Positions 1 to 64,000 of a DNA stretch of 64,000 bases are shown here, piece by piece. Below the pieces are notes generated by a model. The model was not told where the DNA came from. It saw nothing but the letters and a program-made list of their open reading frames with translations, and did no database searches. Positions within the stretch are counted from its first letter, which is position 1; each line of letters opens with the position of its first letter. A program made the position numbers and the translations under genes. This stretch comes from Solirubrobacterales bacterium. GTDB taxonomy: Bacteria > Actinomycetota > Thermoleophilia > Solirubrobacterales > 70-9. The stretch is from contig JAGQUT010000001.1 of assembly GCA_020438355.1 (NCBI GenBank), forward strand, positions 186,001 through 250,000, in the 5' to 3' direction.

Positions 1-35
1 TCCTGAACCAGGCACCAACCAGTCAGGAGAAACTG

Positions 36-1214
36 ATGAATCAAGAGAACACAGCCGGCTCGGGCCGGAACCTGATTCTCGCCACGCTCGCCTTCGCCCT
101 CTGCTTTTCGGCTTGGGGAATGCTTGCGCCGATCGCACCGGGAATCCAGGATGACCTCGGCCTGAGTGACACTCAGACCGCGATCATGATCTCGATCCCG
201 GTGATTCTGGGGTCGCTCCTGCGGATCCCGCTCGGTCTGATCACCGACCGGGTCGGCGGCCGGATCGTATTCACCGGAATGCTCTTCTACTCGGCCGGGG
301 CTGCGGTTCTGGTCGGTTTCGCGAGTTCCTACGCGACCCTGATCGGCGCTGGCTTTTTGCTGGGTGCGGCAGGGGCCTCGTTCGCGGTCGGTGTTCCGTT
401 CGTGGCCCAGTGGTACCCGCCGAGCCGCCAGGGAATGGCGATTGGTATTTACGGCATGGGCAACATCGGTACCGCTGTTGCGGCCTTCTCGGTGCCGGCG
501 ATTCGTGACTCCGCAGGCCAGGAAGTGGCGGGTCTCGTCTTCGCCGCGGTGATCGCCGTCTACGGGCTGATCTGGATGTCACTGGCCCGTCAGGCTCCCG
601 GGGTCAAACCCTCGCCGACCCGTTACGGCGAAGTGCTTGGTGCGGGCTGGCGGCTCTGGCGGCTCGCCCTCTTCTACTTCGTCAGCTTCGGTGGTTTCGT
701 CGCGATGGCTCTCTTCCTGCCGAAGCTGCTCTCCGACTGGTTCGACTACTCGCTGACCGACGCCGGACTGCGTGCGGCCGGCTTCACCCTTCTGGCAACC
801 CTCGCCCGGCCGATTGGTGGCACCCTCTCCGACCGGATCGGTGGCGACAAGGTGCTTACATTCGCCTTCCTGGGAGTGGGAGTCGATGCGATCGGGCTCT
901 CCTGGCAGGCTCACGATCCGCAGATAGTTCCGGTCACGATCTTTTGCCTGACCATGGCCGCGTTCCTGGGGCTCGGGAGTGGTGCCGTGTTCAAGCTGGT
1001 TCCCGTCCACTTCCCGAAATCAACCGGAGCGGCAACCGGAATCGTCGGCGCTGCCGGTGGGCTCGGCGGATTCTTCCCGCCGCTGGTCCTCGGGATAGTC
1101 AAGGATGCGACAGGGGAGTTCGTGCTCGCCTTCGTTTTCCTGGTTGCCTTTGCCTGGCTCTGCGCGGGACTCGCGTCAGGCGGCATGCCCGCCCCCGAAG
1201 AGGACGGTGGCTAG
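36..1214 (+). CDS. NarK-type nitrate/nitrite MFS transporter
   Basis: 392 residues, about twelve hydrophobic helices filling the chain, so an inner-membrane carrier of the major facilitator superfamily. The MFS motif between helices 2 and 3 is visible (PLGLITDRVGGR), and the glycine-rich segment GMGNIGTAV in helix 5 resembles the nitrate signature of the NNP (NarK/NasA) family. The likely role is nitrate uptake or nitrite export. The start has a good ribosome site (CAGGAG, 7 nt before the ATG). The neighbouring ferredoxin, hemerythrin and molybdenum-cofactor genes fit nitrate metabolism, but no nitrate reductase lies in the window. The transported ion is inferred from family resemblance only. 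Confidence 0.82.
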   Translation: MNQENTAGSGRNLILATLAFALCFSAWGMLAPIAPGIQDDLGLSDTQTAIMISIPVILGSLLRIPLGLITDRVGGRIVFTGMLFYSAGAAVLVGFASSYATLIGAGFLLGAAGASFAVGVPFVAQWYPPSRQGMAIGIYGMGNIGTAVAAFSVPAIRDSAGQEVAGLVFAAVIAVYGLIWMSLARQAPGVKPSPTRYGEVLGAGWRLWRLALFYFVSFGGFVAMALFLPKLLSDWFDYSLTDAGLRAAGFTLLATLARPIGGTLSDRIGGDKVLTFAFLGVGVDAIGLSWQAHDPQIVPVTIFCLTMAAFLGLGSGAVFKLVPVHFPKSTGAATGIVGAAGGLGGFFPPLVLGIVKDATGEFVLAFVFLVAFAWLCAGLASGGMPAPEEDGG

Positions 1215-1251
1215 GGCGGCAGAGGACGGCTGCCAGGGTAGCGGCCTGCGG

Positions 1252-1911
1252 TCAGCGCAGGCCGCTGGCGGTGACCAGGCAGCCGGCCCGGTCGGGATCC
1301 TTGATCTCGAATCCCGTGAGGGTCGCCCCCGGCTTCAGAGACTCGATCAGCCCGGCCGTTATGCCGCGGTGCAGTCCGCAGATCAGCGCCTGGCCGTTCC
1401 GTGCCGTCTCGCGGTAAGGGCAGTTCGTGAGGCAGTAGGTGACCTCGTAGCCACTCGTGCCAGCGGGCCGGGGCTGGAATCCCATCGCCGCCAGCGCGTC
1501 GCGGAGCCTCGACTCCGGGTCCCCGTTCACTTCCTGGCCGTCGGTCAGCTTCATACCGATGCTGCGCCCGAGCTCCTCAATTCCCCGCGGATCGGCGACC
1601 CCGCGATCGACCGCCTCGACCAGCCACTCACTCAGGTCGTCGTATGCGGTCGGGGCCTCGCCGCCCGGACGCGCGGCCGGGTCGATCGCCCAGAGATCGC
1701 GGGGCCGGCCCCTGCCCTGGCGTTCGCGCTCCCTAAGTACGACCCCGGCCCGGGCCATCGCCTCGAGATGGTTCCGGACTCCGTTCGGGTGAAGTCCGAG
1801 CCGCTCCGACAGCTCGACCGTGGGGGCCGGACGCTTCAGCTCCCGGAGCAGCTCAAAGAGGCTTGCCCTGGTGGGCTGGGAGAGCACGTTTGCAGCTGTC
1901 TCGTTCGACAT
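1252..1911 (-). CDS. ArsR/SufR-like HTH regulator with C-terminal cysteines
   Basis: 219 residues. An N-terminal winged-helix domain (SQPTRASLFELLREL, then LHPNGVRNHLEAM as recognition helix) is followed by a linker and a C-terminal domain with cysteines spaced C-x3-C-x13-C plus one more near the end. This resembles the cluster-binding part of SufR-like regulators, so it may sense iron-sulfur status, oxygen or NO. It is divergent from the ferredoxin-hemerythrin operon, and an inverted repeat lies between them (1966-1984). An in-frame ATG at 1932 would add seven residues; neither start has a well-placed ribosome site. The ligand is unknown. Confidence 0.75.
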   Translation of the reverse strand: MSNETAANVLSQPTRASLFELLRELKRPAPTVELSERLGLHPNGVRNHLEAMARAGVVLRERERQGRGRPRDLWAIDPAARPGGEAPTAYDDLSEWLVEAVDRGVADPRGIEELGRSIGMKLTDGQEVNGDPESRLRDALAAMGFQPRPAGTSGYEVTYCLTNCPYRETARNGQALICGLHRGITAGLIESLKPGATLTGFEIKDPDRAGCLVTASGLR

Positions 1912-1957
1912 CCTGGTTCGACATTCTCCCAAACGACGGGTTACGAACGCTTTGCTC

Positions 1958-1984
1958 TAGACTTTTACACAACAGTGGTGTGAA
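1958..1984 (+). promoter_or_regulatory. Promoter -10 and inverted-repeat operator upstream of ferredoxin gene
   Basis: A TAGACT hexamer at 1958-1963 could be a -10 box. Just downstream lies the dyad TACACA-N7-TGTGAA (1966-1971 and 1979-1984), placed where a repressor would cover the transcription start. The same dyad geometry recurs at 11389-11411. The -35 region is poor. The binding protein is unknown; the divergent HTH regulator is the obvious candidate. Confidence 0.5.
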
Positions 1985-2010
1985 AAACAAGTATCCGGGA
2001 AGAGCCTGAC

Positions 2011-2271
2011 ATGACCTACGTGATCAACGAGCCATGCATCGGCGAAAAGGACGCGTCCTGCACCGAAGTCTGTCCGGTTGACTGCATCCATCCGACTCCG
2101 GAGGAGGCCGCGTTCCGGACCGAACCCCAGCTCTACATCGACCCGGAAGAGTGCATCGACTGCGACGCCTGCGTCGAGGCCTGCCCGGTTGACGCGATCA
2201 CGGCCCAGGACAGCGTGCCGCCCGAGTGGCAGGAGTACATCCGGATCAACGCCGATTACTACAAGCGATGA
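2011..2271 (+). CDS. Two-cluster bacterial ferredoxin
   Basis: 86 residues, a small cytosolic electron carrier. The C-terminal cluster motif is canonical (C-I-D-C-D-A-C-V-E-A-C-P). The N-terminal set is C-x7-C-x3-C-P, as in seven-iron [3Fe-4S][4Fe-4S] ferredoxins of actinobacteria and Thermus. Ribosome site GGAAGAG precedes the ATG. The stop overlaps the start of the hemerythrin gene (ATGA), so the two are translationally coupled. The redox partner is not evident. Confidence 0.93.
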   Translation: MTYVINEPCIGEKDASCTEVCPVDCIHPTPEEAAFRTEPQLYIDPEECIDCDACVEACPVDAITAQDSVPPEWQEYIRINADYYKR

Positions 2272-2723
2272 AGAGATCAGAAGCGCTGATACCCCTTTCG
2301 CATGACCACCACCATGCGCTCTTCGTCGCCAAGCTACTGCGGGATGCCAGGGCCGGGGATACGCCGGCTGATGAGGCCGCGGCCGCATTCAGGTCCTTCT
2401 GGCTCGATGAGGGCCGTGAACATTTCCGGATCGAAGAGGAAGTGTTGCTTCCCGGTTCCGGACTCGAGGGTCCCGCCTCCGATCCCGGGGTGGCCCGCAT
2501 GCTCGACGATCACCTCGAGATCCGGCGCATGGCGGAGCCGGTCATCAACGGAGAGACCGACCCTGCGGCACTGTCCGCGCTCGGTGAACTACTGACCGCG
2601 CACGTGAGGTTTGAGGAAAGGGAGCTCTTCCCCAGGATCGAGAGCAAGCTCGACGCGCCACGCCTTCAGAAGCTGGCCCGGGCGATCGCCGAGGCTTCCG
2701 GCGAGGGTAATGCGGAAGCCTGA
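2268..2723 (+). CDS. Hemerythrin-domain protein
   Basis: 151 residues, a four-helix-bundle hemerythrin-like protein expected to bind a non-heme diiron centre and sense or buffer O2 or NO. Putative ligands are visible in LSHDHHHALF near the N terminus, HFRIEEEVLLP around residue 50, LDDHLEIRRM around residue 80 and HVRFEERELFP around residue 110. The start is set by the ATGA overlap with the ferredoxin stop. Coupling to a ferredoxin and a Cys-rich regulator suggests a redox or nitrosative-stress role, which is inference. Confidence 0.88.
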   Translation: MKRSEALIPLSHDHHHALFVAKLLRDARAGDTPADEAAAAFRSFWLDEGREHFRIEEEVLLPGSGLEGPASDPGVARMLDDHLEIRRMAEPVINGETDPAALSALGELLTAHVRFEERELFPRIESKLDAPRLQKLARAIAEASGEGNAEA

Positions 2724-2729
2724 GCTCGC

Positions 2730-3365
2730 TCAGCCCTTGAGCAGCGAGTGAACTTCGGCTCGCGCCTGGGCGGTCTCGCGGAAGTGAACCGCGTGGAGGC
2801 CGAGCTCGTTGGCCGCATCGACGTTTATCTGCATGTCGTCGATGAAGATGCACTGCTCCGGCTCGAGTTCAACTCTCTCCAGGGTGAGCTGGTAGATCCG
2901 GGGGTCCGGCTTGCGGCAACCCACGAATGCCGAGTCGACCACCGTCTCGAAGAGCTCGTCAACCGGAAACATCGACCGCCACTTCGGCTCCCACTCCTTG
3001 ACGTTGTTGGTCAGGAGGGCGGTGCGGATACCGTCTCGGCGAACTTCCCGGATCAGATCCAGCATTCCCGGGTTGGGTTCAAGGGCTTCGAAGAGCAGCA
3101 GTCCGAACTCCTGAATCACCGGGCGGTGCCCGAGCAGCGGCTCGAGCGCATCGGCCAGCTGACTTTCGAACTCACGCTCGGTTATCCGGCCGCACTCCAG
3201 TTCGAACAGCGGATTGGTGCCTTCCTGTTCCGAGATAGCCCGTAGCGCCTCGCCAAAGGTCTTCGGAGGTATTCCGACCCGGTCCTGAACCGATAGAAAA
3301 GCTTCAACGAGGGGTGTGGTCAGGACACCGCCGAAATCGGAGATGACCATTTCGATCCTGCTCAT
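2730..3365 (-). CDS. HAD-superfamily hydrolase
   Basis: 211 residues. The motif-I position reads ISDFGGVL, where the second catalytic Asp (DxD) is replaced by Gly, as in several HAD-IA proteins of the epoxide-hydrolase N-terminal/YihX type. Motif II is TNN in LLTNNV; the motif III Lys is in CRKPDP; motif IV is FIDD. A phosphatase on a small metabolite is likely. The start at 3365 overlaps the upstream stop as ATGA, and a longer reading into that gene is unnecessary. The substrate cannot be deduced. Confidence 0.85.
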   Translation of the reverse strand: MSRIEMVISDFGGVLTTPLVEAFLSVQDRVGIPPKTFGEALRAISEQEGTNPLFELECGRITEREFESQLADALEPLLGHRPVIQEFGLLLFEALEPNPGMLDLIREVRRDGIRTALLTNNVKEWEPKWRSMFPVDELFETVVDSAFVGCRKPDPRIYQLTLERVELEPEQCIFIDDMQINVDAANELGLHAVHFRETAQARAEVHSLLKG

Positions 3366-4099
3366 GCACTGGCTCCTGCCGTTCTCGTTATCTCGTACCT
3401 GCCGAGTCCGAGATGGCCGTCCAGCGACCAGCGGAACAGGGCCGTATTCACCACTGCGCTGCCGATCTTCGCCGTGCATCCCGTCACCACCGACCCGGCA
3501 CCATGAAGCGCCGCAATCTCCTCGGTTGCCGGCCAGAGTTCCAGGGTGGCCCGACGCTGGCGGCCCGCGGAGTCGTACTCGGTCGAAAGCAGCACCTCGT
3601 CGAATTCGATGTAACCGCCAGGGTGTGTGATCGCGGCGACTGTCTCTTCGGCGCCGTGCTCGACCGACCCCTCGGCCGCTGCCGATGCCACGCAGATCAA
3701 CCCTCCGTCGGCGAGGATGATCGTGGCCTCACGGCTCAGCGCTGACGTTTCAGCATCCTCTTCCCGTCGGTGAATTACACCCCTGCAATCAAGATCGACA
3801 TCCTCACCGCGATGCGAAAGCCTGCCCCTGGTATCGATCAGGCTGGCTTCCCGCCTTCCTGTGAGCTCGCCGTCGAGACGAATCGGCTCGCCGGTTGATG
3901 CGATCGAGACGGAGAGCTCTCCATGCTCGGTTTCAAGCTCGAGCGGGGCACCATCGACGAGAGGGTCAAGCCCCCCGACCGGGATAGGTGCCGCGGCGAC
4001 GACATCTTCGCCCAGCATGATCGCGCCGTTGCCGCCGCTGGTCAGGCTGACGAAAAGACCGCTCTCCGGGTCAAGTATTTCGATCGATTTGGTCTTCAC
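3362..4099 (-). CDS. Uncharacterised 245-residue protein
   Basis: No recognised domain. The protein is acidic and predicted to be rich in beta strands, with many short segments such as SVSIAST and RATLELWP, and has no signal peptide or membrane helix, so it is probably cytosolic. It starts with GTG inside the last 29 nt of the fxsA-like gene and its stop overlaps the HAD gene start (ATGA), so the three form one translationally coupled operon. Such tight coupling supports a real gene even though I cannot assign a function. Confidence 0.7.
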   Translation of the reverse strand: MKTKSIEILDPESGLFVSLTSGGNGAIMLGEDVVAAAPIPVGGLDPLVDGAPLELETEHGELSVSIASTGEPIRLDGELTGRREASLIDTRGRLSHRGEDVDLDCRGVIHRREEDAETSALSREATIILADGGLICVASAAAEGSVEHGAEETVAAITHPGGYIEFDEVLLSTEYDSAGRQRRATLELWPATEEIAALHGAGSVVTGCTAKIGSAVVNTALFRWSLDGHLGLGRYEITRTAGASA

Positions 4100-4616
4100 T
4101 GCTTTCCGACCCGGAGCGTAGCTGGGGTTGGGGCGCCCCGTCGGGCCGGTCAGTCACGTCCACCGCTTCACCTTCGAAGTCATAGCTGGTGGTTCGGGAA
4201 GACCTGTAGTAGTTGTAGCCCCGGTTGCTCCACGTGGCCGTTGTTGCGGCCACCTTGAACTTGGATGCGAAAAGCGTCAGCGCGACGAGGCGTACGAGCC
4301 ACCTGGTCGGGGGGAAGAGCAGAAAGAGGCCGATCGCGGATGTGATGAATCCGGGGATGATCAGGAGCAGCGCTCCGGAAGTGATCATCACACCGTCGAA
4401 GGCTTCCTTGGCGGGAGGCCGTCTTTCGTCGATCGCTCCCCGGAAGCGGCGCCAATGAGCCCGGCCTCTGTGGCGGAGGATCAGGATTCCGGCGACCGCC
4501 GAGGCAAAGAGCAGGAAGAGCATCCAGAAGAAGCCGATCCAGTTTGCGACCTGGATCATCACGAATAGCTCCGCGATCGGCCAGATGATCAGAAGTGCCA
4601 GAAGAAAGACGAACAT
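4071..4616 (-). CDS. FxsA-family membrane protein
   Basis: 181 residues. Three to four hydrophobic helices lie in the first 120 residues. The order matches the FxsA (suppressor of F exclusion) family: two N-terminal helices, a basic loop ILRHRGRAHWRRFRGAI, the segment FDGVMITSGALLLIIPGFITSAIGL, and a basic exit. The tail after residue 130 is polar and variable. FxsA proteins are inner-membrane proteins of unclear biochemical role; the E. coli protein modulates phage T7 exclusion by F plasmids. A TAACCT hexamer lies 10 nt before the ATG and could be a -10 box for a very short leader. Confidence 0.85.
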   Translation of the reverse strand: MFVFLLALLIIWPIAELFVMIQVANWIGFFWMLFLLFASAVAGILILRHRGRAHWRRFRGAIDERRPPAKEAFDGVMITSGALLLIIPGFITSAIGLFLLFPPTRWLVRLVALTLFASKFKVAATTATWSNRGYNYYRSSRTTSYDFEGEAVDVTDRPDGAPQPQLRSGSESSEDQIDRNT

Positions 4617-4705
4617 GGGCAGACAAAGGTTACGCGCCCCGACCCTTCGGGTTACAGGCTCGGGCGCGGAGAGTCAGGAGGCTCCGGCCAAAAACCCGAC
4701 CCGGT

Positions 4706-4711
4706 TAGTAT
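4706..4711 (+). promoter_or_regulatory. -10 box for leaderless DUF59 gene
   Basis: TAGTAT ends exactly 6 nt before the ATG at 4718, and there is no ribosome-binding site. The transcript should start at or next to the A of the start codon. Confidence 0.55.
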
Positions 4712-4717
4712 GCATTC

Positions 4718-5035
4718 ATGGCTGAAGATCAGGCAACCATGCCGACCGAAGAGGAAGTGTTCGAGGCTCTGGAAGAGGTGATCGACCCCGAACTGGGTCT
4801 TGATTTCGTCTCGCTCGGGCTCGTTTACGACGTCGAGCTGGAATCGCCAGATGTCTACATCACCTTCACCCTGACGACTCCGGCCTGCCCGATCGGGCCC
4901 CAGGTTTCGGAACAGATGAAGGAATTCGTCGGAAACCTCGAGGGAGTTCGCGACGTCCACCCGAAGATGATTTTCGATCCGCCGTGGTCTCCGGAGATGA
5001 TGACCGACGACGCCAAGTTCGCGCTCGGATTCTGA
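4718..5035 (+). CDS. DUF59/MIP18 family iron-sulfur assembly protein (SufT/PaaD-like)
   Basis: 105 residues, essentially one DUF59 domain. Family landmarks are EEVIDPELGLDFVSLGLVYDV, then VYITFTLTTPACPIGPQV containing the conserved cysteine (TPACP), and a C-terminal WSPEMM motif. Proteins of this family assist maturation of [4Fe-4S] proteins or phenylacetate oxygenase components. It is a single gene here, far from the suf genes at 29-32 kb and 45-50 kb, but SufT-like work for the SUF system is the likeliest role. Probably leaderless. Confidence 0.88.
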   Translation: MAEDQATMPTEEEVFEALEEVIDPELGLDFVSLGLVYDVELESPDVYITFTLTTPACPIGPQVSEQMKEFVGNLEGVRDVHPKMIFDPPWSPEMMTDDAKFALGF

Positions 5036-5123
5036 GAACCGGCGAACCTCCACTGGACGGCGTCGCCCTGCGCGGCTAGATTCTCCCTGACTACAGGAGC
5101 CGGCACGCGGCCCTGAAAACAGG

Positions 5124-5765
5124 ATGGGGGAAGTCTTGAGGGGATTCTTCGACAGGCACTTCACGAGTGCCCACGCGATCGCATTGCTGGCTCTGTTTGT
5201 GGCGGTGGGCGGGACGGCATACGCAGCGACGGCGATCGGCACCAAGCAGATCAAGAACAACGCTGTGACGACGGCGAAGATCAAGAACAACGCGGTCACG
5301 ACGGCCAAGATCAAGAACAACGCGGTCACTTCCGCGAAGATCGCGAGCCGCTCCGTCACACCGGCGAAAATGAGCGAGTACACGAACTCCGGCCTTGTGA
5401 AACTGAGCAACGGCGAGAGCAAGGTCCTCCTGACCAAAGGGCCGTTCAAGTTCACCGCGAAATGTGTTGATGGAGGAGGCGGTGTCAGCATTGCGAACTT
5501 GACCGCCAAGAACACCGGCAGCGAGGCCGGCCTTTTCGAAAGCGACTACCTGAGCAATTACAACGATCCCGTTTTTGATCCTGGCGAGGAACTACAAGCG
5601 TTCTATGAGGTGAACCAGTCTGTTCCCTACTGGTTCGGCGAGGTCTACAACATGTTCTCGGCGACCTCAGCCAACGGGTCCACCTCCCTTTACGGCGGCG
5701 GCAACCTCGGCGTCAAGGTGCTGGGCAGCGACTGCGTGTACCAGCTCTTCACCTGGGGCAAGTAG
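5124..5765 (+). CDS. Surface/secreted protein with 10-residue N-terminal repeats
   Basis: 213 residues. A hydrophobic signal anchor (AIALLALFVAVGGTAYAA) is followed by four tandem 10-residue repeats of the form IKNNAVTTAK, then a C-terminal domain of about 140 residues with two cysteines and many Gly, Ser and Asn, probably an extracellular beta domain. The N-terminal arrangement is shared with the gene at 47202-47789. A TTG at 5136, after GGGGGAAG, may be the real start. A TAGATT hexamer at 5077-5082 could be the -10 box. Function unknown. Confidence 0.75.
   Translation: MGEVLRGFFDRHFTSAHAIALLALFVAVGGTAYAATAIGTKQIKNNAVTTAKIKNNAVTTAKIKNNAVTSAKIASRSVTPAKMSEYTNSGLVKLSNGESKVLLTKGPFKFTAKCVDGGGGVSIANLTAKNTGSEAGLFESDYLSNYNDPVFDPGEELQAFYEVNQSVPYWFGEVYNMFSATSANGSTSLYGGGNLGVKVLGSDCVYQLFTWGK
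5250..5369 (+). repeat. Four tandem 30-bp repeats coding for IKNNAVTTAK units
   Basis: Units begin at 5250, 5280, 5310 and 5340. The first three are nearly identical at DNA level and the fourth has diverged (IASRSVTPAK). The near identity suggests recent duplication within the gene. Confidence 0.9.
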
Positions 5766-5775
5766 AAGGCAATTG

Positions 5776-5819
5776 ACAACTGCACGTCGTCCGGCAAAGG
5801 GCCGGGCGACGTCAGTTGT
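5776..5819. terminator. Long imperfect hairpin between convergent genes
   Basis: Arms CAACTG-ACGTCG-CCGGC and their complement pair over 17 bp with one bulged C and one mismatch around an AAAGG loop. There is no clear T-tract. It sits between the ends of two convergent genes, so a bidirectional terminator or end-stabilising structure is likely. Confidence 0.6.
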
Positions 5820-5825
5820 GCGGTC

Positions 5826-7337
5826 TCAGCTCTTGCCTGCGGGCTTCCGGGTGCCGGAGGCCTTTCCGTTCGGCGACTTCCTCGCGGGGCTCTTCTTTGC
5901 CGCTCCCTTTGGCTTCTCAGGGGCGATCGAGCTCTCGACTTCGTCGGCGGCTTCCGCCAGTTCGGAAAGCGACTCGTTGAGTCCGCGCCGGATCTGACCG
6001 ATATCCGGCATTGCGTCGAAGTCGCCGATCAGGCCGATGTTGACCTGGCCGGCGTAGCTCATGACTCCGACCGCAAGGCCATGGTTCTTGGCCAGGAAGG
6101 CGACCGGGTAAGGCTTGGACAGCTTTCGTCCGAGCACGTAGAGGGGAATCTGCGGCCCCGGAACGTTTGTGACCAACAAGTTGAACAGGCGGGTCGAGAA
6201 AGTAAGGCGCGCAGCCTGGGCGAGCAGCGTCGGGGGAGCGAAGTCGTTCAGCCGGGCAATCACTTCGGCCCCGAGGGCCTGTTTCGACTGCTTCAGGCCA
6301 TCCATCGCCGCGGAAACAATCTCGAGACGGCCGACCGGATCAGACTCATAAACCGGGAGGGGAGCTCTCATGGTGGCGAGCTTGTTGCCGAGCTGGCCTC
6401 GCTCGTCGTCGGAGCGCACCGAAACCGGAACCATCGCCCGCAGTTCCAGGCCGTCGGTATCGACACCACGCTTGATCAGCCACTTGCGGATCGATCCGGC
6501 CGCGATGGCCAGAACCACGTCATTGACCGTGGTCCCGAAAACGTCCTTGATCCGCTTGAACTCATCGAGGCTGGCGCTGGTCCAGGTGATTCGCCGGTGC
6601 GGACCGATCGGGACGTTCAGCGGCACGTCAGGGGCGGAGTCGGCGAGGGCCCTCGCTACTTCGGCAAGTCCTTCGGCGCTCTCTCCGACCTTGCTGGCCA
6701 GGGTTGATGGCTTGCGCAGGGCATGGACAGCCCGTTCCCCCAGCTTCACAGGCTCGGTCGCCAGTTCCCTCGCCCCTCTTTCGAGCAGGCTCATGTTCGA
6801 GGGGAGCGGTTCCGGCTTCCACTCTTCCTTTGGCACGATCGGCTCGGCATCGGGGGTGACGTCGAAGATCACGGTGCCGATGTCAACCCCGGAGATGCCG
6901 TCGATCATCGCGTGGTGGCTCTTGATGATGATCGCGAAGCGGTCCCCCTCGAGTTCCTCGACGAGGAACATCTCCCAGAGTGGCTTCGACCGGTCCAGGG
7001 CCTGGGAAAACAGGCGGGAGGCGAGGATCTTCAGCTCACGCTCCCCGCCGGGCTTCGGCAGGGCGGTGTGGCGAAGGTGATAGTTGAGGTTGAAGTCCGG
7101 GTCGTCGGCCCACAACGGCCGTCCGGTTCCATACGGGGGATAAACGAGCCGCTGGCGATAGCGGGGCACGAAGTCGAGCCGGGAAGCGATGTGCGCCTTG
7201 AGCTCGTCGTAGGTCGGCGGATCGCCCTCGAAAATCATCACGGCACCGATGTGCATGTGGGAGCTTTCGCTCTCGTTGGTCAGAAACTGCGCGTCAATCG
7301 CAGTCAGACGGTCAATTTCGTGGCTGGCAGGTTCCAT
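5826..7337 (-). CDS. WS/DGAT-family acyltransferase (wax ester synthase / diacylglycerol acyltransferase)
   Basis: 503 residues. The catalytic HHxxxDG motif is seen as HHAMIDG around residue 143, and the PLW motif follows DRSKPLW. The C-terminal half has LVTNVPGPQ, typical of the family. These membrane-associated enzymes join acyl-CoA to fatty alcohols or diacylglycerol to make storage lipid. The last 30 or so residues form a Lys/Ser/Pro-rich tail, unusual for the core enzyme and possibly nucleic-acid or membrane binding. Ribosome site GGGGAG precedes the ATG. Confidence 0.93.
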   Translation of the reverse strand: MEPASHEIDRLTAIDAQFLTNESESSHMHIGAVMIFEGDPPTYDELKAHIASRLDFVPRYRQRLVYPPYGTGRPLWADDPDFNLNYHLRHTALPKPGGERELKILASRLFSQALDRSKPLWEMFLVEELEGDRFAIIIKSHHAMIDGISGVDIGTVIFDVTPDAEPIVPKEEWKPEPLPSNMSLLERGARELATEPVKLGERAVHALRKPSTLASKVGESAEGLAEVARALADSAPDVPLNVPIGPHRRITWTSASLDEFKRIKDVFGTTVNDVVLAIAAGSIRKWLIKRGVDTDGLELRAMVPVSVRSDDERGQLGNKLATMRAPLPVYESDPVGRLEIVSAAMDGLKQSKQALGAEVIARLNDFAPPTLLAQAARLTFSTRLFNLLVTNVPGPQIPLYVLGRKLSKPYPVAFLAKNHGLAVGVMSYAGQVNIGLIGDFDAMPDIGQIRRGLNESLSELAEAADEVESSIAPEKPKGAAKKSPARKSPNGKASGTRKPAGKS

Positions 7338-7375
7338 AGCTCCCCATCGTGGACTAGGACAAGATGGTACTCGGG

Positions 7376-7381
7376 TACCCT
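7376..7381 (+). promoter_or_regulatory. -10 box for leaderless ispH
   Basis: TACCCT ends 6 nt before the ispH ATG and no ribosome site is present. The 50 bp between ispH and the divergent acyltransferase gene must hold both promoters. Confidence 0.4.
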
Positions 7382-7387
7382 TGACTT

Positions 7388-8356
7388 ATGCCGGAAACAC
7401 TTTCAACCGGGATCGAAAAGGTCATCCTTGCCGCTCCCCGCGGGTACTGCGCCGGAGTTGATCGTGCCGTTCAGACGGTCGAGAGGGCGCTTGACAACCA
7501 CGGGGCGCCAATTTACGTGCGCAAGGAGATCGTCCACAACAAGCATGTGGTCGAACAGCTCTCGGCAAGGGGAGCGATCTTCGTGGAAGAGGAGACCGAG
7601 GTCCCGGAGGGCGAGATCGTCGTTTTCTCCGCTCACGGGGTGTCACCGGCTGTTCACGAGCGCTCGGCGCAGCGCCAGCTCAGGACCATCGACGCGACCT
7701 GCCCGCTGGTGACCAAGGTTCACGTCGAAGCCCGCAAGTTCGCGGCTGAGGGTTACACGATCATCATGGTCGGCCACGAGGGCCACGAAGAGGTCGAAGG
7801 CACAATGGGCGAGGCGCCCGATTCGATCGTCCTGGTCCAGACCGTGGAAGAAGTTGACGATCTGGTCCTCGAGGACCCGGATCACGTCGCCCTGATCACG
7901 CAGACCACGCTATCCGTGGATGAAACTGCCGAGATCATTTCCCGTCTGCGGGAGAGGTTCCCGGGAATCGTTACCGCCAAGGGCGAGGACATCTGTTACG
8001 CCACGACGAACCGACAGATCGCGGTCAAGCAACTTGCCCGCCACTGCGACCTGGTCCTGGTGATCGGGTCGACCAACTCGTCAAACTCGAACCGCCTGGT
8101 CGAGGTGGCCCGCGAACACGGCTCCGAGTCGTACCTGATTGACAATCACACCCAGGTCCGGGAGGAATGGCTCGTAGGAGTCAAGACGGTCGGCATCACC
8201 TCGGGGGCTAGCGCCCCGGAGGAACTCGTCGAGGATCTGGTCCAGCTGTTCCGCGACCGCGGGGTGGAGGATGTCTCCGAACTGAGGACCGTCGACGAGT
8301 CGGTCCGCTTCATGCTTCCGAAGGAGATCCGCAAAGGTCTCCCGATGGCTTCCTGA
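7388..8356 (+). CDS. ispH: 4-hydroxy-3-methylbut-2-enyl diphosphate reductase
   Basis: 322 residues, the last step of the MEP isoprenoid pathway: HMBPP is reduced to IPP and DMAPP by a [4Fe-4S] enzyme in the cytosol. The three cluster cysteines are visible in PRGYCAG (Cys21), DATCPLV (about 105) and DICYATTNRQ (about 202). The proton-relay region (VGHEGHEE) and the SSNSNRL substrate motif are also present. Length matches the family. It stands alone on the plus strand. The N-terminal ten residues are extra and variable. Confidence 0.97.
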   Translation: MPETLSTGIEKVILAAPRGYCAGVDRAVQTVERALDNHGAPIYVRKEIVHNKHVVEQLSARGAIFVEEETEVPEGEIVVFSAHGVSPAVHERSAQRQLRTIDATCPLVTKVHVEARKFAAEGYTIIMVGHEGHEEVEGTMGEAPDSIVLVQTVEEVDDLVLEDPDHVALITQTTLSVDETAEIISRLRERFPGIVTAKGEDICYATTNRQIAVKQLARHCDLVLVIGSTNSSNSNRLVEVAREHGSESYLIDNHTQVREEWLVGVKTVGITSGASAPEELVEDLVQLFRDRGVEDVSELRTVDESVRFMLPKEIRKGLPMAS

Positions 8357-8369
8357 GCCTCGCGAAGCC

Positions 8370-8394
8370 ACTCAAGGGCCGAAGTCGGCCGAGT
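8370..8394. terminator. Terminator-like hairpin between ispH and the thioredoxin-fold gene
   Basis: ACTC...GAGT outer arms and a perfect inner stem GGCCGA-AG-TCGGCC lie in the 39 bp between convergent stops. No T-tract, so the assignment is tentative. Confidence 0.4.
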
Positions 8395-8395
8395 C

Positions 8396-9175
8396 TCAGG
8401 CGACTGCCGGGGCGAAGCTGACCGACCAGATGGCCGGTGAGCCTTCGAGTTCGATGCCGATCCGGTGGGAGCCGTGCCGCTCGTGTTCGGCCAGGGTGTA
8501 GAGGCCGGGCCCGTCAATCTCGACCAGGCCATGAGGCTGCCCGTCGAGGGTGATCCGCAAGGCGCCGGAGCCTTCGGCGGTCGCGTAAGAGCCTCCGCCT
8601 TCGTACTCGACGTCGAAGGCCTGACCGTCTTCGGGAGTCCAGGGCCGGCCGTCGAAGGGGACCAGTTCCTGTCCCGGAGGGATCACTTCCGCACCCGGCG
8701 CATCGGTAGCGCGGACCGGGGCCATCGGTTCCGGCATCGCCGGGAGAGTCTCGAAGGAGGCCTTGAGAGCCTCCTGGATGGCTTCCTCGGTACCTTCGTA
8801 ATCGCCTTCGCCGAAGTGGAACCAGCGCAGGATTCCGCCGCGGCCCCAGAGGAAGAGTGAGGGCCAGCCTTCGCAGCCGTAGCCGGTCCAGAGGAGCTGT
8901 CTGTCATCAATCAGAACCGGGAACTCGATTCCTAGTCGGCGAATGGCTCTCTCGGCTGACTCCGGGTCGCCCCCGAACGGAAACCTCGGAGCTTGAACAC
9001 CAAGTACACGCAGGCCCATCGGTTCGTAACGCTCGTGCCACTCGATCAGGTAAGGGAGGGTCCGAACACTGTTGAGCTGGCTGTAGTCGAGAAAATGCAC
9101 CAGTACCGGGCCCTTGGCCGTCAGTACAGGCATCTTTCCGGGGTCTTTTCCGATCCAGGTTGCTTTTCCGGGCAA
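8396..9175 (-). CDS. Thioredoxin-fold protein lacking the CxxC motif (DipZ C-terminal-like)
   Basis: 259 residues, homologous to the last two domains of the DipZ protein at 22994-24748. The thioredoxin-like part aligns closely (YEPMGLRVLGVQAPRFPFGGD; FHFGEGDYEGTEEAIQEAL), but where DipZ has TYTCINCIRTQPYL this protein has DYSQLNSVRTLPYL, so both redox cysteines are lost. The last 90 residues match the DipZ beta-rich C-terminal domain. It cannot be an ordinary disulfide reductase; a binding or scaffold role is possible. No signal peptide is seen. The start is uncertain: TTG at 9175 is the first standard codon, but the frame stays open and family-like (IAAPELPG) further upstream to about 9211. 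Confidence 0.72.
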   Translation of the reverse strand: MPGKATWIGKDPGKMPVLTAKGPVLVHFLDYSQLNSVRTLPYLIEWHERYEPMGLRVLGVQAPRFPFGGDPESAERAIRRLGIEFPVLIDDRQLLWTGYGCEGWPSLFLWGRGGILRWFHFGEGDYEGTEEAIQEALKASFETLPAMPEPMAPVRATDAPGAEVIPPGQELVPFDGRPWTPEDGQAFDVEYEGGGSYATAEGSGALRITLDGQPHGLVEIDGPGLYTLAEHERHGSHRIGIELEGSPAIWSVSFAPAVA

Positions 9176-9279
9176 CTCGGGTGCAGCTATGTCGTCTCGG
9201 AGGGGGTGGATGGCGTGATCGTATGGATATGATCAGCCTTCAGTCACCCCCTCTACGAGCTCTACGAGGAGAGAAACTC

Positions 9280-9909
9280 GTGAACACGAATCTGTGGGAC
9301 CGCATCGAGCAGGCCCGGGCCGAGTACAACGTCCTGGAACACCCCTTCTACCAGCGCTGGTCGATGGGAGAGTTGACCCGTGAGGAACTTGCCCATTACT
9401 CGGGCCAGTACCGCTACGCGACGGAGGCAATCGCCAAGCTGAGCGCCGACATCGCCGCCGAAGCGCCGGAATCCGAGCGTGTCGGGCTGGAAGCGCACGC
9501 AGCCGAAGAGCACGATCACGTCGTCATGTGGGACGGCTTCGTCAACGCTGTTGGCGGGACCGTCGGGGCTGAACCGAACCCGGAGACTCTCGAATGTGTC
9601 GCGACGTGGACCAAGGCAGACGGCTTCGGTCGCCAGCTCGCCCGCATGTTCGCGATCGAGTCCGGTCAGCCGGAGATCTCGAAGACCAAGACCGAAGGTC
9701 TCGGAGAGCATTACGAGATTCACGACGCTCCCGGCAACCTGTACTTCACGGTCCACGAGGAAATGGACGTCCATCATGCCGCCGAAGGCCGCAAGTTGAT
9801 CGAGCGTCACATGAACGATTTCAGCGAGGACGAACTCGTCGATGCTGCCCGTGAAGCCTTCAAGGCGAACTGGCTGCTTCTCGACGGCGTCGAGAAGGCG
9901 CGCGCCTGA
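9280..9909 (+). CDS. CADD-like heme-oxygenase-fold diiron protein (candidate p-aminobenzoate synthase)
   Basis: 209 residues, one TenA/PqqC/CADD-type helical domain. All six diiron ligands of Chlamydia CADD have counterparts at the right spacing: Glu71, His78, Glu126, His158, Asp162 and His165. The CADD residues reported as donors for p-aminobenzoate, two tyrosines and a lysine, appear to correspond to Tyr24 (in EHPFYQRW), Tyr40 and Lys136. The thiaminase cysteine of TenA is absent. GTG start at 9280 follows a GAGGAGAG ribosome site. The downstream gene overlaps its stop. The alignment to CADD is from memory. Confidence 0.8.
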   Translation: MNTNLWDRIEQARAEYNVLEHPFYQRWSMGELTREELAHYSGQYRYATEAIAKLSADIAAEAPESERVGLEAHAAEEHDHVVMWDGFVNAVGGTVGAEPNPETLECVATWTKADGFGRQLARMFAIESGQPEISKTKTEGLGEHYEIHDAPGNLYFTVHEEMDVHHAAEGRKLIERHMNDFSEDELVDAAREAFKANWLLLDGVEKARA

Positions 9910-11300
9910 GTCTTCCTCTCGCACATGCCCTGTCAGCGGGGCAGGATCTGCCGATACCGGCGTGGCTCTTCGCCTGGGGAGCCTCGATTGTTCTGGTTGT
10001 TTCTTTCTTCGCTCTCTCAGCGGGCTGGCGCCGGGCCCGCTACGAGGGCGATTCGTGGCGTGTGGTGGCGCCCGGCTTCAGCCGGGCGATCACCAGCCCG
10101 CCGGTTCGCATCATCTGTGGTGCGATCGGACTCTTCCTGCTCGGACTGGCGGTCTATGCCGGTTTCGAAGGAACTGAGGCGCCCGATCGCAACATTGCAC
10201 TCACCCTTCTCTTCGTAACCGCCTGGCTCGGTTTTCCGCTCCTGGGTGTCCTGATCGGGAACGTTTTCCCCGCCTTCAATCCCTGGAATGCCCTTGCCGC
10301 GCCGGTCGGCCTTGCGTGGCGGAAGGTGACAGGGAGCGCACCTCGTCACCTCGCCTACCCGGAAAAGGTCGGTCGCTGGCCGGCTGCTGTCGGGCTCTTT
10401 CTTTTTGTGTGGCTGGAGCTGATCTACGGCCAGAGCAGCGGCGTCGCGGTAGGGGTCTCGCCCGAGGCGGTTGCCGAGGCAGCGGTCATTTACACGGTTT
10501 ACACGCTGGTCATGGTCGGACTCTTCGGTCGCGAGACCTGGTTCCGGAACGGCGAGATCTTCTCGGTCTATTTCGGAATGTTCGGCTCGCTCGGCAAGTT
10601 GGAGGCGAGAGGGCGCGAACTCGGGGTCCGCCGCTTGCTTGGAGGTTCAACGAACTGGGTTGCCGGGATCCCCGGATCAGTCGCCCTGGTAATCACCTCG
10701 ATCGGCACCACGACGTTCGACGGTGCCTCGGAGGGGGTCTTCAAGGACGGGATCGAGTGGCTGATCGACCGCTTGGCCGACCTGGGTCTGAGCGCCACGG
10801 CGGCTGTCCGGACCTCAAGCACCACCTTCATGCTTCTCAGCGTCGGCCTGGTGGCGCTGGTCTACCTGGCCGGAGTCAGGGGCATGAGCACGATTCCCGG
10901 CGCACCAGCAAAGAAGACCCTCTGGCAGACCTTTGCGCATGCCCTGATACCCATCGCCTTTGCCTACCTGCTGGCTCATTACTTCAGCCTCTTCTTCTTC
11001 CAGGAGCAGGCCCAGTTCACTTATCTGCTCTCTGACCCGCTCGGCACAGGTGATACGGACATCTTCGGGACCGCCGGCTACGGGATCAACTACAACGCGA
11101 TCTCCAACGAACTGGTCTGGTACATCCAGGTGGCCGCCCTGCTGGCCGGTCATGTCGCCGGGCTCGTACTCGCCCACGACAAGGCAATCACGATCTGGAA
11201 GGACTACCGGACGGCGGCGCGGTCCCAGTACTGGATGCTGGCGGTCATGGTCGCCTTCACCTGCTTCGGACTGTTCCTGCTTTCTGTTTCCAACTCCTGA
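9906..11300 (+). CDS. Polytopic membrane protein with apparent CTG start
   Basis: 464 residues with about ten or more hydrophobic helices. The reading frame is clearly coding upstream of the first GTG (10062): it encodes LPLAHALSAGQDLPIPAWLF and a first helix. No ATG, GTG or TTG lies there, but CTG at 9906 overlaps the upstream TGA (CTGA) and is preceded by GAGAAGG with 7 nt spacing, so I take CTG as the start. Proteins of this type are sometimes named fenitrothion hydrolase, a label I do not trust. Residues GRETWFRNGEIFSVYFGMFG and the paired-histidine segment AHYFSLFFFQEQ are possible functional sites. Role unknown; it is co-translated with the diiron protein. Confidence 0.75.
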   Translation: MSLPLAHALSAGQDLPIPAWLFAWGASIVLVVSFFALSAGWRRARYEGDSWRVVAPGFSRAITSPPVRIICGAIGLFLLGLAVYAGFEGTEAPDRNIALTLLFVTAWLGFPLLGVLIGNVFPAFNPWNALAAPVGLAWRKVTGSAPRHLAYPEKVGRWPAAVGLFLFVWLELIYGQSSGVAVGVSPEAVAEAAVIYTVYTLVMVGLFGRETWFRNGEIFSVYFGMFGSLGKLEARGRELGVRRLLGGSTNWVAGIPGSVALVITSIGTTTFDGASEGVFKDGIEWLIDRLADLGLSATAAVRTSSTTFMLLSVGLVALVYLAGVRGMSTIPGAPAKKTLWQTFAHALIPIAFAYLLAHYFSLFFFQEQAQFTYLLSDPLGTGDTDIFGTAGYGINYNAISNELVWYIQVAALLAGHVAGLVLAHDKAITIWKDYRTAARSQYWMLAVMVAFTCFGLFLLSVSNS

Positions 11301-11358
11301 TCGAGAAGGTGGGATTTCGGCGCCTCGCGCGTTCCCAGGTTTCCGCAGAAACTACGGA

Positions 11359-11386
11359 TTGACTGAGCCCCGAAACGGTCTAGATT
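11359..11386 (+). promoter_or_regulatory. Promoter of the cbiX-mog-moa operon
   Basis: TTGACT at 11359-11364, a 16-nt spacer, then TAGATT at 11381-11386. The expected start point falls inside the adjacent operator. Confidence 0.6.
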
Positions 11387-11388
11387 TA

Positions 11389-11411
11389 TATTCACACTAA
11401 TATTGTGAATA
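11389..11411 (+). promoter_or_regulatory. Perfect 8-bp inverted-repeat operator
   Basis: TATTCACA (11389-11396), a 7-nt spacer, TGTGAATA (11404-11411). It covers the predicted transcription start, as expected for repression, and shares T[TA]CACA-N7-TGTGAA with the site at 1966-1984. The GTG at 11405 lies inside the repeat and is therefore an unlikely start codon for the next gene. Confidence 0.6.
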
Positions 11412-11443
11412 TTCCCGGGACGATTCCTGACAGAGAGGCCGGT

Positions 11444-12403
11444 ATGCGTTCAGATGCCAATAACGGCTGTCCAGCCCACGGGGGCGGCAGGGCGGCTACA
11501 GAATTAGATGAGTTGATCTCTGCTGTCTCAAGGCGCGAGGACCGTGACCCTGAATCGCGTACCGGCGTGTTGCTTGTAAGCCACGGCTCGCATTCTCCGG
11601 CTTGGCGTCGACACCTTCTTGACGTGCAGGAAGAGGTCAGTCGAGACCTCCTCGATATCCCCGGGGTCGGTGAGGTCCGCACAGCATTTATGGAATACAC
11701 CGAACCGTCCATAGCGAGCCAGCTGAGAGCCTTCGACGAGGCCCGGTTTGATTCGGTGGTCGTGGTTCCAATCCTGCTTACGATCAGTGACCACAGCTAT
11801 GACGACATCCCCGCAATATGCGGGCTTTCTGATGACCCGGAAAAGATCGCGGAACTCCAGAAGGAGCGAATTGAGATCTACCCCGCTCAGGCCAGTCTTG
11901 ACTTCGCACCATTGATCGATTTTTCAGGGCTGGTCCAGCGAAACGTCGCCAGAAGGGTTCGTGCCATCACCGGCCGGAGAGCGGAGGACGGAAGCGATGC
12001 CCGCTTCGGCCTGCTTCTGGTCGGCTACGGCAGCGCAGAGTATGAGGATGAATGGAACCGGTTCTTCACCGAAGTCCGTCGTGAGGCTGAACGAGAGTTA
12101 GGCATCAGGCACTCTGCTCACGCCTGGTGCGGGCACTTGGTGAACTACAGCCGGGAGCCAACGAACGATGCAATCGAGTCGTTGTTGCACAGCGTCGAAA
12201 GGGTCATCCTCGTTCCTGTTTTCGTGGCCTACGATCCGATGTTTCAAGAGAAGATCATCGGGCGCGCGGTAGAGCGTTGTGGCGCCCCTGAGCGGGTGCT
12301 CTACCGCCGGGATTCCATACTCCCGGACCCCGAGGTTGGCCGATGGGTTGTCGAGATCACCGGAAAAATGCTGGCGAGCGGCAGGGCCGGAGCGAATCTT
12401 TGA
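11444..12403 (+). CDS. Two-domain CbiX/SirB-type chelatase-like protein
   Basis: 319 residues. Two tandem CbiX-like halves: the first begins GVLLVSHGSHSPAWRRH near residue 40, with the metal-site histidine of the family (SHGS); the second begins FGLLLVGYGSAEYEDEW near residue 185, where the histidine is replaced by Tyr. Family members insert Co2+ or Fe2+ into sirohydrochlorin. Siroheme or a related tetrapyrrole would suit nitrite reduction, but the degenerate second half leaves activity open. Start ATG at 11444 has an AGAGAGG ribosome site. It is first in the operon with mogA, moaE and moaA. Confidence 0.75.
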   Translation: MRSDANNGCPAHGGGRAATELDELISAVSRREDRDPESRTGVLLVSHGSHSPAWRRHLLDVQEEVSRDLLDIPGVGEVRTAFMEYTEPSIASQLRAFDEARFDSVVVVPILLTISDHSYDDIPAICGLSDDPEKIAELQKERIEIYPAQASLDFAPLIDFSGLVQRNVARRVRAITGRRAEDGSDARFGLLLVGYGSAEYEDEWNRFFTEVRREAERELGIRHSAHAWCGHLVNYSREPTNDAIESLLHSVERVILVPVFVAYDPMFQEKIIGRAVERCGAPERVLYRRDSILPDPEVGRWVVEITGKMLASGRAGANL

Positions 12404-12548
12404 GGACGAGAGGTGACCGGTGCGGGTCGCCCCATCGATGTGTGGGACTCAGGCGCCCCGGCCCCTGGCCTCGCTGGAGTCGACGCTCCGGACCGGTCAG
12501 GCGTCAGACCCGGAGGCCCGAGTGAGAACCCGGGCGGGTTCCTATCCA

Positions 12549-12554
12549 TATCCT
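12549..12554 (+). promoter_or_regulatory. -10 box that fixes a leaderless mogA start
   Basis: TATCCT ends 6 nt before ATG 12561, which has no ribosome site. This supports 12561 over the in-frame GTG at 12420. The 157 nt between cbiX and this start hold no recognisable domain. Confidence 0.5.
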
Positions 12555-12560
12555 GCTTTC

Positions 12561-13076
12561 ATGAGGTCCCCGCTCCAGCCGGACGCAGTATCTGTGGCAG
12601 TCATCACGGTCTCCGATCGTTCTGCTCGAGGAGAGAGGAAGGACACGTCGGGCCCGAAAGCCATCCGGGCACTCGAAGAGTCGGGATTCAGGGCGATCGG
12701 TGACGGGTTGGTCACAGACGGTGCCGATTCCGTCAGGGACGGAATCGAGCGGTCCGTTGAGCGTGGTTTCGACGTGATTCTCACTCTGGGCGGAACCGGC
12801 GTCGGGCCGAGAGACCAGACCCCGGAAGGCACCAGATCCTTGATCGATCACGAGCTTCCTGGAATCTGTGAGGGGATCCGTGCTGAGGGCGCGAAGACAG
12901 TTCCGACCGCCGCTCTTTCCAGGGGCCTGGCGGGCATCAGTCGGCCGTCGGCTGCCGGACACCGAGCGGTGATCGTCAACCTGCCCGGCTCGACCGGCGC
13001 TGTCCGGGATGGGGTCCGTTATCTGACGCCGCTACTGCCTCACCTGGTTGACCAGCTGCGGGGAGGTGACCACTGA
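12561..13076 (+). CDS. mogA: Molybdopterin adenylyltransferase MogA/MoaB family
   Basis: 171 residues, the normal length for the family. The MoCF-biosynthesis fold shows VAVITVSDRSARGE near the N terminus, LTLGGTGVGPRDQTPEGT in the middle and VNLPGSTGAVRDGV near the end. It activates molybdopterin with ATP before molybdate insertion by MoeA. An in-frame GTG at 12420 with AGAGG upstream would add 47 residues of non-family sequence; I reject it because of the -10 box beside 12561. The stop overlaps moaE by one base (TGATG). Confidence 0.9.
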   Translation: MRSPLQPDAVSVAVITVSDRSARGERKDTSGPKAIRALEESGFRAIGDGLVTDGADSVRDGIERSVERGFDVILTLGGTGVGPRDQTPEGTRSLIDHELPGICEGIRAEGAKTVPTAALSRGLAGISRPSAAGHRAVIVNLPGSTGAVRDGVRYLTPLLPHLVDQLRGGDH

Positions 13077-13485
13077 TGGCCTTCGCGGAGATATCGGAAA
13101 CGAGCCTGGACCTTGGCCGCCACCTCGAAGCCGTCTCCGCTCCCGAGTGTGGCGCGATAGTCACATTCATTGGTCAGACTCGTGATCATGACCCAGACGT
13201 GGAGGGCAAGGTCGAGTTGATCGAGTACTCGGCGCACCCGGATGCATCCGAAATTCTGAAGCGGCTCGCAAACGAGGTTGAAGTACCTGAAGCCCGGCTG
13301 GCGGTGAGCCATCGGGTCGGGACGGTGCGGGTGGGGGAGCCCGCGCTCATCGCCTGCGTTGCTTCCGCCCACAGGGCCTTCGCCTTCGATCTCAGCCGAA
13401 ACCTGGTCGAGCGAATCAAGACCGAGGTGCCCATCTGGAAGCGTCAGAAGACGCATGGGGGAAGTCACTCGTGGAAGGGACTTGA

Positions 13486-13489
<4 letters not shown>
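13076..13489 (+). CDS. moaE: Molybdopterin synthase large subunit
   Basis: 137 residues. MoaE landmarks: GAIVTFIGQTRDHD, the YSAHPDASE segment, AVSHRVGTVRVGEPA, and the C-terminal active site EVPIWKRQ with the catalytic lysines. With MoaD thiocarboxylate it converts cPMP to molybdopterin in the cytosol. The partner moaD is encoded on the opposite strand at 14482-14727. Coupled to mogA (TGATG) and to moaA (GTGA). Confidence 0.95.
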
Positions 13490-14481
<992 letters not shown>

Positions 14482-14727
14482 TCAACCTCCGGCGAAGGGC
14501 GGCAGCACATCCACCCGGGAGCCATCGGCCAGGGCGGTTTTCAGATCGCGTTGATGCTCGCCGTCGACGAAGAAGGAGCATTTCCCGAGAACCCGGCGAA
14601 TCTCCCCGTCATCACTGCTCAGCTCGTTGACGAGTGCAGCGAGGTCCGGGACGTCCTCGAGTTCAGTCTCACCCGACCCGAAGGCCTCGGCGGCCCCGGC
14701 GAAGAGTCTGACGGTCACCCGGCTCAA
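14482..14727 (-). CDS. moaD: Molybdopterin synthase sulfur-carrier subunit
   Basis: 81 residues, ubiquitin-like fold ending in the diagnostic VLPPFAGG, where the terminal Gly is adenylated and thiocarboxylated. Start is TTG, overlapping the DUF6457 stop as TTGA. It is last in the moeA-moaC-mobA-DUF6457-moaD operon. Its activating E1 may be the rhodanese fusion at 53888-55060. Confidence 0.93.
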   Translation of the reverse strand: MSRVTVRLFAGAAEAFGSGETELEDVPDLAALVNELSSDDGEIRRVLGKCSFFVDGEHQRDLKTALADGSRVDVLPPFAGG

Positions 14728-14999
14728 GTCGCCTGCCCGGCCGCCAGCCTCGTGAGTCGGGAGTGCATGTCACGAAACGCGGTTTCGAACTGGTCAGCCG
14801 GCAGACGGCCGAGGGCGAGGCCGAAGACGAAGGTGGTGAGCGGGGCCGCCGGCCTGGCGACATCGTGGGCCACATCCCGGGTCAGGTCGAGCACGGCGGC
14901 GATGTCCACCTCTTCCTCGACTTCGAGCACCTCCGAGACCCGGGCCAGCCAGTCTTCGAGCGCTTCAGGAGGCAGGTGTCGCGGGTTCTCCTGGTTCAT
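14724..14999 (-). CDS. DUF6457 protein
   Basis: 91 residues, helical: LPPEALEDWLARVSEVLEV near the N terminus, then DLTRDVAHDVARPAAPLTTFVFGLALG. This small family is often next to or fused with mobA in actinobacteria, as here, where it overlaps mobA (ATGA) and moaD (TTGA). A role in guanylyl transfer or in protecting the cofactor is inferred from context alone. Confidence 0.85.
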   Translation of the reverse strand: MNQENPRHLPPEALEDWLARVSEVLEVEEEVDIAAVLDLTRDVAHDVARPAAPLTTFVFGLALGRLPADQFETAFRDMHSRLTRLAAGQAT

Positions 15000-15574
15000 G
15001 GAGTTTCCTTTCGTTGAAGTGCAGCGAGGTCTTTGGGTGTGTCGATGTCACGCGAGAGTCCGGCCGGATCGTCGACCTCAACCAGATCCAGGCTTCCGAG
15101 AAGGGTCTGGAGTGAAGCTCCTGAAGGATCCCCGAGACCAGCCAGGGAGCTTTCCAGCGACGAGTGGCGGTAGAGGCCGGAAAGCCATTGGCGACGGCCT
15201 TCGGCCGCTACAACTATCCCGTCGGCCCGGGGCGGAATGCGGCCGGCTTCACCAGCAATCAGGCCACAGAGTTCACCTGCCCGGGGGAGATCACATGCCA
15301 GCAGCAGGATCCACTCCCCGGTCGCCCGGTCCAGGGCGGCGGCCAGGCCCGCTACCGGCCCGCCGAACGGGGGCTCCTCGCGAACCGTGACCGTGCCTGT
15401 CGAAGTGATGTCTCCGGCGATCACGATCTCCCGGCAGCCCACATCGCGGGCGCCACGGGTAACCAGGTCAATCAGCCGTTCGCCGGAGATGGGAATCTCA
15501 CCCTTCTCCCGGCTGCCCAGCCTCGATCCCCGGCCGCCGGCAAGGATGACCGCGGTAGTCGGGTCGGGAATCAG
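14996..15574 (-). CDS. mobA: Molybdenum cofactor guanylyltransferase, CTG start
   Basis: 192 residues. The nucleotide-binding signature VILAGGRGSRLG lies just after the start, followed by GPVAGLAAAL and LLLACDLPRA. It attaches GMP to Mo-cofactor in the cytosol. The signature is upstream of the first standard start codon in frame (GTG at 15442), which would remove the active site. The frame opens right after a TAA, and CTG at 15574 overlaps the moaC stop as CTGA with GGAGG five nt upstream. CTG is therefore the only credible start. Confidence 0.88.
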   Translation of the reverse strand: MIPDPTTAVILAGGRGSRLGSREKGEIPISGERLIDLVTRGARDVGCREIVIAGDITSTGTVTVREEPPFGGPVAGLAAALDRATGEWILLLACDLPRAGELCGLIAGEAGRIPPRADGIVVAAEGRRQWLSGLYRHSSLESSLAGLGDPSGASLQTLLGSLDLVEVDDPAGLSRDIDTPKDLAALQRKETP

Positions 15575-16041
15575 TTACCCCTCCGCCATGTCCCGGACTT
15601 GCCGCCGGCTTTTTCCTCCAGACGCACATTCTCGATCTCGATGCCTTTGTCGATGCCCTTGAACATGTCGACCAGGGTCAGAGCAGCAACCGAGACAGCG
15701 GTCAGGGCTTCCATCTCGACTCCCGTGCGGTCGGCCGTTCGCACAGTCGCCCGGATCCCGACCCCCTCGTCGCCCGCATCGAAATCGACCACGGCCCCGT
15801 GGACTCCGATCACATGGGCGAGGGGGAGCAGCTCGGCACACTTCTTTGCGCCCTGGATTCCGGCGATTCTAGCTACGGCCAGAGCGTCTCCCTTCGGGAC
15901 TTCATCGGCCTTCAGTGCTTCGATCACGGCCGGGGGGCAGCGGACGAAACCGGACGCAGTGGCCGAGCGTATCGTCGTTTCCTTGGCGGTCACGTCGACC
16001 ATGCGGGCGTTTCCGGATTCGTCGAGGTGGGTGAATTTCAA
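15571..16041 (-). CDS. moaC: Cyclic pyranopterin monophosphate synthase
   Basis: 156 residues. Family motifs: HLDESGNARMVDVTAKETT at the N terminus, GIQGAKKCAELLPLAHVI, then GVEMEALTAVSVAALTLVDMFKGIDKG with the catalytic Lys region. It finishes cPMP formation after MoaA. The start is TTG within TTGA shared with the moeA stop, with GAGGAG six nt upstream. Confidence 0.96.
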   Translation of the reverse strand: MKFTHLDESGNARMVDVTAKETTIRSATASGFVRCPPAVIEALKADEVPKGDALAVARIAGIQGAKKCAELLPLAHVIGVHGAVVDFDAGDEGVGIRATVRTADRTGVEMEALTAVSVAALTLVDMFKGIDKGIEIENVRLEEKAGGKSGTWRRGN

Positions 16042-17288
16042 GGTCTGCTCCTCGGTCGCTGGTTGAACTGCTCGGGATCACGCAGCCGAACGGTCTGAAC
16101 CGTGTCTCCGGGAAGGATTTCCTCAACCTCCGCGTCGACCAGGGCGTATCCGTCAGCGGCGGCGAGGCTTGCGACCAGATGAGATCCGGAGCCGCCGGCG
16201 GCGGCCGGCTGGACGCTCCGCTCTTCCGAATCGTGGATTCGTACCGGGATCACCTGTTGCCTTCCTTTTGGGGTCCTCCATCGCTCCGATGCTCGCCCTG
16301 GCACTGCTTCTGGCATTAGGGCCAGGAAGCCCTGCATTCGACGGAGCGCGGGGCGAACAAACATCTGGAACGAGACCCACGCACTGACCGGATTCCCCGG
16401 AAGTCCGAACAGCAGCGGCCCGTCGCCATCGAGCCGGCCGAAGGCCTGTGGTTTGCCTGGCTGCATCGCGACCCGGTCGAACTTCACGAAATCATCACCA
16501 CCGAAAACGGCCTTGACCGGATCAAAGGCGCCGACGCTGACCCCGCCGGTTAGCACGATCACCTCGGCCTCCCCCCTGATTCGCCCGAGCTCCCCGGCAA
16601 GCTGCTCCGGTCGGTCACCAACCCGGACCGAAGTGGCCGTCGCGCCTGCCTCCTCGGCCAGCATCGAAATCAGCATCCGGTTGGAATCAGGGATCTGACC
16701 TCGACTGAGGTTCTGGCCGGGCGGTACAAGTTCGTCACCGGTGCTGATCACCGCCAGCCGCGGTCGTCTGGACACAGTCACCTCGGCCACCCCGGCGGAT
16801 GCGATCGCGGCCAGCGCCTCGGGGGTGAGTCCCGTGCCGGGTTCGGCGATCCGCTCTCCGGATTCGCGGTCCTCGCCTACGATCCGGACGTGGCGGCCAC
16901 GGGGCAGGGCTTTGTAAACGGCGACCACCTCGTCTCCCTTGTCGGTCAATTCCTGAGGGACCACGGTGTCGGCATCCGTAGGCAACGGAGCCCCGGTCAT
17001 GATCTGGACGGCTTCCCCAGACGTCATCTCCGGGTCCTCGGCTGAGCCGGCCGGAACGCCGCCAACCAGTCGCAGCTTCACGGGGGCCGATTCACTGGCG
17101 GCGGCCAGATCCTCGGCCCGGACTGCGTACCCGTCCATTGCCGAGTTGGTCCAAGGCGGTACTGGAACCCTCGCCCGCACCGCCTCCGAGAGGCACCGCC
17201 CGCGGGCCCACTCAAGCGGGACAGTCTCGCTTCCAAGGGCCGGAGTCAGGGAGAGAATGCGTTCGAGGTGCTCCCCGGTCGTGATCAC
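16038..17288 (-). CDS. moeA: Molybdopterin molybdenumtransferase
   Basis: 416 residues. MoeA landmarks: PPWTNSAMDGYAVRA near residue 45, MTGAPLPTDADTVV, ISTGDELVPPG, SNRMLISMLAEEAGA, VLTGGVSVGAFD, and GLPGNPVSAWVSF. It inserts molybdate into adenylated molybdopterin from MogA. GTG start without a ribosome site; TAGAAT ends 7 nt upstream, so the operon mRNA is probably leaderless. It is first of the five-gene minus-strand moa operon. Confidence 0.95.
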   Translation of the reverse strand: MITTGEHLERILSLTPALGSETVPLEWARGRCLSEAVRARVPVPPWTNSAMDGYAVRAEDLAAASESAPVKLRLVGGVPAGSAEDPEMTSGEAVQIMTGAPLPTDADTVVPQELTDKGDEVVAVYKALPRGRHVRIVGEDRESGERIAEPGTGLTPEALAAIASAGVAEVTVSRRPRLAVISTGDELVPPGQNLSRGQIPDSNRMLISMLAEEAGATATSVRVGDRPEQLAGELGRIRGEAEVIVLTGGVSVGAFDPVKAVFGGDDFVKFDRVAMQPGKPQAFGRLDGDGPLLFGLPGNPVSAWVSFQMFVRPALRRMQGFLALMPEAVPGRASERWRTPKGRQQVIPVRIHDSEERSVQPAAAGGSGSHLVASLAAADGYALVDAEVEEILPGDTVQTVRLRDPEQFNQRPRSRP

Positions 17289-17295
17289 CGTGCCT

Positions 17296-17301
17296 ATTCT
17301 A
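17296..17301 (-). promoter_or_regulatory. -10 box for leaderless moeA operon
   Basis: TAGAAT, ending 7 nt before the GTG. The larger motif AGAATAGG is repeated in inverted orientation at 17383-17390, so the same short element faces both ways in this intergenic region. Confidence 0.45.
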
Positions 17302-17458
17302 AGGCGGGTTGGACGCCATCGATGATGTGATCGTTCGGCTCGAACCGGGAGGAAACCGGGTATCAGGCGGGCGCCCCTCCGCAGAATAGGTCATTTTCCT
17401 GGCATAGACCGGCAAATACGGCGAGAAGCCCTGTAATCGGTCGCGTATGCGCCAATGG

Positions 17459-17464
17459 TAGTGT
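17459..17464 (+). promoter_or_regulatory. -10 box for leaderless HTH-Mop gene
   Basis: TAGTGT ends exactly 6 nt before ATG 17471, with no ribosome site. Confidence 0.5.
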
Positions 17465-17470
17465 AGCTCT

Positions 17471-17866
17471 ATGACCTCCACTGAATACCGGGTATCCGAA
17501 GCTGCTGACCTGCTCGGTGTAAGCGACGACACGGTTCGTCGCTGGGCTGCCGACGGGCGCCTCGCCCTGCGGGAAGGGGACGGTGGCAGCAAGGTCGTCG
17601 ACGGCAGCGAACTGGCGCAGGTGGCCGCCGAGTTCCTGGTTCAGGCGGAGGGCGGAGCAACCTTTTCGGTCCGCAACCGGATGAAGGGCATCGTCACCGA
17701 GGTGAAGTCCGACGGGGTGATGGCCCAGGTGGATATTCAGGCGGGCCCGTTCAGGCTTGTTTCCCTGATCAGCAGTGAAGCTGTCGAAGAACTGGGTATC
17801 GAAGTCGGCAGGGCGGTGATCGCCACGGCGAAAGCCACAAATGTCGGCGTCGAAGTTGCCTCTTAG
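17471..17866 (+). CDS. MerR-type HTH fused to a Mop/TOBE molybdate-binding domain
   Basis: 131 residues. Residues 5-35 form an excisionase/MerR-like helix-turn-helix (RVSEAADLLGVSDDTVRRWAADG). Residues about 65-130 form a single molbindin domain (SVRNRMKGIVTEVKSDGVMAQVDIQAGPFRLVSLIS). A single Mop domain must oligomerise to bind molybdate. The design, and its position at the head of modA-modB, suggest a molybdate-responsive regulator replacing ModE. Its last 26 nt overlap modA. Confidence 0.85.
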   Translation: MTSTEYRVSEAADLLGVSDDTVRRWAADGRLALREGDGGSKVVDGSELAQVAAEFLVQAEGGATFSVRNRMKGIVTEVKSDGVMAQVDIQAGPFRLVSLISSEAVEELGIEVGRAVIATAKATNVGVEVAS

Positions 17867-18641
17867 GCGCCCCAGGAACTTCCGTCTTCTGGCCGGTCTG
17901 CTTCTGGTCTTTGCCCTGGCTGGAGGGTCTGTAGCGTGCCGATCCGACAACTCCGGTTCGCCTGACGAAGAAAAGTTGGTGGTCTTCGCCGCCGCTTCGC
18001 TCACCGAGGCCTTCACTGACCTCGGCAAGCAGTACGAGGCCGAACATGAAGGTTCAACGGTCGAGTTCAGCTTCGGCTCCAGCTCCGACCTCGCGGCCCA
18101 GATCGACCAGGGCGCTCCGGCTGACGTCTTCGCCTCGGCTGACGAGGCGAACATGGAGCGGGTCGTGGGTGCCGGCATGGCGGACGGAGAACCGGAGGAA
18201 TTCGCCGGGAATGTGCTCGAAATTGCCGTGCCGCAGGGCAACCCCGGCAATGTCCGGGGTCTCGCCGACTTCTCGAACGGCGACCTTCGGCTCGCCATCT
18301 GTGACCTTGCGGCGCCATGCGGCAACGCCGCCAGGGAGGTCTTCTCGAAGGCCGGTGTGGGCGCTTCGATCGACAGCTACGAGCCCGACGTGAAGTCCGT
18401 CCTGACCAAGGTCGAACTGGGAGAGGTCGACGCTGGACTCGTCTACCACTCGGATGTCCTCGCCGCAGGTGATCCGATCGAATCGATCGCCATTCCGGCG
18501 CGCGACGAAGTGGTCAGCACCTACCCCATCGTTGTGGTCAAGGATGCCGGCGACCCCGAGGGCGGCCGGGAGTTCATCAAACTGGTCCTCAGTGACCAAG
18601 GCCAGGCGGAGCTCGGCAAATGGGGATTTCGCGAACCCTGA
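17841..18641 (+). CDS. modA: Molybdate ABC transporter substrate-binding lipoprotein
   Basis: 266 residues. Signal peptide with lipobox LAGGSVAC, so anchored outside the membrane. ModA features: VVFAAASLTEAF with the oxyanion-binding Ser, FSFGSSSDLAAQIDQGAPADVFASAD, and VDAGLVYHSDVLAA. Binds molybdate or tungstate for ModB. Overlaps the gene before (26 nt) and after (22 nt). Confidence 0.94.
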   Translation: MSASKLPLRRPRNFRLLAGLLLVFALAGGSVACRSDNSGSPDEEKLVVFAAASLTEAFTDLGKQYEAEHEGSTVEFSFGSSSDLAAQIDQGAPADVFASADEANMERVVGAGMADGEPEEFAGNVLEIAVPQGNPGNVRGLADFSNGDLRLAICDLAAPCGNAAREVFSKAGVGASIDSYEPDVKSVLTKVELGEVDAGLVYHSDVLAAGDPIESIAIPARDEVVSTYPIVVVKDAGDPEGGREFIKLVLSDQGQAELGKWGFREP

Positions 18642-19471
18642 GATCACCGACCGGGCACCAGGAGGTGACCCGCCAGTCCCGTCCGCCGTTGGCGCTCACC
18701 TGGCCGGCTGCGATCGCGGTGCTCTTTCTTGCGTTGCCGCTTGTCGCCGTCTTGCTGCGGGTGCCTTGGGGATCGCTCGGCGAGATCCTCACCCGCGAAC
18801 AGACCATCGAGGCTCTCCTCCTCTCGCTCGGCACCGCGATGCTCGCGACCATCGTCTGCATGCTGATCGGCATACCGCTTGCCTGGTGGCTCGACTGGCT
18901 CGGGCGCTCACCTGGCAGCCTGTCGTACCGACTGGTCAGGGCGCTAGTGCTGATTCCCCTCGTTCTTCCTCCCGTGGTCGGCGGAGTTGCCCTGCTGATG
19001 CTTCTGGGCAGGCGAGGGGTCCTTGGAGGCCCGGTCTATGACCTGACCGGACTCTCGGTGCCATTCACGACCGCCGCCGTAGTGGTCGCCCAGTCCTTCG
19101 TCGCGCTGCCCTTCCTCGTGCTCGCGGTCGAGGGCGCCCTGCGCTCGATTGACCGCAACCTCGACGAGGTCGCCCTCGACCTCGGTGCGACCCCGGCCCA
19201 GGCTTTCCTCCTTGTCGTCCTGCCGATCATTCGGCCCGCGGTTCTCTCGGGGGCCGTCCTCTGTTTCGCCCGCGCCCTTGGAGAATTCGGCGCAACCATC
19301 ACCCTGGCCGGAAACCTTCCCGGGGTTACGCAGACCATGCCGATCGCCACCTACACGACCATGCAGACTGACCCCGACTCTGCGATCACTCTCTCCCTGA
19401 TCCTCCTTCTGGTCGCGGTAGGGATCCTAATTTCCCTACGGGACCGCTGGACCCGAGGGGTCTTCGGATGA
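18620..19471 (+). CDS. modB: Molybdate ABC transporter permease
   Basis: 283 residues, five to six transmembrane helices. The EAA loop contacting the ATPase is EVALDLGATPAQAFLLVVLPIIRPA. The segment IPLVLPPVVGGVALLMLLGRRGVLG is typical of ModB. No modC ATPase follows, which is unusual; the operon ends here against a convergent TetR gene, so an ATPase must be supplied from elsewhere. A GTG at 18665 is an alternative start. Confidence 0.93.
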   Translation: MGISRTLRSPTGHQEVTRQSRPPLALTWPAAIAVLFLALPLVAVLLRVPWGSLGEILTREQTIEALLLSLGTAMLATIVCMLIGIPLAWWLDWLGRSPGSLSYRLVRALVLIPLVLPPVVGGVALLMLLGRRGVLGGPVYDLTGLSVPFTTAAVVVAQSFVALPFLVLAVEGALRSIDRNLDEVALDLGATPAQAFLLVVLPIIRPAVLSGAVLCFARALGEFGATITLAGNLPGVTQTMPIATYTTMQTDPDSAITLSLILLLVAVGILISLRDRWTRGVFG

Positions 19472-19498
19472 AGTCCCTTTTCAGGGGAGCTTGACTTC

Positions 19499-20101
19499 TC
19501 AGAGAATGCCGAGCAGAACCCGAGCCGCCGCACTGGCTGTCTTCTGGGGCTTCTTTTTCGAGTAGAGCTGGGTCTGCTGGTTGACCCCGGCGGCCAGCGA
19601 TTCAATCGCAGTGATCGTGTCTGAGGGGGAGAGCGGTGGCGAGAGCTCGCCGGCGCTTATGGCGGTCTCGAGATCGCTTTCCAGAACTTTCGTCCAGCGA
19701 CCCCACACCTCGGCAATGCGATCCCGGAGCGGACCCGGCCGGCCGTCGAATTCTGTTGATACGGCGGTCATCAGGCAGCCGCCCCGGAAAGGGCTGCCAG
19801 CCGAGTAGGCGTACCAGGTGTCGAGACAACCGAGCAGCCTTTCCCGGCCTGGTTCAAGGCCGGCGTTCGGCCCCCAGACCTTCTCCGTGAAGTCAGCCGC
19901 GCCCAGTTCCAGAACCTCCAGCTGCAGGTCCCGCTTGCTCCGGAAGTGTCCGGCGACGCCGGCCTTGCTCATCCCGAGCGTCGTGGCGAGAGTGCCGATC
20001 GAGACGCCCTCGAGGCCAACCTCGGAGGCTGCCTCCGCGGCCTCGCGGACGATCGCCTCATGGGTACTTGCGGCCTCGGCTCTGGACCGTCGCGGGCTCA
20101 T
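19499..20101 (-). CDS. TetR-family transcriptional regulator
   Basis: 200 residues. N-terminal HTH (VSIGTLATTLGMSKAGVAGHFRSKRDLQLEV), then a helical ligand domain of the TetR_C_6 type with LLGCLDTWYAY and PFRGGCLMTAVSTEFDG. TATAGT ends 6 nt before the ATG, so it probably has its own leaderless promoter as well as read-through from the metallo-hydrolase gene. The palindrome at 20961-20980 is the likely operator. Ligand unknown. Confidence 0.9.
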   Translation of the reverse strand: MSPRRSRAEAASTHEAIVREAAEAASEVGLEGVSIGTLATTLGMSKAGVAGHFRSKRDLQLEVLELGAADFTEKVWGPNAGLEPGRERLLGCLDTWYAYSAGSPFRGGCLMTAVSTEFDGRPGPLRDRIAEVWGRWTKVLESDLETAISAGELSPPLSPSDTITAIESLAAGVNQQTQLYSKKKPQKTASAAARVLLGIL

Positions 20102-20107
20102 GGGCTG

Positions 20108-20113
20108 ACTATA
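20108..20113 (-). promoter_or_regulatory. -10 box for leaderless TetR gene
   Basis: TATAGT on the minus strand, ending 6 nt before the ATG at 20101, within the 29-nt gap after the metallo-hydrolase gene. Confidence 0.45.
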
Positions 20114-20130
20114 GATCGGCGTCGCGGCGG

Positions 20131-20922
20131 CTAGAGCTCATGGGTCGAGCCTTCGTCCATGACCAGCAACTCCAGGTCATTGACTTCGCCGACGGCGGCC
20201 TCAAGTCGATCCATGATCTCCCCGGTCTGTTCGTAGGCGGGCGGTTCGTGGATTCCGTCGTAATGAATCGGCACAAGCTTGCGGGTGGCGGTGACGCGTG
20301 CGGCTGCAACCGCCTGCTCTGGAGTCATCGAAGCTTCGATGCCGCTGGCGGGCTGGCGGTGCGGGAACGATGCGATCGCGCCGTTCACCGGCATAAAGGC
20401 TGCGTCGAGTGACCCGAACCGCATCTGGATCAGCCACCAGGAGCCGTGGAACAGCGTGTCGCCAGCATGGAGCACGCGCTTTCCCTCGGCTTCGACCAGC
20501 CATGAGACCTGTGGATCTCCGAAACCATCGACCGCCGGTACTGCGGTGGCGGTGAAGGGGCCGATCTCGAAGCTGTCCCAGGCCTCGGCATGTACCTGTT
20601 GGACTCCTTCCTTGGTCAACTCATCTTCGGCACCGGCGACTCCCGCAACTTCCATGAAATCGCCTTCCATGGTTCGGGGCCGGTAAAGCGAAGCTCCGGG
20701 GGAGAGTGCCGAGCGGATCGCCGAGGCATCGGTGTGGTCGGTGTGAAGGTGCGTGACGAGGGCCCCGACCGCCTTCCCCGGTTCCGTCGAAGGCAGCAGC
20801 GGGGTCCGTGGCGGTCCGATAAACGGCTCGATGGACTCCCACCCCAGCACGTAGTCGATCACCAGGGTCTGCCCCTGTGACTCGAGTTCGATCCCTGCCC
20901 AGCCAAGCCTTCTGATCTGCAT
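20131..20922 (-). CDS. Metallo-beta-lactamase-fold hydrolase (UlaG-like)
   Basis: 263 residues. Metal-binding motif HLHTDHTD (HxHxDH) near residue 58, a second histidine in LHAGDTLFHGSW near residue 150, and a late histidine in LVPIHYDG near residue 230. The start MQIRRLGWAGIELESQGQTLVIDY is typical of the UlaG/YtnP-like group. Substrate unknown. Ribosome site GGGAAAG. Its promoter holds the TetR operator, so it is probably induced when the repressor binds its ligand. Confidence 0.88.
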   Translation of the reverse strand: MQIRRLGWAGIELESQGQTLVIDYVLGWESIEPFIGPPRTPLLPSTEPGKAVGALVTHLHTDHTDASAIRSALSPGASLYRPRTMEGDFMEVAGVAGAEDELTKEGVQQVHAEAWDSFEIGPFTATAVPAVDGFGDPQVSWLVEAEGKRVLHAGDTLFHGSWWLIQMRFGSLDAAFMPVNGAIASFPHRQPASGIEASMTPEQAVAAARVTATRKLVPIHYDGIHEPPAYEQTGEIMDRLEAAVGEVNDLELLVMDEGSTHEL

Positions 20923-20954
20923 CGCTTTCCCATCCGTAGATTGTCAGATCAATA

Positions 20955-20983
20955 TAAATAACATACGATCGTTCGTATGTAAA
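20955..20983 (-). promoter_or_regulatory. Promoter with TetR operator occupying the spacer
   Basis: On the minus strand: -35 TTTACA (20983-20978), a 17-nt spacer, -10 TATTTA (20960-20955). The dyad ACATACGATCGTTCGTATGT (20961-20980) has perfect 8-bp arms and fills the spacer, the usual place for a TetR repressor. It faces the hydrolase-TetR genes and lies 67 bp before the exporter genes on the plus strand. Confidence 0.72.
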
Positions 20984-21035
20984 GAGGATTCCGGGGTTTG
21001 GGCCTTCGGGTCGGCCGCCGGGGGTAGCGGGTTGT

Positions 21036-21041
21036 TACGGT
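21036..21041 (+). promoter_or_regulatory. -10 box for leaderless exporter operon
   Basis: TACGGT ends 6 nt before the GTG at 21048; no ribosome site. Confidence 0.35.
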
Positions 21042-21047
21042 GGCCCG

Positions 21048-22034
21048 GTGAGTGAACTTGCGGTAGCGACGAGAGGTCTGGTCAAGGTCTTCGGGGAAAA
21101 CCGCGCGGTCGATGGCGTCGACCTGCGGATCCAGCCGGGGATGGTCTTCGGCCTGCTCGGGCCCAATGGGGCCGGCAAGACGACGACGATCCGGATGCTG
21201 GCGACGCTGCTGCGCCCCGATGGTGGCTCCGCGACGGTCGTCGGGCACGACGTGGTGAAGGAAGCAGACAAGGTCCGGAGCAGGGTAAGCATGACCGGCC
21301 AGTACGCCTCGGTCGACGAGGACCTGACCGGGACCGAGAACCTGATCATGCTTGCGAGACTGCTCGGCTTTGACAGGTCCGGCGCCCGCGGTCGCGCCGC
21401 CGAGCTTCTGGAGGCCTTCGGTCTGAGCGACGCTGCCGACCGTCAGATCAAGAACTACTCGGGCGGCATGCGACGCCGGATCGACATCGCGGCAAGCATT
21501 GTTGTCGCCCCGGACCTGATCTTTCTGGACGAGCCAACCACCGGTCTGGATCCCCGGAGCCGCAACCAGGTCTGGAACGTCGTTCGGGCGCTGGTCGCTG
21601 ACGGAACCACGGTCCTGCTCACCACCCAGTACCTCGACGAGGCCGACCAGCTGGCCGACCGGATCGCGGTGATCGACCGCGGCCATGTGATCGCCGAAGG
21701 CACCAGTTCCGAGCTGAAGGCTTCGGTCGGTGCCGGGGCACTTCATGTCAGGGTTGCCGATCAGTTACAGACCGAGCAGGCCGAGCGGATGCTGGCCGAA
21801 GCGCTGGGAGTAGAGGTCGTTCGAGAGTCCGACGGTATCTCTCTGTCGGCTCGTGCCGACGACCCGACCCGGGTCTCGCTGGCGCTGACCGAACTCAATC
21901 AGGCCGGAGTCGAGGTGACCGAATTCTCCCTGGGTCAGCCCAGTCTCGACGAGGTGTTCCTGGCCCTGACCGGGCACCCTGCGGAGGACGAAACCGAGAG
22001 AGCAGACCAGACCTACGAGGAGGTCGCCCGATGA
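21048..22034 (+). CDS. DrrA-type ABC exporter ATPase
   Basis: 328 residues. Walker [12 protein letters not shown]-loop around [15 protein letters not shown], signature [12 protein letters not shown], Walker [13 protein letters not shown] and H-loop replaced by Gln ([10 protein letters not shown]), as in daunorubicin-resistance DrrA proteins. A C-terminal domain of about 80 residues follows. With the permease it should export a lipid or drug. GTG start; stop overlaps the permease gene (ATGA). The TetR operator nearby suggests drug-responsive control, which is inference. Confidence 0.93.
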
Positions 22035-22882
22035 CCATCAGCAGCGAAGCCACAGCCGATGAAGCCACAAGCGTCCTCGACGACTCGAAGCTGCGTGATG
22101 CGATCGGGAAGAGAGACCGCCCGGGAGCACCCGGCCCGCTGTCGGCCTCATTCACCTTCGGCTGGCGGGCGATGCTGAAGATCAAGCACGTTCCGGAGCA
22201 GCTGTTCGACGTGACCATGTTCCCGATCATGTTCACGCTGCTGTTCACCTACCTGTTCGGCGGTGCGCTCGAGGGTTCTCCCACCGAGTACATCCAGGTG
22301 CTGGCCCCCGGGATCCTGGTCCAGACGGTCGTCTTCATCACGATGTACGCGGGCATGGGCCTGAACAACGACATCAAGAAGGGTGTCTTCGACCGTTTCC
22401 GTTCCCTGCCGATCTGGCGTCCGGCCCCGATGGTTGGTTTGCTGCTCGGTGACGCTGTGCGGTTCGTGCTCGCATCACTGGTCGTGCTGACCCTCAGTCT
22501 GATCATCGGGTTCAGACCCGAAGGGGGAGTCCTTGGCGTCGCGGCCGGCATCGCCCTGACCATCGTCTTCGCTTTCAGCATCTCCTGGATCTGGACCCTG
22601 CTCGGTCTTGTGATGCGCACACCCGAGGCCGTGCTGAACACCGCGATGACCGTTCTGTTCCCGGTGATCTTCGCGTCCAACATCTTCGTCAACCCGGACA
22701 CCATGCCCGGCTGGCTTCAGACCGTGGTTGACCTAAACCCGATCACGCACCTGACCTCGGCCGTCCGTGGACTGATGGGAACCGGAGCCGAGACCTCGGA
22801 CCTGATCTGGGTCTTCGCCTCCTCGGCAGCCCTGATCGCAATCTTCGCGCCCCTCACGATGCGCCGCTACTCCCGCCTCTAG
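22031..22882 (+). CDS. DrrB-type ABC exporter permease
   Basis: 283 residues. About 50 polar residues lead into six transmembrane helices of the ABC-2 type. Typical features are [21 protein letters not shown] after helix 2 and [33 protein letters not shown] near the end. Works with the ATPase encoded directly upstream. Confidence 0.93.
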
Positions 22883-22993
22883 ATCTGGCGGCCTGGCCGG
22901 GGCGCCGCGTGAGCCAAATCTGGCGCCTGCGCCTGGGACGCGCTCCCCGGTTGCGTTCACAGTTTCGTAATCGGCGTCCTGCACGATTTCCCC

Positions 22994-24748
22994 ATGCTGC
23001 TACTAGTCCTCTTCGGCTTCATCGCGGGTGCCGCCACCGCGCTGTCGCCATGTGTGCTCCCCGTTCTCCCCGTTGCTCTTTCGGCCGGTTCTACGGGTGG
23101 ACGAAGGCGTCCGCTCGGAATCATCGCCGGACTCACCGTTTCCTTCACGTTCGCGACGGTGGCTCTTGTCTACGTCATCGACGCGCTGGGCTTGCCGGAC
23201 GGATTGCTACGGGATGTCGCGATCGCGGTCCTTATCTTCTTTGGCGTTTCCCTGATGGTGCCATCGCTTTCCGCCCGGATCGAGGCTTTGGTGAGCCGAC
23301 TCGTCGGCGGTGCCGGTCCGCGCGGGGAAGGGGAAGGATTCTGGTCCGGGACGCTGATCGGAGCCAGCCTCGGACTCGTCTACGCCCCTTGTGCCGGACC
23401 GATCCTGGCAGGGGTGATTACTGTCTCGGCTTCGCAGGAGTTCACCACCGGTCGACTTCTAGTCGCCCTGAGTTACGGCCTTGGTTCCGCCCTGGTGCTC
23501 TACCTGCTCATGCTCGGAGGTCGCCGGGTGATCGATCCACTGAAGCGCAAGGTGCCCCAGATTCAGGCAGCAATGGGGGCCGTGATGATCATCTTCGGCA
23601 TAGGGATGTTCGCCAACCTGGACCTGCGGTTCCAGAACGCGATTGCAGCGGACCTGCCGTCCTTCCTTGTGAACCCGAGCGAGAGCTTGGAATCGAGCGA
23701 TTCGGCCCAGGATGCCCTCGCTGACGTCCGGACCGGCGGGAGCGAGGAAGGCCAGAAGCTGGCGGCGAAGGTGCGTGCCGCCAGCGAGGACGAGAACCCG
23801 GACTCGGGTCTGCCGGTGATAGCCGATGCCCCCGACTTCACGAACACCCAGCAATGGTTCAACACCCCGAACGGTCGCTCGCTTTCACTCGATGATCTGA
23901 AGGGGCGGGTGGTCCTGGTCGACTTCTGGACTTACACCTGCATCAACTGCATCCGCACGCAGCCATACCTGAAGGCCTGGGACGAGAAGTACCGGTCGAA
24001 GGGTCTCACCATCGTTGGCGTCCACACCCCGGAATTTCCATTCGAAAGGGACGCGGGCAATGTTGAGGACGCGATCGAGCGTGCCGGGATCGAATATCCG
24101 GTCGTCCAGGACAACGAGTACGGCACCTGGGACGCATACGGCAACCAGTACTGGCCGGCGGCCTATTTCATCGACGCCCAAGGTCGGGTGCGGTTCACGC
24201 ATTTCGGTGAAGGTGATTACGAGGAGAAGGAACAGGTAATCCGCGACCTGCTGGCCGAGGCCGGCCGCAGTCCGGGCCAGGGGGTGTCAGACGCAAGCGG
24301 CATGAGCATCACAGCCGGGACCACCACCCCTGAGAGTTACCTTGGATCCGCGAGGGCTGATCGTTTCGTCAACGGATTCATCCAGTCCGGCAGGCGCGAC
24401 TACGGTCGGGCACCCGCGCTCGAACCGGACACCCTCGCCTATGGCGGAACCTGGCAGGTCACGCCTGACAAAGCCGTGTCAAGAGGTGGGCAACTGAATC
24501 TGAATTTCAAGTCCAGGCGGGTGTATCTGGTGCTCCGCTCCCCGGGAAAGAGCCGGAAGGTCGATGTTCTGCTGGACGGCGAACCGATCCGCCAGACCGT
24601 CGCTGGAAGCGATGTCGACAGTGGAGGCGTCGTCGATGTGACTACGCAGCGCCTTTACAGCCTTGTGGACCTCCCGGAGGTCGGCCGGCACGAACTGAGC
24701 CTGCAACTGGAGCCGGGAACGGAGGGTTATGCCTTCACGTTTGGCTGA
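22994..24748 (+). CDS. DipZ-like CcdA-thioredoxin fusion protein
   Basis: 584 residues in three parts. Residues 1-230: CcdA/DsbD-like membrane domain with redox cysteines in TALSPCVLP and VYAPCAGPI. Residues about 290-420: extracytoplasmic TlpA-like thioredoxin with active CxxC in TYTCINCIRTQPYL. Residues about 430-584: beta-rich domain as in mycobacterial DipZ. It passes electrons from cytosolic thioredoxin across the membrane. The protein at 8396-9175 is a CxxC-less relative of the last two parts. The response-regulator gene starts within its last 20 nt. Confidence 0.92.
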   Translation: MLLLVLFGFIAGAATALSPCVLPVLPVALSAGSTGGRRRPLGIIAGLTVSFTFATVALVYVIDALGLPDGLLRDVAIAVLIFFGVSLMVPSLSARIEALVSRLVGGAGPRGEGEGFWSGTLIGASLGLVYAPCAGPILAGVITVSASQEFTTGRLLVALSYGLGSALVLYLLMLGGRRVIDPLKRKVPQIQAAMGAVMIIFGIGMFANLDLRFQNAIAADLPSFLVNPSESLESSDSAQDALADVRTGGSEEGQKLAAKVRAASEDENPDSGLPVIADAPDFTNTQQWFNTPNGRSLSLDDLKGRVVLVDFWTYTCINCIRTQPYLKAWDEKYRSKGLTIVGVHTPEFPFERDAGNVEDAIERAGIEYPVVQDNEYGTWDAYGNQYWPAAYFIDAQGRVRFTHFGEGDYEEKEQVIRDLLAEAGRSPGQGVSDASGMSITAGTTTPESYLGSARADRFVNGFIQSGRRDYGRAPALEPDTLAYGGTWQVTPDKAVSRGGQLNLNFKSRRVYLVLRSPGKSRKVDVLLDGEPIRQTVAGSDVDSGGVVDVTTQRLYSLVDLPEVGRHELSLQLEPGTEGYAFTFG

Positions 24749-25481
24749 CAAGTCGCCGACCCGTGGGAACATCCAGTCAATGGAGGAAAGCAGGGTTCAA
24801 AAGGTTCTGGTCGTCGACGATGAACCAACAATCCTCGAGGTGGTGTCCGGGTATCTGAGCCGGGCCGGATTCGATGTGGAAACTGCGACTGACGGATCAG
24901 GCGCCATCTCTGCTGCACTGAGGGAACGACCCGACCTGATCGTGCTTGATCTGATGCTGCCGGAGATAAACGGAATGGAAGTGATGCGGATCCTGCGTGA
25001 GGTCGAAAAACTCGACTCGGCCGTCATCATGCTCACCTCCCGGTCAGAGGAGTCAGACCGGTTGCTGGGACTCAGGCGTGGAGCTGATGACTACGTGGTT
25101 AAACCGTTCTCTCCGGCCGAGCTCGTCGCCCGGGTGGAAGCGGTGCTTCGAAGGACAACGGCCGAAGACCCGGACAGCGCGGCAGCACCGATTGCGGTGG
25201 GCGAGCTGGTAATCGATCCGGCTGCCCGGCGGGTCACCAGGCGGGGCGAGGAAGTGTTCCTGACACAGCTCGAGTTTGATCTGCTGGCTTTTCTGGCCTC
25301 GCGGCCGGGCCAGGCGTTCTCCCGGAACCAGATCATGGAACAGGTCTGGGGCAGTGACAACTTCTCGGATACCGGAACGGTGACGGTCCATGTCCGGCGA
25401 CTCAGGGCCAAACTGGGTGACGGGGAAGAGCCCGATCTGATCGAAACGGTCTGGGGTATCGGATACAGGTTCAGACCGTGA
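24729..25481 (+). CDS. OmpR/PhoB-family response regulator
   Basis: 250 residues. Receiver domain with acidic pair DDEP, phospho-Asp in LIVLDLMLPE, Thr in MLTSRS and Lys in VVKPFSP; then a winged-helix DNA-binding domain (LTQLEFDLLAFLASRPGQAFSRNQIMEQVWG). Start at 24729 has GGAGGG directly upstream and is coupled to dipZ; ATG at 24780 is an alternative that removes 17 variable residues. Its kinase gene follows with a GTGA overlap. Confidence 0.93.
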   Translation: MPSRLADKSPTRGNIQSMEESRVQKVLVVDDEPTILEVVSGYLSRAGFDVETATDGSGAISAALRERPDLIVLDLMLPEINGMEVMRILREVEKLDSAVIMLTSRSEESDRLLGLRRGADDYVVKPFSPAELVARVEAVLRRTTAEDPDSAAAPIAVGELVIDPAARRVTRRGEEVFLTQLEFDLLAFLASRPGQAFSRNQIMEQVWGSDNFSDTGTVTVHVRRLRAKLGDGEEPDLIETVWGIGYRFRP

Positions 25482-26680
25482 TCCGTTCGCTTGCCATAGC
25501 CCTTGCCGCGTCGCTGGCCGGCTCAGCCGCAGTCGGTGCCATCTACGGCTTCGACGCGGGTCTGACCACCTTCTACCTGATCGCACCAGTCGCTCTGATG
25601 GTGCTTCTCGCCGCGCATATTGCGGCCCGTCGACGCGACCTCATGGGTGGGATAGGACGCCAGCTCGCGCTTGCGATCGCTCTGGTCGTGGCCTCTATCC
25701 TGGCCACTGTCTGGATCGGTGCTGACCGGATGTTCATCTCTGACCATGACGCCGTGGTTGTCTCCCTGATGGCCGGGGTGATCGGGCTGGTGGCATTGCG
25801 CGTCGGGCAGGTGCTCAACGGCGGCATCGCCGAGGACGTGAGCCGGATCAGGGCCGGACTAGTTAGGATCGGCGAGGGAGACAGGCAAGTCGATGACCTC
25901 CCGGTAGGTAGCGACGAGCTTGGCGAGATCGGCTCCGACATCGAGGCGATGGCGAGGCGGCTCGCCCTGGAGGAAAAGCGCCGCGACGAGGCCGAATCTG
26001 CTCGCCGGAGCCTTGTCGCCTCGGTCTCCCATGATCTCCGCACTCCTATTGCCTCGCTGCGACTGATGACCGAGGCCATCGCGGATGGCGTCGCGACTGG
26101 CGAGACCCGGGAGCGCTATCTGAACGACCTGGGTCTGCAGGTCCGGCTGCTGGGCGATCTCGTTGACGATCTCTTCGAACTCTCACGGATCGAAGCGGGG
26201 GACATCAACTGGGCCATGGGGCAGATCGAACTGGAGGCCCTGCTGGGTGAAACCGTAGAGGCGATGAGGGCACAGGCCGAGTCGAGGGGGGTGCGGGTTG
26301 TGGCCGACCTGAGCGGTGACCGGGTTGCTGCCCGCGCCAACCCGGAGAAGGTTCAGCGGGTGCTATTCAACCTGATCCAGAACGCGATTCGGCACACTCC
26401 CGCAGATGGCAGCGTCACGGTCCGGGCCAGACTGGCGGAAGGAGACGTCGAGGTCGAGGTGGCCGACGACGGCCCCGGAATCTCGGATGAGGACGCTCCC
26501 CACGTGTTCGATCCCTTCTACAGAGGCGGAGAAGATGTGGCCCGCTCGCGGGAAGGGTCGGGGCTTGGCCTGGCACTTTCCAGGGCGATTGTCGAGGCCC
26601 ACGGTGGCCGGATCTGGTTCGAGTCAACCGGATCCGGCACCGTGATGCGTTTCACTCTTCAATCGGGCGCTGCCGCCTAA
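25478..26680 (+). CDS. Sensor histidine kinase
   Basis: 400 residues. Three to four N-terminal membrane helices with very short loops (residues 1-115), a HAMP-like linker, HisKA with H-box SVSHDLRTPIASL near residue 185, and HATPase with NLIQNAIRHTP, DDGPGISDED and GSGLGLALS. With almost no extracellular domain it probably senses a membrane or cytosolic signal. Proximity to dipZ suggests envelope redox state as a possible cue, which is inference. Its TAA overlaps the stop of the convergent lipoprotein gene. Confidence 0.94.
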   Translation: MIRSLAIALAASLAGSAAVGAIYGFDAGLTTFYLIAPVALMVLLAAHIAARRRDLMGGIGRQLALAIALVVASILATVWIGADRMFISDHDAVVVSLMAGVIGLVALRVGQVLNGGIAEDVSRIRAGLVRIGEGDRQVDDLPVGSDELGEIGSDIEAMARRLALEEKRRDEAESARRSLVASVSHDLRTPIASLRLMTEAIADGVATGETRERYLNDLGLQVRLLGDLVDDLFELSRIEAGDINWAMGQIELEALLGETVEAMRAQAESRGVRVVADLSGDRVAARANPEKVQRVLFNLIQNAIRHTPADGSVTVRARLAEGDVEVEVADDGPGISDEDAPHVFDPFYRGGEDVARSREGSGLGLALSRAIVEAHGGRIWFESTGSGTVMRFTLQSGAAA

Positions 26681-26967
26681 CCGTCTTCCTTCATCGCATC
26701 GCCGTCGGCCTTCATCGCTTCGCCATCCTGCTTCATGGCATCGCCGTCTTCCTTCATGGCTTCGCCGTCTTCCTTCATCGCATCGCCATCCTCCATCATT
26801 GCGTCGTCGGAGCCGGTGGTGCCTTCATCGGTCATGGACTCTGTGTCGCTCGTCGCCTCCTGGCTGGTGCCGGATCCGTCGGAACCGGAGTCTGATGAGT
26901 CGCTGCCGCAGGCGACGGCGAACATAGAGGCCAACAGGACGAGGAGCAGCGCGGTTATTTTTTGCAT
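26677..26967 (-). CDS. Lipoprotein made largely of acidic heptad repeats
   Basis: 96 residues. Lipobox MFAVAC, then a Ser/Asp/Thr-rich linker, then six heptads of the form DAMKEDG to the C terminus. The repeats carry alternating Lys and Asp/Glu and could form an extended or helical charged rod on the cell surface, possibly metal binding. TAGCGT ends 6 nt before the ATG, so probably leaderless. Its stop codon shares CTAA with the convergent kinase stop. Function unknown. Confidence 0.75.
   Translation of the reverse strand: MQKITALLLVLLASMFAVACGSDSSDSGSDGSGTSQEATSDTESMTDEGTTGSDDAMMEDGDAMKEDGEAMKEDGDAMKQDGEAMKADGDAMKEDG
26680..26805 (-). repeat. Six 21-bp repeats coding for DAMKEDG heptads
   Basis: Periodic 21-bp units covering the last 42 codons of the lipoprotein gene. 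Variation is mostly at the sixth-heptad Lys/Met and at the Glu/Gln/Ala position. Confidence 0.85.
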
Positions 26968-26973
26968 GCCGCG

Positions 26974-26979
26974 ACGCTA
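26974..26979 (-). promoter_or_regulatory. -10 box for leaderless lipoprotein gene
   Basis: TAGCGT on the minus strand, 6 nt before the ATG at 26967. Confidence 0.45.
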
Positions 26980-27028
26980 GGCGGCATTTGTTTCAGATCC
27001 ATTAACTGGACGAAGAAGGTCTCGTGAC

Positions 27029-27877
27029 TTAGCCGACCGAAAGCGACGCGGCCCCGACCAGGACGATCGCGATGCCGGCAACCTGTTGCCTGGAGAGCCG
27101 TTCTCCGAGGTGGAACCTAGCCAGCAGGATCGTCACGACCGGATACAGCGAGCTGAGTACGGCGACCACGCTGAGGACTCCCTTGACTGTCGCCACCGCA
27201 TAGAAGGAGTCGGCGACGAGGATCAGCAGGCCGATCAGGGCGAGCCACCCCCAGTCGGTGAGCTTGAGCTCGCCCTCCGGACTGATCAGGAGGAAGGCGA
27301 TCGTGAAGAGGCCGACCGTAGTGGCCCTTGCCGCGATCAGTGCCCACTGGACGCTGCCGTCAGCGGCGCGGTCCATCGCAAGCAGGAAAAAGCCAAGGCC
27401 CACGGCGGTCAGCAACCCGTAAGCGATGCTGACCGCAGGACGGGCAAGGGCATGCGGATCGTCTTCGCTGGCGCTGCCGAGCGCAAGGAGGCTGATGCCA
27501 CCGATCGCGATCACGATTCCGAGCCACTGGAGAGCGCCGGGCATGTCGCCGGTCACCACGGAGGCAACTACGGGAACAACCGGGGCGGTCGCCGCAACGG
27601 CAGCGACGATGCTCATCTTGCCCACAGCAAGTCCCTGGTAGAGGGCGGCGAGGCCGATTGCTTCTGCCACACCAGCCAGCATTCCGTAGAACAGGAAGCT
27701 GGAGTCGGGGACGTCTCCGACCGCTATGGCCAGGGTGGCGACGATCCCGAGCAGAGCTGCCGTGTGAGGGACCAGCAACACCGTGACCACAGGCAGCAGG
27801 CGGCTCTTGAGACCTCCGAGGTAGTCGGAGGCGCCGTAGGAGAGGCTCGATAGAAGGGCGAGAAGTACGGCGGGCAT
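27029..27877 (-). CDS. EamA/DMT-family transporter
   Basis: 282 residues with ten predicted helices in two repeats, the EamA fold. The second repeat ends LSSLYPVVTILLARFHLGERLSRQQVAGIAIVLVGAASLS, typical of the family. Likely exports a small metabolite. Its ATG overlaps the stop of the HXXEE gene by one base (TAATG), so the two are co-translated. Confidence 0.9.
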   Translation of the reverse strand: MPAVLLALLSSLSYGASDYLGGLKSRLLPVVTVLLVPHTAALLGIVATLAIAVGDVPDSSFLFYGMLAGVAEAIGLAALYQGLAVGKMSIVAAVAATAPVVPVVASVVTGDMPGALQWLGIVIAIGGISLLALGSASEDDPHALARPAVSIAYGLLTAVGLGFFLLAMDRAADGSVQWALIAARATTVGLFTIAFLLISPEGELKLTDWGWLALIGLLILVADSFYAVATVKGVLSVVAVLSSLYPVVTILLARFHLGERLSRQQVAGIAIVLVGAASLSVG

Positions 27878-28437
27878 TACGACCGCCTCAGACGAGTTTT
27901 GAAGAAGGGGGCCATGCCGGCGGCGAACGCTACACCGGCGGCGATACCCGCCGTCAGCTGGCCTCGCTTGACGGCGGGGTCACGGACGAGGCTCCTCAAA
28001 CCCAGAACCCCGACCGGAAGCAGGGCCAGGGCGGCGCTTGCCAGGCCCGGGTCGTACTTACGGTTTCTGGCTGCCCAGCCGATGTGAAGGGCGGCGTTTC
28101 CGATGTGGCTCGTGAAGAGCATCGCCTGGGGTGCGGCAGCTTTCGGCCCGGCCAGCACCGAGAGCGAGAGCAGCCAGCCGAAGCCGACGTTGATGATCAG
28201 CCCGGAAACCCGGTCGATCGGGAACTCGTCGTCGCTGGATCCGAGTACTTCCCGGTTGATCCAGGGCAGGAAGCCCCCGGGCCAGACCCATTCTTCGGTC
28301 TGATGTGAGAGCAGGGCAGCCAGCGGTCTAAGCCTTGGTTCCCTGATTGATGCCGCTGTGACCGGAACGAGAGCTGCGGCCCCGACGACCGGCCACTTTC
28401 CGTGGGTGTTCAGGCTGCGGTCGGATGCCCCGGGCAT
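27877..28437 (-). CDS. HXXEE-motif membrane protein
   Basis: 186 residues, about five hydrophobic helices. The family motif is HQTEE in LLSHQTEEWVWPGGFLPWINREVLG, with further conserved SHIGNAALHI later. HXXEE proteins are small membrane proteins of unknown, possibly enzymatic, role. TAGTCT, whose first three bases are the stop codon of the upstream HAD gene, ends 6 nt before the ATG. Confidence 0.8.
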   Translation of the reverse strand: MPGASDRSLNTHGKWPVVGAAALVPVTAASIREPRLRPLAALLSHQTEEWVWPGGFLPWINREVLGSSDDEFPIDRVSGLIINVGFGWLLSLSVLAGPKAAAPQAMLFTSHIGNAALHIGWAARNRKYDPGLASAALALLPVGVLGLRSLVRDPAVKRGQLTAGIAAGVAFAAGMAPFFKTRLRRS

Positions 28438-28443
28438 CCGCGG

Positions 28444-28449
28444 AGACTA
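28444..28449 (-). promoter_or_regulatory. -10 box overlapping a stop codon
   Basis: TAGTCT, 6 nt before the HXXEE start. Its TAG is also the stop codon of the HAD phosphatase gene. Confidence 0.45.
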
Positions 28450-29094
28450 TTCGCTCGCGCCCTGCTCGACGAGTCCGGCAAACACCCGCTCGAGCTCCTC
28501 GGGGCCGACGACCATGTCAGCCTCCCCGAGCTCATCGGGTTCGTGAGTGGTTGTCACGGCCACCACGAAACAGCCCGCCGCCTTGCCTGCCTTGACCCCG
28601 GCTGGCGCGTCCTCGATCACTGCGCAATTCTCCGGTTCGGCACCGAGCTGCGCCGCGGCGAGGAGGTAAGGGTCGGGTGCCGGCTTCCCCGACTTCACGT
28701 CATCGCCCGAAACCAGCACTCGGGGCTCAGGCAGGTCGAGAACCTCCAGATTGCTGAAAGCCGTCGAGCGCATCGCGGAGGTGGCGACGGCGACCCGGTC
28801 CCGGTTCAGGGACCGGTAGAGCTCGCAGCCCGCCCGGACCTGATGCTCTGGCAACGCTCTCGATGCGATCGTCCCTTCCACCCGTTCAGCCTCCGCTTCA
28901 GGGTCGTCGGATGAACCGAACTCGTTGACCACCTCGATCGTGCGGCGGCCGTGGACGAAGGCCAGCACCTCGTCCACGTCATGGCCGCTCTCCTCGGCCC
29001 ACTGCGTATACCCGGCATGGACCGCCAGCGACGAGTCGATCAGCACCCCGTCCATGTCAAAGAGGACGGTGGTGACCGACGAAGGCAGCTTCAC
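28447..29094 (-). CDS. HAD-IA phosphatase (beta-phosphoglucomutase/GPH-like)
   Basis: 215 residues. Motif I FDMDGVLIDS, motif II ATSAM, motif III KSGKPAPDPYL, motif IV VIEDAPAGVKAG; a helical cap lies between residues 20 and 85. Hydrolyses or isomerises a phosphorylated sugar or similar metabolite. GTG start with TAGAGT 7 nt upstream. Lies downstream of sufD but probably has its own promoter. Confidence 0.9.
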   Translation of the reverse strand: MKLPSSVTTVLFDMDGVLIDSSLAVHAGYTQWAEESGHDVDEVLAFVHGRRTIEVVNEFGSSDDPEAEAERVEGTIASRALPEHQVRAGCELYRSLNRDRVAVATSAMRSTAFSNLEVLDLPEPRVLVSGDDVKSGKPAPDPYLLAAAQLGAEPENCAVIEDAPAGVKAGKAAGCFVVAVTTTHEPDELGEADMVVGPEELERVFAGLVEQGASE

Positions 29095-29101
29095 TTCGGG
29101 G

Positions 29102-29114
29102 ACTCTAGCTAGAG
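29102..29114 (-). promoter_or_regulatory. -10 box and 12-bp palindrome at sufD end
   Basis: TAGAGT (29107-29102) precedes the HAD GTG by 7 nt. It is part of the perfect palindrome CTCTAGCTAGAG (29103-29114), which also contains the sufD stop codon. Confidence 0.4.
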
Positions 29115-30275
29115 AATCTCGGCCAGACGGGCTTCGAGCCGGTCGGCGATCTCTTCGCGCACCGGGCCTTCGCCCAGTCGCTCCACCAGCGACTGCAGGA
29201 AACCTTCGACCACCAGTGTCTTCGAAGTCTCTTCGTTCAGTCCACGGCTCTCGAGGTAGAAGAGCTGGTCCTTGTCGACCTGGGCGATCGCGGCCGCGTG
29301 GGTGCAGGCGACATCATCAGCGAGGATTTCAAGGCCGGGGATGGCATCGGCGTGCGCGTCGGTGGAAAGCAGCATGTTGCGGCACTCCTGGAACGCATCG
29401 GTCTGCTGGGCGCCTTCGTCAACCTTGATCATTCCGCGCCAGACGGCAGAGGACTTGTCGGCCAGGACTCCACGGAAAGCCAGATCCGAGGTGGTGTGCT
29501 CGGCAGCGTGCTCCTGGAGCGTGTCGTAGTCGATGTGCTGTGAGTTGCCGCCGGCGTAGCCGCCAGTAACTCGTGCTTCCGCGCCGGTGCCGGCGAGGTT
29601 GGTGGTCATGCGGACCTTGCCGCCACCACCACCGAAGCCGAGAGTGGCCCAGTCGAGCGACCCGTCCCGTTCGACCTCTCCCCGCTGGGAGGAGAAGAGC
29701 CAGGAATTCTCGGAGAGATCCTGGGTCGAGACGTAGTGAAGGTTCGCGGCCGGTCCGACGATCAGCTCGACCACCGTGTTGAGCAGCGCATCGGTCTCAT
29801 CCGAGTCGGATCCGCAGTGCTCCCACACCTCGGCCCGCGCGCCTTCCTCGAGCACGACCAGGGTGCGCCAGTTCACGGCGGTGCCGTCAGCGTCCAGCTT
29901 GAGTTCAACCTTGATCGGCTCGGTGCACTCGACATTCCGGGGCACGTAGACGAGCACCCCGTCGTTCAGCGCTGCTTCGTTTCGCGCAACAAAGGGATCT
30001 TCGGTCGAGACCAGCGAACCGAGCTTCTCGCTCAGCAGGTCAGAATGCGAGGTAACCGCTTCGTTCAACGGCAGGACGACGACTTCCTCGTTGCCGCCGC
30101 TGATCGTGACGTCGGCGGGACTGTTCTCGTAGGCGGAGAGGTCCAGCCTGGAGATGTCGGTGAACTCCCAGCCCTTGGTCTTGTGGTGGGGCAGCTCGAT
30201 CGTCTCTACGAGTGCCGCGCCCTTTTCGCGTCGCCCGGCCAGCCAGGCCGGCTCGGTGATCGTTGCGTCAGCCAA
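29109..30275 (-). CDS. sufD: SUF scaffold subunit SufD
   Basis: 388 residues. The N-terminal part is variable and the beta-helix core follows, with the C-terminal signature [23 protein letters not shown] shared by SufB and SufD. Forms the SufBC2D complex for iron-sulfur cluster assembly in the cytosol. TTG start overlapping sufB by 8 nt, preceded by GGAGG. The ATPase SufC is encoded 19 kb away. Confidence 0.95.
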
Positions 30276-31701
30276 TTGAGCCCTCCATCTGCAGCTCGAT
30301 CAGCCGGTTCAGTTCGACCGCGTACTCCATCGGCAGTTCCTTGGTCACCGGTTCGATGAAGCCGTTGACGATCATCTTCGAGGCTTCCTCTTCGGAGAGC
30401 CCGCGGCTCTGCAGGTAGAAGAGCATGTCGTCGCCGACCTTGGAGACGGTGGCTTCGTGGCCCATATCGGCGTCGGATTCGCCGATTCGAATGGTCGGGT
30501 AGGTGTCGGACTGGCTCTTCTCGTCGAGCAGCAATGCGTCGCAGACCACCTTGGACCTGGTCCCGGTGGCGCCGTCGGCGACTTCGAGCAGGCCGCGGTA
30601 GGTGGAGCGTCCGCCGTCCTTGGAAATCGACTTCGAGAAGACCGACGAGGTCGTGTTCGGGGCACCGTGGATGATCTTCGCGCCGGCGTCCTGATGCTGG
30701 CCTTCGCCCGCGAAGGCGATCGACAGCACTTCGCCGTGGGCGCCTTCGCCGAGCAGGTAGATCGCCGGGTACTTCATGGTGACTTTCGAACCGAGGTTGC
30801 AGTCGACCCATTCCATGGTCGCCCGCTCCTCGGCGATCGCCCGCTTGGTGACCAGGTTGAAGACGTTCTGCGACCAGTTCTGGACGGTCGTGTAGCGGAC
30901 CCGGGCACCGGGCTTGGCGATGATCTCGACCACCGCGGAGTGAAGCGAGTCGGTCGAGTAGACCGGGGCGGTGCAGCCCTCGATGTAGTGGACGTCGGAA
31001 TCTTCTTCGGCGATGATCAGGGTCCGCTCGAACTGGCCCATGTTCTCGGTGTTGATCCGGAAGTAGGCCTGGAGCGGCATCTCGACCTTCACGCCCTTCG
31101 GCACGTAGACGAAGGAGCCGCCGGACCAGACCGCAGAGTTGAGCGCGGCCAGCTTGTTGTCGTTGGCCGGGATCACGGTCGCCCAGTACTCCTTGATGAT
31201 GTCCTCGTGCTCGCGGAGCGCGGTGTCCATGTCGGTGAAGATCACACCCTGCGCTTCGAGCTTCTCGTTCACCTGGTGGTAGACGACCTCGGATTCGTAC
31301 TGCGCACCGACGCCGGAGAGGAACTTCTGCTCGGCTTCGGGGATGCCCAGGCGGTCGAAAGTGTTCTTGATGTCCTCGGGGACCTCGGACCAGTCGCGGC
31401 TGTTCTTCTCGGAGGCGCGGACGAAGTAATGGATGTCATCGAAGTCGATCTGGTCGAGGTCGGCGCCCCACTGCGGGGTCGGCTTGCTCTCGAAGATCTC
31501 CAGCGCCTTGAGCCGGAAGTCCCGCATCCACTGCGGCTCGTCCTTGTACTCGGAGATCTGCTCGACGATCTCGCGGGTCAGCCCCTTCGGGGCCTTGTAG
31601 GCGTAGCCGGTTTCGGGATCGCTGAAGCCGAACTTCTCGGCGTAGTCAGCATTGATCCCCTGGACCTTCTCTTTTTCGGCGAGTACTTCGGCAGTAGCCA
31701 C
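30268..31701 (-). CDS. sufB: SUF scaffold subunit SufB
   Basis: 477 residues. SufB signature segments include [57 protein letters not shown] with the conserved Cys, and [18 protein letters not shown]. Assembles nascent clusters with SufC and SufD. GTG start at 31701 with GGAGG 7 nt upstream; the frame extends further upstream through the Rieske gene but is not coding there. Confidence 0.97.
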
Positions 31702-31703
31702 GT

Positions 31704-32027
31704 TCAAACCTCCAGCGTGATGGTGTCGTCGATTACCTCGACAGGAAAAGTCTTGACCGGCTGGTAGGCCGGCAGGGTCTTCGGCTTGCCTGTCCGCAAG
31801 TCGAAGAGGGAGCCGTGCCGCGGGCATTCCACGGTGCATTCGGCCTGGTTGATCTCGCCCTCCGCCAGCGGACCGTCGTCATGCGAGCAACGGTCTTCGA
31901 TCCCGAACAGCTCGCCATCGCAGTTCACGACCGCGAGGAACTCGCCCTCGTGTTCGATGATGCGGCGGTCACCGGGCTCAAGTTCGGAGACCGGGCAGAC
32001 GGGAATCTTTGTGGTTTCTGTGCTCAT
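31704..32027 (-). CDS. Rieske-type non-heme ferredoxin
   Basis: 107 residues. Cluster ligands in CSHDDGPL and CPRHGSLFD (C-x-H-x16-C-x2-H spacing), as in ferredoxin components of dioxygenases and NirD. First gene of the sufB-sufD operon, ending 2 nt before sufB. Such Rieske genes accompany suf genes in actinobacteria and may donate electrons for cluster assembly. ATG at 32027 has no clear ribosome site. Confidence 0.93.
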
Positions 32028-32596
32028 AAGGTGATTGGGAGGGGGTCCGGCAAGCCGCTCGGCAGAAGGCCAGATGCGGATAAACCCGGACAATAAGCCG
32101 ACAATGCGGCTAGGAATTAGATCTTACCGACTCAACCCCACCGGCACCCCCCATTAGGCACCCCTAACGCACTCCCCAAGCGGATTTCGGTGCCCCGTGA
32201 GGTCTGGTAAGTGCAACGACTTCTGCATCCATCGTGGCCAGGATTGCTCCGACGACGTCATAATAATGGTGCGCTGGAAGCTGTGGAACCTTCGAACTGA
32301 AGTCATCTACTGGCAATCAATTCGATCTTCCATGCGATCGAACCGATCATCGATCGGGTCGAAGCCGTCCAATCTCCCGCTCATTGCGAGCGAGGCTGTC
32401 CCAAATCATCAGATTCAAAGCGTCAAGCTTCCGATCGGGCTAGAGCTTCGTTATGGCTGAACGGCCATAAGCTCAGACTTGGCTAAGACGTAGTCGAGCA
32501 AACGAACAGGTGCGTTGCGTGTCGTCCACACATTTATAACTTGGGTCTATCCTGGCTGCTCACAAGGCAATTCTGGTAATAAGCGGAGAAGATTCA
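32028..32596. other. 569-bp intergenic region, AT-richer than surroundings
   Basis: It should contain the suf operon promoter (minus strand) near its left end; TAAGAT and the dyad CTAGGAATTAG (32110-32120) are candidates for -10 and Rrf2 binding. The right two thirds, about 32200-32590, is AT-richer with no convincing gene. A possible 87-codon frame at 32197-32460 has atypical composition and no ribosome site. Confidence 0.5.
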
Positions 32597-33328
32597 GTGG
32601 CGCGTTCTAGAAAAAATGTTTGGCTCAGTGATGAACTGATCTTGTGCCTCGATCTGTATCGCCAAGAGGGTTACAGCGCAAGTGCCGACAGCATGCGGAA
32701 TCTGAGTCAACTCTTGCGGTCGATTCCGATTGAACCTGAACTGGCCGAGAGCCCCAGTTTCCGAAGCCAAGGTTCCGTGGGCAGAAAGCTCGGGAACTTT
32801 GCTCTGTTTGACGAGACCGTAACCGCGGCGGGTCTCCCAAATGGTGGAGAAGGAGACAAGCTGGTCTGGGATGAGTTCTGGGGATCACCCCAGCTTCTGG
32901 AGGAGACCGCCAAAAACATTAGGTCGAATATCGGTGAGTTGAAGAAGTCTCTTTTTGAAGACGCGGGATACGAAACGATCGACTACGCCGACGCTCCTGA
33001 GGGACGTGTTTTGACGCGGACTCATCAGTACAGAGAACGAAACTCGAAGATCGTCGAAGCTAAGAAGTCAAAGGTTTTCGATGAGACCGGAAGGCTGCTA
33101 TGCGAAGCCTGTCAGTTCGACTTTGATCGCGCTTATGGTTCTCGGGGCAAAGGTTTTATCGAGTGTCATCACACGCTCCCGGTCAGTCAGCTGGACCCGG
33201 GGCACAAGACCAAGCTCGATGATCTTGCTCTGGTCTGCTCAAACTGCCATCGGATGATTCACCGAGAGGCCCCCTGGCTTTCTATGGCCAAATTGAAGGA
33301 ATTGGTCAAGAAGTTTCGTCCGAGCTGA
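32597..33328 (+). CDS. HNH endonuclease with restriction-type N-terminal domain
   Basis: 243 residues. The C-terminal HNH domain has paired zinc cysteines (CEAC and CSNC) and the catalytic IECHHTLPVSQL, ending CHRMIHR. The N-terminal part, SPSFRSQGSVGRKLGNFALFD and VWDEFWG, resembles the DNA-recognition region seen in several HNH restriction enzymes, including those cutting modified DNA. GTG start with GGAGAAG upstream. AT-richer than its neighbours, which suggests acquisition by transfer. Defence is the likely role; no methylase is nearby, so a modification-dependent enzyme is possible. Confidence 0.85.
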   Translation: MARSRKNVWLSDELILCLDLYRQEGYSASADSMRNLSQLLRSIPIEPELAESPSFRSQGSVGRKLGNFALFDETVTAAGLPNGGEGDKLVWDEFWGSPQLLEETAKNIRSNIGELKKSLFEDAGYETIDYADAPEGRVLTRTHQYRERNSKIVEAKKSKVFDETGRLLCEACQFDFDRAYGSRGKGFIECHHTLPVSQLDPGHKTKLDDLALVCSNCHRMIHREAPWLSMAKLKELVKKFRPS

Positions 33329-33340
33329 GTTGCGCCTGGA

Positions 33341-33346
33341 TAGTCT
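33341..33346 (+). promoter_or_regulatory. -10 box for leaderless macro-domain gene
   Basis: TAGTCT ends 6 nt before the GTG at 33353; no ribosome site. The same hexamer and spacing occur at the HXXEE gene. Confidence 0.5.
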
Positions 33347-33352
33347 CGCCAA

Positions 33353-33856
33353 GTGGGCATCGCTCTCAGACGAGGAGACATCACCAAGTTCGAAGGGGAT
33401 GCGATCGTCAATGCGGCGAACTCCCGGTTAGTGCATGGGGGAGGAGTTGCGCGGGCGATCTCTGACGCGGCCGGTCCCGGTTTGGATGAGGAAGGACAGT
33501 TCGAACTTGAGGCTCATGGTCCCATTGAGGTCGGGGATGCGTTGGCGACCAAGGGGTTTGATCTGCCGGTCACCTGGGTGATCCACGCGGTTGGCCCGAT
33601 CTACGGCGATCACGATGGAGCTGAGGCCGAGCTGCTTGCGCGGGCCTATGAGAGCAGTCTTGACCTTGCGCGCGAGTACCAGCTGAAGACAGTCGCTTTC
33701 CCGGCAATTTCTGCTGGGACCTACGGGTATCCGCTGGCTGAAGCAGCACAGATCGCGGTGGACTCCGTGCGCGAGCATGGCCACGGGCTCGAGGTCACCT
33801 TCGTGCTCTTTGACGCCGATACTTACGCCGCGTTCGACGAAGTTCTCAGTTCCTAG
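33353..33856 (+). CDS. Macro-domain protein (ADP-ribose/O-acetyl-ADP-ribose hydrolase type)
   Basis: 167 residues, one macro domain. Landmarks: GDITKFEGDAIVNAANSRLVHGGGVARAI at the N terminus and VAFPAISAGTYGYPLAEAA for phosphate binding near residue 125. MacroD-like proteins remove ADP-ribose from proteins or nucleic acids or deacetylate O-acetyl-ADP-ribose. Next to an HNH nuclease it could protect DNA or take part in defence, but each gene seems to have its own promoter, so a link is only suggestive. Confidence 0.92.
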   Translation: MGIALRRGDITKFEGDAIVNAANSRLVHGGGVARAISDAAGPGLDEEGQFELEAHGPIEVGDALATKGFDLPVTWVIHAVGPIYGDHDGAEAELLARAYESSLDLAREYQLKTVAFPAISAGTYGYPLAEAAQIAVDSVREHGHGLEVTFVLFDADTYAAFDEVLSS

Positions 33857-34005
33857 CTGCAGTCAGATCCCGGCCGAGGGCTCGACTCCCTGCTGGACCG
33901 AGTAAAAGGCAACACGCGACGAAAGCGCCACGGATAAGTCTCGGCGAAGCGGGCGGTTAGCGGCGCGATCTGGGGTATCCCGATCGGTCAGGGCGGCGAG
34001 TCAGG

Positions 34006-34057
34006 TTGCCCGATGATTTCAAACCTGCTACTTTGCGAATCAGTGAGAGCGCTCTCA
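34006..34057 (+). promoter_or_regulatory. Promoter and primary LacI-family operator of the glycated-amine operon
   Basis: -35 TTGCCC (34006-34011), 17-nt spacer, -10 TACTTT (34029-34034), then the perfect palindrome TGAGAGCGCTCTCA (34044-34057). The palindrome fits the LacI-family consensus with a central CG (TGNNANCGNTNNCA type) and covers the expected start point. The regulator is most likely the LacI protein at 42586-43629. The rest of 33857-34137 shows no gene. Confidence 0.75.
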
Positions 34058-34137
34058 GTCCAGTCAATGCTCTTGGCGGAGGATTCATTCGCCCGTCGAC
34101 GGCACTCGAATTCTGATTTCGCGGAAGACGGTTCCCG

Positions 34138-34956
34138 GTGAGTACGGTCCGCGACTTCAGGGTGGCGACGGTCGGTGATTGTTGCATCGATCACTACCAG
34201 GACCAGGGCTGGTTCCCGGGCGGAAACGCTCTCAATGTGGCGGTCGCCTGGAACGGACTAGGAGCCAACGCGAGCTACATGGGTCCGGTCGGTGATGATG
34301 AGGCAGGAGCGTGGCTGCGGGCCGAGATTCTCAGGGCCGGTCTTGATGATTCCCTAATCGAAACGATTCCTGGAGCCACCGGTCTGACCGAACTCAGTCT
34401 CGACGAGGACGGGGAAAAGCAGATTCTGGCCGAGCATTTCGGCGTCTCCGAGGCATTCGCCCCCGATCCTTCGAATATCGCGGTGCTCGGTCACACCGAC
34501 TGGGTCCACGGATCGCTTTCGCCGAACGCCGCAGATCTGATCCGGGACTTCCGGGTGGATCGTCGTGGACTCAGCTTCGACTTTTCCGTCCGGCCGGTGA
34601 CCGAAGGCCTCGAAGGCCTGGACGTTGCGTTCTATTCCTGGGAAGGTGAACCGGGTCCGGAAACCGATGCCCTTCTTGAGAGCGCTCTCCAAGGAGGAGC
34701 GAAGATCGCGGTGGCTATGTGTGGCCGCCACGGGAGCAGAGCACGCGCCACCGGCGAGTCGGTTTCCGTGGCCGGAAACGAGATCCAGGCGGTCGACACC
34801 TGCGGGGCCGGCGACTCGTTCATCGCGCATTTCGTAATCGCGCACCTCGAAGGGGCAAGTCTCGAAGCCGCGATGCAGGCGGGTACCAAAGCCGGCGAGG
34901 AAATGTGCCGGAACCTCGGGGCCTGGCTGAACCATCGACCGGAGAAAGTGGCATGA
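34138..34956 (+). CDS. PfkB-family kinase, fructoselysine 6-kinase-like
   Basis: 272 residues. Closest in pattern to FrlD: GDCCIDHY at the start, FPGGNALNVAVAWNGLGA for substrate binding, VHGSL, SFDFSVRP, and the catalytic anion-hole motif DTCGAGDSFIAHFV near residue 225. Predicted to phosphorylate the 6-position of a fructosamine in the cytosol. GTG start. First gene of the operon, with the deglycase partner at the far end (43673-44689). A second copy of the operator core lies inside this gene. Exact substrate unknown. Confidence 0.82.
   Translation: MSTVRDFRVATVGDCCIDHYQDQGWFPGGNALNVAVAWNGLGANASYMGPVGDDEAGAWLRAEILRAGLDDSLIETIPGATGLTELSLDEDGEKQILAEHFGVSEAFAPDPSNIAVLGHTDWVHGSLSPNAADLIRDFRVDRRGLSFDFSVRPVTEGLEGLDVAFYSWEGEPGPETDALLESALQGGAKIAVAMCGRHGSRARATGESVSVAGNEIQAVDTCGAGDSFIAHFVIAHLEGASLEAAMQAGTKAGEEMCRNLGAWLNHRPEKVA
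34678..34689 (+). promoter_or_regulatory. Intragenic auxiliary LacI operator
   Basis: GAGAGCGCTCTC, the same 12-bp core as the promoter operator, centred 633 bp downstream inside the kinase gene. Only the last outer base differs from the full 14-bp site. Such spacing is suited to repression by DNA looping, as with lacO2. Confidence 0.55.
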
Positions 34957-35726
34957 GCACGGCAGCCGGACCATTGGTCGAGATCAAGGGTCTGAAGAAG
35001 ACGTTCGGGCACGTCGAGGCGCTCCGTGGAGTCGATCTCGAGATCGCCGAAGGCGAGGTGCACGCCCTCGTCGGAGACAACGGCGCCGGCAAGTCGACCG
35101 TAGTCAAGACTCTTTCCGGCGTCATCACTCCCGACGAAGGCGAACTCTGGGTGCGCGGACAGCGCTACGAATTCGGCAACCCCGGCGCGGCACAGGCGGT
35201 TGGTATCGAAACGGTCTTCCAGGATCTGGCGCTGGCCGACTCTTTGCCGGCCGGGGAGAATGTTTTCCTCGGGCGGGAGCCGCTCAGGAAGGGATTTACC
35301 CGGCGGCTCGGCTTCGTCGATCGCAACGAGATGAGGGTCCGTACCCGCGAGTACCTGACCGAACTCGGCGTCACCCTGCCTTCGCTGAACGAACCGGTGG
35401 GATCGCTCTCCGGGGGCCAGCGCCAGGCGGTAGCCGTGGCCAGGGCGGCGGTGTGGGGTTCGAACATGATCATCATGGACGAGCCGACCGCTGCCCTCGG
35501 CGTGAGGCAGACCGAGTTCGTGCTCGAACTGATCACCCGGATGCGGGACGAGAAGAAGCTTTCGGTTCTCCTGATCTCCCACAACATGCCCGACGTCCTT
35601 CGGGTGGCCGACCGCATTTCGGTGCTGCGCCTCGGCCAGAGGGTCGCCACTTTCAAGAGTTCCGAGACCAACCTTCAGGACCTGACCCTGACCCTCGCCG
35701 GGATGGAAGAGCCGGAACATGAGTAG
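34953..35726 (+). CDS. CUT2-type sugar ABC importer ATPase
   Basis: 257 residues, a single nucleotide-binding domain as in FrcA rather than the double domain of RbsA. Walker A GDNGAGKST, signature LSGGQRQAVAVA, Walker B MIIMDEPTAALG, H-loop LISHNMPDV. ATG overlaps the kinase stop (ATGA), with GGAG 8 nt upstream. Energises uptake with the permease and binding protein that follow. Confidence 0.93.
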   Translation: MSTAAGPLVEIKGLKKTFGHVEALRGVDLEIAEGEVHALVGDNGAGKSTVVKTLSGVITPDEGELWVRGQRYEFGNPGAAQAVGIETVFQDLALADSLPAGENVFLGREPLRKGFTRRLGFVDRNEMRVRTREYLTELGVTLPSLNEPVGSLSGGQRQAVAVARAAVWGSNMIIMDEPTAALGVRQTEFVLELITRMRDEKKLSVLLISHNMPDVLRVADRISVLRLGQRVATFKSSETNLQDLTLTLAGMEEPEHE

Positions 35727-36786
35727 TCCGGAAACGACACGCTCAGGCAAGCGCCCGGCTACCGGTCTCAAGGGAATCCTGGCCGGTATGCCGCGGGAAC
35801 GGCTCGAAGACATTTCGATCGGGTCGGTCCTGCTGGTGCTGGTGCTGGTCTTCGCGATCCTGACTCCGACCGGCACCTTCCTGACGGTGGACAACCTGAA
35901 GAACGTGATGGTCAACGCCTCGACCCTGATGGTGCTCGCGGCGGGTGTCACGGTGCTGCTGATCGCGGGCGGTCTCGACCTTTCGATCGGTTCGGTGATC
36001 GTGTTCAGTTCGGTGCTCACCGCGAAGGTGGTCGGGGGCATGTCAGGGGCCGAAGACGCGATTGCGACCGGCAATTACGACCATCTCGGCCTGGCGATCG
36101 CGGTCGGCGTCGTGGTGGCCCTGGCTTCGGGAGCAGCCTGGGGAGTCTTCAACGGCCTGATCATCGTGCGGCTCAGGATCCCGTCCTTCATCGCGACCCT
36201 GGGCACACTCGGGATCGCCCTCGGCCTGGCCCAGGTTCTGGCCGACGGGGTCAACGTCGCGAACATTCCGGTCCCGCTCCAGGAGAAGTTCGGACTTGGT
36301 CAGGCATTCGGAATCCTGCCCTGGCCGGTGATAGTGGCCGCGGCAGTCACAGCCGTCCTGTGGGTGCTGCTTTCGAGGACCAGGTTTGGCCTCAGGAACT
36401 ACGCGATCGGCTCGAACGCCGAGTCGGCGAGGCGGGCCGGCGTCAACGTCAACCGCCACATGTTCATCCTCTACGTGATGATCGGCGTCCTCGCCGGCAT
36501 CGTGGCGACCATCGACGTCTCCCGCTTCGGCGTCGCCTCGCTTTCCGCCCATTCCCAGGATGCCCTGGCCGCCATCGCCGCCGCCGTGATCGGCGGCACC
36601 AGTCTGTTCGGCGGGCGCGGGCGGATGTTCGGAACCATCATCGGAGTGTTCATCCCGGCCGTTCTTCTGAACGGCTTCGTGATCTTGCAGATCGACCCGT
36701 TCTGGCAGAACGTGGCGGTCGGAATCGTCTTGCTCACCGCTGTGTACGTAGACCAATTACGGCGCAACAAGAACGCGTCGTTTTGA
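35719..36786 (+). CDS. CUT2-type sugar ABC importer permease
   Basis: 355 residues, eight to ten helices of the RbsC/FrcC family. Signature segments: LDLSIGSVIVFSSVLTAKV, LRIPSFIATLGTLGIALGLA, YAIGSNAESARRAGVNV, and AAVIGGTSLFGGRGRMFGTIIG. Overlaps the ATPase gene by 8 nt. Confidence 0.94.
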   Translation: MSSPETTRSGKRPATGLKGILAGMPRERLEDISIGSVLLVLVLVFAILTPTGTFLTVDNLKNVMVNASTLMVLAAGVTVLLIAGGLDLSIGSVIVFSSVLTAKVVGGMSGAEDAIATGNYDHLGLAIAVGVVVALASGAAWGVFNGLIIVRLRIPSFIATLGTLGIALGLAQVLADGVNVANIPVPLQEKFGLGQAFGILPWPVIVAAAVTAVLWVLLSRTRFGLRNYAIGSNAESARRAGVNVNRHMFILYVMIGVLAGIVATIDVSRFGVASLSAHSQDALAAIAAAVIGGTSLFGGRGRMFGTIIGVFIPAVLLNGFVILQIDPFWQNVAVGIVLLTAVYVDQLRRNKNASF

Positions 36787-36800
36787 ACAAGGAGGAGTAG

Positions 36801-37793
36801 ATGTCGCTGAAAAACAAATGGAAGGCACTGGTGCTGCTGGTTGCCGTCCTGGCCCTCGGGGTCGTGGGGGTGGGCTGTGGATCCAGCGACTCCGACGGGT
36901 CGGGAGACCAGCCGAAGGTGACCCTGGAGTTGGCCCTTCAGTCCGGCTGTGCATTCTGTCTGGCGATCCAGCACGGAGCCGAGGATGCCGCCGAAGCCAA
37001 TAACGTGGACCTGACCGTGCAGTCGCCGCCCAAGCCCGAAGTTGACTCGCAGGTCGAACAGCTGCAGTCGGTTGCCGCGACCAAGCCGGACGTTCTGATT
37101 CTCGAGCCGTTCGACGCCAACGCGTTGGTCGCTCCGGTCAAGCAGATCGTCGACGGCGGCGCCCAGGCGATCATGGTCGACACCGACATCAGCGACACGT
37201 CGCTGCGGATGAGCCTGGTTACCTCGGACAACACCGTCGGCGGCAAGGCAGCCGGCAAGGCGCTGGGCGAGGCCGTTGGCGGCAAGGGCGAGGTGCTCTA
37301 CGTGGGCTACACCCCCGGCGCGACGGCTGTCGACGAACGCCAGCAAGGGTTCGACGACACCCTGGAAGCCGACTTCCCGAACGTCAGTCAGGCGACGCCC
37401 GTTTACGCGATTGATGATGCGGCTGCGGTAGCCACCAAGGTCTCCGCGACGCTCGAGTCGATCCCGGACCTGGCTGGCATCTTCGCCTCGACCGAGGCGG
37501 CGGCGATTGGTTCCGTGAACGCCCTGAAGTCGGCCGGCAAGGATGGCGACATCCCCGTGGTCGCCTATGACGGCGCCCCGGACGAAGTCCAGGCGTTGAA
37601 GCAGGGAACGATTTCCACCCTGATCGTCCAGAAGGCGTACGACATGGGCAAGATCTCGGTCGAGCAGGCTGCCGACTACGTGGAGAACGGGACCAAGCCC
37701 GATCCGGAAGTCACCAAGACCGGCATCGTCGTTGCCACCAAGGACAACATCGACGATCCGGAAGTCTCGAAGTTCCTGTACCCGGCCAAGTAG
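36801..37793 (+). CDS. Sugar ABC importer binding lipoprotein (periplasmic-binding type I)
   Basis: 330 residues. Lipobox VVGVGC (Cys26), then a RbsB-like fold: PKPEVDSQVEQLQSVAATKPDVLILEPFD, VDTDISDT, and VVAYDGAPDEVQALKQG. The strand-1 region, usually where ligand contacts begin, carries an unusual CAFC pair (Cys50, Cys53). Strong ribosome site AAGGAGGAG. A perfect GAAA-loop hairpin follows the stop, probably stabilising this message so that the binding protein is made in excess. Confidence 0.93.
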   Translation: MSLKNKWKALVLLVAVLALGVVGVGCGSSDSDGSGDQPKVTLELALQSGCAFCLAIQHGAEDAAEANNVDLTVQSPPKPEVDSQVEQLQSVAATKPDVLILEPFDANALVAPVKQIVDGGAQAIMVDTDISDTSLRMSLVTSDNTVGGKAAGKALGEAVGGKGEVLYVGYTPGATAVDERQQGFDDTLEADFPNVSQATPVYAIDDAAAVATKVSATLESIPDLAGIFASTEAAAIGSVNALKSAGKDGDIPVVAYDGAPDEVQALKQGTISTLIVQKAYDMGKISVEQAADYVENGTKPDPEVTKTGIVVATKDNIDDPEVSKFLYPAK

Positions 37794-37825
37794 GTCAGTG
37801 AGGCCGGGCAATCCAGATACCGAAT

Positions 37826-37851
37826 CCGCGGGCAACGAAAGTTGCCCGCGG
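37826..37851 (+). promoter_or_regulatory. GAAA-tetraloop hairpin after binding-protein gene
   Basis: A perfect 11-bp stem, CCGCGGGCAAC and its complement, closes a GAAA tetraloop (GNRA class). No T-tract follows, so it is probably an mRNA 3'-end stabiliser or processing site rather than a full terminator. The amino-acid importer at 57-59 kb has an analogous hairpin in the same position. Confidence 0.65.
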
Positions 37852-37878
37852 AGCCCGGTCCCTTCAAAGGCCGACTTT

Positions 37879-39192
37879 GTGATCGTCGGTGGCGGCTACG
37901 TCGGCCTCCACACGGCGATCGAGCTGGCGAGGACTGCACCGGGATCGCGGATCATCGTGCTCGAACGCGAACACTGCGGATTCGGCGCTTCCGGCCGTAA
38001 CGGGGGACAGGTGCACAGCTGGTGGAATCAGATCCCGACCCTGTCGACCATCTGCGGACGCGAGGAAGCAAAGCTCCTCGCCGATGAATCGGTGGCGGCC
38101 ATTGAGCGGATCGGGGAGCTTTCGAACCGGCACCCCGAGGTCAACTTCAGGCAGTCAGGCTGGCTCTGGACGGCCTCAACCGAAGCACAGCAGGGAAGCT
38201 GGGACGCATGTCTCGCCGAGTGTGACGCGCAGGGTGTCGAACCCTTCGCGCAACTGAGCGGCGCAAGACTTGAAGAAAAGACGGGAACGAGCGTCACCCG
38301 GTCCGGGGTATTCGAATCTACCGGTGGGACGGTAAACCCCCAGGGACTTGTTGACGCGCTGAAGCAGGAAGCGACCGAACTCGGGGTCGAGGTCTTCGAA
38401 AGGACGCCGGTACTCGAGGTTTCCGGCCACGGACCGGCGTCGGTCAGGACCCCGAACGGGGATACCGCGGCGGGAAAGGTCATCCTGACCACCAACGCGT
38501 GGGCCGCCCGGAACCGAGCACTTCAGCCGTACCTTTACGTGGTTGGCTCGGACATCGTGCTGACCAATCCGCTTCACGAGATTTCCGACGAACACCTTCC
38601 CGAGGTCGGACTGGCGGCGTGTGATTCACAGCCGAGAGTGCTCTACTGGTCGCTTCGCGGAGATCGCCGGCTCGCATTCGGCCGTGGCGGCGGCAGGATC
38701 GCTCCCTTCAATCGCATCGGCCGGCACTCGGGCGGAGCGACAAGATGGCGTCGGGACGTAATCACTTCGATGAAACGCGTCTATCCGAAACTCGGGTCGG
38801 CCGAGCCCGCCACAGCCTGGTCCGGGGCGGTGGACCGGACCATCGACGGGTTTCCGATCTTTGGCCAGACCGACAGGCGGGGTCCCCTCTACGGGGTCGG
38901 CTGGAGCGGAAGCGGTGTGGTCGGGTCGGCCCTCGGCGGCAGGATTCTCGCTTCGCTCGCCTGCGAGCGTGACGACTTCTGGAGCGGCAACCGGCTCGTC
39001 ACGAGGCGGCCAATCCGGCTCCCGCGCGAGCCGCTGCGAACGATCGGCGCGCATATCGTCAGGTCCGCCGTACGCCAGAGCGGCAAAGCCGAAGAGCAGG
39101 GAACGATTCCAAACCCGGTCACCAGGAAGGTGGCAGCGATGGCGCCGTCGCTGGAAGCAGATCCCGAGTCCGGGCCGGGAGCGAAACAGTGA
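37879..39192 (+). CDS. FAD-dependent amine oxidoreductase (DAO/PuuB-like)
   Basis: 437 residues from GTG 37879. N-terminal FAD motif VIVGGGYVGLHTAIEL with EREHCGFGASGRNGGQVHSWW, as in gamma-glutamylputrescine oxidase and fructosyl-amino-acid oxidases; C-terminal FAD contact YGVGWSGSGVVGSALGG. Expected to oxidise a C-N bond of an amine to imine or aldehyde. Start choice: the in-frame GTG at 37798 would put the hairpin and a low-complexity leader into the protein; 37879 follows AAAGG and leaves a gap like that in the other importer operon. Its stop overlaps the next gene (GTGA). Confidence 0.82.
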   Translation: MIVGGGYVGLHTAIELARTAPGSRIIVLEREHCGFGASGRNGGQVHSWWNQIPTLSTICGREEAKLLADESVAAIERIGELSNRHPEVNFRQSGWLWTASTEAQQGSWDACLAECDAQGVEPFAQLSGARLEEKTGTSVTRSGVFESTGGTVNPQGLVDALKQEATELGVEVFERTPVLEVSGHGPASVRTPNGDTAAGKVILTTNAWAARNRALQPYLYVVGSDIVLTNPLHEISDEHLPEVGLAACDSQPRVLYWSLRGDRRLAFGRGGGRIAPFNRIGRHSGGATRWRRDVITSMKRVYPKLGSAEPATAWSGAVDRTIDGFPIFGQTDRRGPLYGVGWSGSGVVGSALGGRILASLACERDDFWSGNRLVTRRPIRLPREPLRTIGAHIVRSAVRQSGKAEEQGTIPNPVTRKVAAMAPSLEADPESGPGAKQ

Positions 39193-40331
39193 CCCGACCG
39201 GCCGACTTCATGATTCTGAGCGGGGAAAACATTCCGGATTACCTGGATGAGCGACCGCATCTCGGTGACCGTGTCGGCACGGTGACCCAGGTCGAGATGC
39301 CCGATGACGGCAACATCAACGGCGTCTACATCGTGCAGGGTGACCGTGGTTCGATCGTTCTGAAGCAGGGACTGCCCTGGGTCAGAATCATCGAGACTTG
39401 GGAGCTGACCGCCGAACGGACCACCCGCGAAGCGAACCTGTTCGAAAAGTGGACTCCCTTCGCCGAGGGACTCCTGCCGGAGATCTTCGATTTCGACGCG
39501 GACAACCACGTGCTGGCGATGGAGGACCTTTCGGGGTTCGCCATCCTGGCCGATGCCTTCGGTGCCGACGACCAGACCGCAAACGTCGAACGGGTGGGTC
39601 GCCTGCTCGCCAGGGCCTTTCTCAACACTTCGCCCTTCTTTCTCGACCCGGCGGAGTTCTCTGCCCGTCTCGTCGAGGCCGAAAATCCCGAACTGGCCGA
39701 GCTGATGGAACAAGTCGTGTTCGACCAGCCCTGGGAAAGCGAGCCGTTGGATCACTGCCACGCGGACCTGCACGAAGAATTCGGGGAGATGCTGGCCGAC
39801 CCGTCGCTTCAGGCCAGGATCGGGGAACTCAAGTTCATCTTCCGGACGGTCCACGAAGGACTCATTCACGGCGATCTCCACACCGGCAGCGTCATGGTGG
39901 CCGGGGACGACCTTCGAGTCTTCGACGCCGAGTTCGCCCGGTACGGACCGATTGCGTGGGACGTGGGGGAGTTCATCGGGCACCTGAGGGTCGCTGCCGT
40001 TGCCCTCGAGTTCGAGGGTGACCTTGCCGGCGCAAAGGCCTGCGATTTGCTCACGGCCCGCTTCTGGGACGCGTTTGAGGAAGAGGTGCGCGACGGTTGG
40101 AGCCGGCGGACCGACCGGACGTTCCCCGACCCCTTCCTCGATCGCTGGCTCGTCGGCCAGTACGAATTGGCCATTCGCTTCGCCGGGGCCGAGATCGCCC
40201 GAAGGATCACCGGGGTCGGCAAGGCGAATCAGATCGATGCCCTGCCTGAGGCCCGGATGCTCGATGCCAGCCGCAAGCTGCTCGGCGAAGCGCGCCAGTT
40301 GATCTCGTCCGGGAGGCCCGCATGGATCTAG
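39189..40331 (+). CDS. APH-fold kinase, methylthioribose kinase (MtnK)-like
   Basis: 380 residues. ATP site VLKQGLPWVRIIETWELTAERTTREA; catalytic loop HGDLHTGSVMV near residue 227; metal-binding FDAEFARYGPIAWDVGEFIG. These match the MTR-kinase branch of the aminoglycoside-phosphotransferase fold, which phosphorylates the anomeric hydroxyl of a pentose. In this operon it may act on a sugar or sugar-amine rather than methylthioribose, since no other methionine-salvage gene is present. GTG start, GTGA overlap. Confidence 0.82.
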   Translation: MTRPADFMILSGENIPDYLDERPHLGDRVGTVTQVEMPDDGNINGVYIVQGDRGSIVLKQGLPWVRIIETWELTAERTTREANLFEKWTPFAEGLLPEIFDFDADNHVLAMEDLSGFAILADAFGADDQTANVERVGRLLARAFLNTSPFFLDPAEFSARLVEAENPELAELMEQVVFDQPWESEPLDHCHADLHEEFGEMLADPSLQARIGELKFIFRTVHEGLIHGDLHTGSVMVAGDDLRVFDAEFARYGPIAWDVGEFIGHLRVAAVALEFEGDLAGAKACDLLTARFWDAFEEEVRDGWSRRTDRTFPDPFLDRWLVGQYELAIRFAGAEIARRITGVGKANQIDALPEARMLDASRKLLGEARQLISSGRPAWI

Positions 40332-41080
40332 AACTGGAAGCTGCCGCGGCGACCGAAGCGGCCGTCATGGTCGGTCCGATGCTTCGCCGGTGTTTCGAGA
40401 ACGGGGTCGTGGAAACCCGGAGCAAAGCAGTGCGTCAGGACGTGGTAACCCAGGCGGACCTCGACGCCGAACAGGCGATCATCGGCCACCTGAGGAGCAA
40501 GTGGCCAGAGGATGGCTTCCTGGGCGAAGAGAGCGGAAGCTCAGACGGCACATCGGCCCGGGTGTGGTGCGTCGATCCACTCGACGGAACCGCCAACTTC
40601 GCTGCCGGCTATCCCCGTTGGGCCGTTGCGATCGCGCTCTTGATTCGAGGCGAGGCAGTGCTGGCCGTCACGTTCGATCCTCTGCGAGAGGAGATCTTCG
40701 TCGCCCGGGAAGATGTCGGTCTGACTTCAGGCCCGGGTCTTTCGAATATGCGTGCGGTCGCCCGAATCGAGGATGCCCTGGTCGCGGACAACCGGCCGTA
40801 CGATCACCGCGAGCCGGCCCAGCCCCTGGAGATGGAGTTCCGTCGGTCGCGGGGCCGGCGCGAGTCCGGTTCGATGGCTCTCGACTTTGCCTGGCTCGCG
40901 GCAGGCCGGCTTGACGTGGTCAGTTACGAGCGCTCGGAGCGGCTCTGGGACTACATCGGCGGCGAGCTCCTCGTAGCCCAGGCCGGAGGCGAAATACGAA
41001 TCGCCGACCCGGCTCGTGACATCGCCGTCGCTGCCAGCCCCGAACTTGTCGAATACCTGTGCCCGACGAAGGATGAGTAG
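40322..41080 (+). CDS. Inositol-monophosphatase-family phosphatase
   Basis: 252 residues. Metal-site motifs GEESG near residue 70, DPLDGTANFAAGYPRWAVAIAL near residue 84 and LWDYIGGELLVAQAGG near residue 215. Typical Mg-dependent, Li-sensitive sugar or inositol phosphatase. Overlaps the kinase gene by 10 nt. It could remove the phosphate placed by one of the two kinases or act on an intermediate; which is unclear. Confidence 0.9.
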   Translation: MDLELEAAAATEAAVMVGPMLRRCFENGVVETRSKAVRQDVVTQADLDAEQAIIGHLRSKWPEDGFLGEESGSSDGTSARVWCVDPLDGTANFAAGYPRWAVAIALLIRGEAVLAVTFDPLREEIFVAREDVGLTSGPGLSNMRAVARIEDALVADNRPYDHREPAQPLEMEFRRSRGRRESGSMALDFAWLAAGRLDVVSYERSERLWDYIGGELLVAQAGGEIRIADPARDIAVAASPELVEYLCPTKDE

Positions 41081-42589
41081 ATGACTGGACAGCCTGAAGC
41101 AATGAGATTCGACATCGATTGGCACAGGAGGGCAGAGCAGATCGAGCTCGAGGGGCGCGCCTTCATCGACGGCTCGCACGCCGATGCGATTTCGGGCGGG
41201 CAGATGGAGACCATCAAACCCAGGGACGGGTCTGTGCTCGCCAGGATTGCCGCATGCGACGCGGCCGACGTGGATGCGGCGGTCAGCGCGGCGCGCAGGT
41301 CGTTCGAGTCGGGCCAGTGGTCCGAAGCTCATCCCCGGGTACGCAAGCGCGTGCTCCACGAACTGGTCGATCGGATCCAGGCCGACCGGGAAGAGATCGG
41401 TCTGTTGATCTCGCTGGAAATGGGCAAGCCGATCACCGACGCGATCGGTGAAGTTGATTCCTCCTGTCGCGAGCTCGCCTTCTTCGCCGAAGCGGTGGAC
41501 AAGGTTTACGGAAATACGGTTCCCACCGATGCGAAATCACTCGGCATGTCGGTGCGCGAGCCGAAGGGAGTGATCGGGGCCGTCACGCCCTGGAACTTCC
41601 CCCTGATGATGCCGATCTACAAGGTCGCTCCCGCGCTCGCGGCTGGAAACTCGATCGTGCTGAAACCGGCCGAGCAATCTTCGCTGGCGGCGATCAGGCT
41701 GGCCGAGCTTGCCTCCGAAGCCGGTCTTCCGGACGGCGTCCTCAACGTCGTGCCGGGAACCGGCGAGAAGGCCGGGCGGTCGCTGGGCCTCCACATGGAC
41801 GTCGACGCGATCACGTTCACCGGTTCGACTTCGATCGGCAAGGCCTTCCTCGCCTATTCATCCGAGTCGAACATGAAAGGCGTCTGGCTGGAATGCGGCG
41901 GGAAGTCTCCCAACGTGGTGCTGGCCGATGCGCCCGACCTCGACCGGGCCGCAGAGTTTGCCGCGGAGACGATCTTCCACGGTGCCGGTCAGGTCTGCAA
42001 CGCGGGATCCCGACTCATAGTCGAGCGACCGATCTATGAAGACTTCGTAAGTCGAGTTGCCCGGGAAAGCCTCAAGTGGGCGCCGGCAGACCCGCTCGAC
42101 GCCTCGGCGAAGATGGGCCCACTGGTCGACCGGCCGGCCCTCGACCGGGCTCTCGGTTACGTGTCCGCCGCAAAGTCCGACGGGGCGACCGTGGTCAGCG
42201 GCGGAGGCGAGACCCTCGAGGCCACAGGGGGGTACTTCATGGAACCGACGATTCTCGGCTCGGTCGACAACTCGATGCCGGTTGCGCAAGAGGAGATCTT
42301 CGGCCCGGTGCTCGCCGCGATCGAGCTGGAAGAACGGGGCGAGGCCACGCGACTCGCCAATGGCTCGAGATACGGACTCGCCGCCGCGATCTGGACCTCG
42401 GACTTTGGCCGGGCCCACCGCGTCGCGCGCGCCCTCAAGGCGGGAACCGTTTACATCAACTGCTACGACCGCGGCGATAATTCACTTCCCTTCGGGGGTT
42501 TCAAGGAGTCGGGGATCGGCGTTGACCGGTCGCTCGCCGCGATGGAGAAATACTCGAACCTGAAGACGATCTGGGCCGACATTTCATGA
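41081..42589 (+). CDS. Aldehyde dehydrogenase, PuuC-like
   Basis: 502 residues. Catalytic Glu in WLECGGKSP and Cys in GAGQVCNAGSRL; NAD site FTGSTSIGKAF; C-terminal PFGGFKESGIGVDRS. The N-terminal stretch WHRRAEQIELEGRAFIDG and the end EKYSNLKTIWADIS resemble gamma-glutamyl-gamma-aminobutyraldehyde dehydrogenase PuuC. Expected to convert the aldehyde made by the FAD oxidase to an acid. Stop overlaps lacI-type gene (ATGA). Confidence 0.92.
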   Translation: MTGQPEAMRFDIDWHRRAEQIELEGRAFIDGSHADAISGGQMETIKPRDGSVLARIAACDAADVDAAVSAARRSFESGQWSEAHPRVRKRVLHELVDRIQADREEIGLLISLEMGKPITDAIGEVDSSCRELAFFAEAVDKVYGNTVPTDAKSLGMSVREPKGVIGAVTPWNFPLMMPIYKVAPALAAGNSIVLKPAEQSSLAAIRLAELASEAGLPDGVLNVVPGTGEKAGRSLGLHMDVDAITFTGSTSIGKAFLAYSSESNMKGVWLECGGKSPNVVLADAPDLDRAAEFAAETIFHGAGQVCNAGSRLIVERPIYEDFVSRVARESLKWAPADPLDASAKMGPLVDRPALDRALGYVSAAKSDGATVVSGGGETLEATGGYFMEPTILGSVDNSMPVAQEEIFGPVLAAIELEERGEATRLANGSRYGLAAAIWTSDFGRAHRVARALKAGTVYINCYDRGDNSLPFGGFKESGIGVDRSLAAMEKYSNLKTIWADIS

Positions 42590-43629
42590 GCGAAAGAGAC
42601 GGAAACATGACCGACGGTCGGGTGACTCTTCAGGATGTGGCCTCGCTCGCCGGTGTTTCCCAGGCTACGGCCGGCCGGGCACTGGGCGGCTACGGGTCGA
42701 TCAGCGAGGATTCCCGCCAGCGCGTCGAACAGGCGGCGACCAAGCTGGGGTACCGAACCAACGCCGTCGCCCGGGCGCTCGCCTCGGGCACGACCAAGAG
42801 CATCGGGCTGGTAATCGGCGACATCGAAAATCCGTTCTTCGCAACTGTGGCCCGCGGACTTTCCGATGTAGTTCAGGAAGCGGGCTACACCGTGGTTCTG
42901 GCAAACGCCGACGAAAACTGGGACATGGAACGTCAGGCGCTCGAGGTTTTCGACACCCGCTCGGTCGACGGTCTGGTCGTCGCTCCCGCGCCCGGTTCGG
43001 ACGCGAGTTCGATCGAGAAGCTGGGCAACCGGATTCCACTGGTCGTGATCGACCGCGACCTGCCCGGACTTGACGTCGACTCGGTGCTGGTCGACAACGT
43101 TGCCGGGGCCGCCAGCGCGACCCGGCATCTGGTCAATCTCGGCCACCGCGAAATCGGGCTGGTTACCGAGCCGCCCGTCATCTCGTCGGTTCGCGAGCGA
43201 ATCCAGGGCTACGAGCAGGTGCTCGAGGAAAACGGTTTAGCGACTTCCCCGTCCTTACGAGCGGAAGGCACGCCCAGACTTGAAGGCGGCCTGCTCGCTG
43301 CCACTGAACTGCTGAACTCTCCCGATCGCCCCCACGCGATTTTCGCCACCACCAACACGATGACCGCAGCGGTTCTCGCGGCGGCGGCGGAACTCGGACT
43401 GAAGATTCCCGAAGACCTGTCGCTCGTCGGGTTTGACGATTCGGAGTGGATGCGGCTCGTGTCCCCGCCAATAACCGTGGTCCGGCAACCGGTCTATGCG
43501 CTGGGCCAGGCAACCGGACGGCTGCTGAACGACCGGATCAACGGCTGGACGGGAGATCCGAAACAACTCCGCCTGAAAACCGAACTGGTCGTCCGGGAAT
43601 CCTGCCGCAAGTGGCAGGAGCCTTCCTGA
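42586..43629 (+). CDS. LacI-family transcriptional regulator
   Basis: 347 residues. N-terminal HTH VTLQDVASLAGVSQATAGRALGG and hinge helix NAVARALASGTTKSIGLV; then a periplasmic-binding-like effector domain ending LVVRESC. It lies inside the operon it probably controls, through the palindromes at 34044-34057 and 34678-34689. The inducer is presumably the imported compound or its phosphate. Confidence 0.93.
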   Translation: MSERDGNMTDGRVTLQDVASLAGVSQATAGRALGGYGSISEDSRQRVEQAATKLGYRTNAVARALASGTTKSIGLVIGDIENPFFATVARGLSDVVQEAGYTVVLANADENWDMERQALEVFDTRSVDGLVVAPAPGSDASSIEKLGNRIPLVVIDRDLPGLDVDSVLVDNVAGAASATRHLVNLGHREIGLVTEPPVISSVRERIQGYEQVLEENGLATSPSLRAEGTPRLEGGLLAATELLNSPDRPHAIFATTNTMTAAVLAAAAELGLKIPEDLSLVGFDDSEWMRLVSPPITVVRQPVYALGQATGRLLNDRINGWTGDPKQLRLKTELVVRESCRKWQEPS

Positions 43630-43672
43630 CCCAGGTCAATAACCCCGATCAACATGCGCATGAACAAGGTGA

Positions 43673-44689
43673 ATGATGCTTAATTTCGATGTAGACAGAT
43701 ACCTGGATATCCAGTCCGGCGCGGTCAACCTCGCCGAAGGACTGGACCGGACAATCGGCGACCTGCTGGACGGGGGCAAGAAAACCTTGATCTTCGCCGG
43801 AGCGGGAGGGGCCGGGATGCTGATGCAGCCGGCGGCGCAACTGCTTATGCGGCGATCCCGCTTCCCGGTCTTCTGGGACCGGCCAGCCGAAATGATGGCG
43901 ATCAGGCCCGTTTACTTCGACGAGAACGCGGTCGTGATCATCCCCTCACTGTCAGGGACCACGATGGAGAGCATCGAACTGGTCGAAGCCAGTCGGGAGG
44001 TCGGCGCCGTCACTATCGCCCTGACCGGTCACGAGGATTCACCCATCGCCGGGTCGGTCGATCACAACTTCACCAACTTCGCCGAAGATGACACCTCGTC
44101 GGAGTCGTTCTATCTCCAGTCCCTGCTTGTCGCGCTTTCGGTGCTCCGGCGGGAGCCAGACAGGGTTGACTACGACTCGGTCGTCAGCGAACTGAAGAAG
44201 CTTCCCGAACTGCTCGTTGACGCAAAGGCCGCTTTCGAAGATCGCGCCGAGGAGTGGGCCGAAGCCTTTCGCGACGAGGATTACCACATCATTTCCGCCG
44301 CCGGGCCGCTCTGGGCGGAAGCCTGGTACTACGGGACCTGCATTCTCGAGGAGATGCAGTGGATCCGGACCCGGCCGATTCACGCAGCGGATTTCTTCCA
44401 CGGCACGCTCGAGTTGCTCGAGCCCGAAGTCAGCCTGATCCTGCTGAAGGGAAGCGGACCCTCTCGGGAACTCGAGAACAGGGTCGAGGAATTTGCCGGG
44501 ACGATCTCAAACAAGGTACGAGTCCTGGACACGGACGATGTCGATATGCCGGGGATATCGGACCCCGTACGGGAAATGGTCTCACCCGCAATTGCCTCCG
44601 CGTTGCTGGAACGGGTCAGCGCCCACCTCGAAGTCAAGCGGGATCATCCACTGACTACCCGCCGCTACTACAGGAAAGTCGCCTACTGA
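43673..44689 (+). CDS. SIS-domain deglycase, FrlB-like
   Basis: 338 residues, two SIS domains. Resembles fructoselysine-6-phosphate deglycase: FAGAGGAGMLMQPAAQLL, PSLSGTTMESIE, ISAAGPLWAEAWYYGTCILEEMQW, HAADFFHGTLELLEP (catalytic Glu/His region), and the C-terminal DHPLTTRRYYRKVAY that mirrors FrlB. It should split a 6-phosphofructosamine into glucose-6-phosphate and the free amine. Partner of the FrlD-like kinase at the other end of the operon. ATG 43676 is equally possible. Confidence 0.83.
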   Translation: MMLNFDVDRYLDIQSGAVNLAEGLDRTIGDLLDGGKKTLIFAGAGGAGMLMQPAAQLLMRRSRFPVFWDRPAEMMAIRPVYFDENAVVIIPSLSGTTMESIELVEASREVGAVTIALTGHEDSPIAGSVDHNFTNFAEDDTSSESFYLQSLLVALSVLRREPDRVDYDSVVSELKKLPELLVDAKAAFEDRAEEWAEAFRDEDYHIISAAGPLWAEAWYYGTCILEEMQWIRTRPIHAADFFHGTLELLEPEVSLILLKGSGPSRELENRVEEFAGTISNKVRVLDTDDVDMPGISDPVREMVSPAIASALLERVSAHLEVKRDHPLTTRRYYRKVAY

Positions 44690-44865
44690 AGCCCTTTGAG
44701 AACCAGGACGTGGATTGAATCACCCAGTGAGCGAATCGAAGGCGAGAAGCTGGATCGAGTTTCCCCGCGCATTTCGCCCGTCTGCTGCGCTTTCGTCTCC
44801 ATTTCGTCACCCAATTGTTGCTATGAAGTCTTGTTTCGTCACACCTTTTCGCGCATGGTCGGGGC

Positions 44866-45240
44866 ATGCCGAAGAAGACCGAAACACCACTTGTCATGGG
44901 TACTGTCTCCCAACGGCGAGAGCCCGTCTGGGATCCCCTCGAATACATGATTGGCTCGCGAGCCCGCGAGTTCATGTGGATGTTCGAGGTCGAGATGGAG
45001 GATGGGACGGCGGTCCAGGCCTACAAGCACGTCTTCACGCGAAAGTACTTCCACCTGGGGAGTGACGGTCGATCGTTCGAGTTCCGAAGCTTTGGGGGCG
45101 AAGGGCCCTCGGGGTATGAGCAGGTTCCCTTCCTGAGGACAGCCGGAATGGTGCTTTGGCTGTATGACCAGGAGCGGGAGACTCTTTGGAAACCCGGCGA
45201 ACGTGAGTACTGCGACTGCCCGCTGAACTGCTGGGACTAA
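44866..45240 (+). CDS. Uncharacterised 124-residue protein
   Basis: No known domain. Rich in aromatic residues and beta strands (MWMFEVEMEDGTAVQAYKH, GMVLWLYDQERETLW), ending with a cysteine cluster CDCPLNCWD that may bind metal. No signal peptide. Its TAA overlaps the stop of sufU on the other strand (CTAA). I see no clear ribosome site. The gap 44690-44865 before it holds nothing recognisable. Confidence 0.6.
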   Translation: MPKKTETPLVMGTVSQRREPVWDPLEYMIGSRAREFMWMFEVEMEDGTAVQAYKHVFTRKYFHLGSDGRSFEFRSFGGEGPSGYEQVPFLRTAGMVLWLYDQERETLWKPGEREYCDCPLNCWD

Positions 45241-45662
45241 ATCTCGGAGGCCAGGGAGGGGTCGCCTTGTTCTCCGGCGTCCTCCCAGTCGGTTGTCTGG
45301 CCGAGGCCGGCTGACTTGACCACCTTGAGGCCTAGGAGGGCGCACTTCATGCGGGTGGCGGAGATGTCGATTCCGAGGAGGTCAAGGACGTACTCCTTGG
45401 GGAGCTTGATCAATTCGTCGCGGGACATGCCGATGAGCTCGTCGGTGAGGAGAGAGGTGGCTGCGGTGGAGATCGCACAGCCCTGGCCTTCGAACTTGAC
45501 CTCGGCGACCCGGTCGTCTTCGTCGAGGCGAATCGTGACGTGCTGCTCGTCGCCGCAGAAGGGGTTCGTGTCCTCGAACTCGAGGTCCGGGTTCTCGACC
45601 GCCCCGAAGTTGTGGGGGCGCTTGTAATGCTCGAGGATCTGTTCGCGGTAGAGCTCTTCCAT
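45237..45662 (-). CDS. sufU: SufU-type iron-sulfur assembly sulfur acceptor
   Basis: 141 residues, NifU/IscU-like fold. Zinc and sulfur-transfer cysteines in NPFCGDE, GQGCAISTAATS and MKCALLGLKV. Receives sulfur from SufS and passes it to SufBCD. The insertion that marks SufU against IscU is present between residues 75 and 110. It is separate from sufS by three unrelated genes. TAACCT lies 10 nt before the ATG. Confidence 0.94.
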   Translation of the reverse strand: MEELYREQILEHYKRPHNFGAVENPDLEFEDTNPFCGDEQHVTIRLDEDDRVAEVKFEGQGCAISTAATSLLTDELIGMSRDELIKLPKEYVLDLLGIDISATRMKCALLGLKVVKSAGLGQTTDWEDAGEQGDPSLASEI

Positions 45663-45715
45663 CGGTCAGACGAGGTTAGCTGACCGCCGCTCCCAGGCCA
45701 CGAACCCTTGCCGGG

Positions 45716-46009
45716 TCAGTTCATCATTGTCATCACGAAGTCGTACTGGTCAATCGTTTCCGGATCGATGAGCAACCAGCCGGAGCGCCCGCAAAGGTTC
45801 TGCCAGGTCCATTCGGGTGACTCGAAGTAGATCCACCGGATTCGCTCGGGTGCTCCGGCCTCAATCGCGCCGAGCCGGCTCGTTTCCATCGCCTGACTCT
45901 GCCCGGACGGAGAACCGTCCGAATTGGCTTCCTGCTGCATCTTCTCGTTCCGCAAACACGCTTCAACGTCTTCCCGGGGAAAGATCACCAGGTCATCTTC
46001 CGGGTCCAT
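45716..46009 (-). CDS. Uncharacterised 97-residue protein
   Basis: No assigned domain. The C-terminal half IRWIYFESPEWTWQNLCGRSGWLLIDPETIDQYDF is rich in Trp and looks like a compact conserved domain; the middle is a variable Ser/Gln linker. ATG at 46009 is preferred because the upstream extension is low-complexity and antisense to nothing conserved. Small, acidic, cytosolic. Function unknown. Confidence 0.6.
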   Translation of the reverse strand: MDPEDDLVIFPREDVEACLRNEKMQQEANSDGSPSGQSQAMETSRLGAIEAGAPERIRWIYFESPEWTWQNLCGRSGWLLIDPETIDQYDFVMTMMN

Positions 46010-46052
46010 GAGTTGAGAGTCGCGAGCCCGGCCCGGACCTGACAGGGTCCGG

Positions 46053-47102
46053 TCAGGCCAGGGGGCCGTCGGAGCAGGGGCAGGCGGAGTCGTGGAGGGA
46101 TTCGATTTCGTCGAGGACCGGTTCGACCGAGCCGTCGTCGAGGCCGAGCTCAACCACCTCTCCCGGGCTGACCACCAGGGGAATCACGTCCGGCGGCCAC
46201 CTGAGAAGGTCGCCGTGGAAGTCGAGGAAGCCTTCGTCGTCGACGATCAGCATCGCGGCGAACTCGCAGCGCCCGCTGTCGATCGAGCGCTGCAGGTTGA
46301 TCAGGTTCTGCTGGATCCGGCCGCAGCGCTTGACCAGCTGGTCGGTGTTCAGCCAGCGGCCCTTCTTCAGCCACTCAACCTCGACGAAGAGATCGTGGCG
46401 CAGGTTCCGGAACCGGCGTGCGCTCAGGTCCCTGGAGAACAATCCGGGCACGGTGACCGTGATGTCCACGGACTGCCGGCGGTCAACCGCCGGGTCAAAG
46501 CTCTCCGTCGTCGACTTGCTGATCTTCAGGCCGAGGTGAACCCGGTCCGGAAACTCCCGCTCCAGCGCCCGTCCGAACCGGAACACGCAGTCCTGGCGGG
46601 TCCAGATCGCCGGGCCGGGATAGCTGTCCGGGTCCCGCTTCGTGGTCCAGCCGTGGTAGCCGAAGCCACCCCAGTTGCGATAGCCGCGAAGCAGGTTGAG
46701 ATAGGCGGCACGCAGGCCTTCGAAGATATCCCGGTCACCATGGTCTGGGAGGTCGTCCTCGGCGACTGGCTGCTCGGCATCAAAGGCGGCCTGGGAAACG
46801 GCCTGGCATTCGTTGAAGTGGCGGGCCGCGTCAAGGAGTTCGTTCACCTGGAAGGGCAGTGAAACCGACTCGATCCTCCGCAAGGCCTGGATCTTGGTTT
46901 GTTCACTGACGTCGCTGCGGGTGACGAGGTAGGAAACGGGATGGGCCGGGTTCTCCTCGGCCCAGATCCGGGCCGCCTGGCTGGTCTGGACCAGGTGGTT
47001 CCGGGCGTCAATCAGTTTCTTCTCGTGGGCCGGCAAATCGGCAGGTGGAAGCGTGTCGAACTCGTCGGCTTCTCCCTCCGGCACCCCCAACTTGACTTCC
47101 AT
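46053..47102 (-). CDS. Uncharacterised 349-residue protein with possible nuclease-like core
   Basis: I do not recognise the family. The segment from about residue 170 to 260 contains RALEREFPDRVHLGLKIS, QSVDITV and HDLFVEVEWLKKGRW. The order Glu, then Asp, then E-x-E-x-x-K would suit a PD-(D/E)xK-like fold, but this is only a pattern. The C terminus ends in CPCSDGPLA. TACGAT ends 7 nt before ATG 47102, which supports that start and a leaderless message. Confidence 0.6.
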   Translation of the reverse strand: MEVKLGVPEGEADEFDTLPPADLPAHEKKLIDARNHLVQTSQAARIWAEENPAHPVSYLVTRSDVSEQTKIQALRRIESVSLPFQVNELLDAARHFNECQAVSQAAFDAEQPVAEDDLPDHGDRDIFEGLRAAYLNLLRGYRNWGGFGYHGWTTKRDPDSYPGPAIWTRQDCVFRFGRALEREFPDRVHLGLKISKSTTESFDPAVDRRQSVDITVTVPGLFSRDLSARRFRNLRHDLFVEVEWLKKGRWLNTDQLVKRCGRIQQNLINLQRSIDSGRCEFAAMLIVDDEGFLDFHGDLLRWPPDVIPLVVSPGEVVELGLDDGSVEPVLDEIESLHDSACPCSDGPLA

Positions 47103-47109
47103 GCGCGAA

Positions 47110-47115
47110 ATCGTA
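47110..47115 (-). promoter_or_regulatory. -10 box for leaderless gene at 47102
   Basis: TACGAT on the minus strand, 7 nt before the ATG. Confidence 0.4.
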
Positions 47116-47201
47116 GATGTGGTCTGCTGTTGCGGGGGGTGAAACGGGTCAGACTGAAGGCAGTCCTGCACGGGGACGGTGGCGTTCCGCGGGGAGCAGA
47201 A

Positions 47202-47789
47202 TCATTCCGGGGGCGCGGTGAGTTTCGGGACCCGCGTCGCGATGAGCTGGGCCTGCGCCACCTGCGGGGAACCGCTGGACTTGTTGCAGTTGAGCTCGAT
47301 CGGCCCCGGCTCTTCGAGGACTTTGGTCGCTGCCATCGAGAGCGGGAAGACCGCACCCGCCGGGATGGTGATGTTTTGCGCCGCGTCGGAAGCGACCGAG
47401 CAGATGATCGTCGAACTGCCGATGCCGCCAAGGACATTTGCCCGGCTCCAGACGACATAGGAACCGGCCGGAAGCACTGGCGTGCTCGCAACCACCTGCA
47501 TCGTCCCGGTCAGATCAAGCAGCGTCGAGGAGTCCCGGCTCCCTCGCCAGGTAGCGCCGGGAATAACTCCCGGAGCCAGGTCCCGGGTCCGGATCGACCG
47601 GTCTTTGACCTTCGACGAGTTGACCGACCCCTTCCTCAACTTGGACGTCGAAACCGAGTTCCTCTTCAGTTGACCGGCGCCGACCGAATTTCGCGGAATC
47701 CTGAGTGCCGCGTAGCTGGCACCACCCAGGGCAACAATCAGCGCGATGACGGAAATGACGAGCGAAGGCGTGATTCGACGTTGAGACAT
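47202..47789 (-). CDS. Surface/secreted protein with 10-residue N-terminal repeats
   Basis: 195 residues. Signal anchor SLVISVIALIVALGGASYAA, then about four degenerate 10-residue units (LKRNSVSTSK, LRKGSVNSSK, VKDRSIRTRD), then a beta-rich C-terminal domain with two cysteines (SSTIICSVAS, IELNCNKSS) that may pair. Same architecture as 5124-5765 with a different C-terminal domain. AAGGGC precedes the ATG. Function unknown. Confidence 0.78.
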   Translation of the reverse strand: MSQRRITPSLVISVIALIVALGGASYAALRIPRNSVGAGQLKRNSVSTSKLRKGSVNSSKVKDRSIRTRDLAPGVIPGATWRGSRDSSTLLDLTGTMQVVASTPVLPAGSYVVWSRANVLGGIGSSTIICSVASDAAQNITIPAGAVFPLSMAATKVLEEPGPIELNCNKSSGSPQVAQAQLIATRVPKLTAPPE

Positions 47790-47834
47790 GCCCTTGGCTT
47801 ACACCGCCGGGAAGCTCCTGTCAACGCCGATCGT

Positions 47835-49103
47835 TCAGAGGCCGAAGATGCGGCGGGCGTCATGGAGGGCTTCGACCAGGGTGTCGATTTCCTCCGTCGT
47901 GTTGTAGGCGGCGAAGCTGGCGCGGGTGGTGGCAGCGACGCCGAGGCGGCGCATCAGGATCTGGGCACAGTGGTGGCCGGCCCGCACCGCGACTCCGTGC
48001 CGGTCGAGGATCTCGGAGACGTCATGGGGGTGGACCCCCTCCAGTTCGAAGGAGATGATGCCCTCCCGCTCGACCGTGTCCTGCGGGCCGAAAACCGTCA
48101 GCCCGGGCACCTCGGCAAGGCGGGGCAGGGCGTAGGCGGTGAGCTGGTTCTCGTGGGCCTCGATCGCCCGGACCCCGACCTCCTGAACCCAGTCGATCGC
48201 GGCGGCAAGCCCGGCCGCCTCGGCGATCGGCGGGGTGCCGGCCTCGAACCTCGCCGGGACCGAGGCCCAGGTGATCTTCTCCGGGGTGACCTTGTTGATC
48301 ATCGAGCCGCCGCCCTCGAAAGGTTCCAGCACTTCCCAGAGTTCGCGGCGGCCCCAGATTGCTCCGATCCCGGTCGGGCCGTAAAGCTTGTGAGCGGTGA
48401 ATCCGTAGAAATCGGCACCGATCTCGGCCACGTTGACCGGGAACTTCGGAACCGACTGGGCGCCATCGATCACGGTGAGTGCCCCGGCCGCCTTCGCCTC
48501 GGCGACCAGTTCGGTCACCGGGTTCTTGGTGCCGAGCACGTTCGAGACATGGGTGAAGGCGAAGACCCTGGGGCCGCCGGCCAGAAGATCCGAAAGCGCG
48601 GCCCGGTCGAGCCGGCCTTCCTCATCGATCGGGGCGAACTGGAGCTCGGCCCCGGTCCGCTGGGCGATCATGTGCCAGGGCACGATGTTCGCGTGGTGCT
48701 CCATCTCGGTCAGCAGGATGCGATCGCCCGCCTGGAGGTTGGCCGCGCCCCAGGACTGGGCGACGAGGTTGAGCGCCGAGGTCACATTGCGGGTGAAGAC
48801 CACCTCGCGCGGGGAGGTCGAGCCGAGCAGCCCGGCGACCTTTGCGCGCGCGCCCTCGTAGAGGTCGGTGGCTTCCTCGGAGAGGGTGTGGACGCCGCGG
48901 TGGACGTTGGCGTTGTGCCCCCGGTAGTAGGCGTCCATCGCCTCGATCACCGCCAGCGGTTTCTGGGCGGTGGCGCCGTTGTCCAGATAGGCGAGCGGCT
49001 TTCCCTTCACCTCGCGGGCGAGGATCGGGAACTGCGCGCGGATTTCGTCCACCGACCGGACCGGGGTCGGTGTGGCAGCGGGGGTGGCGGAGTCGGCTGC
49101 CAT
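47835..49103 (-). CDS. sufS: Cysteine desulfurase
   Basis: 422 residues, class V aminotransferase fold. PLP lysine in GFTAHKLYGPTGIG and catalytic Cys in RAGHHCAQILMRRLG; N-terminal PLAYLDNGATAQKP. Removes sulfur from cysteine for SufU. Start overlaps the sufC stop by one base (TGATG). A 747-codon open frame on the opposite strand is only its shadow. Confidence 0.97.
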   Translation of the reverse strand: MAADSATPAATPTPVRSVDEIRAQFPILAREVKGKPLAYLDNGATAQKPLAVIEAMDAYYRGHNANVHRGVHTLSEEATDLYEGARAKVAGLLGSTSPREVVFTRNVTSALNLVAQSWGAANLQAGDRILLTEMEHHANIVPWHMIAQRTGAELQFAPIDEEGRLDRAALSDLLAGGPRVFAFTHVSNVLGTKNPVTELVAEAKAAGALTVIDGAQSVPKFPVNVAEIGADFYGFTAHKLYGPTGIGAIWGRRELWEVLEPFEGGGSMINKVTPEKITWASVPARFEAGTPPIAEAAGLAAAIDWVQEVGVRAIEAHENQLTAYALPRLAEVPGLTVFGPQDTVEREGIISFELEGVHPHDVSEILDRHGVAVRAGHHCAQILMRRLGVAATTRASFAAYNTTEEIDTLVEALHDARRIFGL

Positions 49104-49867
49104 CAGGCGGCCGCCTCGACCTCCTCCTTGATCCAGCCGTAGCCTTCGGCCTCGAGCTGGTCAACGAGTTCCTTGCCGCCTTCCTTGACGATGCGGCCTT
49201 CGTACATCACGTGAACCACATCCGGCTCGACCATGTGGAGCAGGCGCTGGTAGTGGGTGATGACGAGGGCGCCCATGTCGGGGCCGGCGAACTTGTTGAT
49301 GCCCTCGGCGACGGTACGGAGCGCGTCGATGTCGAGCCCGGAGTCGGTCTCGTCGAGGATCGCGATCTGGGGCTTCAGCAGCGCCAGCTGCAGCAGCTCC
49401 ATGCGCTTCTTCTCGCCACCGGAGAAGCCGTCATTGAGGTAACGGCTGGAGAAATCCTGGGGGATGTTGGCCAGATCCATCGCTTCGCGGGCCTGGGCGG
49501 CGAACTCCTTGATCTTGAGCGGTTGCTCGCCGCGGGCTTCGCGCTGGGCGTTGAGGATCATCCGCAGGTACTTGCTGACCGCCACGCCGGGAATCGAAAC
49601 CGGGTACTGGAAGGCCATGAAGAGGCCGAGCTGGGCGCGCTCGTCCGGGTCGGCGTCGGTGATGTCCTCGCCGTCGAAGACGATCGAACCCTCGGTGACC
49701 TCGAGGGCGGGGTGGCCCATGATCACGTTGGCGAGGGTCGACTTGCCGGAACCGTTCGGGCCCATCAACGCGTGGACCCGGCCCTTTTCGACGGTCAGGT
49801 CGAGGCCTTTGAGGATTTCCTTTTCCTCGACGCTGACGTGAAGGTTCTTGATTTCAAGTTCTGCCAC
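49103..49867 (-). CDS. sufC: SUF ATPase subunit
   Basis: 254 residues. Walker A GPNGSGKSTL, signature FSGGEKKRMELLQLA, Walker B IAILDETDSGLD, H-loop VITHYQRLL. Works with SufB and SufD, whose genes are at 29-32 kb. Coupled to sufS and preceded by rrf2. Confidence 0.97.
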   Translation of the reverse strand: MAELEIKNLHVSVEEKEILKGLDLTVEKGRVHALMGPNGSGKSTLANVIMGHPALEVTEGSIVFDGEDITDADPDERAQLGLFMAFQYPVSIPGVAVSKYLRMILNAQREARGEQPLKIKEFAAQAREAMDLANIPQDFSSRYLNDGFSGGEKKRMELLQLALLKPQIAILDETDSGLDIDALRTVAEGINKFAGPDMGALVITHYQRLLHMVEPDVVHVMYEGRIVKEGGKELVDQLEAEGYGWIKEEVEAAA

Positions 49868-49900
49868 TGGTTGCTCCGTTCGAAAAGTCTGGGGCGGCGG

Positions 49901-50380
49901 CTAGGCTGCGCTGCCGACCGCGGTCTTACTCTTGCTGCGCTCTTCGGCCGGGCGCGAGAACTCGACCAGCTCGGCCAGCGTGGTGCCGGCCAGGGCCTTG
50001 GTCACGCCACCCTGGACCCGGGTCCAGAGCAGCTTCGTCGCGCAGGCCCGGTCGCTGTCTGCTTCATGCGAGCAGAGGACCTTGCCTTCCGGGGTCTCGT
50101 GGAAGCACTCCATCGGGGCGATCTGGCCCTCGAGGGCCTCGACCACCTCGACCATGGTGATTTCCTCCGCCGGGTAGGCGAGGCTGTAGCCGCCGTGGGC
50201 GCCGCGGGTCGAAGTGACCAGACCGGCCTGTCGAAGCTTCGCCACCAGGTGCTCCAGATAGGAGAGGGGCAGGCGCTCGGCTTCGGCGATCGCGTTAAGC
50301 GAAACGGGGCCGGTGTTGGGCTGGCGACCGAGCTCGACCATCAGTCGAACTCCGTACTCGGCTTTGGTCGAGAAGAGCAT
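49901..50380 (-). CDS. Rrf2-family iron-sulfur regulator (IscR/SufR type)
   Basis: 159 residues. Winged helix at the N terminus (STKAEYGVRLMVELG; LSYLEHLVAKLRQAGLVTSTRGAHGGYSLA). Three cysteines, Cys92, Cys103 and Cys113, are placed as in IscR for an iron-sulfur cluster. It heads sufC-sufS and probably represses both suf loci when clusters are plentiful. TAGGAT ends 8 nt before the ATG. Confidence 0.93.
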   Translation of the reverse strand: MLFSTKAEYGVRLMVELGRQPNTGPVSLNAIAEAERLPLSYLEHLVAKLRQAGLVTSTRGAHGGYSLAYPAEEITMVEVVEALEGQIAPMECFHETPEGKVLCSHEADSDRACATKLLWTRVQGGVTKALAGTTLAELVEFSRPAEERSKSKTAVGSAA

Positions 50381-50388
50381 CGATATAA

Positions 50389-50403
50389 ATCCTAGAGCAC
50401 TAG
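50389..50403 (-). promoter_or_regulatory. Promoter and CTAG dyad of rrf2-sufCS
   Basis: -10 TAGGAT (50394-50389) overlaps the dyad CTAGAGCACTAG (50392-50403), which also spans the stop of the GNAT gene. A similar dyad, CTAGGAATTAG, lies at 32110-32120 before the Rieske-sufB operon. The neighbouring AGTCGG resembles an IscR half-site. Confidence 0.4.
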
Positions 50404-51068
50404 TCGGTTTTGCCGGTTTCTCGCTTCGCCTCGGCCCTCTTGCGACGGCGAAGACGGCGCCTCATGCGCCGCCAGGTCCGGTACCGGTGGCTGCCGCGAG
50501 CAGCCGAGCGAAGAGCGAATCCGAGCGCGGAATCCGAGAACTCACCACTCCACGGAAGGTCGATCCTGACCTCCACCTGACCGGGTTCCCCACGCCTCAC
50601 ATGGGTCTTCTTCGGGGCGAAGTTCTCGAAAAGCTCGGTCGCGTTGGAGTTGTCGGCAAGGATGACCGCCAGAAAGTGGGTGACCCCTTCCTCGCGGGCC
50701 CTCATCGCGAGACGAGAGAGCAGCGCCTTGCCCAGCCCCTTGCCTCGCCACTCGTCAGAGATGACGATCGCCACTTCGGCCTCTCGCTCCCGGTAGGGCA
50801 GGGTGCGGATGTAGCGCGCGACTCCGATCAGGTAACCCTCGTCCGGGTCAATCGCCACCATCGCCTCGTGGTGATGATGGTCGACCTCGGTCAGGTAGAT
50901 GAGATCCGACTCGCTCAGCTTCACCACCGGAGCGAAGAACCTCTGGAACCGGGCCTCCGGGCTGAGCCTCTGGAATCCCTCGGCGAGCAGGTGCTTGTCC
51001 GTCTCCCTGATCGGCCTCATCAGGACCTCGACGCCGGGGCCGAGCACCACTTTCTCCGAGTGCCTCAC
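50400..51068 (-). CDS. GNAT-family acetyltransferase
   Basis: 222 residues. Acetyl-CoA motif ISDEWRGKGLGKALLSRL near residue 110, preceded by the strand AEVAIV. The C terminus is very basic (RTWRRMRRRLRRRKRAEAKRE), perhaps binding nucleic acid or membrane. GTG start overlaps the response-regulator stop (GTGA), so it may be the output or modifier of that signalling system. Acetyl acceptor unknown. Confidence 0.88.
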   Translation of the reverse strand: MRHSEKVVLGPGVEVLMRPIRETDKHLLAEGFQRLSPEARFQRFFAPVVKLSESDLIYLTEVDHHHHEAMVAIDPDEGYLIGVARYIRTLPYREREAEVAIVISDEWRGKGLGKALLSRLAMRAREEGVTHFLAVILADNSNATELFENFAPKKTHVRRGEPGQVEVRIDLPWSGEFSDSALGFALRSAARGSHRYRTWRRMRRRLRRRKRAEAKRETGKTD

Positions 51069-51694
51069 GGGTCGATCAGCCCCTGACGTATCGCGTACCG
51101 GACCAGCTCGACCCGGTCGCGCATCCCCAGCTTCCTCATCGCATTCGCCCGGTGGTTCTCGACGGTCTTCTCGGAGAGGTGAAGCATCTCGGCGATCTCG
51201 CGGGTCGTGTTGGCCTCGGCGACGAGCTTGACGATCTCTTCCTCCCTGGGGGTGAGATCGGACTTGGCCGGCTCGCCCCGGTCGAGCAGGTCACGGATCA
51301 GGGTCTGCTGAGCGCCGGGGGAGAGGAAGGGTTCTCCCCGCTCGACCGACCGGATCGCCTCGAGCAGGTCGGTGTCGGCCTGGGACTTCAGGACGTATCC
51401 GGAGGCTCCGGCCTTGAGCGCTTCGAAGAGGTAGCGCTCGTCGTCGTGCATCGAGAGGATCAGCACGTTGGTGTCGGGGACCTGGGCCTTGATCTCCCTG
51501 GTCACCTGGAGACCGGTGAGGCCGGGCATCTTCACATCCAGAATGGCGAGATCCGGTCGTTCCCGGATTACGGTTTCGCGCGCCTCGATCCCGTCGGCCG
51601 CCTCCGCAACCACTTCGAGGTCACTCTGCTTTTCGAGCAGAAGCCTGATTCCCGAACGGACGATGCCGTGGTCGTCGGCGATCACGAGCCTCAT
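51065..51694 (-). CDS. NarL/FixJ-family response regulator
   Basis: 209 residues. Receiver with DDHG, phospho-Asp in LAILDVKMPG and Lys in YVLKSQ; LuxR-type HTH at the C terminus (LTPREEEIVKLVAEANTTREIAEMLHLSEKTVENH). Coupled to its kinase (ATGA) and to the GNAT gene (GTGA). Confidence 0.95.
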   Translation of the reverse strand: MRLVIADDHGIVRSGIRLLLEKQSDLEVVAEAADGIEARETVIRERPDLAILDVKMPGLTGLQVTREIKAQVPDTNVLILSMHDDERYLFEALKAGASGYVLKSQADTDLLEAIRSVERGEPFLSPGAQQTLIRDLLDRGEPAKSDLTPREEEIVKLVAEANTTREIAEMLHLSEKTVENHRANAMRKLGMRDRVELVRYAIRQGLIDP

Positions 51695-52671
51695 GCCTCG
51701 ACCCCTTCCCTGACCGGGACGGACAACCTGACCGTGGTGCCGTGCTCCGGGCGGGACTCGATCTCGAGATCGCCTCCGGCGAGGATGGCCCGCTCGCGCA
51801 TGCCGCCCAGCCCGAGCCCTGAAGTCGCCTGTTCAAAAGTGAAGCCGCTGCCGTCATCGGCAACGGTGAGCATGAACCGGTTGCCGACCCGGGCGAGGGT
51901 GACCTCGATCCGCGCCGCACCGCTGTGGCGGACCGCGTTCCCGATCGCCTCCTGGGAGACCCTGTAGATCACCAGTTGCAGGTCCGGGTCGAGTCCCGAA
52001 GGGTCATCCTCGCAATTGAACCCTGCGGTCAGTCCGGGAAGGTCGAGCTGTTCGACCAGGCCGGCGATTGCGGCGCGGAGGCCCAGGTCATCCAGGGCGG
52101 TTGGCCGGAGCTGACGGGCAACCGTGAGCAGCTCGTCCATGGCCTGGTGTGCGAGTCGGCTGGTTTCCTCGAGCTCCGGGGCCAGTTCGGACGGGGCTTC
52201 GGAGCGCGTCGCCTCCAGCCGGAGCAGAACGCCGGTCAGCGACTGGTTGACCTGGTCGTGGAGATCCCGGGCAACCCGTGCGCGCTCCTCCTCCTGCGCG
52301 GTCAGGGCGGCACTTGAACTTCGCCTGCGCTCCGCCTCCAGGCGGCGCATCATCCTCAGGAAGGCCAGCTCGAGCCGCTCGGCTTCTTCGGTCTCCGCCA
52401 CCCCGTCTATCCAGGCAGGGACGTTCGCGCCTGGCTGGCTCAGGTCGACCTTTTCCATTTCCGTGATGACGGCCTCCAGCGGCGTGAACCGTCGCCTGAG
52501 GATCGCGATGTTGAGCAGGCAGGTCACGCCGGCCGCGATTGCCGCGATCAACAGAAGAGTCTCGATGTGGTCGGTTGAGAATCCGGTAACGAGGGCGGCT
52601 GCAGCGGTGGCCAGGGCGACCATGGCTGCGTTCAGGACCAGCACTTCGGTGAAGATCGGGCGTCGCTTCAT
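51691..52671 (-). CDS. NarX/DesK-type sensor histidine kinase
   Basis: 326 residues. Two N-terminal membrane helices with a short loop (residues 10-60), HAMP-like linker, HisKA_3 with EEERARVARDLHDQVNQSL near residue 130, and HATPase with EAIGNAVRHSGA, DDGSGF and GLGLGGMRERA. Senses an unknown signal and phosphorylates the NarL-like partner. Confidence 0.94.
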   Translation of the reverse strand: MKRRPIFTEVLVLNAAMVALATAAAALVTGFSTDHIETLLLIAAIAAGVTCLLNIAILRRRFTPLEAVITEMEKVDLSQPGANVPAWIDGVAETEEAERLELAFLRMMRRLEAERRRSSSAALTAQEEERARVARDLHDQVNQSLTGVLLRLEATRSEAPSELAPELEETSRLAHQAMDELLTVARQLRPTALDDLGLRAAIAGLVEQLDLPGLTAGFNCEDDPSGLDPDLQLVIYRVSQEAIGNAVRHSGAARIEVTLARVGNRFMLTVADDGSGFTFEQATSGLGLGGMRERAILAGGDLEIESRPEHGTTVRLSVPVREGVEA

Positions 52672-52821
52672 GCTCAGGTCATCGTTTCAGTACGGGCGGC
52701 ATTTTTCTCGACTTTCAGGTGAACCCGGGGGCAAATGGGGGGCAGCCCCTATGGACGAAAACGTCCGATCCCGACAGAATGCCACTCGTATTTTCAGAAT
52801 CTTTGCTTCGAAGGAGGCCCG

Positions 52822-53685
52822 ATGACAACAACCAAGCAGTCAACCTGGGGCGCAACGCTCCGCACGACGATTCTTCTGGCCACTCTCTCCGGCCTGCTCG
52901 TCGTCATCGGCTTTGCAATTGGCGGACAGCAGATGGCACTGCTCTTCCTGGGCATCGCCGTTCTCATGAACTTCGGCTCCTACTTCTTCAGCGACAAGCT
53001 CGCCCTGAAGATGAGTGGCGCCCAGCCGATGGAAGAGTCGGAGAACCCCGAGTACTTCCAGATGGTTCGCGAACTCTGTCAGCGGGCCGACATCCCGATG
53101 CCCCGGCTTTACGTGATCCCGCAGGATCAGCCGAACGCATTCGCGACCGGCCGGAACTACAACCACTCCGCTGTCGCGGTTACTGCCGGAATCACCCGCC
53201 TTCTTTCGACTGACGAGCTCCGGGGCGTGGTGGCCCACGAGCTGGCCCACATCAAGCATCGCGACATCCTGATCCAGTCCGTTGCGGCGACGATCGGCGC
53301 CACGATCACCTACATCGCCTACATGCTCATGTGGTTCGGTGGCGACAACAACTCGCCGCTCGGCCTGATCGGCATGCTGGCCATGGCGCTCCTGGCGCCG
53401 CTCGCCGCGTCGATCATCCAGCTCGCCGTCTCCCGCCAGCGTGAGTACGCAGCGGATGCCGGCGGTGCCGCGATCTGTGGCAACCCCGAGTCCCTGGCCT
53501 CGGCGCTGCTCCGCCTGGAGCAGGGGGCCGAGAACATTCCGATGAAGGGTCATGTCAGCGAGGCCTCGGAGCCGCTCTACATCGTCAAGCCATTCAAGGC
53601 GAAGGGTCTGGCCGGCCTGTTCTCCACCCATCCGCCCATCGAGGAGCGCGTCAAGCGTCTCCGTCAGATGCGCCCGTCCCTGTAA
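52822..53685 (+). CDS. htpX: HtpX-family membrane zinc metalloprotease
   Basis: 287 residues. Zinc motif HELAHIKH near residue 135 with the third ligand in QREYAADAGGA; four membrane helices. Degrades damaged membrane proteins. Preferred start 52822 has AAGGAGG upstream; an earlier in-frame ATG at 52735 adds non-family sequence. A strong terminator follows. Confidence 0.95.
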   Translation: MTTTKQSTWGATLRTTILLATLSGLLVVIGFAIGGQQMALLFLGIAVLMNFGSYFFSDKLALKMSGAQPMEESENPEYFQMVRELCQRADIPMPRLYVIPQDQPNAFATGRNYNHSAVAVTAGITRLLSTDELRGVVAHELAHIKHRDILIQSVAATIGATITYIAYMLMWFGGDNNSPLGLIGMLAMALLAPLAASIIQLAVSRQREYAADAGGAAICGNPESLASALLRLEQGAENIPMKGHVSEASEPLYIVKPFKAKGLAGLFSTHPPIEERVKRLRQMRPSL

Positions 53686-53721
53686 TCGGTTTTCTCTCTT
53701 CTGTCCGATTGCTGGCAGTGG

Positions 53722-53757
53722 GGCCCCCGGGAAATCATCCCGGGGGCCTTCTTTTTT
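53722..53757 (+). terminator. Rho-independent terminator after htpX
   Basis: A perfect 11-bp stem, GGCCCCCGGGA and its complement, with loop AATCA, followed by TTCTTTTTT. The clearest terminator in the window. Confidence 0.92.
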
Positions 53758-53887
53758 GGTCACTCCTGATTTCAGGTCACAACAGGTAGCTGTACCCTTC
53801 GTGGTCGGCTTGCGGGCTGGAATTGCCTGGCGAGTCTCGCTATACTTTTTGAAGTAACCAAATCCAGATCGAGATTTAGGGGTTTCG

Positions 53888-55060
53888 ATGGCAACCGAAC
53901 AGGCCGCGCACCAGACAATTGAAGAGATCACTCCTCAGGAGGCCTTCACCGAGCTCGACGAAGGTGGCGTGAAGCTGATCGATACCCGCGAGCCTTACGA
54001 GTACGAGGAATCGCACATCGAGGACTCCGAATTGATCCCGGTTGGAGTGATCGCGGACCGCATCGCGGCAAGCGTCGCCGACAAGGACCAGCGGATCATT
54101 CTTCAGTGCCGTTCGGGTGCCCGATCACTCACGGCTGCGCTGACTCTCGCCGATCTCGGCTACACCAACCTGGCCAACCTGACCGGCGGCATCCTGGAAT
54201 GGGAGGCACAGGGCTTTCCCGTCCAGTCGAACTCCGGCCTGACCCCGGAGCAGCGCGACCGTTACTCGCGACACATTCTGCTGCCGGAAGTCGGCGTCGA
54301 GGGCCAGATCAAGCTTCTGAATGCCAAGGTGCTGCTGCTCGGCGCCGGCGGTCTCGGAGCCCCTACTGCCCTCTACCTGGCTGCGGCGGGAATCGGGACG
54401 ATCGGGATCGTCGATGACGACGTGGTTGACGCCTCCAACCTTCAGCGTCAGGTGATCCACAACACCAGCCGCGTTGGTGAACCGAAATCAGCTTCAGCCC
54501 GCCAGACGATCGAGGAACTGAACCCCGACGTCAACGTCGTCGAGTACAACGTCCGCCTCGACGCGGACAACATCCTCGAGATCATCGAGGACTACGACAT
54601 CATCGTCGACGGTGCCGACAATTTCCCGACCCGCTATCTGCTCAATGACGCTTCGGTCCGTCTGAGGAAGCCGGTGGTTTCGGCTTCGATCCTCTCCTTC
54701 GACGGGCAGATCTCGACCTTCGTGCCTTACGAGGGTCCCTGCTACCGCTGCCTCTACCCGACCCCGCCGCCTCCGGAGCTAGCCCCGAGCTGCTCGGCCA
54801 ACGGTGTACTCGGCGCGATGGCCGGTCAGATGGGCCTGCTCCAGGCCAACGAGGTCCTGAAGCTGGTGCTCGGCATCGGCGAGCCGCTCGTCGGTCGCCT
54901 GCTGCTCTACGAAGCACTTGGCACCCACTTCACGGAGCTGAAGGTGCGGCGCGACCCCGAATGCCCGATCTGCGGTCCGAACGCCCCCGAAGTGCCGGAG
55001 TCGGAAATGGGCAAGTTCCCCGATTACGAAGCCTTCTGCGGAGGCCACGTCGGTTCCTGA
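53888..55060 (+). CDS. Rhodanese-E1 fusion, MoeZ/MoeB-type sulfur-carrier activator
   Basis: 390 residues. N-terminal rhodanese domain (residues 10-115) with active Cys74 in LQCRSGARS, then a ThiF/MoeB E1 domain: nucleotide site LLLGAGGLGAPTALYLAAAG, R-finger NLQRQVIH, catalytic-loop region PCYRCLYPTPPPPELAPSCSANGVLG and zinc cysteines CYRC and CPIC. In MoeZ and human MOCS3 the rhodanese is C-terminal; here the order is reversed. Adenylates and thiolates CysO, and perhaps MoaD. A TATACT -10 box lies at 53841-53846. Confidence 0.92.
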   Translation: MATEQAAHQTIEEITPQEAFTELDEGGVKLIDTREPYEYEESHIEDSELIPVGVIADRIAASVADKDQRIILQCRSGARSLTAALTLADLGYTNLANLTGGILEWEAQGFPVQSNSGLTPEQRDRYSRHILLPEVGVEGQIKLLNAKVLLLGAGGLGAPTALYLAAAGIGTIGIVDDDVVDASNLQRQVIHNTSRVGEPKSASARQTIEELNPDVNVVEYNVRLDADNILEIIEDYDIIVDGADNFPTRYLLNDASVRLRKPVVSASILSFDGQISTFVPYEGPCYRCLYPTPPPPELAPSCSANGVLGAMAGQMGLLQANEVLKLVLGIGEPLVGRLLLYEALGTHFTELKVRRDPECPICGPNAPEVPESEMGKFPDYEAFCGGHVGS

Positions 55061-55090
55061 ACCGGCGTGACCACGCCCTCAGGCGACCGA

Positions 55091-55096
55091 TAGGAT
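55091..55096 (+). promoter_or_regulatory. -10 box for leaderless cysO-like gene
   Basis: TAGGAT ends exactly 6 nt before ATG 55103; no ribosome site. CysO may thus be made independently of the E1 gene. Confidence 0.5.
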
Positions 55097-55102
55097 CAGA
55101 CC

Positions 55103-55378
55103 ATGCCGTCAGTGAAGATTCCCCCCGTCCTGCGCAAGCACACCGGCGACCAGATGTCCGTGGACGTATCCGGCTCGAACGTGGGTGAGGTTCTGAACGC
55201 CCTGGTAGCCGAGTACCCCGAGACCAGCGACCAGCTCTTTTCCGGCGACGGTGAGTTGAACCGCTTCGTCAACGTCTACCTGAACGACGAGGACGTGCGC
55301 GTGCTCGACGGCCTGGAGACGGCGGTCGGCGACAGCGACACCGTGATGATCCTCCCGGCCATGGCCGGCGGGGCCTGA
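55103..55378 (+). CDS. CysO-like ubiquitin-fold sulfur carrier
   Basis: 91 residues, MoaD/ThiS fold. The end reads ILPAMAGGA: the usual terminal Gly-Gly is followed by one extra Ala. It must be removed before adenylation, probably by the JAMM protease encoded at 55693-56091, which in mycobacteria releases cysteine from CysO. Works with the E1-rhodanese and CysM-like synthase next to it. Confidence 0.88.
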   Translation: MPSVKIPPVLRKHTGDQMSVDVSGSNVGEVLNALVAEYPETSDQLFSGDGELNRFVNVYLNDEDVRVLDGLETAVGDSDTVMILPAMAGGA

Positions 55379-55406
55379 CCCTCCAGATCCAAATCGCAGA
55401 TCACCC

Positions 55407-55440
55407 GAAAGCCATGCATATTGCATGGCTTTCCTGTTTT
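55407..55440 (+). terminator. Rho-independent terminator after the cysO-like gene
   Basis: A perfect 12-bp stem, GAAAGCCATGCA and its complement, loop TAT, then CTGTTTT. It lies between convergent genes and could act in both directions, with AAAACAG on the left for the minus strand. Confidence 0.85.
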
Positions 55441-55448
55441 CGAACCCT

Positions 55449-55715
55449 CTAGCTACCGGGCAGTTCTTCTTCCTGGCCGGATTGGAGGTCGGCCAGGATT
55501 TCCCGAGCCCGATCCGCGGCGGAAGCAGGCACGAAGATGTCCCTTGCTCCGGCGGCCAGAAAGTCTGGCACGTCAAAGCCCTTGTTGCGCTTGATCAGAC
55601 TGGGGATGCCTTCCTGCCGAAGGATGTCCGCGATCAGTTCGGCCTCGGCCTGCTGCGCCGCCCAGGCCACCTTCACCGGTTCGGGGGCCCGCTCAGAACG
55701 CTTGAATATCGACAT
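55449..55715 (-). CDS. DUF2007-like putative signal-transducing protein
   Basis: 88 residues. The pattern EPVKVAWAAQQAEAELIADILRQEGIPSLIKRNKG...IFVPASAADRAREILAD matches the DUF2007 (PII-like fold) family, which is small and cytosolic and of unknown role. Start ATG 55715 lies inside the last 23 nt of the JAMM gene, so the two are coupled. Confidence 0.82.
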   Translation of the reverse strand: MSIFKRSERAPEPVKVAWAAQQAEAELIADILRQEGIPSLIKRNKGFDVPDFLAAGARDIFVPASAADRAREILADLQSGQEEELPGS

Positions 55716-56091
55716 CTTCGACCTGCCCGTTCCGGATTTTGAATCCGCGGACATCCGGTTCATCCGCCTTCTCCAGCGAAACGATGAAGTAGACGGCGTC
55801 GGGCCAGCCACTGGCCAGGTTGATGTCGGTCTGGGAGGGATAAGCGGCCGTCTTCGTGTGGGAGTGGTAGATCCCGACGACATCGTGGCCAGCCTCGAGA
55901 ATCTGCTTGTAGACCGTCAGCTGCTCTTTCGAATCCATCTCGTAACGGAGAGGACTGTGGGCGGTGTTCTCCATCCGGTGAAGGGTGATCGCCTCGTCAC
56001 CGATCCCGCCGATCAGGCCGCAGCACTCGTTGGGATCGTCAGCCTTGCTGTGCTCGACCATCTCGTCGAGCAGGGCCTGCGGGATTCTCAA
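55693..56091 (-). CDS. JAMM/MPN+ metalloprotease, Mec+-like
   Basis: 132 residues. Zinc and catalytic residues: Glu22 in ECCGLIGG, HSHTKTAAYPSQTD (H-x-H-x10-D) near residue 76. In mycobacteria Mec+ hydrolyses the CysO-cysteine bond to free cysteine. Here it may also trim the extra Ala of the carrier. Located 4 nt downstream of the cysteine-synthase gene on the same strand. Confidence 0.93.
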   Translation of the reverse strand: MRIPQALLDEMVEHSKADDPNECCGLIGGIGDEAITLHRMENTAHSPLRYEMDSKEQLTVYKQILEAGHDVVGIYHSHTKTAAYPSQTDINLASGWPDAVYFIVSLEKADEPDVRGFKIRNGQVEDVDIQAF

Positions 56092-56095
56092 CCGA

Positions 56096-57094
56096 TTACC
56101 ACCAGTTGGTCGCGTCTACGTCGCCGAGTTCTTCGATCGACTTGGTGTAGACGCCCGAGGACAGGTACTTCCAGCCGCCGTCCGGAATCAGGAAGACGAT
56201 GTTGCCCGAATCCAGCTCGTTCGCGATGCGAACGGCAATTGCGGCAACTGCGCCCGAGGAGACACCGGCAAAGATCCCTTCCTGCTCGAGCAGCTTCTTG
56301 GTCCAGACAATGGCGTCCATGTTCGAGACCATGATCTTGCGGTCGAGCAGGGACAGGTCGATGATCGGCGGGATGAAGCCGTCGTCGAGGGACCGAAGCC
56401 CCTGGACCAGTTCGCCCTGCATCGGCTCGGCGGCAACCAGCTTGGTTTCAGGGTTGGCTTCCTTCAGCCTGCGTCCGTTGCCCATCAGTGTGCCGCCGGT
56501 GCCGAGGCCGGCCACAAAGGCGGTCACCTCGTCGAGTTCCTCGAGAATCTCGACCGCGGTGCCGTCGTAATGGGCATTGGGGTTGGCCTCGTTGCCGTAC
56601 TGGTAAGGCATGTAGTACTGCGGATCCTGGGCCATCTCAAGCGCCAGCTCAACAGCGCCGTTCGAACCCTTGGCGCCCTCGGAGTAAACGATCTCGGCGC
56701 CGTACATCTGCAGCAGCTGGGTGCGCTCGGCAGTCACATTGTCCGGCATGACCACCTTGAGGTTGTAGCCCTTGCGGCGGCAGATCATCGCCAGCGAGAT
56801 GCCGGTGTTTCCCGAGGTGGGTTCGAGGATGGTCTGTCCGGGACCGATCGCGCCGCTTTCCTCGGCGGCCTGCATCATCGAACGGGCAACCCTGTCCTTG
56901 ACCGAACCGGTCGGATTCGCGGATTCCAGCTTGGCGAAAATCCGGACGTCTTCCTTGGGCGAGAGGGTCTTCAGCTCGACCAGAGGGGTATGCCCGATCG
57001 ACTCGACGATGTCGTCGAAGGTCCCTCCGCAGGGCTTGTTCAGAAGGTCGTAGTAAGGAGTCATGATTGGCGTTGCGTCACCGAGGTACTTCAT
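56096..57094 (-). CDS. Cysteine synthase, CysM-like (CysO-dependent type)
   Basis: 332 residues, PLP beta-family. N-terminal IGHTPLVELK, PLP lysine in ANPTGSVKDRVA, TSGNTGISLA, GTGGTLMGNGR and C-terminal SSGAVAAIA. With CysO and Mec+ next door it most likely uses O-phosphoserine and CysO-thiocarboxylate, as in mycobacteria. ATG 57064 is an alternative start: a TACACT box two nt before 57094 would put transcription start beyond 57094. Confidence 0.9.
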   Translation of the reverse strand: MKYLGDATPIMTPYYDLLNKPCGGTFDDIVESIGHTPLVELKTLSPKEDVRIFAKLESANPTGSVKDRVARSMMQAAEESGAIGPGQTILEPTSGNTGISLAMICRRKGYNLKVVMPDNVTAERTQLLQMYGAEIVYSEGAKGSNGAVELALEMAQDPQYYMPYQYGNEANPNAHYDGTAVEILEELDEVTAFVAGLGTGGTLMGNGRRLKEANPETKLVAAEPMQGELVQGLRSLDDGFIPPIIDLSLLDRKIMVSNMDAIVWTKKLLEQEGIFAGVSSGAVAAIAVRIANELDSGNIVFLIPDGGWKYLSSGVYTKSIEELGDVDATNWW

Positions 57095-57198
57095 TAAGTG
57101 TAGTCACTTGGGCGACTCGTGGAAGATCCTCGCGAAAATCGTGAAATACTCACCGGGTTGCCCGTCCAGCACACAAACCTTCCCTGGAGGAAAAACGC

Positions 57199-58050
57199 AT
57201 GAAGAAATCCCGTTTGATCGCGCTGCTTTCGGCGCTGATGGTTCTCGCAGCGATGGTGGTCGTCGTCGGCTGCGGCAGTGATGACGACAGCAGCAGCGGC
57301 AGCGGCGACTTCCAGTCCGAGCTGATCACCGAGGGCACCCTCACGGTCGGTTCCGACATCCCGTACGCACCGTTCGAGTTCGGCAAGGCTCCCGACTACA
57401 CCGGCTTCGATGTCGACCTCGTAAACGAGATCGCCAGCAAGCTGGATCTCGAAGTCAAGATCGAGGACACCGCCTTCGACACCATCTTCACCGATGTTGC
57501 GCAGGGCAAGTTCGACATGGTTGCCTCGGCTGCCACGATCACACCCGAGCGTGAACAGGCCGTCAACTTCTCGGACCCGTACTTCGAGTCCGAGCAGGCC
57601 CTCCTCGTGCCTCCGGGTTCGGACATCACCTCGGTTGAGGATCTGTCCGGCGCCACGGTTGCAGCACAGGACGGTACGACAGGTGAGGCTTACGCCAACG
57701 ACGAGACCGACGCAGGCCAGGTCCGGGGATTCCCGACCGGCGCTGCGGCGATCGCAGCCGTTGTCAATGGCCAGGCTGAAGCCGCCATCATCGATGCCCC
57801 CGTCGCCGAGGACGCAGCGTCCAAGGGTCAGGGTGGCTTCGAGATCGCTACCAACATCCCGACCGGCGAGTACTACGGCTTCGCTTTCGCGAAGGACACG
57901 CCGGAGCTTCTGAGCGCCGTCAACGGTGCCCTCTCCGATCTGATCGAGGATGGCACCTACGAGGAGCTGTTCCGGAAGTACTTCAAGGCGACGCCGCCCG
58001 CCAGCATCACGGACGGCACCGCAGCAGCTGACACCGGAACCACCGAGTAG
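57199..58050 (+). CDS. Polar amino-acid ABC binding lipoprotein
   Basis: 283 residues. Lipobox VVVGC (Cys25), Ser/Asp linker, then the SBP-3 fold: LTVGSDIPYAPFEFGK, GFDVDLVNEIASKL, VAQGKFDMVASAATITPEREQAVNFSDPYF, and GAAAIAAVVNGQAEAAIID. Binds an amino acid outside the membrane. GGAGG ribosome site. Two hairpins follow the stop. Confidence 0.95.
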   Translation: MKKSRLIALLSALMVLAAMVVVVGCGSDDDSSSGSGDFQSELITEGTLTVGSDIPYAPFEFGKAPDYTGFDVDLVNEIASKLDLEVKIEDTAFDTIFTDVAQGKFDMVASAATITPEREQAVNFSDPYFESEQALLVPPGSDITSVEDLSGATVAAQDGTTGEAYANDETDAGQVRGFPTGAAAIAAVVNGQAEAAIIDAPVAEDAASKGQGGFEIATNIPTGEYYGFAFAKDTPELLSAVNGALSDLIEDGTYEELFRKYFKATPPASITDGTAAADTGTTE

Positions 58051-58102
58051 GTTCCGGAACGTTTGTGGAGAGGGCGCCTTCGGGCGCCCTCTCCGTTTGT
58101 TT
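58034..58102 (+). terminator. Two hairpins after the binding-protein gene
   Basis: First, CCGGAACC (58034-58041) pairs with GGTTCCGG (58050-58057) across the stop codon. Second, a perfect 12-bp stem GGAGAGGGCGCC with a TTCG tetraloop (58067-58094) and the tail GTTTGTTT. Probably a leaky terminator and mRNA stabiliser that keeps the binding protein above the membrane subunits. Confidence 0.75.
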
Positions 58103-58141
58103 CACCCGGCGTTGGCAAGCCGGTTCTGAGGGAGGACAGCC

Positions 58142-58882
58142 ATGGACGTATTTTTCGACACTTTCTTCAACTTCCAGTTCATGGCGGACCACTTCGATGT
58201 GGTCTGGCAAGGCTTCATCGTCACCCTCAAGCTCTCGGTCGTCGGCGGCATCGCCGCCCTGATCTGGGGGCTGATCCTGGCGGTCCTCAGGCAACTCCCC
58301 GGCAAGTGGCTGGCACCGGTTCGATGGATAGTGATCGCCTACATCGACTGCCTCCGGGGCATTCCGCTCCTGCTGGTGATCCTGCTTCTCTCGAGCGGTC
58401 TGGCGATCATGGCGACCGAGGGCGCCATCCCCAAAGAGATCGGCATCCCGCAATGGTTCGGTGAGTCGGATCCCTTCTGGTACGGCGTCTTCGCCCTGAC
58501 CCTGACCTACGGTGCCTACATGGCCGAGGTCTACCGGGCCGGCATCGAAGCGGTTCCGAGAGGCCAGACCGAAGCGGCCCGTTCACTCGGAATGTCCCAT
58601 GGGCAGGCGATGCGCTTCGTGATCATCCCCCAGGCCGTCCGCAAGGTCATCCCGCCGCTGCTCAACGATTACATCGCCCTGATGAAAGACACGGCCCTGG
58701 TCAGCGTCATCGGGCTTGTAGAGGCGGTCCAGGCCGGTCGGGACCTCTACTCGGAGTTCTACAACCCGTCGGGATACACGCTGGGAGCATTCTTCTTCCT
58801 CATCGTGACCATCCCGCTCGCCAGGTTCGTCGACAGACTGATCAAGAAGCAAAACGAGAAGTTCCAGAGGGGAATGCCGTGA
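58142..58882 (+). CDS. Polar amino-acid ABC permease
   Basis: 246 residues, five helices, HisM/GlnP type. EAA loop [32 protein letters not shown] and the N-terminal [17 protein letters not shown] are typical. Stop overlaps the ATPase start (GTGA). Confidence 0.95.
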
Positions 58883-59667
58883 GCGACAAGAATTCGACGA
58901 CGATGGTCAGGGAAGTCGCCAAGGGCGAAACGATCCTCACCGTCTCGGGCCTGAAGAAGACCTACGGCAAGCTCGAGGTGCTTCGGGACATCGACCTGAA
59001 CATCAAGAAGGGCGAAGTCATCTGCGTCCTCGGACCAAGTGGCTCCGGCAAGAGCACCATGCTGCGCTGCCTGAACCTGCTCGAGTTGCCCACGGCCGGC
59101 AAGATCGAGCTCAAGGGCGAGGTCGTCTTCGACGGGGGCAAGCCCAAGAATCTGGACGAGCTTCGCCGGGAGACGGGGATGGTCTTCCAGTCCTTCAACC
59201 TCTTCCCGAACATGACCGCAAAGGGCAACGTTTCGATCGCCCAGATCCGGGTCAGGGGACGCAAGAAGTCGGAGGCCGACAAGAGGTCCATCGAGCAGCT
59301 TTCGAAAGTCGGACTCGACGAGAAGGTCGACGAGTACCCGGACCGACTTTCCGGGGGTCAGCAGCAGCGGGTCGCGATTGCCCGCGCGCTGGCCATGGAC
59401 CCGGAGATCATGCTCTTCGACGAGGTGACCAGCGCGCTCGATCCCGAACTCGTCAAGGGCGTCCTGGATGTGATGCGCGGGCTCGCCGATTCCGGCATGA
59501 CCATGATCTGCGTAACCCACGAGATCGGATTCGCCCGTGAGGTAGCCGACCGGGTGATCTTCATGGATGAGGGCTACATAGTCGAGGAGGGATCTCCGGA
59601 TCAGGTGATCGGCGATCCCAGGGAAGAGCGGACCCGACAGTTCCTGGGTCTCGTTCTCGATCACTGA
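58879..59667 (+). CDS. Polar amino-acid ABC ATPase
   Basis: 262 residues. Walker [14 protein letters not shown], signature [15 protein letters not shown], Walker [16 protein letters not shown]-loop [14 protein letters not shown], as in GlnQ/HisP. Energises import with the two preceding gene products. GTG start. Confidence 0.95.
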
Positions 59668-59698
59668 ACATGGTGCGGGGGATGTCAGGGAGGACGCT

Positions 59699-60439
59699 GT
59701 GAGTACGGTCGAGATGAGTGGGCGGGCTTACGAGTTCGGCCACATGGAGACCTTCATCTCCGGCGCGACGATCAGGATTCGCGAATTTCCGAACCTGAGT
59801 GCTGTGACCGACGCGTTCGGTGATTTCCGGATCCGGGTACCCGACGGGTCACTGGTAACCCCGTACATCGAGACCGGGGGAGGGACGGTCACCAGAAGGC
59901 CAAGGGACGGCGATCCGTTCGAGGAAGAGAGCCACTGGAACGAGATCGACCTCCAGACGTTCAGGACCGATGGCGAGGATCTCCGGAACGTGAACTTCCA
60001 GACTCCGCCCGACGCCGAGTTCGAGGCGCTCAAGGCTCTTCTCGAGGTCCCTTCAGGCGAGGATGGCCGTCCGCTCCAGTCCGTCATCGTGACGACATCC
60101 TCGGCCCGGAACGTTCGGGGAGTCGAGTACGAGACGTTCTGGGAGAGGACCCCTCACGGGGTTGCCGGCGCGACCGCCTCGGCAGATCCCGAACTACCGC
60201 AGCCGGTCTACTTCAACGAGTACGTGGTTCCGGACTTCACCCGGACCGAGACTTCGATTGACGGTGGCATCATCTGGCCGATCGTCCCGTCAGGGACCTA
60301 CCGGATTACCACGACCTCGGCCGATCACCGGTTCGCCTCCTTCACGGCTACCTGCGCGCCCGGACGGGTGGTGAACGCCAACCCGCCGTGGGGTGCCTTC
60401 GAGCTGTCTCCCGGTGAGAACGAGCCTGCCAGCTGCTGA
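59699..60439 (+). CDS. Uncharacterised protein, non-secreted member of a tandem pair
   Basis: 246 residues. The first 50 resemble a carboxypeptidase-regulatory-like (Ig-type) beta domain (FISGATIRIREFPNLSAVTDAFGDFRIRVPDG). Conserved with the next gene: HWNEIDLQTF, VTTSSARNVRG, VYFNEYVVPD, GGIIWPIVPSGTYRI and CAPGRVVNANPPWGAFEL. Unlike its neighbour it has no signal peptide and no C-terminal extension. GTG start with GGGAGG upstream. The HWNE and cysteine motifs hint at an enzyme or ligand-binding protein. Function unknown. Confidence 0.7.
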   Translation: MSTVEMSGRAYEFGHMETFISGATIRIREFPNLSAVTDAFGDFRIRVPDGSLVTPYIETGGGTVTRRPRDGDPFEEESHWNEIDLQTFRTDGEDLRNVNFQTPPDAEFEALKALLEVPSGEDGRPLQSVIVTTSSARNVRGVEYETFWERTPHGVAGATASADPELPQPVYFNEYVVPDFTRTETSIDGGIIWPIVPSGTYRITTTSADHRFASFTATCAPGRVVNANPPWGAFELSPGENEPASC

Positions 60440-60554
60440 TTAGCTGAGCGGGAAATTCTTTCCCGGTCACCGCACCCAAAAGAGGTCCAACCTGTTTGAA
60501 TGGCTGGAACAGACAATTCGAACCCCGATTCAGGGGCAGAGGGAGCAGGACGGA

Positions 60555-61706
60555 ATGACGAGGAGAGTGGCAGGAATACTGGCCGTGGCCAGTGCCGCAA
60601 TTTTGATGTTCGCTGGAGTCCAGGCAGCATCAGCCGCAAAGACCGTGACGATCAGCGGCAAGGCTTTCGTGTTCAACCACATGGACACATATATCTCCGG
60701 TGCCACCATCAAGGTGCGTGAGTTCCCGAATATCTCGACCACCACTGATGACCTTGGTGACTACGTCCTGACTGTGCCTGACGACGCCAACGTCACTCCG
60801 TACATCGAGTCCGGCGAAGGTCTGCTGACCAAGTACCAAAAGTCTGAAACCAATACCCCCAAGGGGACGGTCCAGACCCACTGGAACGAGATCGACCTGC
60901 AGACCTTTCACACCCGTGGCGAGAACATCGTGAACGCGAACTTCCAGTCTCCCCAGGACGCCGAGTACAACGGCCTGATGGCGCTGCTCTCGGTGCCAAA
61001 GAATCCGGAGACCGGTCGCCCCGAGCAGTGCGCGATCGTGACCACTTCCTCGGCCCGCAACGTTCGGGACACTGACTACTTCGGCTACTGGGTGAACACC
61101 CCCCACGGCGTGCCCGGAGCCACTTCGATCGAGTTTCCTGCAATTGACGGGCCGATCTACTTCAACGAGTACGTGATTCCTGACAAGACCAAGACCTCGA
61201 GCTCGGAGGACGGTGGAATCATCTGGCCGGTGGTGCCGACCGGGACCTACCGGATCGTCACCTCCGCGCCTGACGCACAGTTCGCCAGCTTCCTGGCCAC
61301 CTGCGCGCCCGGCCGCGTAATCAACGCCAACCCGCCTTGGGGCGCCTACGAGCTCGCTCCGGGCGAGGAGCCCCTGGGTGCCAGCAATGTGGCCGCCAAC
61401 CTGGTTTCCGCCAAGGTGACCCGCAAGGGCAAGACGAAGCGGACTGCTTCAGTCGTCCTCAACATCGGCGAAAGCATCGACGCGACTGTCAACCTGAAGG
61501 CCGGTGGAAAGGCCGTAGGCAAGGTCCTGACCCTGAAGCCGGGCAAGCGGACGGTGACGCTGAACGTCAGCCAGACCGTCAAGTCAAAGCAGGCCACCGT
61601 CGTGGTCAAGCTGAAGGATGCCTCGGGCGTTTCGTTCACCACCGTCAAGAAGGTGAACCTGCCGAAGGTGATCAAGAAGTCGAAGAAGCGGGCCGCTCGC
61701 AGGTAG
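60555..61706 (+). CDS. Uncharacterised secreted protein, paralogue with basic C-terminal domain
   Basis: 383 residues. Signal peptide ending VQAASA, then the same 240-residue core as the preceding gene (GATIKVREFPNIS; HWNEIDLQTF; VTTSSARNVRD; CAPGRVINANPPWGAYEL), then about 110 extra residues forming a beta domain (VSAKVTRKGKTKRTASVVLNI; KTVKSKQATVVVKLKD) and a very basic tail KKSKKRAARR. The tail may bind cell-wall polymers. Strong terminator follows. Confidence 0.75.
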   Translation: MTRRVAGILAVASAAILMFAGVQAASAAKTVTISGKAFVFNHMDTYISGATIKVREFPNISTTTDDLGDYVLTVPDDANVTPYIESGEGLLTKYQKSETNTPKGTVQTHWNEIDLQTFHTRGENIVNANFQSPQDAEYNGLMALLSVPKNPETGRPEQCAIVTTSSARNVRDTDYFGYWVNTPHGVPGATSIEFPAIDGPIYFNEYVIPDKTKTSSSEDGGIIWPVVPTGTYRIVTSAPDAQFASFLATCAPGRVINANPPWGAYELAPGEEPLGASNVAANLVSAKVTRKGKTKRTASVVLNIGESIDATVNLKAGGKAVGKVLTLKPGKRTVTLNVSQTVKSKQATVVVKLKDASGVSFTTVKKVNLPKVIKKSKKRAARR

Positions 61707-61728
61707 CCCCTTCACCAGCAAACCGAAC

Positions 61729-61764
61729 GCGGAAGCCTCCCCTGTGGAGGCTTTCGCGTTTCTT
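61729..61764 (+). terminator. Rho-independent terminator after the paralogue pair
   Basis: GCGGAAGCCTCC pairs with GGAGGCTTTCGC (one G-T), loop CCTGT, then GTTTCTT. It ends 4 nt before the stop of the convergent gene. Confidence 0.82.
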
Positions 61765-61767
61765 GGG

Positions 61768-62577
61768 CTAAGGCTCCGGCTCGACCGGTCCGAGAAGCTC
61801 TTCTGGTGAGGGCAGTGTCGTGAGTTCGGCCTGGGGCCTGGCCAGATCCCTCAGGTACTCGCGCCACATGTCCTCGACCTCCCTGATCGGCAAATCGAAG
61901 GCGACTTCGAGGTTGGCGACCGGACCGTCTCTCCTCAGTCGGCCTATCAGGAGTTCACAGGCTCCACCTCCCCGGTAGTCCTCGAGCAGGTCGAAGATCG
62001 TGCCGCCAAGAATGATCGCGTCCCGTCTCGACGGCGGAAAGCTGGGTCTTGAGCCTTCCCGGAGCCTCCGGATGACCGCGGCGCGGAAGAAGTCGACCTG
62101 GCGGGCAAAGTGCTGGGCGCCTCCCTCGACGAGCCAGGCCCAGTTGAGATACCTGAAAAAGCGCATCGGCGTCCAGGGCGGCGGGATGCGCTCGTTGTTG
62201 GCGGCCAGCACGATCTGCGTGTACAGGCGCTCCGCAGTCCCGCGCAGCGCCTCGTAGGAGGCCTCGCCTGCCGCCCGCTTCTCCATCGGCTTCTCACCCA
62301 GCACGTGGACCTCGGTGGCCATCGGCCAGCCGGCCAGGTAGCGACGGCCGGCCGGGGCTGCCGCAAATCGGACGAAGGGAAGAAAAGGGTGGGCTGCGGT
62401 CAGCCAGATGGGGGAGGGGTGAACGACGATCGAGACGCCGCTCGGCACGACCTCGAAACGGTCCTCGAGCTTGAGACTGAGATCCTCAAGCCGGTCGAGG
62501 AGATCCTCCGCATAGGCGCGGTCACCGTCTTCGTGGCGCGCCGTGAAGGTCAGCGATGTCGTCTCGATCCACGTCAC
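61768..62577 (-). CDS. Uncharacterised 269-residue protein, possible degenerate peptidase
   Basis: No firm family. The order SGVSIVVHPSPIWL, GEASYEALRGTAERLYTQIVLAANNERIPPPW and LNWAWLVEGGAQHFARQV resembles peptidase-MA proteins, in which an HExxH helix precedes a WLxEG motif. HExxH is not seen here, only the WLVEGGAQ part. GTG start with TAGGCT 6 nt upstream. No signal peptide. Confidence 0.65.
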   Translation of the reverse strand: MTWIETTSLTFTARHEDGDRAYAEDLLDRLEDLSLKLEDRFEVVPSGVSIVVHPSPIWLTAAHPFLPFVRFAAAPAGRRYLAGWPMATEVHVLGEKPMEKRAAGEASYEALRGTAERLYTQIVLAANNERIPPPWTPMRFFRYLNWAWLVEGGAQHFARQVDFFRAAVIRRLREGSRPSFPPSRRDAIILGGTIFDLLEDYRGGGACELLIGRLRRDGPVANLEVAFDLPIREVEDMWREYLRDLARPQAELTTLPSPEELLGPVEPEP

Positions 62578-62583
62578 CGCCGC

Positions 62584-62589
62584 AGCCTA
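62584..62589 (-). promoter_or_regulatory. -10 box for leaderless gene at 62577
   Basis: TAGGCT on the minus strand, exactly 6 nt before the GTG; no ribosome site. Confidence 0.5.
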
Positions 62590-62616
62590 TGCGACCCGTT
62601 CGCAGGAACCCGAAGC

Positions 62617-62851
62617 CCACTGGTCCGGTGAAACTGAGAATGCTTCATCAAGCTCCACTTTCAGTTTCACCGGGAGTGGATTCGGGCCTTCGGGTGGAGT
62701 TCCCGACCTGCGGGTTGCGGAGGGGAGGCTCCCCGGTATGGAGGAACGAAAAAGGCCCGCCGAAGCGGGCCCTTTGCCGACAGATCCCGCCCGACCATTT
62801 ACAAATCAAATGGGCGGGCGAGTTCCTGTTGCGATCCGGTGAAGACCGGAT
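62617..62851. other. Dense cluster of inverted repeats, possible structured RNA
   Basis: Stem 1: CCGGTGAAACTGA (62625-62637) with its perfect complement (62661-62673), extended outward by CCACT/AGTGG. Then GGGGAGGCTCCCC (62731-62743), the terminator at 62749-62771, CGCCCGACCATTT (62788-62800) with a complement having one mismatch (62808-62820), and ATCCGGT-GAAG-ACCGGAT (62834-62851). Apart from these the 283-bp gap has no gene. Confidence 0.5.
62749..62771 (-). terminator. Rho-independent terminator of the DUF1802 gene
   Basis: Read on the minus strand: GGCCCGC, TTCG tetraloop, GCGGGCC, then TTTTT. It lies 90 nt beyond the stop at 62861. Confidence 0.85.
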
Positions 62852-62860
62852 GGCGTGCAG

Positions 62861-63493
62861 CTAAACCAGCGCAGGTTCGCGTTCGCCGGTGCAGATCGAA
62901 CGGATCTCGTTGGTCGCGAACTCGAACTCCTCGTCCGACATGACCGGGGTGCCCTCGAAAGGCAGGTCGCGGTCGATCTCGACCCAGGAGCGGCAGCCGT
63001 GGTACTCCTCCCGGACCCGGACGGTTACCGGGCGGGGGATGCGGTGAACCCGCAGCAGCACGAGGTGCAACGGATGGCGCGGCTTCCAGCTCAGACGCTT
63101 GTGGGCGTAATCCGTGGTCCAGATGTAGAACGGGGACAGCGCATCCACGATCCGGGGATCCTCGATTGTGATGTCCTCGGCTACCTCGGCCCAGGCACGG
63201 ATCCGTACACGGTCGGGCTGAGGGATCCCGCCGTCCTGGAGAAGTGCACGGGCCGGCGGCTCCTCGTCGGGCCAGACGCCCTCTTCAAGGGCACGGTCGA
63301 GCTCGGGGTGGTGAGAGGCACGCACCAGGTCATTCTGCTGGTGGTCAAACGTGGGATATAGGAAGAAGCGGTCGTGCTCGAGCTCGAAGTGCTTGTTCTC
63401 CTCACGGATTCCTCCCTTTCGGAGGGTGAGAAGCTGTTCGCCTTCGGCGAGGGCTCGCACGGTCACTGCCCATTCCTTGAACGCAATTGGCAT
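62861..63493 (-). CDS. DUF1802 family protein
   Basis: 210 residues. The opening AFKEWAVTVRALAEGEQLLTLRKGGIREE is the DUF1802 signature, followed by ELEHDRFFLYPTFDHQQ and the C-terminal PRHPLHLVLLRVHRIPRP. Family function is unknown; the pattern recalls a nucleotide or metal-dependent enzyme without known substrate. The 178-nt region upstream (63494-63671) shows only a weak dyad ACAGGT...ACCTGT. Confidence 0.85.
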   Translation of the reverse strand: MPIAFKEWAVTVRALAEGEQLLTLRKGGIREENKHFELEHDRFFLYPTFDHQQNDLVRASHHPELDRALEEGVWPDEEPPARALLQDGGIPQPDRVRIRAWAEVAEDITIEDPRIVDALSPFYIWTTDYAHKRLSWKPRHPLHLVLLRVHRIPRPVTVRVREEYHGCRSWVEIDRDLPFEGTPVMSDEEFEFATNEIRSICTGEREPALV

Positions 63494-63671
63494 AGGTATT
63501 CAGTCAGGGGTTGAGGTTGCTACGGACAGGTACTACTGCAGACACCTGTACGGGGCGAGAGGAGGCATGACTGGCTGCCGCGGGCTCCGTAAGGGTCTGC
63601 GACATTACAGAGCGAACCGGCGAAAATCAAGTCATTGTGCCAAGAATCACGTAGTTGGCCGCAATGTGTAC

Positions 63672-64000
63672 TCAGATTTCACGAATCAGCCGGTAGATGC
63701 CGTCGGCTCCTCCGTCGATTCTCCAGCCCGGCGGAACGAAGATCGTTGCCTCTCCAAGGTCGATTGTCTGCGGGCCTTCAAGCGCGACTTCCGGGGCCGG
63801 TGCCGGTCTGAATCCCGGGCCCTCCCGCAGGTAGCGCCGACGGACCGTGACCAGCTCGATCGGCGCCGCCGAGTCCGAGTAGCCGTAGCGTTCCTCGTGG
63901 GCCGCTTCGAACAGTTCGCGCAACCTCGTGGCAGTGGGAGGCTTCGTAGCGGCCGACCCTTCGTTGACCGTCAGCTCGAAGGACTGGCCCTGGTAGCGGA
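63672..64000 (-). CDS. Hydantoinase/oxoprolinase (HyuA-like), C-terminal fragment
   Basis: The last 109 residues of a larger protein whose start lies beyond the window. RYQGQSFELTV, then LRELFEAAHEERYGYSDSAAPIELVTVRRR and FVPPGWRIDGGADGIYRL are the conserved end of the ATP-dependent hydantoinase/5-oxoprolinase A subunit. The reading frame is open to base 64000, so this is a window truncation, not a broken gene. Confidence 0.85.
   Translation of the reverse strand, partial: RYQGQSFELTVNEGSAATKPPTATRLRELFEAAHEERYGYSDSAAPIELVTVRRRYLREGPGFRPAPAPEVALEGPQTIDLGEATIFVPPGWRIDGGADGIYRLIREI

What the first reader, a model, noticed from the sequence alone, without database searches (positions are those of the whole stretch)
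9280..9909. Candidate self-sacrificing p-aminobenzoate synthase (CADD-like)
The six diiron ligands of Chlamydia CADD map to Glu71, His78, Glu126, His158, Asp162 and His165, and the tyrosines and lysine implicated in making p-aminobenzoate from the protein itself map to Tyr24, Tyr40 and Lys136. Such enzymes replace PabABC. It is coupled to a membrane protein of unknown role, a pairing I do not know from the literature.
Basis: partly seen in the sequence, partly recalled or inferred. Interest (0 to 1): 0.6.

Follow-up and report, generated by a model that had tools for sequence, protein, structure and literature searches.

The report
Divergent self-sacrificing p-aminobenzoate synthase
A free-living actinobacterium lacks the usual enzyme for making the folate building block p-aminobenzoate and instead carries a relative of the Chlamydia enzyme that cuts the building block out of its own protein chain; across related bacteria the two solutions replace each other almost one for one.

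Summary
The ORF is real (9280-9909 +, GTG start after GAGGAG). It is a heme-oxygenase-fold dimetal protein whose closest solved relatives are the self-sacrificing p-aminobenzoate (pABA) synthases CADD and PabS (31% identity; AlphaFold pLDDT 96; Z 27 to CADD). The sacrificial Tyr (Y24), Lys (K137), second essential Tyr (Y40), Y44 and W84 are invariant in 25/25 relatives found without a motif. Among 35 genomes of the order, 16 of 17 with this gene lack PabB and 17 of 18 without it have PabB, with about six switches on a tree. Self-sacrificing pABA synthesis is the best reading, biochemically untested. The protein scores 110.6 bits against TIGR04305 (cut-off 200): a divergent sister subfamily. 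The membrane-protein 'pairing' is genus-level; that protein also occurs in genomes without CADD.

The parts
9280..9909 (+). CADD/PabS-like self-sacrificing p-aminobenzoate synthase, 209 aa, GTG start
   Evidence: TIGR04305 110.6 bits; PDB CADD 3.5e-23 and PabS 1.1e-20; AlphaFold model pLDDT 96.4, Z 27.3 to 1rcw
9349..9351 (+). codon of Tyr24, aligned with sacrificial CADD Tyr27 / NePabS Tyr25
   Evidence: ungapped alignment; invariant 25/25
9397..9399 (+). codon of Tyr40, aligned with essential NePabS Tyr41
   Evidence: invariance; bridge alignment
9658..9660 (+). codon of Glu127, metal-ligand position (CADD Glu142)
9688..9690 (+). codon of Lys137, aligned with amine-donor CADD Lys152 / NePabS Lys159
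9742..9777 (+). codons Tyr155 to His166: Y155 (CADD Y170 / NePabS F177) and ligands H159, D163, H166
9906..11300 (+). polytopic membrane protein whose frame overlaps the CADD-like stop codon (CTGA); a genus-level neighbour, not tied to pABA synthesis by distribution
   Evidence: conserved CTG overlap; present in CADD-less genomes; model pLDDT 87 without PDB match
8396..9157 (-). divergently transcribed thioredoxin-like protein lacking CXXC, conserved neighbour

Best explanation
The gene encodes a single-turnover p-aminobenzoate synthase that stands in for PabA/PabB(/PabC). By analogy with CADD and NePabS: a dimetal centre held by E77, H80, E127, H159, D163 and H166 activates O2; a radical moves through aromatic residues (such as Y155, W84, Y44, Y40) to Y24; the Y24 side chain is cut from the backbone leaving glycine; it is oxidised to a carboxylate with O2-derived oxygen and takes its amine from K137. 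The product feeds FolP. Shown here: homology, fold, conservation of every residue reported as essential, absence of PabB with the other tested folate genes present, and mutual replacement with PabB. Inferred: all chemistry, metal identity and in vivo role.
For: Closest solved relatives are the known self-sacrificing synthases, above other enzymes of the fold (Z 27.3 vs 23.1 for PqqC). Y24, Y40, Y44, W84, K137 invariant in 25/25 homologues found by profile, matching residues shown essential or important in NePabS (Tyr25, Tyr41, Lys159, Tyr45, Trp99; PMC11965152). No PabB in a 96.7% complete genome. FolP, FolB, FolK and FolE2 present. In 35 genomes of the order: gene+/PabB- 16, +/+ 1, -/+ 17, -/- 1, Fisher p 7e-8; PabB-type sequences form their own clade away from TrpE (99/96). 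On a proxy tree both traits change six times and independent pairs go opposite ways. A swap occurs inside one genus (G115 PabB, G136 CADD-like).
Against: No activity data. Score is 110.6 bits against TIGR04305's cut-off of 200, while a PabS scores 293.5. One genome (G145) has both genes and one (G124) neither. Only three tree-independent pairs rest on well-supported branches (sign test p 0.25). A PabC-like aminotransferase remains in the genome, although it may be a D-amino-acid transaminase. The gene is not next to folate genes.
Confidence: 0.85

Rival explanations
1. It is another heme-oxygenase-like dimetal oxidase acting on a free small molecule (like UndA, BesC), and the loss of PabB is coincidental or made good by uptake of pABA.
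For: The fold is shared by many such enzymes and the sequence lies under the CADD family cut-off.
Against: Conservation of Y24, Y40, Y44, W84 and K137 together has no obvious reason in a free-substrate enzyme; more distant actinobacterial homologues (L264-L266, L268) lack the Tyr and Lys; the mutual exclusion with PabB.
Confidence: 0.09
2. It makes pABA but from an added substrate or with repair, so that it is catalytic rather than self-sacrificing.
For: NePabS gives low conversion in vitro and may need activators (PMC11965152); nothing here tests turnover.
Against: Both studied relatives lose the Tyr side chain; the same residues are kept here.
Confidence: 0.04
3. The CADD-like protein and the adjacent membrane protein form one functional unit, for example a membrane-linked synthase or a pABA or metal transporter serving it.
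For: Touching genes with a conserved CTGA overlap in the genus.
Against: The membrane protein occurs in many genomes without CADD, beside a cupredoxin-like gene, and is unlinked to CADD in several genomes that have both.
Confidence: 0.05

Closest known systems
CADD (CT610) of Chlamydia trachomatis, self-sacrificing pABA synthase
   Same: Heme-oxygenase fold; Tyr27/Lys152 equivalents (Y24/K137); Tyr170 equivalent (Y155); serves a genome without the PabABC route.
   Different: 31% identity; E-x6-H first ligand pair is shortened, most likely to E-x2-H; Tyr141 is replaced by Ile126; not beside folate genes; outside the TIGR04305 cut-off.
NePabS (NE1434) of Nitrosomonas europaea and PDB 9pj4
   Same: Sacrificial Tyr25/Lys159, essential Tyr41, helper Tyr45 and Trp99 all have counterparts.
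   Different: About 31% identity to 9pj4; lacks its insert near residue 60 and the stretch between the first two ligands; has Tyr where NePabS has Phe177 and Ile where it has Phe148.
PabB (aminodeoxychorismate synthase component I), mostly in longer, probably fused frames in this order
   Same: Fills the same metabolic step.
   Different: Unrelated protein; takes chorismate; absent from this genome.

Membership tests
Self-sacrificing pABA synthase (CADD/PabS) | Heme-oxygenase-like fold closest to CADD | tested here: met
   AlphaFold pLDDT 96.4; top matches 1rcw, 8vag, 8va9
Self-sacrificing pABA synthase (CADD/PabS) | Sacrificial tyrosine and amine-donor lysine | tested here: met
   Y24 and K137 align with Y27/K152 and Y25/K159, invariant 25/25
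Self-sacrificing pABA synthase (CADD/PabS) | Second essential Tyr and radical-path aromatics (NePabS Y41, Y45, W99) | tested here: met
   Y40, Y44, W84 invariant; roles in PMC11965152
Self-sacrificing pABA synthase (CADD/PabS) | 3-His/3-carboxylate dimetal site | tested here: inconclusive
   E127, H159, D163, H166 aligned and invariant; first pair most likely E77/H80 but spacing differs from CADD, and H73/E76 are invariant too; no coordinates to measure
Self-sacrificing pABA synthase (CADD/PabS) | Makes pABA from its own side chains | not testable with these tools
   needs assay and mass spectrometry
Self-sacrificing pABA synthase (CADD/PabS) | Stands in for PabB in the genome | tested here: met
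NCBIfam TIGR04305 as curated | Score at or above 200 bits | tested here: not met
   110.6 bits; 9pj4 PabS 293.5. Hence filed as a sister subfamily that works like it
PqqC | Match to the PqqC model or a structure match better than CADD | tested here: not met
   NCBIfam lists only TIGR04305; Z 23.1 for PqqC against 27.3 for CADD

The most novel reading that the evidence does not exclude
A separate class of self-sacrificing pABA synthases, spread through Thermoleophilia, with a rebuilt metal site (E-x2-H first pair, invariant Tyr155, aliphatic residue at 126) and therefore perhaps a metal preference different from CADD or NePabS, that has exchanged with PabB repeatedly.
Probability: 0.35. Interest if true: 0.55.

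Novelty: new variant of a known kind. Interest (0 to 1): 0.47.

Why it matters
Only two such synthases have been characterised in the papers read here. A large, divergent set in free-living actinobacteria, with repeated PabB swaps, shows that the costly single-turnover route is not a quirk of intracellular or ammonia-oxidising bacteria, gives natural variants of the metal site to test what sets Mn/Fe against Fe/Fe use, and lets one ask when cells prefer a suicide enzyme over PabB. It also warns against calling these genomes pABA auxotrophs.

Tried and rejected
The TIGR04305 hit in G087 rejected as PqqC-like: His instead of Tyr24, and PabB present. The idea that the thiol-less redoxin-like neighbour serves the CADD-like enzyme was not supported: it also occurs in CADD-less genomes, several times close to the membrane gene. 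A frameshift fusion of CADD and membrane protein was considered; the -1 shift needed has no evident slippery site, so reinitiation at CTG is simpler. FolE1 search was empty, FolE2 found. Foldseek search for the membrane protein gave no significant match. Paper searches for PabB loss in Actinobacteria or Thermoleophilia found nothing relevant.

Full report
What is there. The ORF at 9280-9909 (+) encodes 209 residues from a GTG preceded by GAGGAG; the same start context is kept in close relatives. A longer TTG frame from 9160 exists but is not supported by alignment. NCBIfam gives a single match, TIGR04305 'CADD family putative folate metabolism protein', 110.6 bits (cut-off 200). PDB sequence matches are CADD/CT610 (3.5e-23) and a 4-aminobenzoate synthase, 9pj4 (1.1e-20). 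The window lies in a 2.62 Mb, 133-contig genome, 96.7% complete; the nearest named relatives (92% protein identity) are Solirubrobacterales MAGs.

Residues. Y24, Y40, Y44, W84 and K137 align with NePabS Tyr25, Tyr41, Tyr45, Trp99 and Lys159, of which Tyr25, Tyr41 and Lys159 are essential there (PMC11965152). All are invariant in 25 homologues collected by profile search without a motif; 80 further loci, found through peptide patterns that include part of these motifs and so partly circular, agree. On that helix the invariant residues are H73, E76, E77 and H80. Actinobacterial homologues with higher CADD scores have Asp-Glu and then His five residues on, canonical ones seven on; placing the query's Glu76-Glu77 on this Asp-Glu gives ligands E77 and H80. 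This E-x2-H pair is, from memory, like that of UndA. The Tyr beside the metal that steers NePabS to Mn/Fe when introduced (F177Y) is present as Y155; the other position (CADD Y141, NePabS F148) is I126, aliphatic in all relatives. A Mn/Fe preference is therefore a reasonable guess, no more.

Structure. AlphaFold on the 25-row alignment gave pLDDT 96.4, pTM 0.92. Foldseek and VIA-align put CADD first (TM 0.88; Z 27.3, 1.6 A over 202 residues), then PqqC at Z 23.1 and other enzymes of the fold.

Genome test. Chorismate_bind matches number two: TrpE, over its curated cut-off, and an isochorismate synthase over its cut-off beside a MenD-like frame. PabB is absent. Two class-IV aminotransferases exist: IlvE and a 262-residue PabC/D-amino-acid-transaminase-like protein below all cut-offs. 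FolP, FolB and FolK form a cluster, FolE2 is present, FolE1 not.

Replacement pattern. In 150 genomes of the class the CADD-like gene and chorismate-binding enzymes were counted, and 43 of them examined with the PabB model. A tree of TrpE- and PabB-type sequences splits them (99/96), and many PabB frames run on by 220-370 residues, as expected of fusions with PabA or PabC. For the 35 genomes of the order: gene present and PabB absent 16; both 1 (G145); PabB only 17; neither 1 (G124, 92% complete). Fisher p is 7e-8 but ignores relatedness; on a proxy tree of the membrane protein each trait changes six times, and in independent pairs PabB goes the opposite way or does not differ, with only three pairs on well-supported branches. 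In a second family (f7) 6 of 8 genomes with the gene have a single chorismate-binding match, against 15 of 22 without it having two or more. FolP occurs in 42 of the 43 genomes.

Neighbours. The order IspH - thiol-less thioredoxin-like gene (reverse) - CADD-like gene is kept in three families. Downstream, in the window's own family, comes a cupredoxin-like gene and then the membrane protein; in the window's genus the cupredoxin-like gene is missing and the membrane frame begins at a CTG that overlaps the CADD-like stop (CTGA in 15 of 16 loci). The membrane protein also occurs in genomes without CADD and on plasmids of other actinobacteria, rhizobia and haloarchaea, so by distribution it is not a pABA partner. 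Its model is fairly confident (pLDDT 87) and Foldseek finds no significant match in the PDB.

Verdict. I rate self-sacrificing pABA synthesis at 0.85. The protein is outside the curated CADD family score and is best called a divergent sister subfamily. The paper PMC11965152 lists such enzymes in Chlamydia, Wolbachia, Rickettsia, Chloroflexi, Sphingomonas and Nitrosomonas; Thermoleophilia are not named there.

Noticed in passing
window 9906-11300: Membrane protein frame has no ATG/GTG/TTG near its N-terminus; a CTG overlapping the upstream TGA stop is conserved in 15 of 16 loci of the genus, suggesting translational coupling from a CTG start.
   Followed up: partly
window 9906-11300; L068-L097: Widespread polytopic membrane family with invariant His and Asp residues, often beside a cupredoxin-like gene, with a fairly confident AlphaFold model but no significant Foldseek PDB match and no Pfam family.
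   Followed up: partly
window 8396-9157 (-): Thioredoxin-like protein whose relatives nearly all lack the CXXC motif, conserved between IspH and the CADD-like gene.
   Followed up: partly
L264-L266, L268 (family f22): Related actinobacterial proteins of the same fold family with Leu in place of the sacrificial Tyr and no Lys; probably a different function.
   Followed up: no
L164 and L166; L205 and L208: Two MAGs each carry the CADD-like gene on two contigs, a possible second copy or strain mixture.
   Followed up: no
window 11405-15442: CbiX-like protein followed by molybdenum-cofactor genes (MoaB-, MoaE-, MoaA- and MoaD-like).
   Followed up: no
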